Origin: an uncultured Eubacterium sp.
GTDB taxonomy: Bacteria; Bacillota; Clostridia; Oscillospirales; Acutalibacteraceae
Assembly (NCBI RefSeq): GCF_945980375.1
Contig: NZ_CAMFQO010000013.1
Span: 1-44,645 of the forward strand
Length of the DNA stretch: 44,645 nt
Direction: 5' to 3'
Below are positions 1 to 44,645 of this stretch, in pieces. Under the pieces are notes generated by a model. It saw only the letters and a program-made list of their open reading frames with translations. It was not told the origin of the DNA and ran no database searches. Made by a program: the position numbers and the translations under genes. Positions within the stretch are counted from its first letter, which is position 1. Every line of letters begins with the position of its first letter.

Positions 1-389
1 TCGCTCATCATATAGCTATGATAAAACCTTGCAGTTTCGCGATTAATTTCTAAAATGGTTCTTCGCTTTTTTGAAAGAGAATCATCATATCCGTCCTCGG
101 GCATTTGCATACCTGCACGTTGTGCCAAGGACTTTACTGCATCGATATAATCAAGATTATCTATCTTTCGGGTAAAGCCTACACAATCGCCTGCGGCGCC
201 GCAGCCAAAGCAATAAAAGCTTTGCGTGTTTTCGTAAACGGTAAAGGAAGGAGTTTTTTCGTTATGAAACGGGCAAAGCCCCACATATGTGTTACCGCGT
301 TTTTTTAACGTTACATACGACGACACCAAATCAACAATATCCGTTTTAAGCTTTAGCTCCTGCAAAAAGCTATCCGGTAAAGATGGCAT
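1..389 (-). CDS. dnaG: DNA primase DnaG, N-terminal part (cut by window edge)
   Basis: This is the first 129 codons of bacterial primase, which makes the RNA primers for DNA replication at the fork. The visible part holds the CHC2-type zinc-binding domain at about residues 35-65: CPFH, then FYCFGC about 20 residues later, giving the Cys-His-Cys-Cys ligands that contact template DNA. The ATG at 387-389 is chosen because AGGAG lies just upstream of it. The gene follows dgt by 40 bases on the same strand, the usual clostridial order (dgt, dnaG, then rpoD, which would lie outside the window). The TOPRIM and helicase-binding domains are beyond the edge. The family assignment is secure even from this fragment. 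Confidence 0.96.
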   Translation of the reverse strand, partial: MPSLPDSFLQELKLKTDIVDLVSSYVTLKKRGNTYVGLCPFHNEKTPSFTVYENTQSFYCFGCGAAGDCVGFTRKIDNLDYIDAVKSLAQRAGMQMPEDGYDDSLSKKRRTILEINRETARFYHSYMMS

Positions 390-429
390 AGCAAGCTCCT
401 TTCCATTATAATTAATACTAATTCAATAT

Positions 430-1434
430 TTATTCTATCCAAAACTTTGGAACATATAGCTGATTAAATACCTTAACAGAATAATTATCGCTCATTCCGG
501 CAATATAATCACACACTGCTCTGTCAACTCCCTCGTTGTCGGCAATGGTACAAAACTGTTCGGGAAGCTGTTCGGGATGCTTTGTATAATGCTCATAAAT
601 CTTCTCAAGCATTGCAACAGCCTTAACCTCCTCACCCTTACACACAGGGTTTTTATAAACAGCAACAAACATAAATTCGTGTAGGTCATTAAACAGCTCC
701 CAAAAATCATCATCCATCAGGATTTTTGAGTCAGTGCTGTTATGTACAACATTGAGCACCATATTGTTTATTCTTTCGCTCTTTGTCATACCAAGGTTCA
801 TTCTGATATTAAGAGGAATATCCTCCTCTGCCATTACTCCCGCACGAATAGCATCGTCAATATCGTGATTAATATATGCAATTTTGTCTGCTATTCTGAT
901 AATCTGTCCCTCAAGGGTATAGGCGTCCTCACCGATAGTATGGCACAAAATACCGTTTCTTACCTCATCTGTAAGGTTAAGCCCCTGACCGTTCTTCTCG
1001 AGAATATCAACAACACGAACGCTTTGCTCGTAGTGCTTAAATCCGTTAGGCGACAATTCGGCAAGTGCTCTTTCACCTGCATGTCCAAACGGTGTATGGC
1101 CCAAATCGTGACCTAAAGCAATAGCCTCGGTTAAATCCTCATTAAGCTGTAACGCATTGGCAATGGTTCTTGCAATTTGGGATACCTCTAACGTATGTGT
1201 AAGTCGTGTTCTGTAATGATCTCCTGTAGGGGAAAGGAACACCTGTGTTTTATGCTTAAGTCTTCTAAATGATTGGGAATGAATAATTCTGTCCCTATCT
1301 CTTTGAAAGGCAGTCCTTATATCACATTCGGGCTCATCAACCCTCCTGCCTTTGCTTTCGCAGGAAAGTGCAGCAACAGGCGACAAAATTTTTCTTTCGT
1401 TTTCCTCGGAAATTTGACGAATACACTTGTCCAA
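430..1434 (-). CDS. dgt: Deoxyguanosinetriphosphate triphosphohydrolase-like HD protein
   Basis: This 334-residue HD-superfamily protein belongs to the dGTPase family, which removes triphosphate from deoxynucleoside triphosphates in the cytoplasm. The metal site is complete: a His in THTLEV near residue 80, the HD pair in GHDLGHTPFGH near 109-119, and a later Asp in RIADKIAYINHDID near 180. The length matches the short Gram-positive branch. The start appears to be TTG at 1432-1434: the reading frame has an upstream stop, there is no early ATG, and AAAGGGG lies about 9 bases before the TTG. It precedes dnaG on the same strand and probably shares its transcript, tying dNTP control to replication priming. 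Substrate preference within the family cannot be read from sequence. Confidence 0.93.
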   Translation of the reverse strand: MDKCIRQISEENERKILSPVAALSCESKGRRVDEPECDIRTAFQRDRDRIIHSQSFRRLKHKTQVFLSPTGDHYRTRLTHTLEVSQIARTIANALQLNEDLTEAIALGHDLGHTPFGHAGERALAELSPNGFKHYEQSVRVVDILEKNGQGLNLTDEVRNGILCHTIGEDAYTLEGQIIRIADKIAYINHDIDDAIRAGVMAEEDIPLNIRMNLGMTKSERINNMVLNVVHNSTDSKILMDDDFWELFNDLHEFMFVAVYKNPVCKGEEVKAVAMLEKIYEHYTKHPEQLPEQFCTIADNEGVDRAVCDYIAGMSDNYSVKVFNQLYVPKFWIE

Positions 1435-1525
1435 TTCTTCTTGCCCCTTTCGTCAAAATACTACTGTTTTTTTCTCTCTAATACTTTATACTTAAAAATA
1501 TGCATAATTCCTTTATTTTTTTATC

Positions 1526-1554
1526 TTGACTGAATAAAAATAAAAATGTATCAT
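1526..1554 (+). promoter_or_regulatory. Sigma-A-type promoter for the metallophosphoesterase gene
   Basis: TTGACT (1526-1531) and TATCAT (1549-1554) are separated by exactly 17 bases. Transcription would begin near 1561, only about 11 bases before the ATG at 1572, so the leader is little more than the ribosome binding site AGAGGTG. This promoter diverges from dgt. I could not find an equally good promoter for dgt in the remaining intergenic bases. Confidence 0.7.
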
Positions 1555-1571
1555 AGCCATAGAGGTGCTTT

Positions 1572-2426
1572 ATGGAAAATATTTTAACAATTTCGGTTAT
1601 TATCTGCGTTGCTTTTATTATTGGATTTTTTCTATATCTTCAAAACAACCTGATAGATGTTACCGAATATAACTTAAGTACAAAAGACTTTGACAGAGGT
1701 ATAAAAATTGTTCAACTCAGCGATTTACATTCAAAGCCTTTTTCTAAAGTGCTGAAAATTACCAAGAACCTTAAACCTGACATAATATGCATAACCGGTG
1801 ATTACATCAATGACCATTGCAAAAACAAGGAAAAAATGCTTGATTATGCAAGGCAGCTTTGCGATATTACACAGGTATATTATATAACCGGCAATCACGA
1901 AAGACGGCTTGAGTGCTTTGATGAATTGATGAATGAATTGTCTGAAATAGGTTTTAACGTTTTGCTCAATGAGATTGCTCAATACAACAATTCAGACTGT
2001 AAAATAAATATTCTTGGTCTTGACGAAAACCAAGCCGATTTTGATGACTACAAGGCACGCAAAAACGGTACGTTTATTTACAAGGATATGTCACCATACT
2101 TTGATATGCTTAACGAAAAGGACGGGTTCAAAATTGTATTATCCCATTTTCCCGAAAACTTTGAGGCTGTAAAGGAAATGAATTATTCAAAATATAATTT
2201 TGACATTCAGCTATCCGGTCACGCACACGGAGGACAGTTCTGTCTGCCGTTTTTGGGACCTGTATTTTCTCCCGGTCAGGGATTGTTCCCAAAATACTCA
2301 AGAGGCTCATTTGGTGAAAGGCCGATGCTGATTGTATCAAGAGGTCTCGGAAACGCAGAATTTCCCTTTAGGCTATTCAATCACCCGGAAATAAATGTAA
2401 TTAATATTAATAAGCAAGCAAGATAA
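1572..2426 (+). CDS. Membrane-anchored metallophosphoesterase (YkuE/YaeI type)
   Basis: This 284-residue calcineurin-like phosphoesterase has all five dimetal blocks in order: SDLH near residue 50, GDYIND near 75, GNHE near 112, SHFP near 190 and GHAHGG near 217. An N-terminal hydrophobic segment (about residues 4-22) should tether it to the membrane. It lacks the twin-arginine motif of B. subtilis YkuE, so export by Tat is not supported, and which side the catalytic domain faces is unclear. The C-terminal block (SRGLGNAEFPFRLF) is typical of this branch, whose members hydrolyse phosphodiesters or UDP-linked lipid precursors; the exact substrate cannot be told. It is a single-gene unit with its own promoter and terminator, and its stop codon lies inside the terminator stem. 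Confidence 0.9.
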   Translation: MENILTISVIICVAFIIGFFLYLQNNLIDVTEYNLSTKDFDRGIKIVQLSDLHSKPFSKVLKITKNLKPDIICITGDYINDHCKNKEKMLDYARQLCDITQVYYITGNHERRLECFDELMNELSEIGFNVLLNEIAQYNNSDCKINILGLDENQADFDDYKARKNGTFIYKDMSPYFDMLNEKDGFKIVLSHFPENFEAVKEMNYSKYNFDIQLSGHAHGGQFCLPFLGPVFSPGQGLFPKYSRGSFGERPMLIVSRGLGNAEFPFRLFNHPEINVININKQAR

Positions 2427-2451
2427 AGCCGGTTATCCTGCTTGCTTTTTT
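2412..2451 (+). terminator. Intrinsic terminator of the metallophosphoesterase gene
   Basis: AAGCAAGCA (2412-2420) pairs with TGCTTGCTT (2439-2447), and an inner stem GATAA/TTATC extends the hairpin; a run of T follows. The left arm overlaps the last codons of the upstream gene. The convergent gene ends at 2457, so the hairpin may also limit transcripts from the other side, although the T-run favours the plus direction. Confidence 0.8.
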
Positions 2452-2456
2452 ATTGC

Positions 2457-3077
2457 CTATACTTTTGCAAATTCCGACTCAATATATTTAAGATTGTAAC
2501 GGCCGTTGCTTACATCTGTCAGCTTTGACTGCAACGGCTCGACACGGTCTTTTTTTATCGAAAAAACGAGCTTAACATTATCGGCAAACATGGTATCTTT
2601 AATATTAGCGGAAAAATCCGAAAGCATATTATTCATTCTTTCATAAAACGAATAGTCAACGTCAACACTCATTACATCACATTCTGCCATGGTGATGATA
2701 TGTGCAGCCTGCAGGGCTATCTTTGATGTATGACTGTAAGCACGCACAAGTCCGCCTGCACCCAAAAGAGTGCCGCCGAAATACCTTGTGCCGACAACGC
2801 AGGCATCAACAACGCCCTCCTTTAACAAAACATCAAGCATAGGCACACCGGCTGTTCCGCCCGGTTCACCGTCGTCACTATATCGCTGAATATTATTTTC
2901 CCTTAAAACATAGGCATAAACATTGTGTGTGGCATCCCAATGCTTTGATTTAATTTTTGCAATAAAATCAAGCGCCTCCTGTTGAGTTTTAACAGGCTTT
3001 GCATAACCAATGAAACGAGATTTCTTTTCTATAAAAAAATCATCTGCTTCAAGCTCTATGGTTTTATATTCTTCCAT
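2457..3077 (-). CDS. YigZ/IMPACT family protein
   Basis: This 206-residue protein has the IMPACT N-terminal fold followed by a small C-terminal domain (YigZ family, DUF1949-like tail). The family core is clear: KKSRFIGYA near residue 20, then RYSDDGEPGGTAG near 70 and RYFGGTLLGAGGLVRAY near 95-110. Eukaryotic IMPACT regulates Gcn2, and bacterial members have been linked to nucleic-acid or ribosome binding, but their biochemical role is not settled. I place the start at the ATG at 3075-3077 behind GGGGG. The frame is open for 14 more codons upstream, but that stretch is the terminator of rpmE and is unlikely to be coding. Confidence 0.88.
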   Translation of the reverse strand: MEEYKTIELEADDFFIEKKSRFIGYAKPVKTQQEALDFIAKIKSKHWDATHNVYAYVLRENNIQRYSDDGEPGGTAGVPMLDVLLKEGVVDACVVGTRYFGGTLLGAGGLVRAYSHTSKIALQAAHIITMAECDVMSVDVDYSFYERMNNMLSDFSANIKDTMFADNVKLVFSIKKDRVEPLQSKLTDVSNGRYNLKYIESEFAKV

Positions 3078-3090
3078 ATATCCCCCAAAG

Positions 3091-3127
3091 AAAAAACAAG
3101 GCAACAGAGGTTTTACCAACTGTTGCC
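3091..3127 (-). terminator. Intrinsic terminator of rpmE
   Basis: On the minus strand GGCAACAG pairs with CTGTTGCC across a 12-base loop, and the right arm is followed by TTGTTTTTT. The arms are at 3120-3127 and 3100-3107. The hairpin lies 13 bases past the rpmE stop and separates it from the YigZ gene, whose ribosome binding site starts right after the T-run. Confidence 0.8.
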
Positions 3128-3139
3128 ATTATTTTTTGA

Positions 3140-3343
3140 TTAGCCCTTCTTGGCAAATCTCTTGTTGAATCTTTCTACACGACCACCTGTATCTACAAGC
3201 TTTTGCTTACCTGTATAAAATGGGTGACACTTTGAGCAAATATCAACTTTCATATCGCCTTTTGTGCTCTTTGTTTCGAATGTAGCACCGCAAGCACACT
3301 TAACTGTGCAAGCCTGATACTCCGGATGAATTCCGTCTTTCAT
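3140..3343 (-). CDS. rpmE: 50S ribosomal protein L31 (zinc-binding type)
   Basis: This 67-residue large-subunit ribosomal protein belongs to the C+ (zinc) form of L31. After the family-typical opening [10 protein letters not shown] it carries four zinc-ligand cysteines at residues 16, 18, 36 and 39 and ends in the basic tail [12 protein letters not shown]. The start is the ATG at 3341-3343. The frame also opens at a GTG three codons earlier, but that GTG forms part of the Shine-Dalgarno sequence GAGGTGA. It is a single-gene unit with its own promoter and terminator. No zinc-independent L31 paralogue appears in the window. Confidence 0.97.
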
Positions 3344-3416
3344 TACTTTCACCTCGCTTAAATTTACGATAGTAGAAGAAATATAGCTGTTTGCAACTAA
3401 ATCTTATAACGCAAGA

Positions 3417-3445
3417 ATTATAACAAAGATTAAAGAAAAAAGCAA
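3417..3445 (-). promoter_or_regulatory. Sigma-A-type promoter for rpmE
   Basis: Reading leftward, TTGCTT (3440-3445) and a perfect TATAAT (3417-3422) are spaced 17 bases apart. The start site would be near 3410, leaving a leader of about 67 bases ahead of rpmE. I see no obvious ribosomal-protein binding structure in that leader. Confidence 0.6.
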
Positions 3446-3459
3446 GTGTTTTTTTTAAT

Positions 3460-6400
3460 TTATTTGTAAACACATAACTTATTAAGATAAAAGGAATAAA
3501 TAACCGCCTCTTTTACAGGCTTTTTCAATGCTTTTGATACTGCATCTTTATAAAAGCCTATTTGATTTTTATACCGGTCAAGAAGCTCCTGCTCATCCTC
3601 TACCCTATCGGTTTTGTAGTCTACAAGAACAAGCTCGCCGTTTTCTTCAAAAACACAGTCTGCAATACCCTGCACCAAAACCTCATCTTCAAAATCGGTG
3701 TCCTCAATATCGCAAACAGGAACAAAGGAGGATACCTTTATTTCCCTGAAAATATTATCACTGTTAAACATTCTTTCAGCAAACTCTCCGCCGAACAGCG
3801 TCATTAGTCTATTCCTATCAAGGCAATCAGCCTGTGCCTGTGTTAAATAGTTGTTTGAAACAAGACGTTCAATTTCGTCATCAAGGTTTTTCAGTGATGC
3901 ACGGTAATCGCAAAACTGCATAAAGGTATGCATTGCAGTTCCTTTTTGAGCAGAGGTCATATTTGACTTGCTTAAAAAAGCAGGCTTTGATGCAGTAAGA
4001 TATTTGAAATCCTGCTCGGCACTGTCAAGCGACGATGCCGTGCGCTTTGACGAAAATGACGCAAGCTCAAGCCTGTCATAGCAATAAGAAAGCCTTTCCT
4101 CAATACCTTTAAGCATTTCAGCATTTGCAACGGCACAAGGCTCATCAACATCAACAGGCTGAATGCAGTCGTCCAAAATCTCAATATCCATATCGAAATC
4201 TAAATCTGTATCTATCCTTACATTTTCATTACTGCACATAGAACGCAGGCAGTCAGCATCCTTGTGAAGCAACGCACAAAGAGTGATTAACTCTGCATCG
4301 TTTGTTGCTTTTTTTACAACGTACGGAGATATGGCACTGCATTGATAGGGGTTAGTAAATATCAGCTTTTTGGAAACAGAATCAACATAGCTGTCAACTG
4401 ATTTGTTAGATACCGAAATAAAGGTGACAAACTGTTCCTTTGCCCTTGTCATAGCTACGTAAAGCACCCTAAGGTTTTCACTCATCAAATCGATGGAGTT
4501 AACATTCTTGATAACACTATACTGCAGTGAATCATATCGACAGAGCTTTTCTTTATCATACACCTTGAGACCGATACCGTTTTTTGCATTAAGCTGAATT
4601 GTGCCCTTTGTAAGCTCATCTCTATTATACTTATGGTTGGCTCCCGCCAAAATACAAACAGGAAATTCCAGGCCCTTTGAATGATGTATTGTCATAATAT
4701 TTACGGCGTCCCTGCCTGAATTATTAACCGAAGCACTCTCAACATTAAAGCCATTATCAATAACAGTATCAAGATAACGAATAAACGAGGTTAATCCTAC
4801 ATTTTCTCCATTATCAAACTTTCTTGCCATATCAACAAGAAGCATAACATTTTGTACCCTTTGCTCGTGATTACCCAAGGTTGAAATAATCGACAGATAC
4901 GAGGTTTCGCTCAATATACATCTCAAAAGGTTTTCTACACTCATTGATGATGCAAGCTCACGATACCTCTTTAGGTCGTTACAAAAGCTATCAAATTTTC
5001 TGTCTGTGCATATTGCAGAATACAGATTTCCACGCGGATTATTAACCCTTGCCAATGAAATGTCATCAGCACTGTATCCGTAAAACACCGACATAAGAGT
5101 TGCAAGCAGAGAAATATCCTGAGTAGGATTGTCAATAGTACGAAGAAGGTTTATCAAAACAATAATCTCGTTATTATCAAACAGGCTTGTCTTATTATTT
5201 GCAACAGTAGGAATGGAATACTGCGAAAACACGTTTGTTATGACATTCATACGCTTTTTTGCAGTTCTTAAAAGAATTGCAAAATCGCTGTAACGAATAT
5301 CTCTGTATCCGTTGCCGTCCTTAATTTGCTCTCTGTTTTTTACCTTTTCAATAATATACTGAGCAATTTTGTGTGCCTCGTATTCATCTGCATCCTCATC
5401 ATCGGGTACCTGAACGTACTTTATCTGTGCAGAGGCTGTCGGCACATCAATATAATCGGCAGAGGCATTAAGGCTTTGGGAGCAATCGTAATCAACTCCG
5501 CCGACCGTCTTTGACATTAAGTGAGAGCAAACAAAATTGACAAATTCACACACATCCTTTCGCGAACGGAAGTTGTTGCTCAAATCAATTCTCTTATTTA
5601 TTTCGTCTGTGCTTTCGGAATACGGAGAAAAGCATTCCATTTTTTCATTAAAAATGTGAGGCATTGCAAGCCTAAATCTGTAAATGCTTTGCTTAATGTC
5701 GCCAACCATAAATCTGTTTTTACCGTTTGACAAAATCTCAAAAAGCTTATCCTGTGCCGAATTGGTATCCTGATATTCGTCCACCAATATTTCATAAAAG
5801 CTGCCTTCAAGCTCCTTTGCAAGCTCGGAACGAACAATATTACCCTCTTCATCCTTATAAAAAAGAAGATTTATTGCGAAATGCTCAATGTCGGAAAAGG
5901 TAAAGGAATTTGCCTGAAGCTTTAGCTCCATTGCCTTATCATTAAAGCGCTTAACTATATCGACAAGCTGTTTTATAATAGGATAAAGAAGAATACAATC
6001 CTCGGTATAATCTGCACTTTTAATAGAGAACATAGGGGCAACGGATTTGGATATAATCTCCTTATATGTATCCCTATTTGCTTTTACAAGTTCCTTTTGA
6101 GAGCATTTAACAGATGACATCCTTGAAAAAGATACATTGTCAACAATATCAACAAGGTCATCCCAATTATTAGCAGAAAGATTATCATAAATACCGTGAA
6201 TAATGCTGTTATCGTCATTAAGCATATCAATAAGCTTTTGATGACCATCATCATCGGGATTCAACGCACTTAACGATTGCTCTATCAATCCGATAGCAAT
6301 CTGCAAATAAGATTTTGCCTGATTAATGACATAGCTTGCGCAATATGAATCCTCAAGTCTGATTTTGGGATTATACATCTCGCAGGCTTCGTCGAGCCAA

Positions 6401-6966
6401 TCGTTCGGGAATTCCTGCGAATTGATAAAATGACTTATTCTGCTTACTGTTTGCGCGAGTCCCCTATCGTCCTTTGTGCTTGAAAAGACGTCGACAAGCT
6501 CCTTGAAATCCTGTTGGTCAAGATCGTAGAGCTCATCCATCACCTCGTCCATTGCCTCCTGCTCCAAAAGAGCATTTTCCGAATTGTCAAGAATTTTGAA
6601 ATCCTGGTCAATATTCAGCTTATAAAAGCTTTCTCTTACAAGATTTATGCAAAAAGAGTCAATTGTGCAAACATTTACATTAGGCAAAAGTGACAGCTGA
6701 CGTCGAGCGTTGGTATCGTTTGGATTTTCTTTAATTATTTCAAGAAGCTTTTTTGATATTCTGCTTTTCATTTCGGCAGCAGCGGCATTGGTAAAGGTTA
6801 CTATCAACAACCTGTCAACATCCACATTGTTGCTTACATCGGTAATAAGCTTTATTACACGTTCAACCAAAACCGCAGTTTTACCTGAGCCTGCGGCAGC
6901 ACTTACAAGGATGTTGGAATTACGTGCATCAATGGCATTTTGCTGCGGTTTTGTCCATTTAGGCAT
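3460..6966 (-). CDS. addA: ATP-dependent helicase/nuclease subunit A (AddA)
   Basis: This 1168-residue UvrD-type superfamily 1 helicase carries a C-terminal RecB-family nuclease. With AddB it resects double-strand breaks for RecA loading. The Walker A motif AAAGSGKT is at about residues 23-30, the Walker B/DEYQD motif near 400, a further helicase block with TIHHSKGLE near 775, and the nuclease motif VDYKTD near 1115, so both activities look intact. Length is close to the usual 1200. I choose the ATG at 6964-6966. The ATG nine bases earlier directly abuts AAGGAGG and would have no spacing, whereas the chosen codon has a 9-base spacer. The gene overlaps the end of addB by 8 bases and is the last gene of the ligA operon. 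Confidence 0.97.
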   Translation of the reverse strand: MPKWTKPQQNAIDARNSNILVSAAAGSGKTAVLVERVIKLITDVSNNVDVDRLLIVTFTNAAAAEMKSRISKKLLEIIKENPNDTNARRQLSLLPNVNVCTIDSFCINLVRESFYKLNIDQDFKILDNSENALLEQEAMDEVMDELYDLDQQDFKELVDVFSSTKDDRGLAQTVSRISHFINSQEFPNDWLDEACEMYNPKIRLEDSYCASYVINQAKSYLQIAIGLIEQSLSALNPDDDGHQKLIDMLNDDNSIIHGIYDNLSANNWDDLVDIVDNVSFSRMSSVKCSQKELVKANRDTYKEIISKSVAPMFSIKSADYTEDCILLYPIIKQLVDIVKRFNDKAMELKLQANSFTFSDIEHFAINLLFYKDEEGNIVRSELAKELEGSFYEILVDEYQDTNSAQDKLFEILSNGKNRFMVGDIKQSIYRFRLAMPHIFNEKMECFSPYSESTDEINKRIDLSNNFRSRKDVCEFVNFVCSHLMSKTVGGVDYDCSQSLNASADYIDVPTASAQIKYVQVPDDEDADEYEAHKIAQYIIEKVKNREQIKDGNGYRDIRYSDFAILLRTAKKRMNVITNVFSQYSIPTVANNKTSLFDNNEIIVLINLLRTIDNPTQDISLLATLMSVFYGYSADDISLARVNNPRGNLYSAICTDRKFDSFCNDLKRYRELASSMSVENLLRCILSETSYLSIISTLGNHEQRVQNVMLLVDMARKFDNGENVGLTSFIRYLDTVIDNGFNVESASVNNSGRDAVNIMTIHHSKGLEFPVCILAGANHKYNRDELTKGTIQLNAKNGIGLKVYDKEKLCRYDSLQYSVIKNVNSIDLMSENLRVLYVAMTRAKEQFVTFISVSNKSVDSYVDSVSKKLIFTNPYQCSAISPYVVKKATNDAELITLCALLHKDADCLRSMCSNENVRIDTDLDFDMDIEILDDCIQPVDVDEPCAVANAEMLKGIEERLSYCYDRLELASFSSKRTASSLDSAEQDFKYLTASKPAFLSKSNMTSAQKGTAMHTFMQFCDYRASLKNLDDEIERLVSNNYLTQAQADCLDRNRLMTLFGGEFAERMFNSDNIFREIKVSSFVPVCDIEDTDFEDEVLVQGIADCVFEENGELVLVDYKTDRVEDEQELLDRYKNQIGFYKDAVSKALKKPVKEAVIYSFYLNKLCVYK

Positions 6967-9900
6967 TTTCCTCATCCTCCTTCAGTATTTTAAGAACATC
7001 GTTAAATGACGGCTCGTCAAGCTCTTTAAGTATAATTTCCTTTTTGTTTGCACACACGGCAGAATAATCACAGTTTTCACAGGTATTGCTGTGAGTAGGT
7101 GAATTAACGGGATTTTGCAAAATTTTACCCATATGCAAATCCATACCCATTTGTTCAATAAGACTGTCTATTTTTCTTGAAATTCTGCCCATATCCTCAA
7201 GAGAAACTATGCTTCCGCTGATGCCGTTTTTTGCTGTGCACTTAACATCAATAAATCTTCCCTTTAGGTCGTGCTCCATATGCTGAGCTATTTGGTGCTC
7301 ATCATCATTCAAAACAACACCCGGCATCTTGTACGACTTATTATCACTATCCGCAATTTCGTTTGTGCTGTTACCTCTTGAAACATTGTAAATGCTCCTT
7401 GATGAATGAAGATACAAAACACCCGCCTGTGTACCGGACAGGTCGTGATTGCTTTTGCATAGTGTAAAAAGATAAACGAACATCTGCAAATTTAGGCCTG
7501 ACAAGATGTCGCTGAGCCTGAATTTTTTTATTCCGCTTTTATAATCTACCACACGAACATACTGAACACCGTCCTGAACAAAGGTGTCTACCCTGTCAAT
7601 ATAGCCCTTAATCTGTATTGTTCCGCCGTCAGCAAGCTCAATAACCTGTGATTTTACAGGCTCATTTTCAGCACCGTTTCCTATTGCAAGCTCAAACGCT
7701 TTAGGCTCAAAATCGCTACACTCAAACTCATCACGCATACGAGCAATAACATATGTAATCATTCTTTCAAGACGCATAAACTGAAACTTAAAGCGTTTGG
7801 TAAACTGCGAGCTGTCGCCCATCTTATTTTCCAAATAGTCTTTAAGATACTTATTTGTTAGCCTTGAAATATCACGATCATCAAGCTTCAAAAGCCCCTG
7901 AGAGCCGACCTCTCTGATTACACATTCAAGAACATAGTGAATAACAGAGCCGGTTGCCATGGGATTTAATTCAGCCTTTATTCTCGGTCGGGCATTTATT
8001 CCGAATTTGCAATAATACCTAAATGCGCACTTATAATAATCCTCAATCTTTGAAACAGAAAGGTACATATTTTTGCCGAAAAGTTGATTTGCGAGGTCTG
8101 TATTTTTTATCGATATATCCGCATTTGATGACAGACGTTCAACGGCAGAAAGTCTACTGCCGTATTCCTGCCTGCCCAAAAAATATTTCTTTAGAGTGGC
8201 AATAAATTCGGTATTGTCATAATAATTTGACGCAAGAATTTCAAATGCATTTGCATCGGTATAAAGACTGTTTAATCCTAAGTCGGAACCGGAGCAATCA
8301 ACACGGATTTTTGAAAAAATATCCTTAATTTCCGATATAATAATACTTTCCGCACCGTCTGCAAATCCACCGCGATAGGATACAAAAAGTCTGTCGGTCG
8401 CACAGGTGAGAGCCATATAAGCAAAATATTTTTCCTGTGCGTTAAGCACCTCTCCGTATGAATATAGCTTAAACTTATTCTCTATCAATATACTTCTGTC
8501 ACTTTCGGACAACAGTCCGGAGGAGGTAACGCTTTGCGGGAACTCTCCCTCATTTGCGCCTACCACAAAAACCGCATAAGGATTATCGCATCTCACCCTA
8601 TCGGCAGATCCGATTTGAACATTGTCAAGACCTGCAGGCACAGAGCCTAAATCCTCATTTGAAATCATAAGGTTAAAGTATTTATAAAATTCTTTTACGG
8701 TTATAGGCTCATCGGTAGAGATTGTAGACAGCTTGTCCAGAATATCCATAAGCAAATCCCAAACCCTACCCTGCTCAAATGCAAGGACAGATTTGCCGTT
8801 TTCGTTAAGAGATTTTGCAAGGCGTTCAACACCCTTATCAACAGAGAAATCAAGCAAGGTAAAATATATAGCCTTGCAAATTTCCGCAGAGGATTTCTTT
8901 TTGCAGGAGGATACAAATCGTTCAAGCCTTTGAGCAACATATCTACGGCTGACATTAATTGCCTCAAGCCTGCTCTTATCCCTGTCGGACATTTCCTCGG
9001 AAAAGCCGTTTGCTGAATTTACAAAATCGTTTTTCCATTTGGAACCGTTAATGTTCCAAATAAAAGCATAGTTTTCAAGGTCGTTTATATCGTCGTCGGA
9101 CAATGCGGTAAGCCCTGTTTTGAGCATAGAAAAGATGTCGTTGGACGAATAGGAGAACACGGCACATCTCATCAAAAAGTTTACAAACATAATAAGCGGA
9201 TGAGAAGAAATATTTTGCCTTTCGTCATTAAAATACGGAATGTTGTATTTTGAAAATGAAAACTGCAATTCCTTTTGATACTTATCCAAATCACGACAAA
9301 TAACCACTATATCGGACGCTTTTACACCGCTGCGCAGCAAATCACAAATCCTTGTTGAAACATAATCGCACTCATCTGTAATTGACTTTGCACAGTAGAG
9401 GCTTACATTACTGCACTCACCATCATAGCTATTCTTAACATTTGCAAAGGCAAGCCTTTCCACCAAGGCAAGCTCATCATTTTTGGCTCTGTGATTATCA
9501 CGCAGAAAAATCGGCTCGACAACCTGAGCGCCTGCATTTTTTGCTGCTTCATTAAGATACATGATGTTACTGTTTACATAGGAAAACAGGCTGTACTTAT
9601 CCGTACTGTTGTAAGAATCGGTACAAAATGTAACGTATACAGTTTTTGCCTGATTAAGTATAACCTCTAAAATCTTATACTCCTGGGCAACAAATCCGTT
9701 AAAGCCGTCAATAAAAACAATCCTGCCCTTAAAGTAATCAAGGTCTAACAGCTTTTCATACAGTCTTGTCAGCTCACTTGCACAATCAAGGTACTTGCCT
9801 TCAATGTATGAATCGTAGGCTGACATAATAACCGAAATATCATAAAGCTTTTGGGAAAGAGTTTCCTTTTCGGTTTGCTGTGAGGCAAGCATAATATCGT

Positions 9901-10303
9901 TTGCATCAACACGGCAGGACTTCATTTCATCATAAATCTTTATGGCAGAATTAATAAAGGCGTTGTTGTCGGTATTCTTACCGAAAAGCTTTAGTTCATC
10001 CTTAACGCAATCGCACACCTGCTTAAAAACAACTGCCTTTGAGCCCTTTGACAAGACAGGCAGGCTCTCGCCGCCGTATCTATTAAATATTTCATTAGAC
10101 AAACGAGAAAAAGAGTCATTTTCAACCGAATTGACTCTGTCCTCTCCCAACTCTCTAAGCAATCTTCGTTCGCTAACAAACGAATACTGCTCCGGAGTAA
10201 TGAGCAATATATTATTTTCACCGTTGTCAATAAGCTGTTTTATTTTTGAAAAAACGAACTCTGTTTTTCCGCTACCGGACCTTCCGAGAATAAGCTGCAG
10301 CAT
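6959..10303 (-). CDS. addB: ATP-dependent helicase/deoxyribonuclease subunit B (AddB)
   Basis: This 1114-residue partner of AddA scans for Chi-like sequences and cuts the second strand. It has an N-terminal Walker A motif (GRSGSGKT, residues 7-14), a RecB-type nuclease domain with the VVDYKSG motif in its last third, and the iron-sulphur staple of the family. The staple comprises one cysteine in YYKCAFRYYC near residue 770 and three at about 1075, 1078 and 1084 in a C-x2-C-x5-C cluster. The ATG at 10301-10303 is preceded by GGAGG at 8 bases. It starts 3 bases after the DUF2461 gene and overlaps addA. Confidence 0.96.
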   Translation of the reverse strand: MLQLILGRSGSGKTEFVFSKIKQLIDNGENNILLITPEQYSFVSERRLLRELGEDRVNSVENDSFSRLSNEIFNRYGGESLPVLSKGSKAVVFKQVCDCVKDELKLFGKNTDNNAFINSAIKIYDEMKSCRVDANDIMLASQQTEKETLSQKLYDISVIMSAYDSYIEGKYLDCASELTRLYEKLLDLDYFKGRIVFIDGFNGFVAQEYKILEVILNQAKTVYVTFCTDSYNSTDKYSLFSYVNSNIMYLNEAAKNAGAQVVEPIFLRDNHRAKNDELALVERLAFANVKNSYDGECSNVSLYCAKSITDECDYVSTRICDLLRSGVKASDIVVICRDLDKYQKELQFSFSKYNIPYFNDERQNISSHPLIMFVNFLMRCAVFSYSSNDIFSMLKTGLTALSDDDINDLENYAFIWNINGSKWKNDFVNSANGFSEEMSDRDKSRLEAINVSRRYVAQRLERFVSSCKKKSSAEICKAIYFTLLDFSVDKGVERLAKSLNENGKSVLAFEQGRVWDLLMDILDKLSTISTDEPITVKEFYKYFNLMISNEDLGSVPAGLDNVQIGSADRVRCDNPYAVFVVGANEGEFPQSVTSSGLLSESDRSILIENKFKLYSYGEVLNAQEKYFAYMALTCATDRLFVSYRGGFADGAESIIISEIKDIFSKIRVDCSGSDLGLNSLYTDANAFEILASNYYDNTEFIATLKKYFLGRQEYGSRLSAVERLSSNADISIKNTDLANQLFGKNMYLSVSKIEDYYKCAFRYYCKFGINARPRIKAELNPMATGSVIHYVLECVIREVGSQGLLKLDDRDISRLTNKYLKDYLENKMGDSSQFTKRFKFQFMRLERMITYVIARMRDEFECSDFEPKAFELAIGNGAENEPVKSQVIELADGGTIQIKGYIDRVDTFVQDGVQYVRVVDYKSGIKKFRLSDILSGLNLQMFVYLFTLCKSNHDLSGTQAGVLYLHSSRSIYNVSRGNSTNEIADSDNKSYKMPGVVLNDDEHQIAQHMEHDLKGRFIDVKCTAKNGISGSIVSLEDMGRISRKIDSLIEQMGMDLHMGKILQNPVNSPTHSNTCENCDYSAVCANKKEIILKELDEPSFNDVLKILKEDEENA

Positions 10304-10306
10304 TTA

Positions 10307-11017
10307 TCAATCCTCCGGTTTAATTAATCCCTCATCCATCATTTGTTTGTATGCATCCATCATAAACTCATACATTGGTCTTGCAACATCAAAGGCAAGC
10401 CTCATTTCGTCAATTACAACAGGAGATGAAATCCTGCTTAAATCTGAATTTTCATAGGTAAAAGCAAAATTCTTGGCAAGAAGATATTTTTTAAGCTCCT
10501 GCGGTGCATCCGGATATACTTCCTTTTTGTAATAATCCGAAGCACTGAAGGTAAATCCGGCATCCTCGCAGGCCCTAAGTGCCTGCTTAAATCGCTTTGG
10601 CTGTTCAATAATCATCTTATGAACAAGCCTAAAATCGCTTGCCCTCCATGTCCAAAAAACAAGGCCGTATCCATAATGGCTCGGGAAAAATTCAAAATAA
10701 TAGAACGGAGCAGCCGGGTATTGCTTTTTATATCGTCTAAAGAACACCCACATATTTTCTCTGTATCTTATTTTTGAACGATTGCCCCGCGTGTCTCTGT
10801 GTATTCGTGAATGAACACGAACAGGGTCAAGATACATTTCGTCATCTATATCAAGAAGAACATCCGAAAGGTCAAGCACCATTTGTCTTAAAGGAACGGT
10901 AATTCCCTGCTTCAGCTCCTCCTTATGCTCCTCATAAAAGGACCTTGAATCATTAAATCTGTTAAGACATAAAAGTTCAATGCTTTCGGGCTTAATACCT
11001 GTATAATTATAATCCAT
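10307..11017 (-). CDS. DUF2461 family protein
   Basis: This 236-residue cytoplasmic protein fits the DUF2461 (TIGR02453-like) family. It opens with the expected LNRFNDSRSFYEEHK block, followed by HSRIHRDTRGNRSKIRYRENMWV and a downstream FPSHYGYG segment. No catalytic activity is established for the family, and I see no signal peptide or membrane segment. The gene overlaps the end of the PLP-enzyme gene by 11 bases, and its stop codon is next to the addB ribosome binding site, so it is translated within the ligA-addA operon. Its position beside addBA may simply be historical; nothing in the sequence links it to recombination. Confidence 0.8.
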   Translation of the reverse strand: MDYNYTGIKPESIELLCLNRFNDSRSFYEEHKEELKQGITVPLRQMVLDLSDVLLDIDDEMYLDPVRVHSRIHRDTRGNRSKIRYRENMWVFFRRYKKQYPAAPFYYFEFFPSHYGYGLVFWTWRASDFRLVHKMIIEQPKRFKQALRACEDAGFTFSASDYYKKEVYPDAPQELKKYLLAKNFAFTYENSDLSRISSPVVIDEMRLAFDVARPMYEFMMDAYKQMMDEGLIKPED

Positions 11018-12278
11018 TTTTCAACAATCCCTTATTAAGCATAGATTGTGCGGCAAGCTTTGCACAAATCTTTGCAGAATGAAAATTTAATCCGCCCTGA
11101 ATCCAAGCGTAAAAAGGCTCTCTAATCGGTGCATCGGCAGAAAGCTCGATTGATGATCCAAGAGTAAATGCACCTGCAGCCATAACAACCTTGCTGTCGT
11201 ATCCCGGCATATCCCAAGGCTCAGGCAAAACAAAGCTGTCAATAGGACTGCCGCTTTGTACTCCTTGACAAAAGGCAACAAGGCTTTCCTCGTTTTCAAG
11301 ACCGAGACATTGAACTATGTCTCCTCGCTTTTCGTTGTACTTTGGAGTAACATCATAGCCAAAGCTTTCAAACAAAGCAGAGATATACACAGCACTCTTT
11401 AACGCCTCACCGACGGTATGCGGAGCAAAAAACAATCCCATATACAGTTCTCTGTTCATACCGACAGTACAGCCGACCTCCTTGCCCAAGCCGGGAGTTG
11501 TAAGCCTATATGCGCATTTTTCAACCAAATCTTTTCTACCGGCAATATATCCGCCTGTTCTTGCAATGCCACCGCCCGCGTTTTTTATAAGTGAGCCTGC
11601 AATAAGGTCTGCACCGACCTCGCACGGCTCTGCCTTTTGAGTAAATTCGCCGTAGCAGTTATCAACCATAACTATAACATTTGGGTTAGATTGCTTTGCA
11701 GTTTTTACAATTTCGGCAATGGATTCAACAGTTAAAGACGGACGAAGCTCATAGCCTCTGCTTCTTTGGATGTATACCATGGTTGTTGAGCTGTCAACAG
11801 CATTTGCAATAGCCTTCAAATCAGGTGTGTTATCCTTCAGCGGAACCTCGTCATAGATTATGCCGAAATCCTTAAGCGAGCCCATACCCTCACCGGAAAT
11901 GCCGATAACATTATGTATAGTATCGTACGGTGTGCCGGTAACACAAAGCATTTTATCACCCGGGCGTAATACGCCGAACAAGGCGGTAGCAAGTGTATGT
12001 GTTCCGCAGGTAAAATTGTGACGCACAAGGGCATCCTCTGCACCGAAAACCTGTGCCCAAACCTCATCCAAGGTGTCTCTGCCTCTGTCACCGTAGCCAT
12101 AGCCTGTTGATGATCCGAAATGACTTTCCGAAATACCATTATCAATAAAAGCTTTTTGCACCTTTAATTGATTGTATTCCGTTATATCATCAATAGCGTC
12201 AAAGGCTTCGGCACATCTTTGCATTGCCGAGGCTGATGCTTTTTCAATTATTTCATCGATATTAAAAAAGGGATTCAT
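11007..12278 (-). CDS. Methionine-gamma-lyase-like PLP enzyme (YnbB/'aluminium resistance' family)
   Basis: This 423-residue fold-type I pyridoxal-phosphate enzyme belongs to the PF06838-type methionine gamma-lyase family found widely in Firmicutes. Visible features are the tyrosine/glycine-rich STGYGYGDRGRDTL block near residue 60, the cofactor-pocket segment VMVDNCYGEFTQ near 205-215 and the Schiff-base lysine in SLIKNAGGG near 230. The old label 'aluminium resistance protein' has little functional support, and the true substrate is probably a sulphur amino acid or related compound. The start is the ATG at 12276-12278, which shares ATGA with the stop of the GNAT gene and has TTGGAG at 9 bases. 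The longer TTG start at 12293 is less likely. Confidence 0.86.
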   Translation of the reverse strand: MNPFFNIDEIIEKASASAMQRCAEAFDAIDDITEYNQLKVQKAFIDNGISESHFGSSTGYGYGDRGRDTLDEVWAQVFGAEDALVRHNFTCGTHTLATALFGVLRPGDKMLCVTGTPYDTIHNVIGISGEGMGSLKDFGIIYDEVPLKDNTPDLKAIANAVDSSTTMVYIQRSRGYELRPSLTVESIAEIVKTAKQSNPNVIVMVDNCYGEFTQKAEPCEVGADLIAGSLIKNAGGGIARTGGYIAGRKDLVEKCAYRLTTPGLGKEVGCTVGMNRELYMGLFFAPHTVGEALKSAVYISALFESFGYDVTPKYNEKRGDIVQCLGLENEESLVAFCQGVQSGSPIDSFVLPEPWDMPGYDSKVVMAAGAFTLGSSIELSADAPIREPFYAWIQGGLNFHSAKICAKLAAQSMLNKGLLKNGL

Positions 12279-12994
12279 TTGTACATTCTCCAAACACCTA
12301 TATTTTCAAATCCGAGTTCCTTATAAAAATCCTCGTTCAAATTCATATCACGCATAATATATACAGTATTTTTTACATCGGAGCAAATATGCGAAACAAG
12401 GCTGCTTCCATAGCCCATTCGCCTAAATTCATCATCTGTCCTTACTGCCGACAGCACAGCATAGTCATCATAAATTGATGATAAAATACCGCTTGAAATA
12501 ATGTTATCACCGACATTTAGAGTATATGCCTTTGCCGTATTATGCCTTATCCTATGGCTTATATCCACATACCATGCCTTGAAATCGTTATTGCCGTAAT
12601 CAACAAAATTGTACAAATCCATAAGCTTTGGGTATTCATCAATAAATGCCCCCTGCATTTTTTTGTCAAACTTTCGGTCACATTTCATAATCATACCCTC
12701 TTCAAACCTTGCACCGATTTGAAACGCAGGGTCGCAAAGAATATTGCCGTGACCCGTTATGCAAAAAAACCGCAGCAATTCAGCATTATCAAAGCCATCG
12801 TCAAGTGCAAGAGTAACATCATTGTCGAGCTTTGACAAAATTGCGGTTATTCTTCCGTCGATAATCTGCCTGTAAAACATCGCAAAATGATAACTTGTTC
12901 CGTAGGATTCAAGCAAAGACAAAACCCTGATTGAATATATATCTCGCTTTGTCCATTGTTCAAGCTGTTCCTTTGATTCTATAAGTTCTATCAT
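12275..12994 (-). CDS. GNAT-family N-acetyltransferase
   Basis: This 239-residue protein has a C-terminal GNAT domain (about residues 140-239). The acetyl-CoA-binding motif A is seen as RTDDEFRRMGYGSSLV, matching the R/Q-x-x-G-x-G/A signature, followed by a MRDMNLNEDFYKELGF block typical of motif B. The N-terminal half (about 130 residues) shows no motif I recognise and may hold substrate specificity. The substrate is unknown. It is linked by an ATGA overlap to the downstream PLP-enzyme gene and lies 2 bases from the upstream M42 gene, so all three are probably translated together. That could hint at amino-acid or peptide metabolism, but this rests on proximity alone. Confidence 0.82.
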   Translation of the reverse strand: MIELIESKEQLEQWTKRDIYSIRVLSLLESYGTSYHFAMFYRQIIDGRITAILSKLDNDVTLALDDGFDNAELLRFFCITGHGNILCDPAFQIGARFEEGMIMKCDRKFDKKMQGAFIDEYPKLMDLYNFVDYGNNDFKAWYVDISHRIRHNTAKAYTLNVGDNIISSGILSSIYDDYAVLSAVRTDDEFRRMGYGSSLVSHICSDVKNTVYIMRDMNLNEDFYKELGFENIGVWRMYK

Positions 12995-12996
12995 AA

Positions 12997-14004
12997 TTAA
13001 TCATAAAGCCTCGGTAAAAGCTTTTTTATCAAGCTCCTTGTATATTCTATATCCGAAGCCTTTACAACGCTTGCTCCGGAATGAATGTAGCGGGTTGGCA
13101 ATGAAATAGCCATAACTCTTGTACCGCTACCGCTTGTTTGAATTGCACCGGCATCGTTTCCGCCTGCAACGGCTGTCTTGGTTTGTACGGGAATGTTATT
13201 TTCCTTTGCAACATCAAAGCCGAGATTGTACAAGGCTCTGTCATATATCGTTCTGTTATCCATAAAGGAAATAACCGGACCGTCACCCAAAGCACATACC
13301 CTGTCGGCACCGCGAACATTGTCTAAATCTGCAGCCGTAGTTGATTCAAGCACTATGGCAATGTCGGCATTAACACTGAATGAGGTACATTTTGAGCCAC
13401 GCAGGCCAACCTCCTCCTGCACGTTAAAGCAAAAATACGTATCATATTCAAGCTCGCTTTTAATAAGCTCAATCATCAGCATACAGCCTATTCTGTCATC
13501 AAGAGCCTTTGCTTTGATATACCCGTTACCAAGCTCGTAATAATCGCTTTCAAAATATATAAAGTCGCCGAGTGATACATATTGCCTTGCTTCATCAGCA
13601 CTTGCGGCACCGATGTCAATAAGCAGGCTGTCAAAATCAGGACATTTTTCCTTTTCGTCAGAAGAAAGAAGATGAAAAGCCTTATCGGCAATAACGCCCT
13701 TTACACCGTTTTTTCCAATGCTGACTACTCGATCGAGACATACTCTGCTGTCAATACCTCCGACGCAGGCAAATCTCAAATATCCGTCGTCTGTTATACC
13801 CGTAACGATAAAGCCCACCTCATCCATATGAGCATTTATGCTGACCTTAACATCAGACGCCTTTTTACCTTTCTTAAAGGCAATAACAGAGCCCAAATTA
13901 TCAACTCTATATTCACAGTAATCATTAATTTGATTGATGATATAATCACGCACAGCACCCTCGTCACCGGATGCTCCGTTTAACAAGCACAAATCCTTAA
14001 GCAT
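12997..14004 (-). CDS. M42-family metallo-aminopeptidase, copy A
   Basis: This 335-residue member of the M42 (glutamyl aminopeptidase/endoglucanase-M) family is expected to form large tetrahedral dodecamers that trim short peptides in the cytoplasm. Metal ligands and catalytic residues are visible: His-59 and Asp-61 in NAHMDEVG, Asp in ALDDRIG near 175, the Glu pair in VQEEVGLRG near 205, an acidic ligand in VLESTT near 230, and the late His in RYIHSG near 315. Its start overlaps the end of copy B by 8 bases. The final motif HSG differs from the more usual HSP of copy B, so the two may differ in specificity. Confidence 0.92.
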   Translation of the reverse strand: MLKDLCLLNGASGDEGAVRDYIINQINDYCEYRVDNLGSVIAFKKGKKASDVKVSINAHMDEVGFIVTGITDDGYLRFACVGGIDSRVCLDRVVSIGKNGVKGVIADKAFHLLSSDEKEKCPDFDSLLIDIGAASADEARQYVSLGDFIYFESDYYELGNGYIKAKALDDRIGCMLMIELIKSELEYDTYFCFNVQEEVGLRGSKCTSFSVNADIAIVLESTTAADLDNVRGADRVCALGDGPVISFMDNRTIYDRALYNLGFDVAKENNIPVQTKTAVAGGNDAGAIQTSGSGTRVMAISLPTRYIHSGASVVKASDIEYTRSLIKKLLPRLYD

Positions 14005-15013
14005 TTACATCACCAACCCTCTCTTTAATGTATTGCACAATAAGCTCGGCAGTAGCCTCAACATCCCTTGTATCAACAATTTCTACAGGAGAGTGCATAT
14101 ACTTTTGCGGAATAGACAGCAGCGATGTTTTAACACCGCTTTGAGAAATAGTGATAACATCGGCATTTGTACCTGTATGACCGCCGCCCATAACCTCAAC
14201 CTGATAAGGAATGTTATTTTTCTTTGCTGTTTCCTGCATTAAACCTGACATTGAAGAGTCTAATATCGGAGAAAAGCCTATCATTACGCCCTTGCCTATT
14301 TCTCCGCAATCTGACTTTTTGCAAAGCGGAGTATATCCAAACGAAACATCAACAACAATAGCCTCGTCAACATCCTTATCGTATACTGCAACGCCGGCAC
14401 CTCTTGTGCCAACCTCCTCCTGTGCAGAAAAGCACACGGTAATTTTTGCATTAATATTCTTTAGCCTTTCAACAGCCAAAAGAATTGCCCCAACACCGCT
14501 TCTGTCATCAAGAACGGATGAGCATACCTGCGTACCCAAAAGCTTTTGAAAATTACGCTTAAATGTTACACGATCACCGAGAGATATAACCTCCAATGCC
14601 TCGTCCTTTGTCATACCGATGTCGATTGATATTTCATCAATTTTTGGCGGTTTTTTATCATCACTCTTTTGCAAATGAGGAGGAAGATTTGAAATAACGC
14701 CCTTAACCTCTCGTTTTCCCCACACGGAAACCTCACTTGCAAGAAGCATACGGGCATCAATACCTCCGCATTTATCTACTTTAATAAAGCCGTCATCGGT
14801 AACAGCCTTTACTATCATACCTATTTCGTCAATATGAGCATCAAGCAAAAAGTGTTTACCCTCGCCAAAGGTGCAGGTTACATTATTCATTGCATCCACA
14901 TTAACCTCGCCGTATTCTTTAAGAATATTGCAAAGCAAGCTGCATACATTGTTTTCTTTTCCGCTGACACCAACGGCTGATGTCAAGCTTTTCAGCAAAT
15001 CTAAAGTATCCAT
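13997..15013 (-). CDS. M42-family metallo-aminopeptidase, copy B
   Basis: This 338-residue second M42 peptidase is encoded directly upstream of copy A. Its site residues are complete: DAHIDEIGMIV near 63-73, SVLDDRSG near 170, SAQEEVGTRG near 198, VVDVSFG near 222, and KYMHSPVEIVD near 312 with the canonical HSP. The two copies keep the same motif order but are diverged along most of their length, so they are old paralogues, not a recent duplication. The start ATG lies 2 bases beyond the murD stop and has no strong ribosome binding site, suggesting translation coupled to murD. Role: removal of N-terminal residues from peptides; exact residue preference is unknown. Confidence 0.92.
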   Translation of the reverse strand: MDTLDLLKSLTSAVGVSGKENNVCSLLCNILKEYGEVNVDAMNNVTCTFGEGKHFLLDAHIDEIGMIVKAVTDDGFIKVDKCGGIDARMLLASEVSVWGKREVKGVISNLPPHLQKSDDKKPPKIDEISIDIGMTKDEALEVISLGDRVTFKRNFQKLLGTQVCSSVLDDRSGVGAILLAVERLKNINAKITVCFSAQEEVGTRGAGVAVYDKDVDEAIVVDVSFGYTPLCKKSDCGEIGKGVMIGFSPILDSSMSGLMQETAKKNNIPYQVEVMGGGHTGTNADVITISQSGVKTSLLSIPQKYMHSPVEIVDTRDVEATAELIVQYIKERVGDVNA

Positions 15014-15015
15014 AA

Positions 15016-16437
15016 TTAAAATCCGTTAACCAATCTTTTGAATTCTCTGCCTCTGTATTCAAAGGTCTTAAACTGATCAAATGCAGGACATGCAGGACAA
15101 AGAGAAACTATATCACCCGCAACGGCATCCTGTCGTGCAATATCCAAAGCCTCCTGCATTGTAGCTGTTTTTTTAATAACAATACCGCTTTTTTCATAAT
15201 CGGGATGAGAAACGACAGCGTCGTATATTTTTTCTGCCGTTGCACCGTTAAGAACAAGAAGCTTAACATATTTGAGTATATACGGCACCATTTCGGACAT
15301 ATCGTTACCCTTGTCGCTTCCGCCCATAAGAACAATAATTTTTGTACCGAAAGCCTTTAATCCGCTGATTACTCGGCTTGGTGAGGTTGCAATAGAATCG
15401 TTATAATACTTTACCCCATCAACCTCTCTGACAAATTCTATTCTATGCTCAACACCACCAAAGGTTTGTGCAATTCTTTTAATGACATCAACATCCACCA
15501 TACCCCATACTGCACTGATAGCCGTGCAGTAATTTTCAATATTATGAACGCCGAGAATAACAATATCGCTTTTATTCATAACAAAAGCTTTACTGCCGTT
15601 TTGTGCAAAGTAAATATCACCGTTATCATCCATATAAGCACCGTTTTCCACCGGATGCTTAACAGAAAACTGATAAAGCCTGCCTCTTACATCATACCTC
15701 ATATCGTGATATACGGTATTGCCGATTGAGTAATCACAATCTGCATTAAGAACAGTTCTTTGGCTTTCGTTTTGATATATAAGCAGATTGCGCTTTGCGT
15801 CAACATATTCATCAAGGCTTATGTGATGATCCTGATGGGTACATTCAATGTTTGTTACAACTGCAATATCGGGCTTATTTACCATATTTCCCATAGTTAA
15901 AAGCTGGAATGACGAAAGCTCAACGACAGCAATATCATTTTCGGTTATCTCTTCTAAGGCAGGCATTAGCGCCTTGCCGATATTTCCACCGAGAAAAACC
16001 TTATATCCTTGTGCATTAAGCATTTTTGAAATAAGAGTAGTGGTTGTTGTTTTTCCGTTGGAGCCTGTTACTGCAATAATCTTTGAAGGACAGTATTTGA
16101 AAAACACCTCCATTTCAGTTGTAACGGTTTGACCTCTTTTAATACATTCGCCAATCCACTTGTTTTGAAACGGCAGGATGCCGTGAGAGCGAAATACAAT
16201 ATCCATTTGAGGTAAAATATCCAAATACCCCTCACCCAAGGAAAAATGAACACCCAATTCTTCAAGATGCCTGCACACATCAGTGCCGATATACTCCTTA
16301 TCGCGCATATCACAGGCATAGGTTTCTATTCCGTTTTTTGCCAAAAACTCTGCACAGGGTGTGTTGGCAACACCCATTCCGACAAATGCAACCTTTTTTC
16401 CTTTTATTGAATCTAAATACTTTTCAGCCGGTGTCAT
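15016..16437 (-). CDS. murD: UDP-N-acetylmuramoylalanine--D-glutamate ligase
   Basis: This 473-residue Mur ligase adds D-glutamate to UDP-MurNAc-L-Ala in the cytoplasmic steps of peptidoglycan synthesis. The ATP-binding loop VTGSNGKTTTTTL lies near residue 122-134. The central domain has the NIECTHQDHH segment, and the C-terminal domain has the SIATSPSRVISGL and VLMGGSDKGNDM blocks expected of MurD. The start is the ATG at 16435-16437, preceded by GGGAGG at 8 bases. An in-frame start 8 codons earlier would overlap the upstream gene and is not needed. This gene sits alone in the operon, away from any division/cell-wall cluster in view. Confidence 0.96.
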   Translation of the reverse strand: MTPAEKYLDSIKGKKVAFVGMGVANTPCAEFLAKNGIETYACDMRDKEYIGTDVCRHLEELGVHFSLGEGYLDILPQMDIVFRSHGILPFQNKWIGECIKRGQTVTTEMEVFFKYCPSKIIAVTGSNGKTTTTTLISKMLNAQGYKVFLGGNIGKALMPALEEITENDIAVVELSSFQLLTMGNMVNKPDIAVVTNIECTHQDHHISLDEYVDAKRNLLIYQNESQRTVLNADCDYSIGNTVYHDMRYDVRGRLYQFSVKHPVENGAYMDDNGDIYFAQNGSKAFVMNKSDIVILGVHNIENYCTAISAVWGMVDVDVIKRIAQTFGGVEHRIEFVREVDGVKYYNDSIATSPSRVISGLKAFGTKIIVLMGGSDKGNDMSEMVPYILKYVKLLVLNGATAEKIYDAVVSHPDYEKSGIVIKKTATMQEALDIARQDAVAGDIVSLCPACPAFDQFKTFEYRGREFKRLVNGF

Positions 16438-16450
16438 AAAAAATGCCTCC

Positions 16451-17287
16451 CTAATGAGCATAAAATGTTCCGTTTTTATAATCCTTTATGTTAAATTCCT
16501 TCATATGTTCCTCAAGCTCTGTTTGGAACTCAAGCTTTTGCGTACCCTTAAGCTTATCATCAATAGGAACATCACAGCCTAATGCAAATTTAGCAATCAG
16601 CTGTTGACATTTTGTAGGCCTATTTCCAAGGAAATAACACCTTCCCGAGCTTAACTCTACTATGGCGTTTGCAAAAACTATTTGCTCCTTTTTACCAAGA
16701 GGTGTAATCATTTTTGAAAGTGATACAGCATCATCCGTTGCCTTATCACAAATGTATAGCATAACGGCATTTGCCTTGCGCTTAACGCTTATTGAGGTCA
16801 AATCAAAAATTGCAGAATCCTGATATGCAAGCAAATCGTTTTTATCAACCTCATTTTCTTTCAAAATATAGATTACACTTTTACCCTTAACAGCCTTTGC
16901 AGTAAATTCAAAGCCGTCAATTTCTACTTTTTCATCAACCGAGAATGAATTATTTCTTAAATCGTTAACTACACTGCCGTAAAACTCCTCAATATTGCTT
17001 TCCTTGCGTGCCGTTAAATAGTAGCCTACATCATCAAGCTCATCCTCAATATGCTCAAGAAACTTGTCACTTTTGCCGTATTTTGAAAAATACGAAAACA
17101 GCACTGCCATACACACAACCACAAGGATATCGCACAAATAAGCGGCAATCAAGGTTACTGTACTGCCGAGAGCTTTTGCAAGCATGGGTTCAACGCCTAT
17201 ATAAACAAAAAGATAAAATGCAGTTAAAATACAAACCGTATTCATTATTCTTTTCAATTTTTGTTGTTTTTTTCGAAATTCTCTCAT
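16451..17287 (-). CDS. Unrecognised two-TM membrane protein
   Basis: I do not recognise this 278-residue protein. A basic N-terminus (MREFRKKQQKLKR) is followed by two hydrophobic segments at about residues 15-35 and 38-65 separated by a short turn. The remaining 210 residues form a soluble region with mixed alpha/beta character and no cysteine pairs, nucleotide loop or obvious catalytic motif. By the positive-inside rule both termini should face the cytoplasm. It starts 1 base after the ligA stop without a good Shine-Dalgarno sequence and ends 13 bases before murD, so it depends on the operon for expression. Codon style matches its neighbours. It is probably a lineage-specific protein; no function is offered. 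Confidence 0.75.
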   Translation of the reverse strand: MREFRKKQQKLKRIMNTVCILTAFYLFVYIGVEPMLAKALGSTVTLIAAYLCDILVVVCMAVLFSYFSKYGKSDKFLEHIEDELDDVGYYLTARKESNIEEFYGSVVNDLRNNSFSVDEKVEIDGFEFTAKAVKGKSVIYILKENEVDKNDLLAYQDSAIFDLTSISVKRKANAVMLYICDKATDDAVSLSKMITPLGKKEQIVFANAIVELSSGRCYFLGNRPTKCQQLIAKFALGCDVPIDDKLKGTQKLEFQTELEEHMKEFNIKDYKNGTFYAH

Positions 17288-17288
17288 A

Positions 17289-19274
<1,986 letters not shown>

Positions 19275-19288
19275 TCAATAATATAATT

Positions 19289-19317
19289 ATTATAACATTA
19301 TAATGCATAATTATCAA
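19289..19317 (-). promoter_or_regulatory. Strong sigma-A promoter for the ligA-addA operon
   Basis: Reading leftward, TTGATA (19312-19317) and a perfect TATAAT (19289-19294) are separated by 17 bases. The start site would be about 19282, giving a leader of about 23 bases before the ligA ATG. It lies just past the tyrS terminator, so the operon is insulated from upstream read-through. Confidence 0.8.
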
Positions 19318-19367
19318 CACATAGTACGAAAAATTAGATTCAACAATTTATCCCCTCAGTTGCACAT

Positions 19368-19406
19368 AAAAGCGACAGCTCCCCTTGATTACGAACAAGG
19401 GGAGCT
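19368..19406 (-). terminator. Terminator after tyrS
   Basis: A perfect 11-bp stem (AGCTCCCCTTG at 19377-19387 with CAAGGGGAGCT at 19396-19406) encloses an 8-base loop. It lies 16 bases past the tyrS stop. The T-run on the minus strand is modest (GTCGCTTTT), so termination may be incomplete, but the GC-rich stem is strong. It closes the nusB-to-tyrS run. Confidence 0.75.
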
Positions 19407-19422
19407 AAAATTTGATAATTGA

Positions 19423-20643
19423 TTATAATGTAAACTTGCGGAATACCTTTTTGCCCTTTTTGATAATAATACCGTTAGCAACATCATCCTTTGATACGGT
19501 AGCAAAAACATCTGTTACCTTAACATCATCAACACTGACACCGCCCTGTTGAATAAGTCTTCTGCCTTCACCGTTTGATTTAATCATACCTGCCTTAATC
19601 ATAAGCGCAAGAATTGTTACCTTTCCGTCATCAAAGTCGGCATCCTCAACTGTTGTTGACGGCATATTACTGTCATCACAACCACCGGCAAACAAAGCCT
19701 TTGCGGCAGTTTGTGCCTTGTCAGCCTCATCCTTACCGTGAACAAGCTCGGTAAGTGAATATGCAAGCACTTCCTTTGCTTTATTGAGCTCTGCGCCCTC
19801 AAGCTTTGCATATTCATTAATCTCGCTCATAGGAATGAAGGTGAGAAGCTTCATACATTTGATAACATCACCGTCATCAACATTACGCCAATACTGATAA
19901 AACTCGTACGGTGTTGTTTTTTCGGCATCAAGCCAAACGGCGCCCTTTTGGGTTTTGCCCATCTTCTTGCCCTCTGAATTTGTAAGAAGAGTAATGGTCA
20001 TTGCGTTTGCATCCTTGCCGAGCTTTCTGCGGATAAGCTCCATACCGCCGATCATATTGCTCCATTGGTCGTCACCGCCGAATTGAAGATTACAACCGTA
20101 CTTTTGGTATAAAGCATAGAAGTCGTATGACTGCATAATCATATAGTTGAATTCAAGGAAAGAAAGTCCCTTTTCCATTCTTTGCTTATAGCACTCTGCG
20201 GCAAGCATTCTGTTTACGCTGAAGCAAGCTCCAACTTCACGAAGTACCTCGATATAATTAAGGTCAAGAAGCCAATCGGCATTGTTGACCATCATAGCCT
20301 TGCCCTCACCGAAGTCGATAAATCTTGACATCTGCTTTTTGAAGCATTCGCAGTTATGATTTATTGTTTCCTTAGTCATCATTTGGCGCATATCCGTTCT
20401 GCCGGACGGATCGCCTATCATAGCAGTACCGCCACCAATAAGGGCGATAGGCTTGTTGCCTGCCTCCTGCAAGCGCTTCATAAGAGTGAGCGCCATAAAA
20501 TGACCTACGTGAAGCGAATCTGCGGTTGGGTCAAAGCCAATATAAAAAACTGCCTTTCCGTTATTAACCAAATCTCTGATTTGCTCCTCGTCGGTTACCT
20601 GAGCAATTAACCCACGCTCTACAAGCTCTTCATAAACTCCCAT
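19423..20643 (-). CDS. tyrS: Tyrosyl-tRNA synthetase
   Basis: This 406-residue class I aminoacyl-tRNA synthetase charges tRNA-Tyr. The HIGH-like motif is HVGH at residues 45-48, the tyrosine-pocket loop is near [15 protein letters not shown], the KMSKS loop appears as KMGKT near residue 230, and a C-terminal S4 RNA-binding domain ends the protein. It is of the TyrS (TyrRS-S) type. The ATG at 20641-20643 has GGAGG at 8 bases; a TTG five codons earlier lies within that Shine-Dalgarno sequence. The gene follows recN by 30 bases, too little for a T-box leader, so it is probably transcribed only as the tail of the recN operon. Confidence 0.97.
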
Positions 20644-20673
20644 TATTATATCCTCCAAATTTGTTATAAAAAA

Positions 20674-22341
20674 TTATCTGTCTGTATCAAGCAGCTCCTG
20701 TGCTGATTTCAAAAGCGAATCCGTAGCATCAATGCCGCCCATAATTCTTGCAAGCTCATTCACTCTGCCATCATAATCAAGGGTAGTGACGTTTGTATAT
20801 GTTCTGCCGTCATTCACTTGCTTTTGAATAAGGAAATGACTGTCGGCAACGGAAGCAATCTGTGCCGAATGAGTAACGCAAAGCACCTGTGCAAAGCCAC
20901 CGAGCTCCTTGAGCTTTAGGCCGATTTTTCTGCTTGCCTTACCGCTTACACCCGTGTCTATTTCGTCAAATATCAAGGTGTCAACATTATCCTTTTTTGC
21001 AATTATGCTTTTAATGGCAAGCATAATACGGGAAAGCTCACCGCCAGACGCAATTTTAGACAACGGCTTTGCAGACTCACCGGCGTTAGTTGAAATAAGG
21101 AATTCTATTTTATCCCATCCGGTAGACGACAAATTCCCTTTTTCAAAGGATGTAACAAACTTGATTTTCGGCATATCCAAAAACTCAAGCTGACTGCAAA
21201 TATCATCACCAAGCCTTTGTGCAGACTCTTTTCTGCAATCCGTCAGCCTTTGTGCAAGTGCTGTTGTTTCGTTAAATATCAAATCATATTCGTCATTAAG
21301 TCGCTCCAATTCTGCCTCCGAATTATCAAAGGCAGAGCGCTCCTTAACAGCCTGTTCAAGATAGTATAGCATATCCTGTTCGGTTTCGCCATACTTATTT
21401 GAAAAAGAATAATATAAATCTAACCTTTCGTCAATCCTGTCAAGCTCCTCAGGCTGAAAATCAACCGCAGAAATTCTTGATATAAGCATATCCTTTACGG
21501 CCTCTGCACCGTCAAAAAGAGATTGAAGCCTATCGTAAACCGCCTTGATTTCATCATCCAAATCCGCAACGGCTGATATTTCCTTTGACGCAGAAGAAAG
21601 CAGGGTTGCAATGCCCGAATAATCATCACCGCCGTTAAAGGCATCAAGTGCAGAATTGAGCGATTGCAACAGGCTTTGGGAATTGATAATTACATTGCGA
21701 CGTTTTTTTAATTCCTCCCACTCGCCTACCCTTATGTCTGCATCGGTTAGTTCCTTAATTTGATAATCAAGAAGCTCTATTCTTCGGTCTCGTTCATCTG
21801 CATTAAGGGTTAATGCCTTTAACCTTTTTCTTACAGATAACAGCCTCTTAAAAGAAGACTGATATTCAAGCAACAATTCGTCAAGCTCGCCGTACATATC
21901 AACAAAGCGATAGTGCATATCGGTATTAAGCAGTACCTGACTGTCGTGCTGACCGTGAATATTTACAAGAATATTACCGATTTCTTTAAGCATTGACACG
22001 GTACACGCACAGCCGTTTACCCTGCAGGTCGATTTGCCTGAAGAGGAAATTCGGCGTGACAGCATGAGGGTTCCGTCTGCCTCGCATGGCAGGCCAAAAT
22101 CCTCAAGCTTTTGTGTCGTATCCTTATTTACATTTTCAAAAAAAGCCGTAACACAGGCATTTTCACTGCCTGTACGGACAAGCTCTCTTGATGTTCTTTC
22201 TCCGAGGATTGCGTTGATAGAATCAACAATAATTGATTTACCCGCACCCGTCTCACCTGTAAGAACATTAAAGCCTGTAGAAAATTCTATATCCGCTTTT
22301 TCTATTACAGCAATATTTTCAATACTCAATGTTTTAAGCAT
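20674..22341 (-). CDS. recN: DNA repair protein RecN
   Basis: This 555-residue SMC-like ATPase acts early at double-strand breaks. It has Walker A GETGAGKS at residues 29-36, a long central coiled coil of about 300 residues, the ABC signature near residue 440 (KIASGGELSRIMLAI) and Walker B LIFDEIDTGVSG near 465-476. Length is typical. The start overlaps the end of argR by 8 bases. In B. subtilis and many clostridia recN is followed by spoIVB and spo0A; here it is followed by tyrS, so that sporulation pair is elsewhere in this genome. Confidence 0.97.
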   Translation of the reverse strand: MLKTLSIENIAVIEKADIEFSTGFNVLTGETGAGKSIIVDSINAILGERTSRELVRTGSENACVTAFFENVNKDTTQKLEDFGLPCEADGTLMLSRRISSSGKSTCRVNGCACTVSMLKEIGNILVNIHGQHDSQVLLNTDMHYRFVDMYGELDELLLEYQSSFKRLLSVRKRLKALTLNADERDRRIELLDYQIKELTDADIRVGEWEELKKRRNVIINSQSLLQSLNSALDAFNGGDDYSGIATLLSSASKEISAVADLDDEIKAVYDRLQSLFDGAEAVKDMLISRISAVDFQPEELDRIDERLDLYYSFSNKYGETEQDMLYYLEQAVKERSAFDNSEAELERLNDEYDLIFNETTALAQRLTDCRKESAQRLGDDICSQLEFLDMPKIKFVTSFEKGNLSSTGWDKIEFLISTNAGESAKPLSKIASGGELSRIMLAIKSIIAKKDNVDTLIFDEIDTGVSGKASRKIGLKLKELGGFAQVLCVTHSAQIASVADSHFLIQKQVNDGRTYTNVTTLDYDGRVNELARIMGGIDATDSLLKSAQELLDTDR

Positions 22342-22792
22342 TTAACATATTCCTCAATTTATTTGTAAAGCTTGATGCAATTTCCTCTGTTCTGCAAAGG
22401 ATAAAAATGGTGTCGTCACCGGCAATAGTGCCGAGGATTTCGTCATGGCTCATGGAATCTATTGCCGCACAGGCTGCATTTGCCATACCTGCAAAGCACT
22501 TGATAACTACCGTGTTAAGAGCATAATCTATGCTGATAATGGTTTCGTTAAAAATTCCGCCTGCTCGGTGAGTTACATTTTCTATACTCTTTTTGCCTGT
22601 CGAATAAACATATCTGCCCTTTGATGACAAATCCTTTACAAGACGAAGCTCCTTTATATCACGAGAAATCGTAGCCTGAGTAACCTCAAAGCCATATCGA
22701 TTAAGCAAATCCTGAAGCTCCTCCTGAGTTTCTATTTCGTTTTGAGAAATCAATTCTATGATTTTTGCCTGTCTTCTTTTTTTCAAGGTCAT
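22334..22792 (-). CDS. argR: Arginine repressor ArgR/AhrC
   Basis: This 152-residue arginine-responsive transcription factor has a winged helix-turn-helix N-terminal half with the family block TQEELQDLLNRYGFEVTQAT and ISRDIKEL, and a C-terminal hexamerisation/arginine-binding half with GTIAGDDTIF near residues 125-134. It represses arginine synthesis and activates catabolism in relatives. No arg genes are in view, so its position reflects the conserved argR-recN pairing. AGGAG stands at the proper distance before the ATG, which overlaps the nadK stop as ATGA. Confidence 0.95.
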   Translation of the reverse strand: MTLKKRRQAKIIELISQNEIETQEELQDLLNRYGFEVTQATISRDIKELRLVKDLSSKGRYVYSTGKKSIENVTHRAGGIFNETIISIDYALNTVVIKCFAGMANAACAAIDSMSHDEILGTIAGDDTIFILCRTEEIASSFTNKLRNMLNA

Positions 22793-23646
22793 ATTCTCCT
22801 TTCAAGAAGCTTTTTGTTTAATATCTCATAAAAATTATCCGGCTTGATTTTTATAAGCTTTGCAGTATATTCCGATTTGGAAATAATAATTTTTGTATTC
22901 TCGTCAACAGGAATTGACTGCTTACCGTCAATAGAAAGATAAGCATTGTTATTTCTGTCATTGGAAACAGAAATTTCAAGCACCTTGTCCGGTGAAAAAA
23001 CAATGCTTCTGTTAATCAACGAATGAGGACAAATCGGTGTTGCAACAACACAGGAATTATCGGGGCTTACAACAGGTCCGCCTGCGGCCATTGAATAAGC
23101 CGTCGAGCCGGTAGGAGTTGAAAAAATCATACCGTCGGCTCTGCTGTCTGTTACAAGCCTACCCTCACAGGTAACGGAAATATCAATCAACCGTGCAAGG
23201 TCACCTCTTGACAGCACGGCATCGTTAAGACATTGATGAACCTGAGAATTGCCGTTTGCATCGATAATCTCTGCCTTAATCATCATTCTTTCCTCAACCT
23301 CATACTGACCGGTTGAAAGACAATTAAGAAGATTAAGCTCATCTCTTTCCAAGCCACTCATAAAGCCGAGCCTGCCGGCATTAATTCCAAGAGTCATTTT
23401 GCCGTAAAGTGCCGAGGATTTTGCAATATTAAGCGTTGTTCCGTCACCGCCGACTGCTATCATAACATCGTTGCGCCTTATCAGCTCATCCTGATTTGCA
23501 AACAGAGGCTTGGTGATGTCATCAATATCGGTATTACACCTTGCAATTTCGACATCAATACCCAAGCCGACCAAAACACCGAGAATTTGTTCGGTCAGCT
23601 TTTCAACATCACTGTTATAAATATTTGGAAAAAGAGCTATTTTCAT
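22789..23646 (-). CDS. nadK: NAD kinase
   Basis: This 285-residue ATP-NAD kinase makes NADP in the cytoplasm. The signature GGDG loop is at residues 66-69 with the catalytic Asp-68, followed by the NE/D-containing segment QCLNDAVLSRG and the substrate block DGMIFSTPTGSTAYSMAAGGP near 170-190. Length is normal. The end overlaps argR by 4 bases and the start is 12 bases past tlyA. The tlyA-nadK-argR-recN order is common in clostridia but differs from B. subtilis, where nadK is elsewhere. Confidence 0.97.
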   Translation of the reverse strand: MKIALFPNIYNSDVEKLTEQILGVLVGLGIDVEIARCNTDIDDITKPLFANQDELIRRNDVMIAVGGDGTTLNIAKSSALYGKMTLGINAGRLGFMSGLERDELNLLNCLSTGQYEVEERMMIKAEIIDANGNSQVHQCLNDAVLSRGDLARLIDISVTCEGRLVTDSRADGMIFSTPTGSTAYSMAAGGPVVSPDNSCVVATPICPHSLINRSIVFSPDKVLEISVSNDRNNNAYLSIDGKQSIPVDENTKIIISKSEYTAKLIKIKPDNFYEILNKKLLERRI

Positions 23647-23658
23647 AACCTCACCTAC

Positions 23659-24465
23659 TTAAGCAAGTTCACTGTGTGACATATTAACAAGAGCCCTTGC
23701 ATCAATACATTCATCAACTGCGGGATTTTTGGATTTTTTAAGATAAATCAAATATTCAATATTGCCCTCCGGACCTTTAATAGGAGAAAATTGCAGACCG
23801 CAAACACTAAAGCCGTTTGCAGTTGAAAGGTCAATTACATTTTCAACAACCTCAAGATGAACTGCCAAATCCCTTACAACACCCTTTTTGCCAACCTTTT
23901 CCTTGCCGGCCTCGAACTGTGGCTTGATAAGACAAACTGCCTGTCCGTCATCTGCAAGCAAAGCATTTAGATTTGGCAAAATATGCTTTAGAGAAATGAA
24001 TGACACATCAACAGACGCAAAATCAATTTCATCGGGAATCTGCTCTCTTGATGCATATCTAAAATTTGTTCGTTCAAGATTAACAACACGTTCGTCGGTA
24101 CGAAGCTTCCACGCAAGTTGACCGTATCCTACATCAACAGAGTAAACCTTAACAGCCCCGTTTTGAAGCATACAATCGGTAAATCCGCCTGTTGACGCAC
24201 CGACATCCATACAAATCTTCCCTGCAAGACTTATAGGAAATTCCTGCATTGCTTTTTCAAGCTTTAAGCCGCCGCGGGAGACATACTGCAATGTTTTGCC
24301 TCTAACCTCAAGGACATCACCTTCCTTGAGCTCAAAGCCTGCCTTATCAACCTTTTGATTATTTACGTACACGATGCCTGCCATAATAAGAGCCTTTGCC
24401 TTTTCTCTGCTCGGAGCATAGCCCTGCTCAAATACAGCTACATCAAGTCTTGTTTTCTTTTGCAT
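23659..24465 (-). CDS. tlyA: TlyA-family rRNA 2'-O-methyltransferase
   Basis: This 268-residue protein combines an N-terminal S4 RNA-binding domain (residues 5-65) with a FtsJ-like Rossmann methyltransferase domain. The SAM-binding loop is CMDVGASTGGFTDCML near residues 85-100, and a KPQFEAGK segment near 185 contributes to the catalytic centre. Family members methylate ribose in 16S and 23S rRNA; annotation as haemolysin is historical. It follows dxs by 2 bases within the nusB-tyrS run. Confidence 0.93.
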   Translation of the reverse strand: MQKKTRLDVAVFEQGYAPSREKAKALIMAGIVYVNNQKVDKAGFELKEGDVLEVRGKTLQYVSRGGLKLEKAMQEFPISLAGKICMDVGASTGGFTDCMLQNGAVKVYSVDVGYGQLAWKLRTDERVVNLERTNFRYASREQIPDEIDFASVDVSFISLKHILPNLNALLADDGQAVCLIKPQFEAGKEKVGKKGVVRDLAVHLEVVENVIDLSTANGFSVCGLQFSPIKGPEGNIEYLIYLKKSKNPAVDECIDARALVNMSHSELA

Positions 24466-24467
24466 AA

Positions 24468-26303
24468 TTATTCCCGATTAACTGTTTTAATTATTGAATC
24501 CTTATCAAGCTTATAAGCCTTCATCTGACTTTCAACGCTTGCCTGCCTGATAAATTCATCATTAACGCATATGTGCTTGAATTTTATGTTAAGTCCGCTT
24601 TCTGCAATGAGAGAGCCGAAGCATTCGCCTACGCCTCCTGACCTTATACCCTCCTCAAAGAAATAAACCTCCTTAACGCCCTTAAGTGTATTTATAACAC
24701 TTGGGTTTATAGGCTTAATCCTATTGAGCTTTATTGCAAAAGCGTTGTCAATTTCTTCAAGAGCGTTATAGCAATTATGAAATTCTCTGCCGAATGACAC
24801 AATGCATTTTTCCTTTGTAGCATCACCGAAAATGTCATAATCCGCTCTTTCATATTTGTAGCCGTCTATATGCATATCATCGCTGCCACGCGGATAACGT
24901 ATAGCAACGGCATTGTTTTCTCTGTACGCAGCCTGATACATCATATCCTTTAGCTCATCAAACGATGACGGAGCTAACACGGTAAGATTAGGAACGCTCA
25001 TAAGATATGCAGTATCAAACACACCCTGATGGCTTTCACCATCCTCGCCGACGAAGCCTGCTCTGTCAATGCAAAAAACAACCTTTAAGCCCTGCATTGC
25101 AACATCGTGAATTAATTGGTCATATGACCTTTGAAGAAATGTTGAATACACGGCAAAAAACGGAATCATACCGTTTTTGGCAAGACCCGAGGCAAAGGTT
25201 ACGGCGTGTTGTTCGGCAATGCCTACATCGAAAAATCTTTGGGGATACTTATTTGAAAAGCCTACAAGTCCCGTACCGGTACTCATTGCAGCGGTAATGG
25301 CACAAATTCGCTTATCCTTTTCGGCAAGTTCCGACAAATAATTACCGAACACGGATGAATACGTTGCACCCGATGAGACAGGCTCGCCGGTTTCTATGTT
25401 AAATCTGCCTATTCCGTGGAATTTTGACGGATTCTTTTCGGCAAACTCATAACCCTTACCCTTGACTGTATTTATGTGAATTAAAACACTATGATTATGC
25501 ACCTTTGCAACCGATAAAACATCAATAAGAGCCTCAATATCGTGCCCGTCAATAGGACCGTAATACCTAAAGCCAAGGTCCTCGAACATCGTGGAATGGT
25601 AGAGAATTTTTCTCAAGGTTTGATTTGTTAATGTTATAAATCTTGACACCTGCGGACCAAGTCTTGGAAGTCTTGCCAAAGCACGTCTTACCCTTGATTT
25701 GAATGTAAAATATTTAGGTGATGTTCTGATGTGGTTAAGATTTTTAGCCATTGAGCCAACATTATCACTTATCGACATATTGTTATCGTTAAGGATAACT
25801 ATGAGATTGTTATTCTCGTTGCCTGAATTATTCAGAGCCTCATATGCAAGTCCGCCCGTCAATGCACCGTCACCGATAACTGCAATGACCTTACCATTAT
25901 CACCGTTTAACGACTTTGCCTTTGCCAAGCCGATAGCAGATGAAATTGAGGTTGATGAGTGACCGGAGGAAAAAATATCGTGTCTGCTTTCCGACGGTCT
26001 TGTAAATCCGCTTATGCCGCCCTCTGTTCGCAGAGTGGCAAAATCATCCTTTCTGCCTGTTAAAATCTTGTGTGTATAGCACTGATGACCGACATCAAAA
26101 ACAATTTGGTCCGACGGAGAATTAAACACCTTGTGCAAGGCAACGGTTAATTCCACGGCGCCGAGATTAGAGGCAAGATGCCCTCCGTTTTTTGAAACGG
26201 TATCAATCATAAGCTCTCTTATCTCTGCACACAGACTATTTAACTCTTGAATATTAAGTTTTTTAATATCGTTTGGAGAATTTATATTCTCAAGATATGA
26301 CAT
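24468..26303 (-). CDS. dxs: 1-deoxy-D-xylulose-5-phosphate synthase
   Basis: This 611-residue thiamine-diphosphate enzyme condenses pyruvate and glyceraldehyde 3-phosphate, the first step of the MEP isoprenoid route. The opening INSPNDIKKL, the GHQCYTHKILTGR block, the ThDP motif GDGALTGG...LNDNNMSIS near 145-180 and the C-terminal transketolase domain with DRAGFVGEDGESHQG near 420 are all present. The ATG at 26301-26303 is preferred over a TTG 18 bases earlier, which has no ribosome binding site; AAAGAG precedes the ATG. Next to ispA it joins supply and elongation of isoprenoids. Confidence 0.97.
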   Translation of the reverse strand: MSYLENINSPNDIKKLNIQELNSLCAEIRELMIDTVSKNGGHLASNLGAVELTVALHKVFNSPSDQIVFDVGHQCYTHKILTGRKDDFATLRTEGGISGFTRPSESRHDIFSSGHSSTSISSAIGLAKAKSLNGDNGKVIAVIGDGALTGGLAYEALNNSGNENNNLIVILNDNNMSISDNVGSMAKNLNHIRTSPKYFTFKSRVRRALARLPRLGPQVSRFITLTNQTLRKILYHSTMFEDLGFRYYGPIDGHDIEALIDVLSVAKVHNHSVLIHINTVKGKGYEFAEKNPSKFHGIGRFNIETGEPVSSGATYSSVFGNYLSELAEKDKRICAITAAMSTGTGLVGFSNKYPQRFFDVGIAEQHAVTFASGLAKNGMIPFFAVYSTFLQRSYDQLIHDVAMQGLKVVFCIDRAGFVGEDGESHQGVFDTAYLMSVPNLTVLAPSSFDELKDMMYQAAYRENNAVAIRYPRGSDDMHIDGYKYERADYDIFGDATKEKCIVSFGREFHNCYNALEEIDNAFAIKLNRIKPINPSVINTLKGVKEVYFFEEGIRSGGVGECFGSLIAESGLNIKFKHICVNDEFIRQASVESQMKAYKLDKDSIIKTVNRE

Positions 26304-26332
26304 AAACTCAACTCTTTTCAAACAAAGTATAA

Positions 26333-27217
26333 CTAATTATCCCTATTAATCAAGTAATTTGAAAGGGCTATCATAAATTCGTTATTATCAAAATTTTTAA
26401 GTATTTCAATAGCAGATGCGGTTAATGTTTCGACATCCTGCTGTGCCTTTTTGGCACCGACAAGCGATACGTATGTTGTTTTATCGTTTTCGGCATCAGA
26501 GCCTACCGGCTTACCCAAAGCCTCGGCATCACCGTAAACATCAAGCAAATCATCCTTGATTTGAAATGCCGTACCGATAAGATAAGCATATTTTGAAGCA
26601 AGGTTAATTTTTTCATCGTCGGCACCCGCTGCGATACATCCAAGCAGGCACGATGCGGAAATCAACGCGCCTGTTTTTAATCTGTGCACGGATAAAATAT
26701 CCGTAAGTGAAGGATTGCCCGCTTCAAACTTTAGGTCAATCACCTGACCGCCAAGCATACCGCAAACACCTGAATTTTGAGCAAGCAAAGCAACTGCGGT
26801 TGCATTTTTTTCATCATCAAAATCTGCACTTGCACAAATCTCAAACGCATGTGTCAGCAATGCATCTCCTGCCAAAAGAGCAATAGCCTCGCCAAACATT
26901 TTATGGCACGAAGGCTTGCCACGACGCATATCGTCATTATCCATACACGGCAGATCATCGTGAATTAATGAATATGTATGAACATATTCAACCGCACAGG
27001 CGTATGCCATAGCCTTTTCAACGTCGCCGCCGCACATTTTACAAAACTCAAGCACAAGGGTAGGTCTAAATCTTTTGCCACCGTTCATAAGCGAATATTT
27101 CATGGCTTTGACAACCTGCGCCTGTCCATCATTTGCATTTGGCAAAAGCTCCGCCAAATTTTCCGAAACCCTTTTGCTGTATTCATCAAGCTGGTTTTTT
27201 ACATCAACGGTAAACAT
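26333..27217 (-). CDS. ispA: Polyprenyl (farnesyl/geranylgeranyl) diphosphate synthase
   Basis: This 294-residue trans-isoprenyl diphosphate synthase has the first aspartate-rich motif in DDLPCMDNDDMRRG near 88-101, with the two-residue insertion typical of bacterial farnesyl synthases, and the second in QIKDDLLDVYG near 215. Both are complete. The most likely product is C15 farnesyl diphosphate, feeding undecaprenyl phosphate and quinones, but chain length cannot be proved from motifs. Its start overlaps the xseB stop by one base (TAATG). Confidence 0.93.
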   Translation of the reverse strand: MFTVDVKNQLDEYSKRVSENLAELLPNANDGQAQVVKAMKYSLMNGGKRFRPTLVLEFCKMCGGDVEKAMAYACAVEYVHTYSLIHDDLPCMDNDDMRRGKPSCHKMFGEAIALLAGDALLTHAFEICASADFDDEKNATAVALLAQNSGVCGMLGGQVIDLKFEAGNPSLTDILSVHRLKTGALISASCLLGCIAAGADDEKINLASKYAYLIGTAFQIKDDLLDVYGDAEALGKPVGSDAENDKTTYVSLVGAKKAQQDVETLTASAIEILKNFDNNEFMIALSNYLINRDN

Positions 27218-27414
27218 TATTTCTCCTTACTAATCTCCGTAATCTTTGATTTCACATTATTAAGCTTATCCGTACAAAATGCAGTAAGCCTCGTTCCCTC
27301 TTCAAAAAGTGCAAGCGATTCATCGAGGGAAACATCATTTTTTTCAAGAGCACAAACAATTTCTTCAAGCCTTGAAATTGCCTGCTCGTATGTTAACTCA
27401 TTATTTTCAGCCAT
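27217..27414 (-). CDS. xseB: Exodeoxyribonuclease VII small subunit
   Basis: This 65-residue helical protein forms several copies per XseA in the nuclease that degrades single-stranded DNA. The family core ISRLEEIVCALEKNDVSLDE followed by LFEEG is unmistakable. It overlaps xseA by 8 bases at its start and ispA by 1 base at its end, giving fixed translational coupling. Confidence 0.96.
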   Translation of the reverse strand: MAENNELTYEQAISRLEEIVCALEKNDVSLDESLALFEEGTRLTAFCTDKLNNVKSKITEISKEK

Positions 27415-28606
27415 TTTTCTTTACCTCTGTGACCTTTGAAACTGCGGTTATATTCTTGAATCTTGTCGTAATACAGTCACCTACATTTAACTGCGTTTCG
27501 TCCGATATGACACTATCATCCTTTATGGTAATAGTGTATCCCCTGCCCAAAACGGCAAGCGGACTTAATGCATCAAGAAGTGCAACATTTTTTGTAAGCA
27601 AATGTTCCTTGCCGGAAACAATTCTTTCACACCCAAGCTTTAACATCCTGCCGTATTCCTCGACGGCACGGCAATGATATGCTATCAGCTCATCAATATC
27701 AGCAAGCGGTGATTTGTTTTTTATAATGTCAAGTCTTGATTCCTGTGTCTGTATTATACTGTCGATATTTTTTTCAAGTGAAACAGCCAGCCCCTGCAAA
27801 TAACGCATTTCGTCATATATATCGGGAACTGCAAGCTCTGCTGCAGCGCTTGGCGTAGGTGCTCTTAAATCTGCCACAAAATCACAAATTGTATAATCCG
27901 TTTCGTGACCGACTGCAGAGATAACAGGGGTTTTACAGTTAAACACGGCATCTGCCACTGTTTCTGTATTAAACGCCCACAGATCCTCTATTGAGCCACC
28001 GCCTCTGCCGACAATAATTACATCTACACCGGCAGAATCAAGAAGCCTGATTGATGATGCAATATCTCTTGGTGCTTCATCACCCTGAACAACGGTTGGG
28101 CATATAATTATTTCACAAAGAGGATAGCGACGCGAAATTACATTTTTAATATCCTCCACAGCAGCACCCATATTTGATGTTGCAACACCGATTTTTGCAG
28201 GGTGACGCGGTATGTTTTTTTTGATACTCTCATCAAAATAACCCTTTGCCTGAAGCTTTTCCTTAAGCTGCTCAAACGCAACTGCCAAATCACCTGCACC
28301 CTTTGGCTGAATATCTCTAACATACAGCTGATAAACGCCGTCTCGTTCGTATACTCCTACCTGTCCAAAGCATACAACGCTCATACCGTCAGCCGGAATA
28401 AACTTTAGCTTGTAGTTATCCGATGAAAACATAACACACTTAAGCTGTGATGTACTGTCCTTTAGTGTAAAATACATATGACCGCTTTGTCTGTAATGCT
28501 TAAAATTTGATATTTCACCCATAACATAAACATTTTGAATAGGCGGTATTTCATCAAGCAAAGACTTAATGTATCTGTTAATTTGAGAAACTGTTAAGGT
28601 TGTCAT
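27407..28606 (-). CDS. xseA: Exodeoxyribonuclease VII large subunit
   Basis: This 399-residue catalytic subunit has an N-terminal OB fold (residues 5-100, with GEISNFKHYRQSGHMYFTLK) and a nuclease domain. The nuclease domain contains VGRGGGSIEDLWAFN near 200 and the block SAVGHETDYTICDFVADLRAPTPSAAAE split over about 235-260. A coiled-coil region follows for XseB binding. Length is slightly short of the usual 440, mostly in the coiled coil. Its ATG overlaps the stop of the M22 gene by one base. Confidence 0.97.
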   Translation of the reverse strand: MTTLTVSQINRYIKSLLDEIPPIQNVYVMGEISNFKHYRQSGHMYFTLKDSTSQLKCVMFSSDNYKLKFIPADGMSVVCFGQVGVYERDGVYQLYVRDIQPKGAGDLAVAFEQLKEKLQAKGYFDESIKKNIPRHPAKIGVATSNMGAAVEDIKNVISRRYPLCEIIICPTVVQGDEAPRDIASSIRLLDSAGVDVIIVGRGGGSIEDLWAFNTETVADAVFNCKTPVISAVGHETDYTICDFVADLRAPTPSAAAELAVPDIYDEMRYLQGLAVSLEKNIDSIIQTQESRLDIIKNKSPLADIDELIAYHCRAVEEYGRMLKLGCERIVSGKEHLLTKNVALLDALSPLAVLGRGYTITIKDDSVISDETQLNVGDCITTRFKNITAVSKVTEVKKNG

Positions 28607-29520
28607 TATTCATTATCTTTCAAATATGCATATATAGCTATGCCTGCTGCATTATCAAGCGAAAACTCGCTATCGGCAAAATATGCATCAAAATTATCAT
28701 TAATGGTTTTTCTGAGCAAGGTGTTTGATGCAACGCCACCGGAGAATACTACGGGAAGGTTGCCGTATTTTTCAATAACACCCCTCAGCATTGCATTTAC
28801 CGACTGTGCAACATATGTTAAAGCAAATCTTGCAACGTCCTCGGCAGGCTCGTTTTTATCAATCATATTTTTTACCTTGTTTTCAACACCGCTCAATGAG
28901 CAGTTAATGCCAAGCATTGCAGGCTTAACCTTAAAGCATCGGTTACTCTTTTGCGAAAGCAAATCAAGCTCCCTGCCACACGGAAAGCTTAAACCAAGCA
29001 TAACACCGGTTCGGTCAATAGCCTGTCCTGCCTTTAGGTCAGTGCTTGAAGCAACAACGCTTGCCTTGATTATTTCCTCGTCATCCGGCTCTACAATTAG
29101 AGCCTCGGTTGTACCGCCGCTCAAGTGAAACGCAATAAATCTTTGGTTTATCAAATCAAGCCTGTTCACCGAATAAAGCGCGGCAAGGATATGCCCAACC
29201 TGATGTGAGGTTTTATACAGCGGTACGGAATTTACGCTCGACAAAACCGCAGCAGCATTTTCTCCGACCAAAAAACAAGGCATATAGCTACCGTCAACAT
29301 TACGCGGTCTGTTGCTGACTCCTACTGCCTTTGGAACGGAAAGCTCAAGCTGTGTGCAAAGCATAGGCATATTTACCGTATGCTGAAACACAGCGTCACT
29401 CTGCCTTAACCCACGCTCACCCGGCTTAACCGTTAAAAGCTTTTTTGCCTGTGTAACCTTTGTGCCGTCATAGGTTGCAACGGATGTTGTATAATTGCTT
29501 GTATCAAAGCCGATGTACAT
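28606..29520 (-). CDS. TsaD/Kae1-like M22 protein (second paralogue)
   Basis: This 304-residue protein has the ASKHA ATPase fold of the Kae1/TsaD/M22 family. It opens with IGFDTSNYTTSVA, has the metal pair His-106 and His-110 (HQVGH, where TsaD usually has HMEGH), the SGGTTEA phosphate loop near 134, SGGVASN near 260 and a late ligand Asp in LDNAAGIA. It is shorter than true TsaD (about 335-340 residues) and differs in several blocks, so I take it for the paralogous form seen in clostridia, not the t6A enzyme. Function is unknown. It occupies the place of folD between nusB and xseA and overlaps both neighbours by one base. Confidence 0.78.
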   Translation of the reverse strand: MYIGFDTSNYTTSVATYDGTKVTQAKKLLTVKPGERGLRQSDAVFQHTVNMPMLCTQLELSVPKAVGVSNRPRNVDGSYMPCFLVGENAAAVLSSVNSVPLYKTSHQVGHILAALYSVNRLDLINQRFIAFHLSGGTTEALIVEPDDEEIIKASVVASSTDLKAGQAIDRTGVMLGLSFPCGRELDLLSQKSNRCFKVKPAMLGINCSLSGVENKVKNMIDKNEPAEDVARFALTYVAQSVNAMLRGVIEKYGNLPVVFSGGVASNTLLRKTINDNFDAYFADSEFSLDNAAGIAIYAYLKDNE

Positions 29521-29903
29521 TATTCCTCACCCTTTGCAACAGAGCCGAGTATTCCGTTGATAAAGGAATAATCACCCTCGCCGGAATACTTCTTTGCAAG
29601 CTCTACCGCCTCATTAATTGCAACGCTGTTTGGAACATCATCAAGATATTTAATTTCATATATTGCAAGGCGAAGAATGGCAAGATTTACCTTTGGAAGT
29701 CGGTTTGCCTTCCAGCCCTTTGAATACTTGTTGATAACATCATCAAGCTCTTGCTCCCTTGAAGACACTCCTTCAAAAAGCTCTCTCGCAAAGTCACCGA
29801 CTGCGGCAACATTTTCTTCGTAAATGGCAAGTGTTTCATCGTTATGAAACAGGCTTTGGAACACAAGGCAAAAGGCCTGCTCTCTTTGTTCTGTTCTGTT
29901 CAT
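29520..29903 (-). CDS. nusB: Transcription antitermination factor NusB
   Basis: This 127-residue all-helical NusB joins NusE (S10) on boxA RNA for rRNA antitermination. The family opening RTEQREQAFCLVFQSLF and the C-terminal YEIKYLDDVPNSVAINEAVELAKKY block (split here for description) are clear. The ATG at 29901-29903 has GGAG five bases away. The frame is open for 21 more codons upstream, but that stretch forms a hairpin terminator and lacks a ribosome binding site, so the short form is right. Its stop overlaps the next ATG (TAATG). Confidence 0.94.
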   Translation of the reverse strand: MNRTEQREQAFCLVFQSLFHNDETLAIYEENVAAVGDFARELFEGVSSREQELDDVINKYSKGWKANRLPKVNLAILRLAIYEIKYLDDVPNSVAINEAVELAKKYSGEGDYSFINGILGSVAKGEE

Positions 29904-29924
29904 ATATTCTCCTATAGTAATGGT

Positions 29925-29964
29925 AATAAAACAGCCGACTGCAATACAAAAATATTGAGTCGGC
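29925..29964 (-). terminator. Hairpin with T-run between asp23 and nusB
   Basis: On the minus strand GCCGACT (29958-29964) pairs with AGTCGGC (29934-29940), extended inward by CAATA/TATTG, then TGTTTTATT. This is a proper intrinsic terminator 9 bases beyond the asp23 stop. Because I see no good promoter between it and nusB, it may act as a partial terminator that lowers expression of the downstream run relative to asp23. Confidence 0.65.
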
Positions 29965-29972
29965 AACGCTGA

Positions 29973-30365
29973 TTATTTTTCACTTGTTAAAGGTGCATTT
30001 GAGTCGCCGTTGTCCGGAAAATCTATACCGGCAATAATAACGTTAACCTTTGAAACTTCCTTACCTGTCATATTAAGGATTGCTTCGGCAACGTTATGTT
30101 GAACATTTTCCGATACGGATTTTATCTTTTTGTTTGGGAGAAGATTGATGTAAATACTGACATCCATCCTTTCGCCGTCCTGCGTAATTCTTACAGGACT
30201 CATAACCTTAAGGCTTCCCTTTTTTATGGTGTCAACAACATCCATAGGCTTATTGGAAAATGAGCTTACTCCGTCAACATCCTTTGCAGCATTAATTGCA
30301 ATTGACGCGAGCGCCTCCTCATTGATGATAAGGTTGCCTTTTTCGCTTGTTTTAATGATTTCCAT
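29973..30365 (-). CDS. Asp23/Gls24 family protein (YqhY-like)
   Basis: This 130-residue Asp23/YqhY-type protein carries the expected blocks: NEEALASIAINAAKDVDGVSS near residues 15-35 (split for description), and later ISVSENVQHNVAEAI-like and GKEVSKVNVIIAGID segments. In B. subtilis the equivalent gene yqhY sits between accC and nusB and affects acetyl-CoA carboxylase homeostasis. Here accB and accC are missing from the locus yet the Asp23 gene remains. The ATG at 30363-30365 has AGGAG at 8 bases; a TTG two codons earlier is not used. It has its own promoter and is followed by a terminator-like hairpin. Confidence 0.88.
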   Translation of the reverse strand: MEIIKTSEKGNLIINEEALASIAINAAKDVDGVSSFSNKPMDVVDTIKKGSLKVMSPVRITQDGERMDVSIYINLLPNKKIKSVSENVQHNVAEAILNMTGKEVSKVNVIIAGIDFPDNGDSNAPLTSEK

Positions 30366-30391
30366 ATACAAAACTCCTTTTAGTGTTTTTC

Positions 30392-30420
30392 ATTATAACA
30401 CATAAGGAATAAATATACAA
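30392..30420 (-). promoter_or_regulatory. Sigma-A-type promoter for asp23 (and nusB run)
   Basis: Reading leftward, TTGTAT (30415-30420) and a perfect TATAAT (30392-30397) are separated by 17 bases. The start site would be near 30385, about 20 bases ahead of the asp23 ATG. It separates the vegetative nusB run from the sporulation operon that ends at 30430. No terminator is visible after spoIIIAH, so sporulation transcripts may run into this region. Confidence 0.75.
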
Positions 30421-30429
30421 GATATAATT

Positions 30430-31113
30430 TTAATTACCTTTATACTGAATTATTGATACATTTTCAAACGAGCATTGAAGCTGAGACATTGCAATATCCT
30501 TTATTTGCATTATTGTAGTATCATCAAGAGTTTCGCAATCAACTACAACGTCAACTCCGCTTCCGTCATCCTTTATTACAGCAACGCAGTTGCTTACACC
30601 CTTGGCACAAACAAGAGTTTCAATTTTGTTCTCTATGGTAATAAAGTTTGATATTCTTGCTATGTTTTCTGCCGCCAAATCCTTTGCCGTGCTTTCCTCG
30701 TCGGCACTGTCAACAACTGCTTGCAGTTTTTCAAGGGCAGTATCTCTTGCAGTGTTTCGCTCCATACGCGCCTTTGTAAAATATGTATCCTCCTCAACAT
30801 TTGCAGTTGCGTCTACAAGTTCTGCCTTGCCGAGAGTTTTTTCGGTTGCGGAATCTATAAGGGGTTGAATTGTTGAAGAAACATCCGAGTTTTGATAATA
30901 CCAATTCCCCATAACGCCTACACCGAGAATTATCACAAAAGCGGCAACGGCGGAAACAAATCGTTTTCTTTTTTTATTATCTGCCTTATCCGCAGGATTT
31001 ACAAGCACCTCGTTATTGCTGATGTCCCCGTTATCCTGCTCTTCAAAGAATTCCTCAATTTCCTTTTCGCTTTCGTTTACTGCTTCATTTTCCATTTCGT
31101 TTTTATATTTCAT
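30430..31113 (-). CDS. spoIIIAH: Stage III sporulation protein AH
   Basis: This 227-residue mother-cell protein meets forespore SpoIIQ to form the channel across the two membranes. A highly acidic N-terminal stretch of about 45 residues precedes a basic patch (NKKRKR) and one transmembrane helix near 50-70. The extracellular YscJ/FliF-like ring domain follows, with ARMERNTARDTALEKLQ and a DVVVDCETLDD segment. The ATG at 31111-31113 sits 4 bases after the spoIIIAG stop, whose codon overlaps the AGGTGA ribosome binding site. Last gene of the operon. Confidence 0.92.
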   Translation of the reverse strand: MKYKNEMENEAVNESEKEIEEFFEEQDNGDISNNEVLVNPADKADNKKRKRFVSAVAAFVIILGVGVMGNWYYQNSDVSSTIQPLIDSATEKTLGKAELVDATANVEEDTYFTKARMERNTARDTALEKLQAVVDSADEESTAKDLAAENIARISNFITIENKIETLVCAKGVSNCVAVIKDDGSGVDVVVDCETLDDTTIMQIKDIAMSQLQCSFENVSIIQYKGN

Positions 31114-31117
31114 ACTA

Positions 31118-31636
31118 TCACCTACTGATTTTTGATACACTTATTTTTGCCGAGGATATTCCGAAAAGAGACGAGACGGCAGATATTACTCTTTCCTTGA
31201 CAAATGCGTTATCCCCTCCCTGACATACAACGGCCACACCCATAACCTTTGGAAATGTTTGCTTTATCAAAACAGGAGAATCATTATTGTTATCCTCATA
31301 AAAAACATATTCATTCTTTTTTGAAATATGACCGCTATCCGTATTTTCCTCAATATTTGAGGCATAAAAGCTCTCATCGGTTTCACAGAGAGTAATCATA
31401 ACCTTACATTTGCCGACGCCGTCTATTGATGAAATTATATCCTGTGTTTTTTCCTCAAGAGAAACAATATATTCCTGATAATCCATACCGTCATCGGCCT
31501 TTTTTGTACTGCCGCTCGGCACAAGCTCCGATAGCAAAATAAGAGCAACGCCCAAAACGCAGGCAATTACAATATATCGTTCCTTATGCTTTAGGCTTTT
31601 TATTTTGTTTACTAACGGCAATAATTTACTGTCCAA
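31118..31636 (-). CDS. spoIIIAG: Stage III sporulation protein AG
   Basis: This 172-residue single-pass membrane protein (helix about residues 20-38) has an outer ring-building domain; its B. subtilis relative forms a 30-subunit ring in the intermembrane space. The segment IDGVGKCKVMITL and the C-terminal VQG-like VAVVCQGGDNAFVKERV (residues about 135-150) are family-typical. No ATG is available: the start is TTG at 31634-31636, with GAGGGTGG at 6 bases. It overlaps spoIIIAF by 11 bases. Confidence 0.92.
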   Translation of the reverse strand: MDSKLLPLVNKIKSLKHKERYIVIACVLGVALILLSELVPSGSTKKADDGMDYQEYIVSLEEKTQDIISSIDGVGKCKVMITLCETDESFYASNIEENTDSGHISKKNEYVFYEDNNNDSPVLIKQTFPKVMGVAVVCQGGDNAFVKERVISAVSSLFGISSAKISVSKISR

Positions 31637-32054
31637 TATGTACCACCCTCGCCCTTATCCCAAGATTATCAAAAATCAAAGCATCCACATCCTTTACATC
31701 ATATTCGTCGCTGACAGCAACAACTACATCCTCAAGCACAATTTCATTATTCTTGTTTATTGACGAAGTGCAAAGTATATCGGCACCGATAACAGAATTA
31801 CTGTTTAACAATGCACTAATCTGGGATTCAACATAGTCGTCATATATACTGTTTGTATTATATTCCTTGATTTGAACAGGCTTAAAGCTGATGTCTGCCT
31901 GAGTAAACGGATAGAGAAACGAAAGAAAAATAAACACGGATATTATCATTCGGTAAAACCTGCCCATATTTCCGTTTGGTGTTAAAAACGAAAGCACAAC
32001 GCATATCAAAACGGTTATGCAAACAAACACTGTCCATTGCCTTACAAAATCCAT
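31626..32054 (-). CDS. spoIIIAF: Stage III sporulation protein AF
   Basis: This 142-residue protein has two hydrophobic segments at about residues 8-24 and 33-50 followed by a soluble domain of about 90 residues, the standard SpoIIIAF plan. Recognisable blocks are the opening DFVRQW, then MIISVFIFLSFLYPF. Two tandem ATG codons (32057 and 32054) compete; the second has the better 6-base spacing from GGAGG. The spoIIIAE stop overlaps this start. It is part of the mother-cell basal complex. Confidence 0.87.
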   Translation of the reverse strand: MDFVRQWTVFVCITVLICVVLSFLTPNGNMGRFYRMIISVFIFLSFLYPFTQADISFKPVQIKEYNTNSIYDDYVESQISALLNSNSVIGADILCTSSINKNNEIVLEDVVVAVSDEYDVKDVDALIFDNLGIRARVVHIGQ

Positions 32055-33178
32055 CATCGTCCTCCTGCCGCAACCAAAACGCCTATTGAAATTATTGTTG
32101 TAACCATAGAAAGTATAAGAATAACATTTATCAGCACAAGCCCGTTAGAAAATGCATTCAGCACAGAGGATACCGATTTATCGCCGAAAACATCGGACAC
32201 AACAGAGCATATTCCAAGCGAAATCCTCCACATTGTAATATCTAAAATTGCGGGCAAAAAGACAAGACAAACTGCTATTATTCCCACAACGCCTACACTG
32301 CTTTTTACAAGTGAAGAATATGCCTGAATTGACAGCAGTCCCTCACTTATTGATGAGCCTATAACAGGAACAATGGAATTGATGGCAAACCTTACGGAAC
32401 GCAGACCGAGAGCATCTGCCCTGCCTGCCACAGCTGTTTTTACGGACAATATTGACACAAAGACACCTGCAATAAATGATATACAGGTTGTAATAAATTT
32501 CTTTATGGAAATCAGGAGCTTATCCAAATTAAGCTCATACCTGAGTGATGATGAAACGCCGAGTGCAAGGTAGCAGTTTATCACGGGCATAAACATATTA
32601 GTAGAAATAAACGACAACCCCTGACTAAGCAAAAGCAGTGTTGTATTGGTTGACATTGCGGTAGTAACTCCGCCGGAGGCTACCACTATTGCACAAAATA
32701 CAGGAATGAAGGCATAAATAAAATTTGCCGAAACCGACATAGCCATTGACGCCATTGAAACCGAATCGGTAAGCCTTGCAAGTATTACGGTTGATATTAT
32801 CAACGCTGACGCAGTTGAATACAACGCCTCTGTCTTTTCATTATTTATACTTTGTAAAAATGCAGAAAGCAAAATCAACACCATTATTGTTATTCCTGTT
32901 TTGAAAGGAAGCCGAAGCTTATTGCCGATAATTCTTTTTACTACGTCAACCGCATCGCTAAACGACAGAGATGTTATACTGTCAATTGAATAATCAAGGA
33001 TGCCCAAATCCTCAAGAATACCGTATGTATCCTTATCAAGCGTTTCTTCAAATGAATCAAAATCATACTGTGCAAGCTGATTATTATATTTTTCACTGTC
33101 AAAATCCTGTGAGCTGGCAGACATCGGAAGGAGTAAAAACACAGCAAGAGATATAAAAAAAATTACAAATCTTTTCAT
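32054..33178 (-). CDS. spoIIIAE: Stage III sporulation protein AE
   Basis: This 374-residue polytopic membrane protein is the largest of the operon. A signal peptide (residues 1-23, ending in SASSQ) is followed by a soluble stretch with FDFDSFEETL-like acidic repeats and then at least six transmembrane helices. The blocks LPFKTGITIMV, SEGLLSIQAYSSLVKSSVG and GVVGIIAVCLVFLPAILD mark it as SpoIIIAE. It is proposed to form the membrane core of the feeding-tube apparatus. The start overlaps spoIIIAD by ATGA. Confidence 0.94.
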   Translation of the reverse strand: MKRFVIFFISLAVFLLLPMSASSQDFDSEKYNNQLAQYDFDSFEETLDKDTYGILEDLGILDYSIDSITSLSFSDAVDVVKRIIGNKLRLPFKTGITIMVLILLSAFLQSINNEKTEALYSTASALIISTVILARLTDSVSMASMAMSVSANFIYAFIPVFCAIVVASGGVTTAMSTNTTLLLLSQGLSFISTNMFMPVINCYLALGVSSSLRYELNLDKLLISIKKFITTCISFIAGVFVSILSVKTAVAGRADALGLRSVRFAINSIVPVIGSSISEGLLSIQAYSSLVKSSVGVVGIIAVCLVFLPAILDITMWRISLGICSVVSDVFGDKSVSSVLNAFSNGLVLINVILILSMVTTIISIGVLVAAGGR

Positions 33179-33555
33179 TTTACAAGCCCCATAACCATAG
33201 TAATTACCGCCTGAAACAAAGGCATAACCAATGAAATGATAAGCACCTTAGCAGATATTTCTGTAAATGATGCAAGCGCGTTTTCGCCGTTATCCCTACA
33301 CAAATCAACTGTAATTTGAGTTATTATTACTATGCACAAGGACTTTAACATAAGCTTTACGTACGATACGGTTGAATCGACCGTTTCAGATATACTTAAA
33401 AGCTGTGAAATTAAATCGCTCAGCTTGTCCGAAACAGTCAAAAACGAAAGCACACAGCCTGCAACGGAAAGAATTACAGCAAATGTTTTGTTGCGTTCCT
33501 TAAGCAAAATACTGCAAAGTAAAACGCAAAACGATATACCGAGAACCTTAACCAT
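33175..33555 (-). CDS. spoIIIAD: Stage III sporulation protein AD
   Basis: This 126-residue membrane protein has four hydrophobic stretches (about residues 4-18, 24-44, 66-85 and 100-122) in the arrangement of SpoIIIAD. Nothing soluble is predicted. It follows spoIIIAC by 2 bases and overlaps spoIIIAE by 4, which argues for fixed stoichiometry. Its role is in the mother-cell membrane part of the SpoIIIA-SpoIIQ channel; no enzymatic motif is present. Confidence 0.9.
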   Translation of the reverse strand: MVKVLGISFCVLLCSILLKERNKTFAVILSVAGCVLSFLTVSDKLSDLISQLLSISETVDSTVSYVKLMLKSLCIVIITQITVDLCRDNGENALASFTEISAKVLIISLVMPLFQAVITMVMGLVK

Positions 33556-33557
33556 AG

Positions 33558-33752
33558 CTACAAGCTAAACAAGGACTTAACGGTTGTGAATAGCTCCTTT
33601 ATCTGTGGAACAAGCATAGCAAGAACTACAACAACACCCGCAAGCGTTGTAAGCATTGCCTGATCGTCCCTGCCCGACCTTACGAGCAAGGTGTTGAGCA
33701 CCGCTACGATAATGCCGATGGCGGCTATCTTAAAAATAAAGCTTACTTCCAT
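33558..33752 (-). CDS. spoIIIAC: Stage III sporulation protein AC
   Basis: This 64-residue protein has two transmembrane helices (about 4-22 and 33-50) joined by the conserved polar turn LVRSGRDDQAM. It is essentially the classic SpoIIIAC sequence, which is well kept across endospore formers. It lies 9 bases past spoIIIAB. Confidence 0.93.
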   Translation of the reverse strand: MEVSFIFKIAAIGIIVAVLNTLLVRSGRDDQAMLTTLAGVVVVLAMLVPQIKELFTTVKSLFSL

Positions 33753-33761
33753 TTTGCACCT

Positions 33762-34217
33762 CTACACCAAAGCCAAGGAAACAATAATTCCAAAGGACAA
33801 TCCGGTAACAATGTAAAGCCTTGACTTTGTTTTATATAGCTCTTCATATTTGCATTTGAGTCCTATAACATATTGCTTAAATTCCTCAATCTGAGCTATT
33901 TGATTATTTACATCATACTTTCCAAACGAATATACGAAGCGACCTATTGCATCGTTTTCTTCCGCTGACAACGGAGTGATTGCAGGAGTCTCGTATTTAA
34001 TCATCTGCTCATTTATAAAATCAAGATTTGACACAGGACAGGATTTAAGCAAATCCATAACCGGTGTTTGCTTAATTTTTATTTCGGGCAAAAGATAATT
34101 TGCCATATCGTACAGGCTTGTACATACCTTTATTTTTTGTTGTAATTTATTCGCCATGGTAATTCCTGCTGTCAGCGAGGAAAAAATTATCAATATGCTT
34201 CCTATCAGCTTCATCAT
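33762..34217 (-). CDS. spoIIIAB: Stage III sporulation protein AB
   Basis: This protein of about 151 residues resembles type II secretion GspF cytoplasmic domains, as SpoIIIAB is known to. It opens with the family-typical hydrophobic helix MKLIGSILIIFSSLTAG and then a helical cytosolic region with EIKIKQTPVMDLLK and ends in a second hydrophobic segment. Two adjacent ATG codons (34217, 34214) lie behind GGGGAT. The frame is open for another 51 codons upstream, but these overlap spoIIIAA and do not match the family. Even so, the real start overlaps spoIIIAA by about 71 bases, which is long. Confidence 0.88.
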   Translation of the reverse strand: MMKLIGSILIIFSSLTAGITMANKLQQKIKVCTSLYDMANYLLPEIKIKQTPVMDLLKSCPVSNLDFINEQMIKYETPAITPLSAEENDAIGRFVYSFGKYDVNNQIAQIEEFKQYVIGLKCKYEELYKTKSRLYIVTGLSFGIIVSLALV

Positions 34218-35151
34218 AAATATCCCCACAATCAATAATTTTTGCTGTATAGCTGTCATCCAGCAGGATAATTTTTTTGAAAAATCCCGATTCAAGTAGC
34301 TCTCGAAGAACAGTTCGTCTGTACAAATCATCAAAGGAACCGATATGTACCGAGAGTAAAAAGTGAACACCGCAGGAAAAACCGAATTTTATGCTTTGAG
34401 CCTCTTTAAGAGTTGACACCTCATCACAAACAATGACATCAGGCGAAAGCGTTCTTATAGCGGTTTCTATTGCCATGGCTTTTTCAAAGCCTGTGATTAC
34501 ATCTGTATTTACGCCGACGTCAAGGGTAAAAGCCTTTCCCACCTTGCCTGCAAGCTCGTTGCGTTCATCAACAACGGTAACCTTACAGTATCTTGAGTTA
34601 AACCCTGATGAAAGCTCTCTTGCCATATCCCGAAGCAAAGTTGTTTTGCCTGACGATGGCTTACCTGCAATGATGGAACTGCAAAGTCCGTTTGAGAACA
34701 AAGCCTTAACAATTTGAGCACCGCAGCCCACTGCCTGTCTCGGAATACGAACGGCAACCGATGACACATCCTTAACGGAAACAAGACCGCCGTCATCGTA
34801 AACGGCAGTGGAGCAAATGCCCACCCTTGAGCCGTTTTCAAGTGTTATAAAGCCGTTTTTCATTGTATTTATTTTGCTGTAAAATGAATATTCGCACATA
34901 GCATTTAGCATTTCATCAAAATCTGCATCATCTACAATTAACGGTGATTTGGGCAATATTTTTGTAATTACCGAATATTTATCTGCAAAGCATGGAATAT
35001 TATTTATTACAAAAACAACGGGCATATTACGCCTTATTCTTATCTCCGTTAACGAACTACAATATATTTCATCAAGCTCGTCAAGAACATATGTAACACT
35101 TTTGGGCAAATATTTTTTTACATAATCAAACACACTCAAGCTATCACCCAC
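34147..35151 (-). CDS. spoIIIAA: Stage III sporulation protein AA (AAA+ ATPase)
   Basis: This protein of about 334 residues is a secretion-type ATPase that powers the SpoIIIA apparatus in the mother cell. Walker A is GKPSSGKTT at 163-171, Walker B is DVIVCDE at 238-244, and the N-terminal LTEIRIRRNMP block near 34-44 is typical. The start is uncertain: GTG at 35151, TTG at 35139 and GTG at 35133 are all in frame. The last would suit a sigma-E start site near 35148 with GGTGA as ribosome binding site, and would shorten the protein by six residues. Confidence 0.93.
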   Translation of the reverse strand: MGDSLSVFDYVKKYLPKSVTYVLDELDEIYCSSLTEIRIRRNMPVVFVINNIPCFADKYSVITKILPKSPLIVDDADFDEMLNAMCEYSFYSKINTMKNGFITLENGSRVGICSTAVYDDGGLVSVKDVSSVAVRIPRQAVGCGAQIVKALFSNGLCSSIIAGKPSSGKTTLLRDMARELSSGFNSRYCKVTVVDERNELAGKVGKAFTLDVGVNTDVITGFEKAMAIETAIRTLSPDVIVCDEVSTLKEAQSIKFGFSCGVHFLLSVHIGSFDDLYRRTVLRELLESGFFKKIILLDDSYTAKIIDCGDIYDEADRKHIDNFFLADSRNYHGE

Positions 35152-35154
35152 AAA

Positions 35155-35183
35155 AGACTATGCCTGCAAAATGAAAAATATTA
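35155..35183 (-). promoter_or_regulatory. Candidate sigma-E promoter for the spoIIIA operon
   Basis: Reading leftward, TAATATT (35177-35183) and CATAGTCT (35155-35162) are 14 bases apart, resembling the sigma-E pattern of an ATA-centred -35 and a CATA-type -10. The second half of the -10 is off consensus. In B. subtilis this operon is transcribed by sigma-E. If used, transcription starts inside the longest version of the spoIIIAA frame. Confidence 0.4.
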
Positions 35184-35211
35184 CAAAGAGGTTAAAATTA
35201 TACCGAACCGA

Positions 35212-35240
35212 TTGAAGCTTTGCATATAATATGTTAAAAT
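35212..35240 (+). promoter_or_regulatory. Sigma-A-type promoter for the GtrA-YfhO gene
   Basis: TTGAAG (35212-35217) and TAAAAT (35235-35240) are spaced 17 bases apart. The start site would be about 35247, 20 bases ahead of the ATG. A TATAAT at 35225-35230 is also present but has no partner at the right distance. Confidence 0.5.
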
Positions 35241-35266
35241 ACAAAAAAATATATATTAGGTGTACT

Positions 35267-38200
35267 ATGGATATAACTAAGTCAGGAAATGTAATAAAAA
35301 CAAATAAGATTTTCAACTCACAAAGCGTTGCATTCGGCTTTATTTATGCAATTGCTTTTGTTGTATTTTTAACAATCAAGCAAATACTGAAGATTGCTTT
35401 TGCAGTTTCGTCAACCGTTGCGTTACCGGTTGCCTTTGGTGTTACAATGCTTGGTTTGTTTTTTTGTGAAAAAAAGTATGTATTTGCAGGCAGTATAAAT
35501 TCAAAGCCGCTAAAGCAGGTGTTAGCATATATTTTTAGATGTGCAGTAGATTTCGGTTTCTTTAAGATTCTAGACTTTGCACTTTTTGATATGCTTGAAT
35601 TTGACAAGGTAGTTGTATATCTTTTTTCGGGATTGCTGATTTTTGTTTTTAACCTATACTTTGACAGGCTAATTGTTTTTGACAACACACAAAGATTTGA
35701 CAAAATAGGCAACACACCGATATACAGAGCTTTTTTTGCAAACAGATTTGTTTTGCTTGCAGTTGCACTTACGGTAATAATTAACCTTTTCATATTTTTG
35801 CAGTTCGGTGTTTATCCGTTTGGTGATGTGACCGTACTGCGTATGGATTTGTACCATCAATACGGTCCGCTTTTCATTGAGTATTACGACAGAATAACTA
35901 ATCTTGACGGCTTCTTTTACTCGTGGATTTCGGGCGGCGGTTCAAGCTTTTTGGGTAATTTCTTCAACTACCTTTCAAGCCCGCTTTCTCTTATAGTGTT
36001 GCTGTTTGACAAAAATCAAATCGGCTATGCAATTACCACTCTTGTTTTGGTAAAGGGTGCGTTAAGTGCAGGAGCATTTGCATATTTCCTAAAGGAAAGC
36101 TTTGGCAGACATTCATATATAAGTGCAAGCTTTGGTGCCTTCTATGCATTAAGCGGTTATTTCCTTGCGTATTATTGGAACATTATGTGGATAGACGGTA
36201 TGATTTGGCTTCCGCTTGTTGCACTCGGAATAGAACGAATCATTAATCAGGGCAAGTGCAGGATGTACATTATTTCCCTTTCCATTTTGCTTTTCAGCAC
36301 CTATTACATTGGCTATATGGTTTGCATTTTCTCTGTTTTGTACTTCTTTGTTTACTATGTATCGCATAGAGGATATGACGAGGTTATAAAGGAATATAAC
36401 GAAAAACCAAAGGCAATAACAAAATTTTTCAACAATAGGTTTGTTGCAAGTGCGGTAAAATTTGGGCTGAGTTCGCTGCTTGTAGGTGCATTATGTGCGG
36501 TATTCCTGCTGCCTGTTTACTTTATTCTGCAATCCTGCTCTGCAACCTCTGACAGCTTTCCTTCAAGCATTGAACAAAACTTTAATTTGTTTGATATGCT
36601 TTCTTCTCACCTTGCAGGGCTTGAAACAACAATTCGTTCCTCAGGCGAGGATGTGCTGCCAAACATCTACTGTGGTATTCTTCCGCTCATACTTTTGCCG
36701 TTGTACCTTATCAACAAAAAAATCAGCCTAAGGGAAAAAACCGCTTACACCCTGCTCTTTATATTTCTTGTAATCAGCTTTAACTGCAATGCAGTTGATT
36801 TTATATGGCACGGCTTTCATTTTCCAAACGATCTGCCGTTTAGGTATTCATTCATCTATGTCTTTGTTTTTCTGATAATGGCATTTAGATGTGTGATGAA
36901 CCTTAAGGGCATTGATTACAAGGATATTATGTTTACCGGCATTGCAATAATGGTTGTAATTATGCTGTTCCAAAAGAATCCTACAAACAAGATAACATCA
37001 TTCACTATATATGCTTCATTGGCATTTGTTATGGTTTGGACTCTTGTTATGCTTGTAATAAAAAAGCAAGGGTATTCAAAATTCATTATAGGTATAACCG
37101 TTGTTTGTATGACATTTTGCGAGGGAATTGTTGCCGACAGCAATTCGTATCTTTTTACACAGGCGCAAAAATTTTATGTTGAAAAAATGGATACCGTTAA
37201 CGAGGCTGTGGATTATATCAAGGATAATGACAAGAGCTTTTACAGAGTTGAACAAACATATCTTGAAACCCGAATGGACCCTTGCATTTACAATTACAAT
37301 GGCGTGTCCACATTTTCATCAATGGCATATGAAACATACAGTGCCAATCAATACAGTCTTGGTATGTACGGCAACAGAGTAAATTCCTACACCTACAATC
37401 CACAAACACCTGTATACAATATGATGTATGCGCTCAAATACTTCATCAAGGACTCAAGCAGTCTTGATTTATCTGACAGGTATTACAGCAAAATATACAC
37501 CACGACTGATGAAAAAAAGACTCCGGTTTACGAAAACAAATACTATTTGCCTATTGCATTTGAGGTTTCAACAACCATGGAGGATTGGGATAACAGCGAG
37601 GGCAATCCGTTCGATGTTCAGGAGGATTGGCTCAACAAGGCTACGGGTGCAAGCAATGTTTTTGTTCCTGTTGAATATGTACAAACCGATTGTTACAGTG
37701 CAGAATGTGACGATGTAATTGAAAACGGCACCTATTTTGTTGACTCCATTGAAGAGGGTGCAGGCGGATGCATCGACATACACATCAAATCCGTAAAGGA
37801 CAGTAATGTGTATGTATACATTGATTCATCAGAGCTTGAAAACGTTAACTACTATTGGAACGACGGAATAAATACAACCTACCAAAGCATTGAAACACCG
37901 TATATACTTGATTTAGGCTTTCACAACGCAGGTGACGAAATAAAGGCGTCCATTGACCTTAACGGTGTAAGCTCGACAAGTGCATCATTTGATATTTACG
38001 CATACAATATTGACAACGATGTTTTTGAATCTGCATACGAAATGCTGTCGCTCGGTCAGCTAAAGGTAACAAACCACAGCGACACTGTAATAGAGGGCAA
38101 GCTCAATGCAGGCTTTGACGGCTATTTATACACATCAATTCCTTATGACGAGGGATGGAATATTTATATTGACGGACAAAAGGTAAAGACCTTTTCTGTC

Positions 38201-38389
38201 GGTGACTGCCAATTAGCCACCAACATAAAGCACGGCGAGCATACAATCAAAATGGTTTACTCTCCAAAAGGATTAAGACTCGGCATAGCAATATCGGCGC
38301 TTGCATGGCTGCTGATTATCGTCGGTGCTGTTTTGTCAAAAATTCTTAAGCGCAGAAAATTCGACACAGAATCCGACGAAAAAATATAA
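35267..38389 (+). CDS. GtrA-like domain fused to YfhO-family membrane glycosyltransferase
   Basis: This 1040-residue membrane protein appears to join two families. Residues about 15-140 look like GtrA: four helices in two halves, each ending in an aromatic/basic block (FFCEKKYVF, NLYFDRLIVF). From about residue 155 it is YfhO (PF09586 type): FGDVTVLRMDLYHQYGPLF in the first outer loop, then about ten helices, a large extracytoplasmic region (about 620-1010) and a final helix with a basic tail. YfhO proteins are GT-C-like enzymes that use lipid-linked sugars outside the membrane, for instance on lipoteichoic acid, and GtrA proteins are thought to flip such lipids. The start is the ATG at 35267 after AGGTG; an earlier frame start lacks a ribosome site. 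No partner glycosyltransferase is nearby. Confidence 0.8.
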   Translation: MDITKSGNVIKTNKIFNSQSVAFGFIYAIAFVVFLTIKQILKIAFAVSSTVALPVAFGVTMLGLFFCEKKYVFAGSINSKPLKQVLAYIFRCAVDFGFFKILDFALFDMLEFDKVVVYLFSGLLIFVFNLYFDRLIVFDNTQRFDKIGNTPIYRAFFANRFVLLAVALTVIINLFIFLQFGVYPFGDVTVLRMDLYHQYGPLFIEYYDRITNLDGFFYSWISGGGSSFLGNFFNYLSSPLSLIVLLFDKNQIGYAITTLVLVKGALSAGAFAYFLKESFGRHSYISASFGAFYALSGYFLAYYWNIMWIDGMIWLPLVALGIERIINQGKCRMYIISLSILLFSTYYIGYMVCIFSVLYFFVYYVSHRGYDEVIKEYNEKPKAITKFFNNRFVASAVKFGLSSLLVGALCAVFLLPVYFILQSCSATSDSFPSSIEQNFNLFDMLSSHLAGLETTIRSSGEDVLPNIYCGILPLILLPLYLINKKISLREKTAYTLLFIFLVISFNCNAVDFIWHGFHFPNDLPFRYSFIYVFVFLIMAFRCVMNLKGIDYKDIMFTGIAIMVVIMLFQKNPTNKITSFTIYASLAFVMVWTLVMLVIKKQGYSKFIIGITVVCMTFCEGIVADSNSYLFTQAQKFYVEKMDTVNEAVDYIKDNDKSFYRVEQTYLETRMDPCIYNYNGVSTFSSMAYETYSANQYSLGMYGNRVNSYTYNPQTPVYNMMYALKYFIKDSSSLDLSDRYYSKIYTTTDEKKTPVYENKYYLPIAFEVSTTMEDWDNSEGNPFDVQEDWLNKATGASNVFVPVEYVQTDCYSAECDDVIENGTYFVDSIEEGAGGCIDIHIKSVKDSNVYVYIDSSELENVNYYWNDGINTTYQSIETPYILDLGFHNAGDEIKASIDLNGVSSTSASFDIYAYNIDNDVFESAYEMLSLGQLKVTNHSDTVIEGKLNAGFDGYLYTSIPYDEGWNIYIDGQKVKTFSVGDCQLATNIKHGEHTIKMVYSPKGLRLGIAISALAWLLIIVGAVLSKILKRRKFDTESDEKI

Positions 38390-38417
38390 CTCAACATTTT
38401 TGTTGATTATATATAAA

Positions 38418-38490
38418 AATACTTTGAGACGATAAACAAATATCTATATGTAAAATAATTTTTAGGTGTTTATTTTTGAAGCAAAGTATT
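38418..38490. repeat. 9-bp inverted repeat upstream of prs
   Basis: AATACTTTG (38418-38426) and CAAAGTATT (38482-38490) are exact inverted copies 55 bases apart. The right copy lies about 35 bases ahead of prs, in the zone where its promoter should be. It could be a regulator dyad or chance in AT-rich DNA. I found no convincing sigma-A pair here. The rest of the 136-base gap holds only a weak 6-bp hairpin (38391-38406) after the previous gene. Confidence 0.3.
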
Positions 38491-38525
38491 GTAAAATGTA
38501 GGTATAAATTGAGAGGAGTATTAAT

Positions 38526-39701
38526 ATGCCAAGAATCACAGCACAAGAAGTTCAAACAATACCTTACGGACCGTTAGGCATCATTGCCCTTCCGGGTACA
38601 GAGGAAATCGCAAGAAAGATTGACAGCTACCTTGTTAAGTGGAGAGCCGAGCAGGCAGCAGCCCACAAGGAAAACATTGCTTTTTACGGCTATCAAAGAG
38701 ATTCGTACCTAATCAACACATCTATCGCAAGATTCGGAAGCGGTGAGGGCAAGGCTGTAATTAACGACACTATCAGAGGCTATGACCTGTACATTATTGC
38801 CGATTGCTTCAATTACAGCGTTACATATAATATGTACGGTATGGATGTTCCGAAATCTCCTGATGATCATTTTTCCGATTTGAAAAGAGTTATTTCCGCT
38901 GCGTCAAGCAAGGCAAAGAGAATAAATGTTATTATGCCTATGCTTTATGAGGGCAGACAGCACAAAAGATCATCTCGTGAATCTCTTGACTGTGCTATGG
39001 CATTACAGGAACTTACATCTCTCGGCGTTGAAAACATCATCACATTTGATGCTCACGACCAAAGAGTACAAAACTCAATTCCTCACAAGTCATTTGAAAA
39101 TGTTATGCCTACCTACCAAATGATAAAGGCACTTGTTAACTCTGTTGAGGACCTTAGCGTTGACCCTAATCATCTTATGGTTATATCTCCTGATGAGGGT
39201 GCAATGCACAGATGTATTTACTTTGCAACACAGCTTGGTGTTAACCTTGGTATGTTCTACAAGAGAAGAGATTATACAAGAGTTGTAAACGGAAGAAATC
39301 CTATTGTTGCTCATCAGTATCTTGGCGAAAGCGTTGAGGGCAAGGACATCATCATTGTTGACGACATGATTTCATCAGGCGAAAGCATGCTTGAGGTTGC
39401 AAGAAAGCTTAAGGAACTAAAGGCAAAGAGAATCTTTGTTTGTACTGCGTTTGGTCTTTTCTGCAACGGATTGGAAATTTTTGACAAGGCGCACGAGGAA
39501 GGTGTTTTTGAAAAGGTGTTTACCACAAACGGTGTGTACCAATCACCTGCTCTCCTTTCTCGCGATTGGTATCAAAGTGTTGAGCTTTCAAAGTATCTTG
39601 CATATTTCCTTGATACAATTAATCACGACCTCTCTGTATCATCACTCCTCGACTCATCAAATAAAATTGACAAATTACTTAAAGACAAGGGATTGAAATA
39701 A
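38526..39701 (+). CDS. prs: Ribose-phosphate pyrophosphokinase, long divergent form
   Basis: This 391-residue protein makes PRPP from ribose 5-phosphate and ATP, feeding purine, pyrimidine, histidine, tryptophan and NAD synthesis. It keeps the class I plan: FGSGEGKAVINDTIRGYDLYI near 68-88, the helix with YEGRQHKRSSRE near 140-150, ITFDAHDQRVQN near 170, SPDEGAMHR near 220 and the PRPP-binding loop IIVDDMISSGESM near 275-287. It is about 75 residues longer than usual enzymes and the loop reads DDMISSGES where most have DDMIDTAGT. This longer form occurs in clostridia; allosteric behaviour may differ. AGAGGAG precedes the ATG. The next gene starts on the base after its stop. Confidence 0.88.
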   Translation: MPRITAQEVQTIPYGPLGIIALPGTEEIARKIDSYLVKWRAEQAAAHKENIAFYGYQRDSYLINTSIARFGSGEGKAVINDTIRGYDLYIIADCFNYSVTYNMYGMDVPKSPDDHFSDLKRVISAASSKAKRINVIMPMLYEGRQHKRSSRESLDCAMALQELTSLGVENIITFDAHDQRVQNSIPHKSFENVMPTYQMIKALVNSVEDLSVDPNHLMVISPDEGAMHRCIYFATQLGVNLGMFYKRRDYTRVVNGRNPIVAHQYLGESVEGKDIIIVDDMISSGESMLEVARKLKELKAKRIFVCTAFGLFCNGLEIFDKAHEEGVFEKVFTTNGVYQSPALLSRDWYQSVELSKYLAYFLDTINHDLSVSSLLDSSNKIDKLLKDKGLK

Positions 39702-40223
39702 ATGAGCAAAAAAAACGGCAAAGCAAAGGTTAAGCTTGCGTTAATTATCATCGCAAGCATACTTATACTTACATTAACTCCTACACTTATTTACTGCGGA
39801 GTAAAGCAAATTAATCCTGTTGAGGTTGTATCCTCTGCATTTACATCCAACAACCCTGAGCTTTTGATTGGAAAATGGCAAAACGAATCAAGAAGCTCTG
39901 CATATGAATTTTATGACAACGGCTCATACGACAGCTATTTCAGCACATTTTCTTTTACCGGTGACTATACCGTTAAGGGCAACGAACTAACACTTTCAAA
40001 CCCTGCAAGCGACAGCACGGTTGTATATAAGTTTTCTGTTGACAAGAAAAAGCTTACCCTGTCATTAGACAAGGAAAACGGACTTGATTCGGAAAATGAA
40101 CAGGTTGTTGAATACACAAGAGTTGACAGGATAGAAATGAAATCCTTAACTGACCTTTTGGGCGATATTGTTGATTCTGCAAACGAAGAGTCAGAAGATG
40201 ATACCGCAAATGAGGAACAATAA
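39702..40223 (+). CDS. Small membrane-anchored protein with lipocalin-like domain
   Basis: This 173-residue protein has a lysine-rich start, one hydrophobic helix at about residues 11-32, then a beta-rich domain beginning LIGKWQNES and running through GDYTVKGNELTLS to VEYTRV. This resembles small lipocalin-like or DUF5640-type domains in clostridial exported proteins. The final 20 residues are strongly acidic. The cysteine after the helix (LIYC) does not form a good lipobox, so I call it a membrane anchor, not a lipoprotein. Its ATG directly follows the prs stop, with AAGGG at 10 bases inside prs, so the two are translationally coupled. Function unknown. Confidence 0.7.
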   Translation: MSKKNGKAKVKLALIIIASILILTLTPTLIYCGVKQINPVEVVSSAFTSNNPELLIGKWQNESRSSAYEFYDNGSYDSYFSTFSFTGDYTVKGNELTLSNPASDSTVVYKFSVDKKKLTLSLDKENGLDSENEQVVEYTRVDRIEMKSLTDLLGDIVDSANEESEDDTANEEQ

Positions 40224-40238
40224 AACGTAACAGTATAG

Positions 40239-40267
40239 TAATATAAATCAATAATCGGTCATATTAT
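40239..40267 (+). promoter_or_regulatory. Candidate sigma-E promoter for spoIIID
   Basis: TAATATA (40239-40245) and CATATTAT (40260-40267) are separated by 14 bases, the sigma-E arrangement and the same spacing as the candidate ahead of spoIIIAA. Transcription would start at about 40272-40274, roughly 20 bases before the ATG. In B. subtilis spoIIID is transcribed by sigma-E. Confidence 0.5.
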
Positions 40268-40298
40268 TTACTTGTAAAAAGGAGTAAATAATATGACC
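40257..40298 (+). promoter_or_regulatory. 15-bp inverted repeat enclosing the spoIIID ribosome binding site and start codon
   Basis: GGTCATATTATTTAC (40257-40271) and GTAAATAATATGACC (40284-40298) are perfect inverted copies around a 12-base loop. The loop contains the AAGGA of the ribosome binding site, and the right arm contains the ATG at 40293-40295. In RNA copied through from prs this would be a hairpin that hides the start. In DNA it is a dyad that overlaps the candidate sigma-E -10. Confidence 0.75.
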
Positions 40299-40553
40299 AA
40301 AAATGTTCAGGCAAGATGTATAGAGCTTGGTGAATTTATTGTTAAAAACAAAGCTACCGTCAGACAGACTGCAAATGTTTTCGGCATAAGCAAAAGCACT
40401 GTACATATAGATGTTACCAAACGATTAAGCGAGATTGCTCCCCTGCTTGCAAAGGATGTAAACGATGTGCTTCAATGCAACAAATCCATAAGGCACATTC
40501 GTGGAGGCGAAGCAACAAGAGAAAAATATCTCCATATAAAAGGAAAGAAGTAA
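40293..40553 (+). CDS. spoIIID: Sporulation transcription regulator SpoIIID
   Basis: This 86-residue DNA-binding protein switches mother-cell gene expression from sigma-E to sigma-K programmes. It has the helix-turn-helix ATVRQTANVFGISKSTVHID at residues 22-41, then the conserved RLSEIAPLLAKDV and a basic C-terminal tail with RHIRGGEATREKY. The sequence is close to the classic protein throughout. AAGGAG lies before the ATG but is enclosed by an inverted repeat. The only upstream small frame, ATG at 40210 with six codons, ends before the repeat, so I see no counterpart of the usd leader frame of B. subtilis. proC follows 4 bases later. Confidence 0.96.
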   Translation: MTKNVQARCIELGEFIVKNKATVRQTANVFGISKSTVHIDVTKRLSEIAPLLAKDVNDVLQCNKSIRHIRGGEATREKYLHIKGKK

Positions 40554-40557
40554 AGCT

Positions 40558-41349
40558 ATGTCTATAGGATTTATAGGTTGCGGAAATATGGCGAGCGCCA
40601 TCATTTGCGGAATTATTGACAGCAAGGCTGTAAACGAAAGCGAAATAAACATATATGATATTTATGCACCTGCAACCAACGCAATTAAAGGTAAATACAA
40701 TGTCAATGTTTTAAGCAGTGAAAAAGAGGTTGCGCAAAGCAGTGATACAGTTATTTTGGCAGTTAAGCCAAATGTTCTTGCCTCTGTGCTGAAAAGCATT
40801 GATGATGTAATAAACGACAAATTAATTATTTCCATCGTTGCGGGCAAAAGCACGGAATTTATACAATCAGGGCTTTCACAGGAGGCAAGGATTATCCGTG
40901 TTATGCCAAACATTAACGCAAAGGTCGGTGAGGCAATTTGCGCCTACACAGCAAATGCCAACGCAAGCGAGGATGATAAAAGAATTACCGAAAGAATCTT
41001 TTCTGCAGTTGGCGAAGTTATTTATCTTGATGAAAGCTACTTCCCTCTTTTCGGCGTTCTTGGTGGTTGCACTCCGGCACTTGCTTATATGTTCATTGAC
41101 GAGCTTGCAAGAGCAGGCGTAAAAAACGGAATGAAAAAGGATGTTGCATTAAAGATTTGTGCTCAAGCGGTATTAGGCAGTGCCAAAATGATTCTTGAAA
41201 GCGACGAGCATCCGTATGAATTAATTGACAAGGTTTGCTCTCCGGGAGGCACGACGATTGAGGCAATCACCTCTCTTCAAGATGACGGCTTCGAAGCAGC
41301 AATTCACAGAGCTGTTGATAAAGCAGTAGACAAAGATAAAAGGTTATAA
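40558..41349 (+). CDS. proC: Pyrroline-5-carboxylate reductase
   Basis: This 263-residue NAD(P)H-dependent enzyme carries out the last step of proline synthesis. The Rossmann opening IGFIGCGNMASAII is at residues 3-16, followed by SSDTVILAVKPN near 62, RVMPNINAKVGEA near 115 and the C-terminal dimerisation domain with SPGGTTIEAITSLQDDGF near 230-247. It is complete. It lies 4 bases behind spoIIID with only a weak AAAGGA ribosome site, so a housekeeping gene appears to be coupled to a sporulation regulator; it may depend on read-through from prs for vegetative expression. Confidence 0.96.
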   Translation: MSIGFIGCGNMASAIICGIIDSKAVNESEINIYDIYAPATNAIKGKYNVNVLSSEKEVAQSSDTVILAVKPNVLASVLKSIDDVINDKLIISIVAGKSTEFIQSGLSQEARIIRVMPNINAKVGEAICAYTANANASEDDKRITERIFSAVGEVIYLDESYFPLFGVLGGCTPALAYMFIDELARAGVKNGMKKDVALKICAQAVLGSAKMILESDEHPYELIDKVCSPGGTTIEAITSLQDDGFEAAIHRAVDKAVDKDKRL

Positions 41350-41350
41350 G

Positions 41351-41390
41351 AAAAACCCCGAACAATTTATATCGTTCGGGGTTTAATTAT
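41351..41390. terminator. Bidirectional terminator between proC and metK
   Basis: A perfect 10-bp stem AACCCCGAAC (41354-41363) with GTTCGGGGTT (41374-41383) encloses a 10-base loop. The flanks are A-rich on the left and T-rich on the right, giving T-runs in both directions. It ends both the rightward prs-proC run (stop 41349) and leftward metK (stop 41401). Confidence 0.9.
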
Positions 41391-41400
41391 TCAAGTTATA

Positions 41401-42579
41401 TTATAAGTATTTTTTAATTTCGTCAACCTTATTTGTCTGCTCCCAAGGAACGTTTAGGTCCTCTCTGCCCATATGACCGTAAGCAGCTACCTTTTGGTAA
41501 ATAGGTCTTCTCAAATCAAGGCTCTTGATGATTGCAGAAGGACGAAGGTCAAACACCTTATTAACTATTTCACTAATCTCATCATCAGAGATTTTGCCTG
41601 TTCCAAAGGTGTCAACCATAACGGATACAGGCTTTGCAACGCCGATAGCATATGCAAGCTCTACCTCACACTTATCTGCAAGACCTGCTGCAACAATATT
41701 CTTTGCAACCCATCTTGAAGCGTAAGCAGCAGAACGGTCAACCTTTGTAGGATCCTTACCGGAAAATGCACCGCCGCCGTGACGTGCGTATCCGCCGTAT
41801 GTATCAACGATAATCTTTCTGCCTGTGAGACCTGAATCACCCATAGGACCGCCGATAACAAATCTGCCTGTCGGGTTTACGTAAAATACAGTTTCATCAT
41901 CCATAAGATCTGCAGGAATAGTTGTCTTAATTACCTGCTCGATAATATCATTACGAAGCTGTTCAAGGCTTATATCTGCACTATGCTGTGATGAAACAAC
42001 GACAGTTGTAACACGAACAGGCTTATTATCAACATACTCAACTGTGACCTGTGTTTTGCCGTCTGCACGAAGATAAGGAAGAACGCCATCCTTTCTTACG
42101 GCGGTCAATTTAAGGGCAAGCTTATGAGCAAGAGAAATAGGCATTGGCATAAGCTCAGGTGTTTCGTTACAAGCATAGCCGAACATCATACCCTGGTCGC
42201 CTGCACCGTTGAGGTTATCCTCATCCTCTTCATTGTTTTTAAGCTCAAATGATCTGTCAACGCCCATAGCAATATCAGGTGACTGCTTATCAAGTGATGT
42301 AATAACAGCACAGGTATTACCGTCAAAGCCTTTTTCGCTGTTGTCGTAGCCGATTTCGCAAACAGTCTTACGAACAATGGCATTAATATCTACCTGAGCG
42401 GTAGTTGTAATTTCTCCCATAACATGAACCTGACCGGTTGTACAGGTTGTTTCGCAGGCAACTCTTGACATTGGATCCTGCTCAATCATTGCATCAAGGA
42501 TGGCATCTGAAATCTGGTCACAGATTTTATCAGGATGTCCTTCTGTAACAGATTCGCTTGTAAATAAAAATCTTGACAT
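41401..42579 (-). CDS. metK: S-adenosylmethionine synthetase
   Basis: This 392-residue enzyme makes SAM from methionine and ATP. It has [19 protein letters not shown] at the N-terminus with the methionine/ATP-binding His and Asp, the hexapeptide GAGDQG near residue 124, the P-loop-like GGGAFSGKD near 267 and the C-terminal [18 protein letters not shown]. It is complete and of standard length. AGAGGT precedes the ATG. Expression is controlled by the SAM-I riboswitch directly upstream, a negative feedback loop by its own product. Confidence 0.98.
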
Positions 42580-42610
42580 ATTTTTACCTCTTTTCTGAAA
42601 ATTATCGGGA

Positions 42611-42645
42611 ATAAAACAAAAAGCATACAGCGGTAACCGTATGCT
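42611..42645 (-). terminator. Riboswitch-controlled terminator of metK
   Basis: On the minus strand AGCATAC (42639-42645) pairs with GTATGCT (42622-42628), with further G-U/G-C pairs inward, then TTTTGTTTTAT. It lies between the SAM-I aptamer and metK and is the off-state hairpin of the expression platform. Confidence 0.85.
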
Positions 42646-42752
42646 GATAATTCATCATTCGGTATTATCTTACCGCAGGTATTAGCACCTTACAATTGCA
42701 GGTTGCTGTGGTGTCACAGGGCCAGTCCCTCAACCACTCTTGATAAGCGATA
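42646..42752 (-). promoter_or_regulatory. SAM-I (S-box) riboswitch aptamer
   Basis: The minus strand reads CTTATCAAGAG at the 5' side, then GAGGGACTGGCCC, then CAGCAACC and GGTGCTAATACCTGC, followed by a CGGTA/TACCG stem and a P1 3' side with GATGA. These are the invariant segments of the S-box aptamer, including the kink-turn and the pseudoknot loop. With SAM bound, the downstream terminator forms and metK is off. P1 looks weak at its outer pairs. Confidence 0.95.
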
Positions 42753-42769
42753 TTCCCTTTTGCATATGT

Positions 42770-42798
42770 ATAATACTACAAAAGATATATGATGTCAA
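42770..42798 (-). promoter_or_regulatory. Sigma-A promoter for the metK riboswitch transcript
   Basis: Reading leftward, TTGACA (42793-42798, perfect) and TATTAT (42770-42775) are spaced 17 bases apart. The start site is about 42763, some 11 bases before the aptamer. High basal strength fits control by transcript termination. Confidence 0.8.
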
Positions 42799-42820
42799 TC
42801 AATTTTTTGTTAATTTTATA

Positions 42821-42849
42821 TTGTAATTTGTTAAGAAATAGTTTATAAT
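42821..42849 (+). promoter_or_regulatory. Sigma-A promoter for the SDR/zinc-ribbon gene
   Basis: TTGTAA (42821-42826) and a perfect TATAAT (42844-42849) are 17 bases apart. The start would be near 42856, giving a 37-base leader with GGAGG at 7 bases before the ATG. It diverges from the metK promoter, with 22 bases between the two -35 elements. Confidence 0.75.
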
Positions 42850-42892
42850 TGATTTGTTAATATATTATTGCTATTTTGAAGGAGGAATAAGA

Positions 42893-44455
42893 ATGGCAAA
42901 GAAAACCGTATTTATTACCGGCGGTACCGGTAATATGGGCTGGGCTGCAGTGCAGGAAATGATTAAGCATCCTAACGAAATTCAAATCAAGATGCTTGCA
43001 AGAAAAAGCCCTAAAAACGAAGAAAAATTAAAGGGTCTTATGGCAAAGCCTAACGTTCAAATCGTATGGGGCGACTTGGGCGATTATGATTCAATTCTTG
43101 AGGGTGTAACCGGCTCTGACTATGTGTTACATATCGGCGGTATGGTTTCGCCTACTGCTGACTGGAAGCCATACAGAACACAAAAGACAAACATCGGCGC
43201 TGCTCAAAACATCTGCAAGGCTGTTTTGGCTCAACCAAACCCTGATGATGTTAAGGTTTGCTACATAGGTACCGTTGCCGAAACAGGCGGCAGAAACTAT
43301 CCTATCCATTGGGGTAGATGCGGTGACCCTATCAAGATTTCTATTTATGACCACTACGCAATTTCAAAGACAGTTGCAGAGCGCACCTTCGTTGAAAGCG
43401 GTATTAAGAATTGGGTTGTAATGCGTCAAAGCGGTATTCTTTATCCAAACATCCTAAAGAATATGGATCCTATTATGTTCCATGTACCTATCAACGGTGT
43501 TCTTGAGTGGTGTACTGTTGAGGACTCGGGCAGACTTATGTGTAACCTTGTTCTTGAGGATTCACAGGGCAACCTCGGTGCTGATTTTTGGAATCATTTC
43601 TTCAACATCGGTTCCGGTGAGCAGTACAGAATTTCTAACTATGAATTTGAACAGCTTCTTCTTGGAACACTTGGTCTTGCAGGTCCTGAAAAGCTCTTTG
43701 ACCCTAACTGGTTTATTACCAAGAACTTCCACGGTCAATTCTATGCTGACGGTGACAAGCTTGAAGAATTCCTTCACTTCAGAGAAAACCTTCCTGTTCA
43801 GGATTATTTTGACAGACTTGCTAATCAGGTTGAATTCTACTTCAAAATACCAAGATACCTTCCAAAGAATCTTGTTGCCGCTTGTGCAAAGCCATTTATG
43901 AAGAAGATTGCATCAACAAAGGATTTCGGTACTCTTGACTGGGTTGCAACAAAGAATCAAAAGAGACTTTCAGCTTACTACGGCACATATGAGGATTGGG
44001 CAAAGATTCCTACAAAGTGGGAAGACTTTGAAATCAGAAAGTTCAACAAAAAAACCGAGGACGCAGAAAACTACAAGCTTGATCACGGATATGACGAGAC
44101 AAAGCCTGAGTCAGAGCTTGACATTGAAGATATGAAGCAGGCTGCTAAGTTCCGTGGCGGCGAGTGCTTGAGCGATACAATGGTTAAGGGCGATATGGCT
44201 ACAAAGCTTAAGTGGAAATGCGGATACTGCGGTGCTGAATTTGAGGCTTCACCTGCACTTATCCTTCTTGGCGGTCACTGGTGTCCTGAATGCTACATTC
44301 CACAGAAGAAGTGGGATTACGATAACATTGCAAGAACAAATCCGTTCTTCGCTCAGGTTTGGTATCCAAGCCACACCCAAGATGAAACAAACGTTTACGA
44401 ATTTGACGATTTGTTCCAGATTGACGGCGTTAAGTGGGACGACATCAAGAGATAA
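42893..44455 (+). CDS. Extended SDR (NAD-dependent epimerase-like) protein with C-terminal zinc ribbon
   Basis: This 520-residue protein starts with an extended short-chain dehydrogenase domain: the cofactor loop TGGTGNMG at residues 9-16, Asp-61 in the WGDLGD segment, a Thr in IGTVAE near 127 and the catalytic pair Tyr-155/Lys-159 in YAISK. The sugar-nucleotide epimerase fold appears to run to about residue 320. A linker follows, then a C-terminal module with CGYC (443, 446) and CPEC (464, 467), a treble-clef or ribbon zinc site inside LILLGGHWCPEC. I do not know a characterised protein with this order. Start: ATG at 42893 with GGAGG; an upstream ATG has no such site. Codon use (many GCT, CTT, AAG) suggests good expression. 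Substrate unknown. Confidence 0.8.
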   Translation: MAKKTVFITGGTGNMGWAAVQEMIKHPNEIQIKMLARKSPKNEEKLKGLMAKPNVQIVWGDLGDYDSILEGVTGSDYVLHIGGMVSPTADWKPYRTQKTNIGAAQNICKAVLAQPNPDDVKVCYIGTVAETGGRNYPIHWGRCGDPIKISIYDHYAISKTVAERTFVESGIKNWVVMRQSGILYPNILKNMDPIMFHVPINGVLEWCTVEDSGRLMCNLVLEDSQGNLGADFWNHFFNIGSGEQYRISNYEFEQLLLGTLGLAGPEKLFDPNWFITKNFHGQFYADGDKLEEFLHFRENLPVQDYFDRLANQVEFYFKIPRYLPKNLVAACAKPFMKKIASTKDFGTLDWVATKNQKRLSAYYGTYEDWAKIPTKWEDFEIRKFNKKTEDAENYKLDHGYDETKPESELDIEDMKQAAKFRGGECLSDTMVKGDMATKLKWKCGYCGAEFEASPALILLGGHWCPECYIPQKKWDYDNIARTNPFFAQVWYPSHTQDETNVYEFDDLFQIDGVKWDDIKR

Positions 44456-44484
44456 TAGCATAATCAAACACATAAAAATAAAAA

Positions 44485-44508
44485 AGGCTCCCTCGGGAGC
44501 CTTTTTTA
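44485..44508 (+). terminator. Terminator of the SDR/zinc-ribbon gene
   Basis: GGCTCC and GGAGCC enclose a CTCG tetraloop, with A-rich left flank and six T on the right, extending the stem by A-T pairs. A textbook intrinsic terminator about 30 bases past the stop. Confidence 0.92.
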
Positions 44509-44511
44509 TTT

Positions 44512-44559
44512 TAGCCTAACAGTATCCGAACCTAATTAGGTTCGAATACTGTTAGGCTA
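44512..44559. repeat. 48-bp near-perfect palindrome
   Basis: Two 24-base arms (44512-44535 and 44536-44559) are inverted copies with a single mismatch (C at 44526 against A at 44545) and no loop. The centre is CTAATTAG. It lies immediately past a complete terminator, so it is not needed to end the upstream gene. It has no T-run of its own. Confidence 0.85.
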
Positions 44560-44645
44560 GGGTAACGGTAATAATCCGGACCCGTCAAAGATGCAGTATT
44601 AAAGCGATATTTGTCGCTTTCGCTGTTGCCTTGCGTCAGCAAGGC
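44532..44645 (-). other. Open frame entering from the right edge, ending in the palindrome
   Basis: On the minus strand the frame is open for 37 codons from the window edge to a TAG at 44532-44534 in the palindrome centre. The translation (ends in GPDYYRYPSLTVFEPN) has a protein-like composition, but a run this short can occur by chance. It contains two hairpins: AAAGCGA/TCGCTTT at 44601-44620 and GCCTTGC/GCAAGGC at 44628-44645. It could be the tail of a gene or part of a repeated element; I cannot decide. Confidence 0.3.

Follow-up and report, generated by a model that had tools for sequence, protein, structure and literature searches.

A probable silencing hairpin with a nested SigE promoter at the start of spoIIID in an uncultured Eubacterium and its relatives

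In the insertion sequences IS10 and IS50, RNA entering the transposase gene from outside folds the end repeat over the start, and the native RNA starts inside the repeat. In bacteriophage T4, the Shine-Dalgarno (SD) sequence and/or the AUG is sequestered in the e, soc, 49 and I-TevI mRNAs; according to the passages of PMC3014915 that deal with them, the long early RNA of gene e folds, RNA from the late promoter is without the 5' part, the measured effect is about 100-fold, and in T4-related phages the late promoter lies within the region of the 5' strand. A hairpin of 20 or more bp at Bacillus subtilis sigG is described in the relevant section of PMC5942855, as a proposal of its references 9 and 52, as a structure that blocks translation of spoIIGA-sigE read-through RNA but that PsigG-derived RNA cannot form. 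The class of mechanism is established for T4 gene e and proposed for sigG. In B. subtilis, spoIIID itself depends on a leader gene, usd, and its translation is controlled at the leader, as stated in the part of PMC4474612 devoted to it.

The spoIIID locus described here resembles, on the accounts excerpted above, each of these systems in part. It shares with T4 gene e a start that would be sequestered in a long RNA and a 5' strand missing from the RNA of the gene's own promoter, but T4 e is a phage gene with T4 late promoters and a measured effect, whereas the effect at spoIIID is predicted from sequence. Like sigG, it is a sporulation regulator gene whose own-promoter RNA would be free of the hairpin, although the gene and the sigma factors (SigF/SigG) are different ones; IS10 and IS50 differ in being mobile elements. 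With usd-spoIIID of B. subtilis, the locus has in common the gene, a SigE promoter upstream and the prospect of translational control at the leader, but the usd leader gene present there has no counterpart here. A literature search, which lacked most subscription papers, turned up no earlier description of a spoIIID hairpin of this type.

The analysed DNA, hereafter the window, is a stretch of 44,645 nt from an uncultured Eubacterium sp. (contig NZ_CAMFQO010000013.1). On its plus strand, a prs-like gene for phosphoribosylpyrophosphate synthetase (38526–39701, profile match NF005299) is followed by a codirectional ORF of 173 aa (39702–40223, stop codon at 40221–40223), a possible source of read-through, and, after a further 69 nt, by spoIIID (40293–40553, 86 aa, profile TIGR02844), whose product scores 109.7 bits (E 6.6e-32), slightly lower than the cut-off of 111.5; proC (40558–41349, plus strand, TIGR00112) starts 4 nt past spoIIID. 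The SigE homologue of the same genome likewise scores below its cut-off (291 against 348.6 bits). By eye, the N-terminus of the 173-aa product is hydrophobic, and its match to TIGR03066 is weak (19.6 bits); codirectional ORFs of 140–204 aa, known by position and length alone, lie less than 100 nt from spoIIID in 20 of the 30 genus loci listed. On the minus strand, a SAM riboswitch (RF00162, 84 bits, 42649–42749) lies upstream of an ORF (41401–42579) that is metK-like by eye. Between prs and spoIIID, the window scan found nothing resembling a terminator on the plus strand, and a separate scan of the last 140 nt upstream found no intrinsic-terminator-like site in the window's genome or in Eubacterium coprostanoligenes. 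Leaky read-through from prs that also delivers proC, as the original prediction had it, is possible.

The start of spoIIID lies in an exact inverted repeat, which had been described as 15 bp long and which a complementarity check extends to 16 pairs. The left arm (40257–40272, plus strand, 16 nt) would be present only in RNA begun upstream; it is separated by a loop of 10 nt (40273–40282), containing most of the SD, from the right arm (40283–40298), which holds the SD end, the start codon and codon 2, the two arms being 100% complementary. The SD, AAAAGGAG, spans the boundary between loop and right arm, and the ATG (40293–40295) was rightly placed inside the latter, so that the stem covers SD and start codon in the manner of T4 e and sigG. 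Folding the region, as had been suggested, gives an RNA of −22.6 kcal/mol (z −6.98; shuffled mean −6.5), a stability reached by 0 of 200 shuffles. Downstream of the right arm there is no U-run in the window, and AAAAATGTT follows instead.

The promoter elements are interwoven with this repeat. The SigE-type −10, CATATTAT, that had been proposed at 40260–40267 is indeed present within the left arm, and a SigE-type −35, GTAATATA (40238–40245, plus strand), was additionally found 14 bp upstream of it, giving, as read from the letters, the form GTAATATA-N14-CATATTAT with its −10 inside the 5' arm. The octamer CATATTAT is described as a canonical −10 box of mother-cell promoters in C. difficile, where the spoIIID promoter reads ATA-N16-CATATATA, according to the promoter data excerpted from PMC3789822. 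A −10-like motif was found by motif search in 73/73 genus loci, its core is conserved within the genus and CATA is invariant in 19/19 aligned genus sequences. A −35 score of 6–7 out of 7 was reached in 32 of the 73 loci against about 9% in shuffles, a result usable as general −35 enrichment only, since the scan took an upstream CATATT as the −10 in a number of loci. From the position of the −10, the SigE start is predicted at about 40273–40276, and, across the genus, at a median of 13 nt (ATG group, defined below) or 12 nt (TTG group) before the start codon. Since spoIIIAA in the window has GTAATATT-N14-CATAGTCT (35184–35155, minus strand), with a motif and 14-bp spacing like those of spoIIID, this type of promoter is found at two sporulation genes here. 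The leader of spoIIIAA is predicted to be very short and free of any hairpin (fold z 0.03); therefore, a compact promoter alone brings no hairpin with it.

The reading that we favor, with a probability of roughly three in four, is that this hairpin silences spoIIID and carries within it the promoter that relieves the silencing. RNA arriving from upstream would carry both arms, enclose the SD and start codon of spoIIID in the stem and leave SpoIIID untranslated. During sporulation, SigE-RNA polymerase would use the promoter whose −10 is in the left arm; its RNA would start in the loop with a leader of about 18 nt, leaving SD and start codon open for translation. The presumed benefit would be that no SpoIIID is made outside the mother cell. 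In E. coprostanoligenes ATCC 51222 (contig NZ_FUWW01000008.1, locus L002/L115), which has the hairpin and the SpoIIID nearest to that of the window at 84% identity, the sporulation 5' end would fall 5–9 nt after CATATCTT. Computed energies are consistent with this scheme, taking the long RNA as begun upstream and the short one as begun directly after the −10: opening the window's spoIIID start is predicted to cost 15.6 kcal/mol in read-through RNA vs 0.2 in SigE RNA. The medians for the ATG group (n = 27) are 14.6 vs 2.0 kcal/mol, with a median difference of 10.6; the difference is only 2.7 kcal/mol in the TTG group (46 genomes) and 1.1 (median) at spoIIIAA (29 genes, a CATA −10 in 18), and, among the genus spoIIID loci, the −10 placements of L037 and L034 look wrong. 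The core of the original prediction, namely that the left arm is confined to read-through RNA and that SigE RNA starts past it, agrees with the promoter match, with this predicted difference in folding and with the compensatory changes described below. Its further statement that no leader frame covers the repeat is borne out: there is no ATG or GTG between the stop at 40221–40223 and 40293, and the sole TTG, at 40273, is directly followed by TAA. Control by a leader ORF of the usd type is rejected here, since the repeat neither overlaps nor adjoins a translated ORF; that usd is replaced by promoter choice can be offered by way of analogy only.

Relatives provide a means of judging whether the pairing is maintained. 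The genus, which includes E. coprostanoligenes, has spoIIID in 73 of 80 genomes, and these fall, by start region and without a tree, into an ATG group of 27 genomes, the window's included, with the ATG buried as in the window, and a TTG group of 46, whose starts are mostly TTG (L030, L061 and L064 have ATG starts, yet were assigned to it by sequence). The swap, mismatch and covariation statistics that follow ignore phylogeny. Within the ATG group, own arms pair at a mean of −15.9 kcal/mol and swapped arms at −9.9; the summed own-arm energy is −428 against a minimum of −347.5 in 20000 permutations, and in 8/27 single genomes the own arm is better than every swap. Left-window shuffles put 25/27 loci at p ≤ 0.05. 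A swap of coding against coding windows had no effect in this group (p 0.75), and one of left arm against coding was positive with a small effect (p 0.006; −8.0 vs −7.0). The upstream-upstream swap control was also positive (p < 5e-5), a signal that probably comes from the intrinsic-terminator-like sites found directly upstream of spoIIID in 14/27 ATG-group loci, as in 25/46 of the TTG group. The hairpin is retained whether or not such a terminator is present; therefore, it is not simply a means of letting a needed transcript pass.

The compensatory change that the original prediction had named as a check was thus found in the ATG group, in the permutations as well as in the mismatches. In 435 columns of a strand-symmetric alignment, the arms show 17 G-U mismatches vs 1 A-C, with 14 others, and this asymmetry indicates that the plus-strand RNA, and not a DNA palindrome, is selected, although the promoter and SD constraint may add to it. 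The plus-strand fold is more stable than the minus-strand fold in 23/27 loci. A MAFFT alignment (A2) of 19 of the 27 loci, with L003, L005, L006, L007, L031, L032, L034 and L035 omitted for their different loop geometry, fits the outer nine pairs only, alignment of the inner stem having been unsuccessful. For these nine pairs, standard cells amount to 90.1% vs 76.6% in shuffles, double-change cells to 20 vs 5.6 and covariation to 0.295 vs 0.073, each value being reached by 0/500 shuffles, and covariation is lower in all six slid registers; the number of pairs with change on both sides, 4, is not above shuffles (3.1; 160/500). Counted by register, own arms have 13.4 Watson-Crick pairs of 19 and swapped arms 10.7, a comparison that favors own pairs, as the register was picked per sequence for maximum own pairing. 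The changing pairs connect spoIIID codons 2 onward with the promoter spacer, and since three or four Watson-Crick types are seen at several registers, several independent double changes are needed. A covariance model (R1) run on 40 genomes gave 10 matches at E < 0.1, all at spoIIID; it is a weak test of specificity, with 144 candidates scored per genome and 8/10 matches being training sequences, the other two coming from G013 and G014. On the window, the model scores 49.6 bits on the plus and 24.4 on the minus strand.

These data bear on the possibility that the palindrome is a DNA operator, over the SigE promoter, for a dimeric regulator, be it SpoIIID or another. SpoIIID is a DNA-binding protein and the perfect palindrome overlaps the −10, which would suit an operator; however, outside the promoter/start-codon core the arms vary and covary, the loop of the ATG group ranges from 2 to 19 nt, and the mismatches are not symmetric between strands. 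With its arm sequence not conserved, the operator palindrome was rejected, and we consider it very unlikely. For the silencing hairpin, the paired mutations in relatives suggest that the fold is a built-in guard against mistimed SpoIIID.

The TTG group gives a different picture. Its swap was significant for the outer arms (p 0.016) and not for the inner stem (p 0.96), and 13/46 loci reach p ≤ 0.05 with left-window shuffles. The ATTACC on the −10 side can pair with codons 3–5 (GGTAATGT), a pairing that is mostly invariant, coincides with GNV codons and shows no G-U excess (4 G-U vs 2 A-C). In L015–L029 and other loci of this group, it is conserved and involves GGT AAT GT (Gly-Asn-Val) and not the SD or start; no compensatory change in it was seen among the TTG-group loci. 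When arms were swapped across the whole genus in a single fixed window, the result was not significant (12/73 loci better than 95% of swaps; KS p 0.19).

Outside the genus, an order-wide search found spoIIID in 241 of 295 genomes, part of which were used, and 80 of 589 loci were kept from named Clostridia. Starts were placed in 232 of 235 loci, those of the genus included (L153, L243 and L187 are without a start), and dropping nine of the 232 as duplicates left 223 distinct loci, 150 of them outside the genus, an uneven set with many Lachnospiraceae by title. Tested against dinucleotide-shuffled left windows, the hairpin is significant (p ≤ 0.05) in 57 of the 150 loci, and 93 do not pass. The corresponding counts were 17/150 for a far-upstream left window, 8/150 for a coding right window, 4/38 for downstream genes outside the genus and 8/56 for those within it. 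At spoIIIAA there was no excess (3/30; L281 is without a start, and starts are probably misplaced in L265, L266, L270, L274, L293 and L106); spoIVA was dropped as a control promoter, its start seeming to follow another ORF in most of the 13 loci inspected. In 40/150 loci, own arms do better than 95% of swaps, against 7 and 8 in the coding controls and 17 in the far-left window (4e-4), with the swap controls themselves deviating slightly (KS p 0.03–0.04). The hairpin sequences are unrelated between lineages, as in L134 (AACCCCTCAGAGTACTT / AAGTATTCTGAGGGGTT around CATACAATGTAAA) and L219 (AAACCTCCTTAACATAT / ATATGTTAAGGAGGTTT). Four loci from a different family of the order (L076, L214, L235, L236) have a GACC/GGTC arm in place of TTACC/GGTAA; these loci are not among the 57 because their left arm runs beyond the test window. 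A T-box leader (RF00230, L143:2892–3179) was observed a little downstream of spoIIID in a Eubacterium MAG.

The placement of these arms is relevant to a further alternative, in which the hairpin acts on a long sporulation mRNA as a tuner or switch, in the form of a thermometer or of a leader opened by an sRNA or protein, and has nothing to do with read-through. Covariation alone cannot distinguish which long RNA folds, which leaves room for such a switch. Against it, the position of the left arm matches that of the −10, and in 51 of the 56 significant outside hairpins with a scorable −10 (that of L239 is not scorable) this arm is complete before the latest SigE start predicted; it covers at least part of the −10 or extends past it in 44 and is wholly upstream of it in 12. 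All 56 right arms begin no farther downstream than −8, and 24 of them extend to the start codon, although the test window of −56 to −22 partly favors this placement. No Rfam match was found at the element in the window or at five other loci, which likewise speaks against a switch of this kind, here judged quite improbable; a known Rfam element is rejected on the same result.

In many outside loci, the hairpin takes a form that may act on transcription. A stem of −10 kcal/mol or less that stops directly ahead of the start, with a U-run after it, occurs in 34 of the 150 loci, 26 of which are also among the 57 with significant hairpins; shuffled left windows give 4–10 such loci, or 0–2 vs 24 seen at −15 kcal/mol, and spoIIIAA has none (0/29). 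The U-run often extends into a TTG start (GAGGGGATTTTTTTTG). In L127, L134, L137, L142, L184 and L219, the TTG start stands at the end of the U-run after an SD-containing stem and looks as if it had grown out of a terminator tail; L142 belongs to Mediterraneibacter glycyrrhizinilyticus, a species of Lachnospiraceae. From its sequence, this U-run hairpin is perhaps a terminator with a nested promoter, which would stop read-through RNA and spare SigE RNA. That the hairpin is generally a terminator of read-through transcription, with the SigE promoter nested in it and with no translational block, would account for the U-run form, but it does not apply in the window, where a terminator is rejected, there being no U-run and none in the scan, and the standard terminator scan does not flag L134, whose loop is long (14 nt); we hold this to be a marginal possibility. 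It is hardly credible that the hairpin is a functionless by-product of AT-rich sequence combined with the SD and a promoter spacer resembling an anti-SD, since, although swapped arms are already fairly stable, own arms beat 20000/20000 permutations and spoIIIAA, with a compact SigE promoter too, shows no excess.

The genes upstream of spoIIID differ in length and first residues. By crude ORF calls, they are codirectional in 97 of the 131 loci with a neighbor called, out of 136 loci that include genus members and six duplicate copies. Significant hairpins occur in 21/37 loci with a close codirectional upstream gene vs 10/31 with an opposite gene, and the hairpin z-scores of codirectional and opposite neighbors do not differ significantly (p 0.26). 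For the silencing hairpin with its nested promoter, a wider form can be proposed to which we give even odds: a one-piece insulator across the Clostridia, with the SigE promoter nested in it and the SD in the 3' arm, by which incoming RNA would be either terminated, through a U-run into TTG, in many sampled Lachnospiraceae, or translationally silent, as in the window, and from which SigE RNA, without the 5' arm, would escape in both cases. Because the sequences are unrelated between lineages, such a device would have been rebuilt, or would have drifted by paired change, many times, beside differing upstream genes.

If true, a promoter inside the 5' arm would serve as a sequence rule for finding other insulated genes, and in its terminator form the element would offer a compact natural part able to stop transcription from outside while driving its own gene. 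The idea is also relevant to the question of why spoIIID of B. subtilis requires a leader gene. It would mean, too, that strong and long-lasting selection acts to protect a developmental regulator from read-through.
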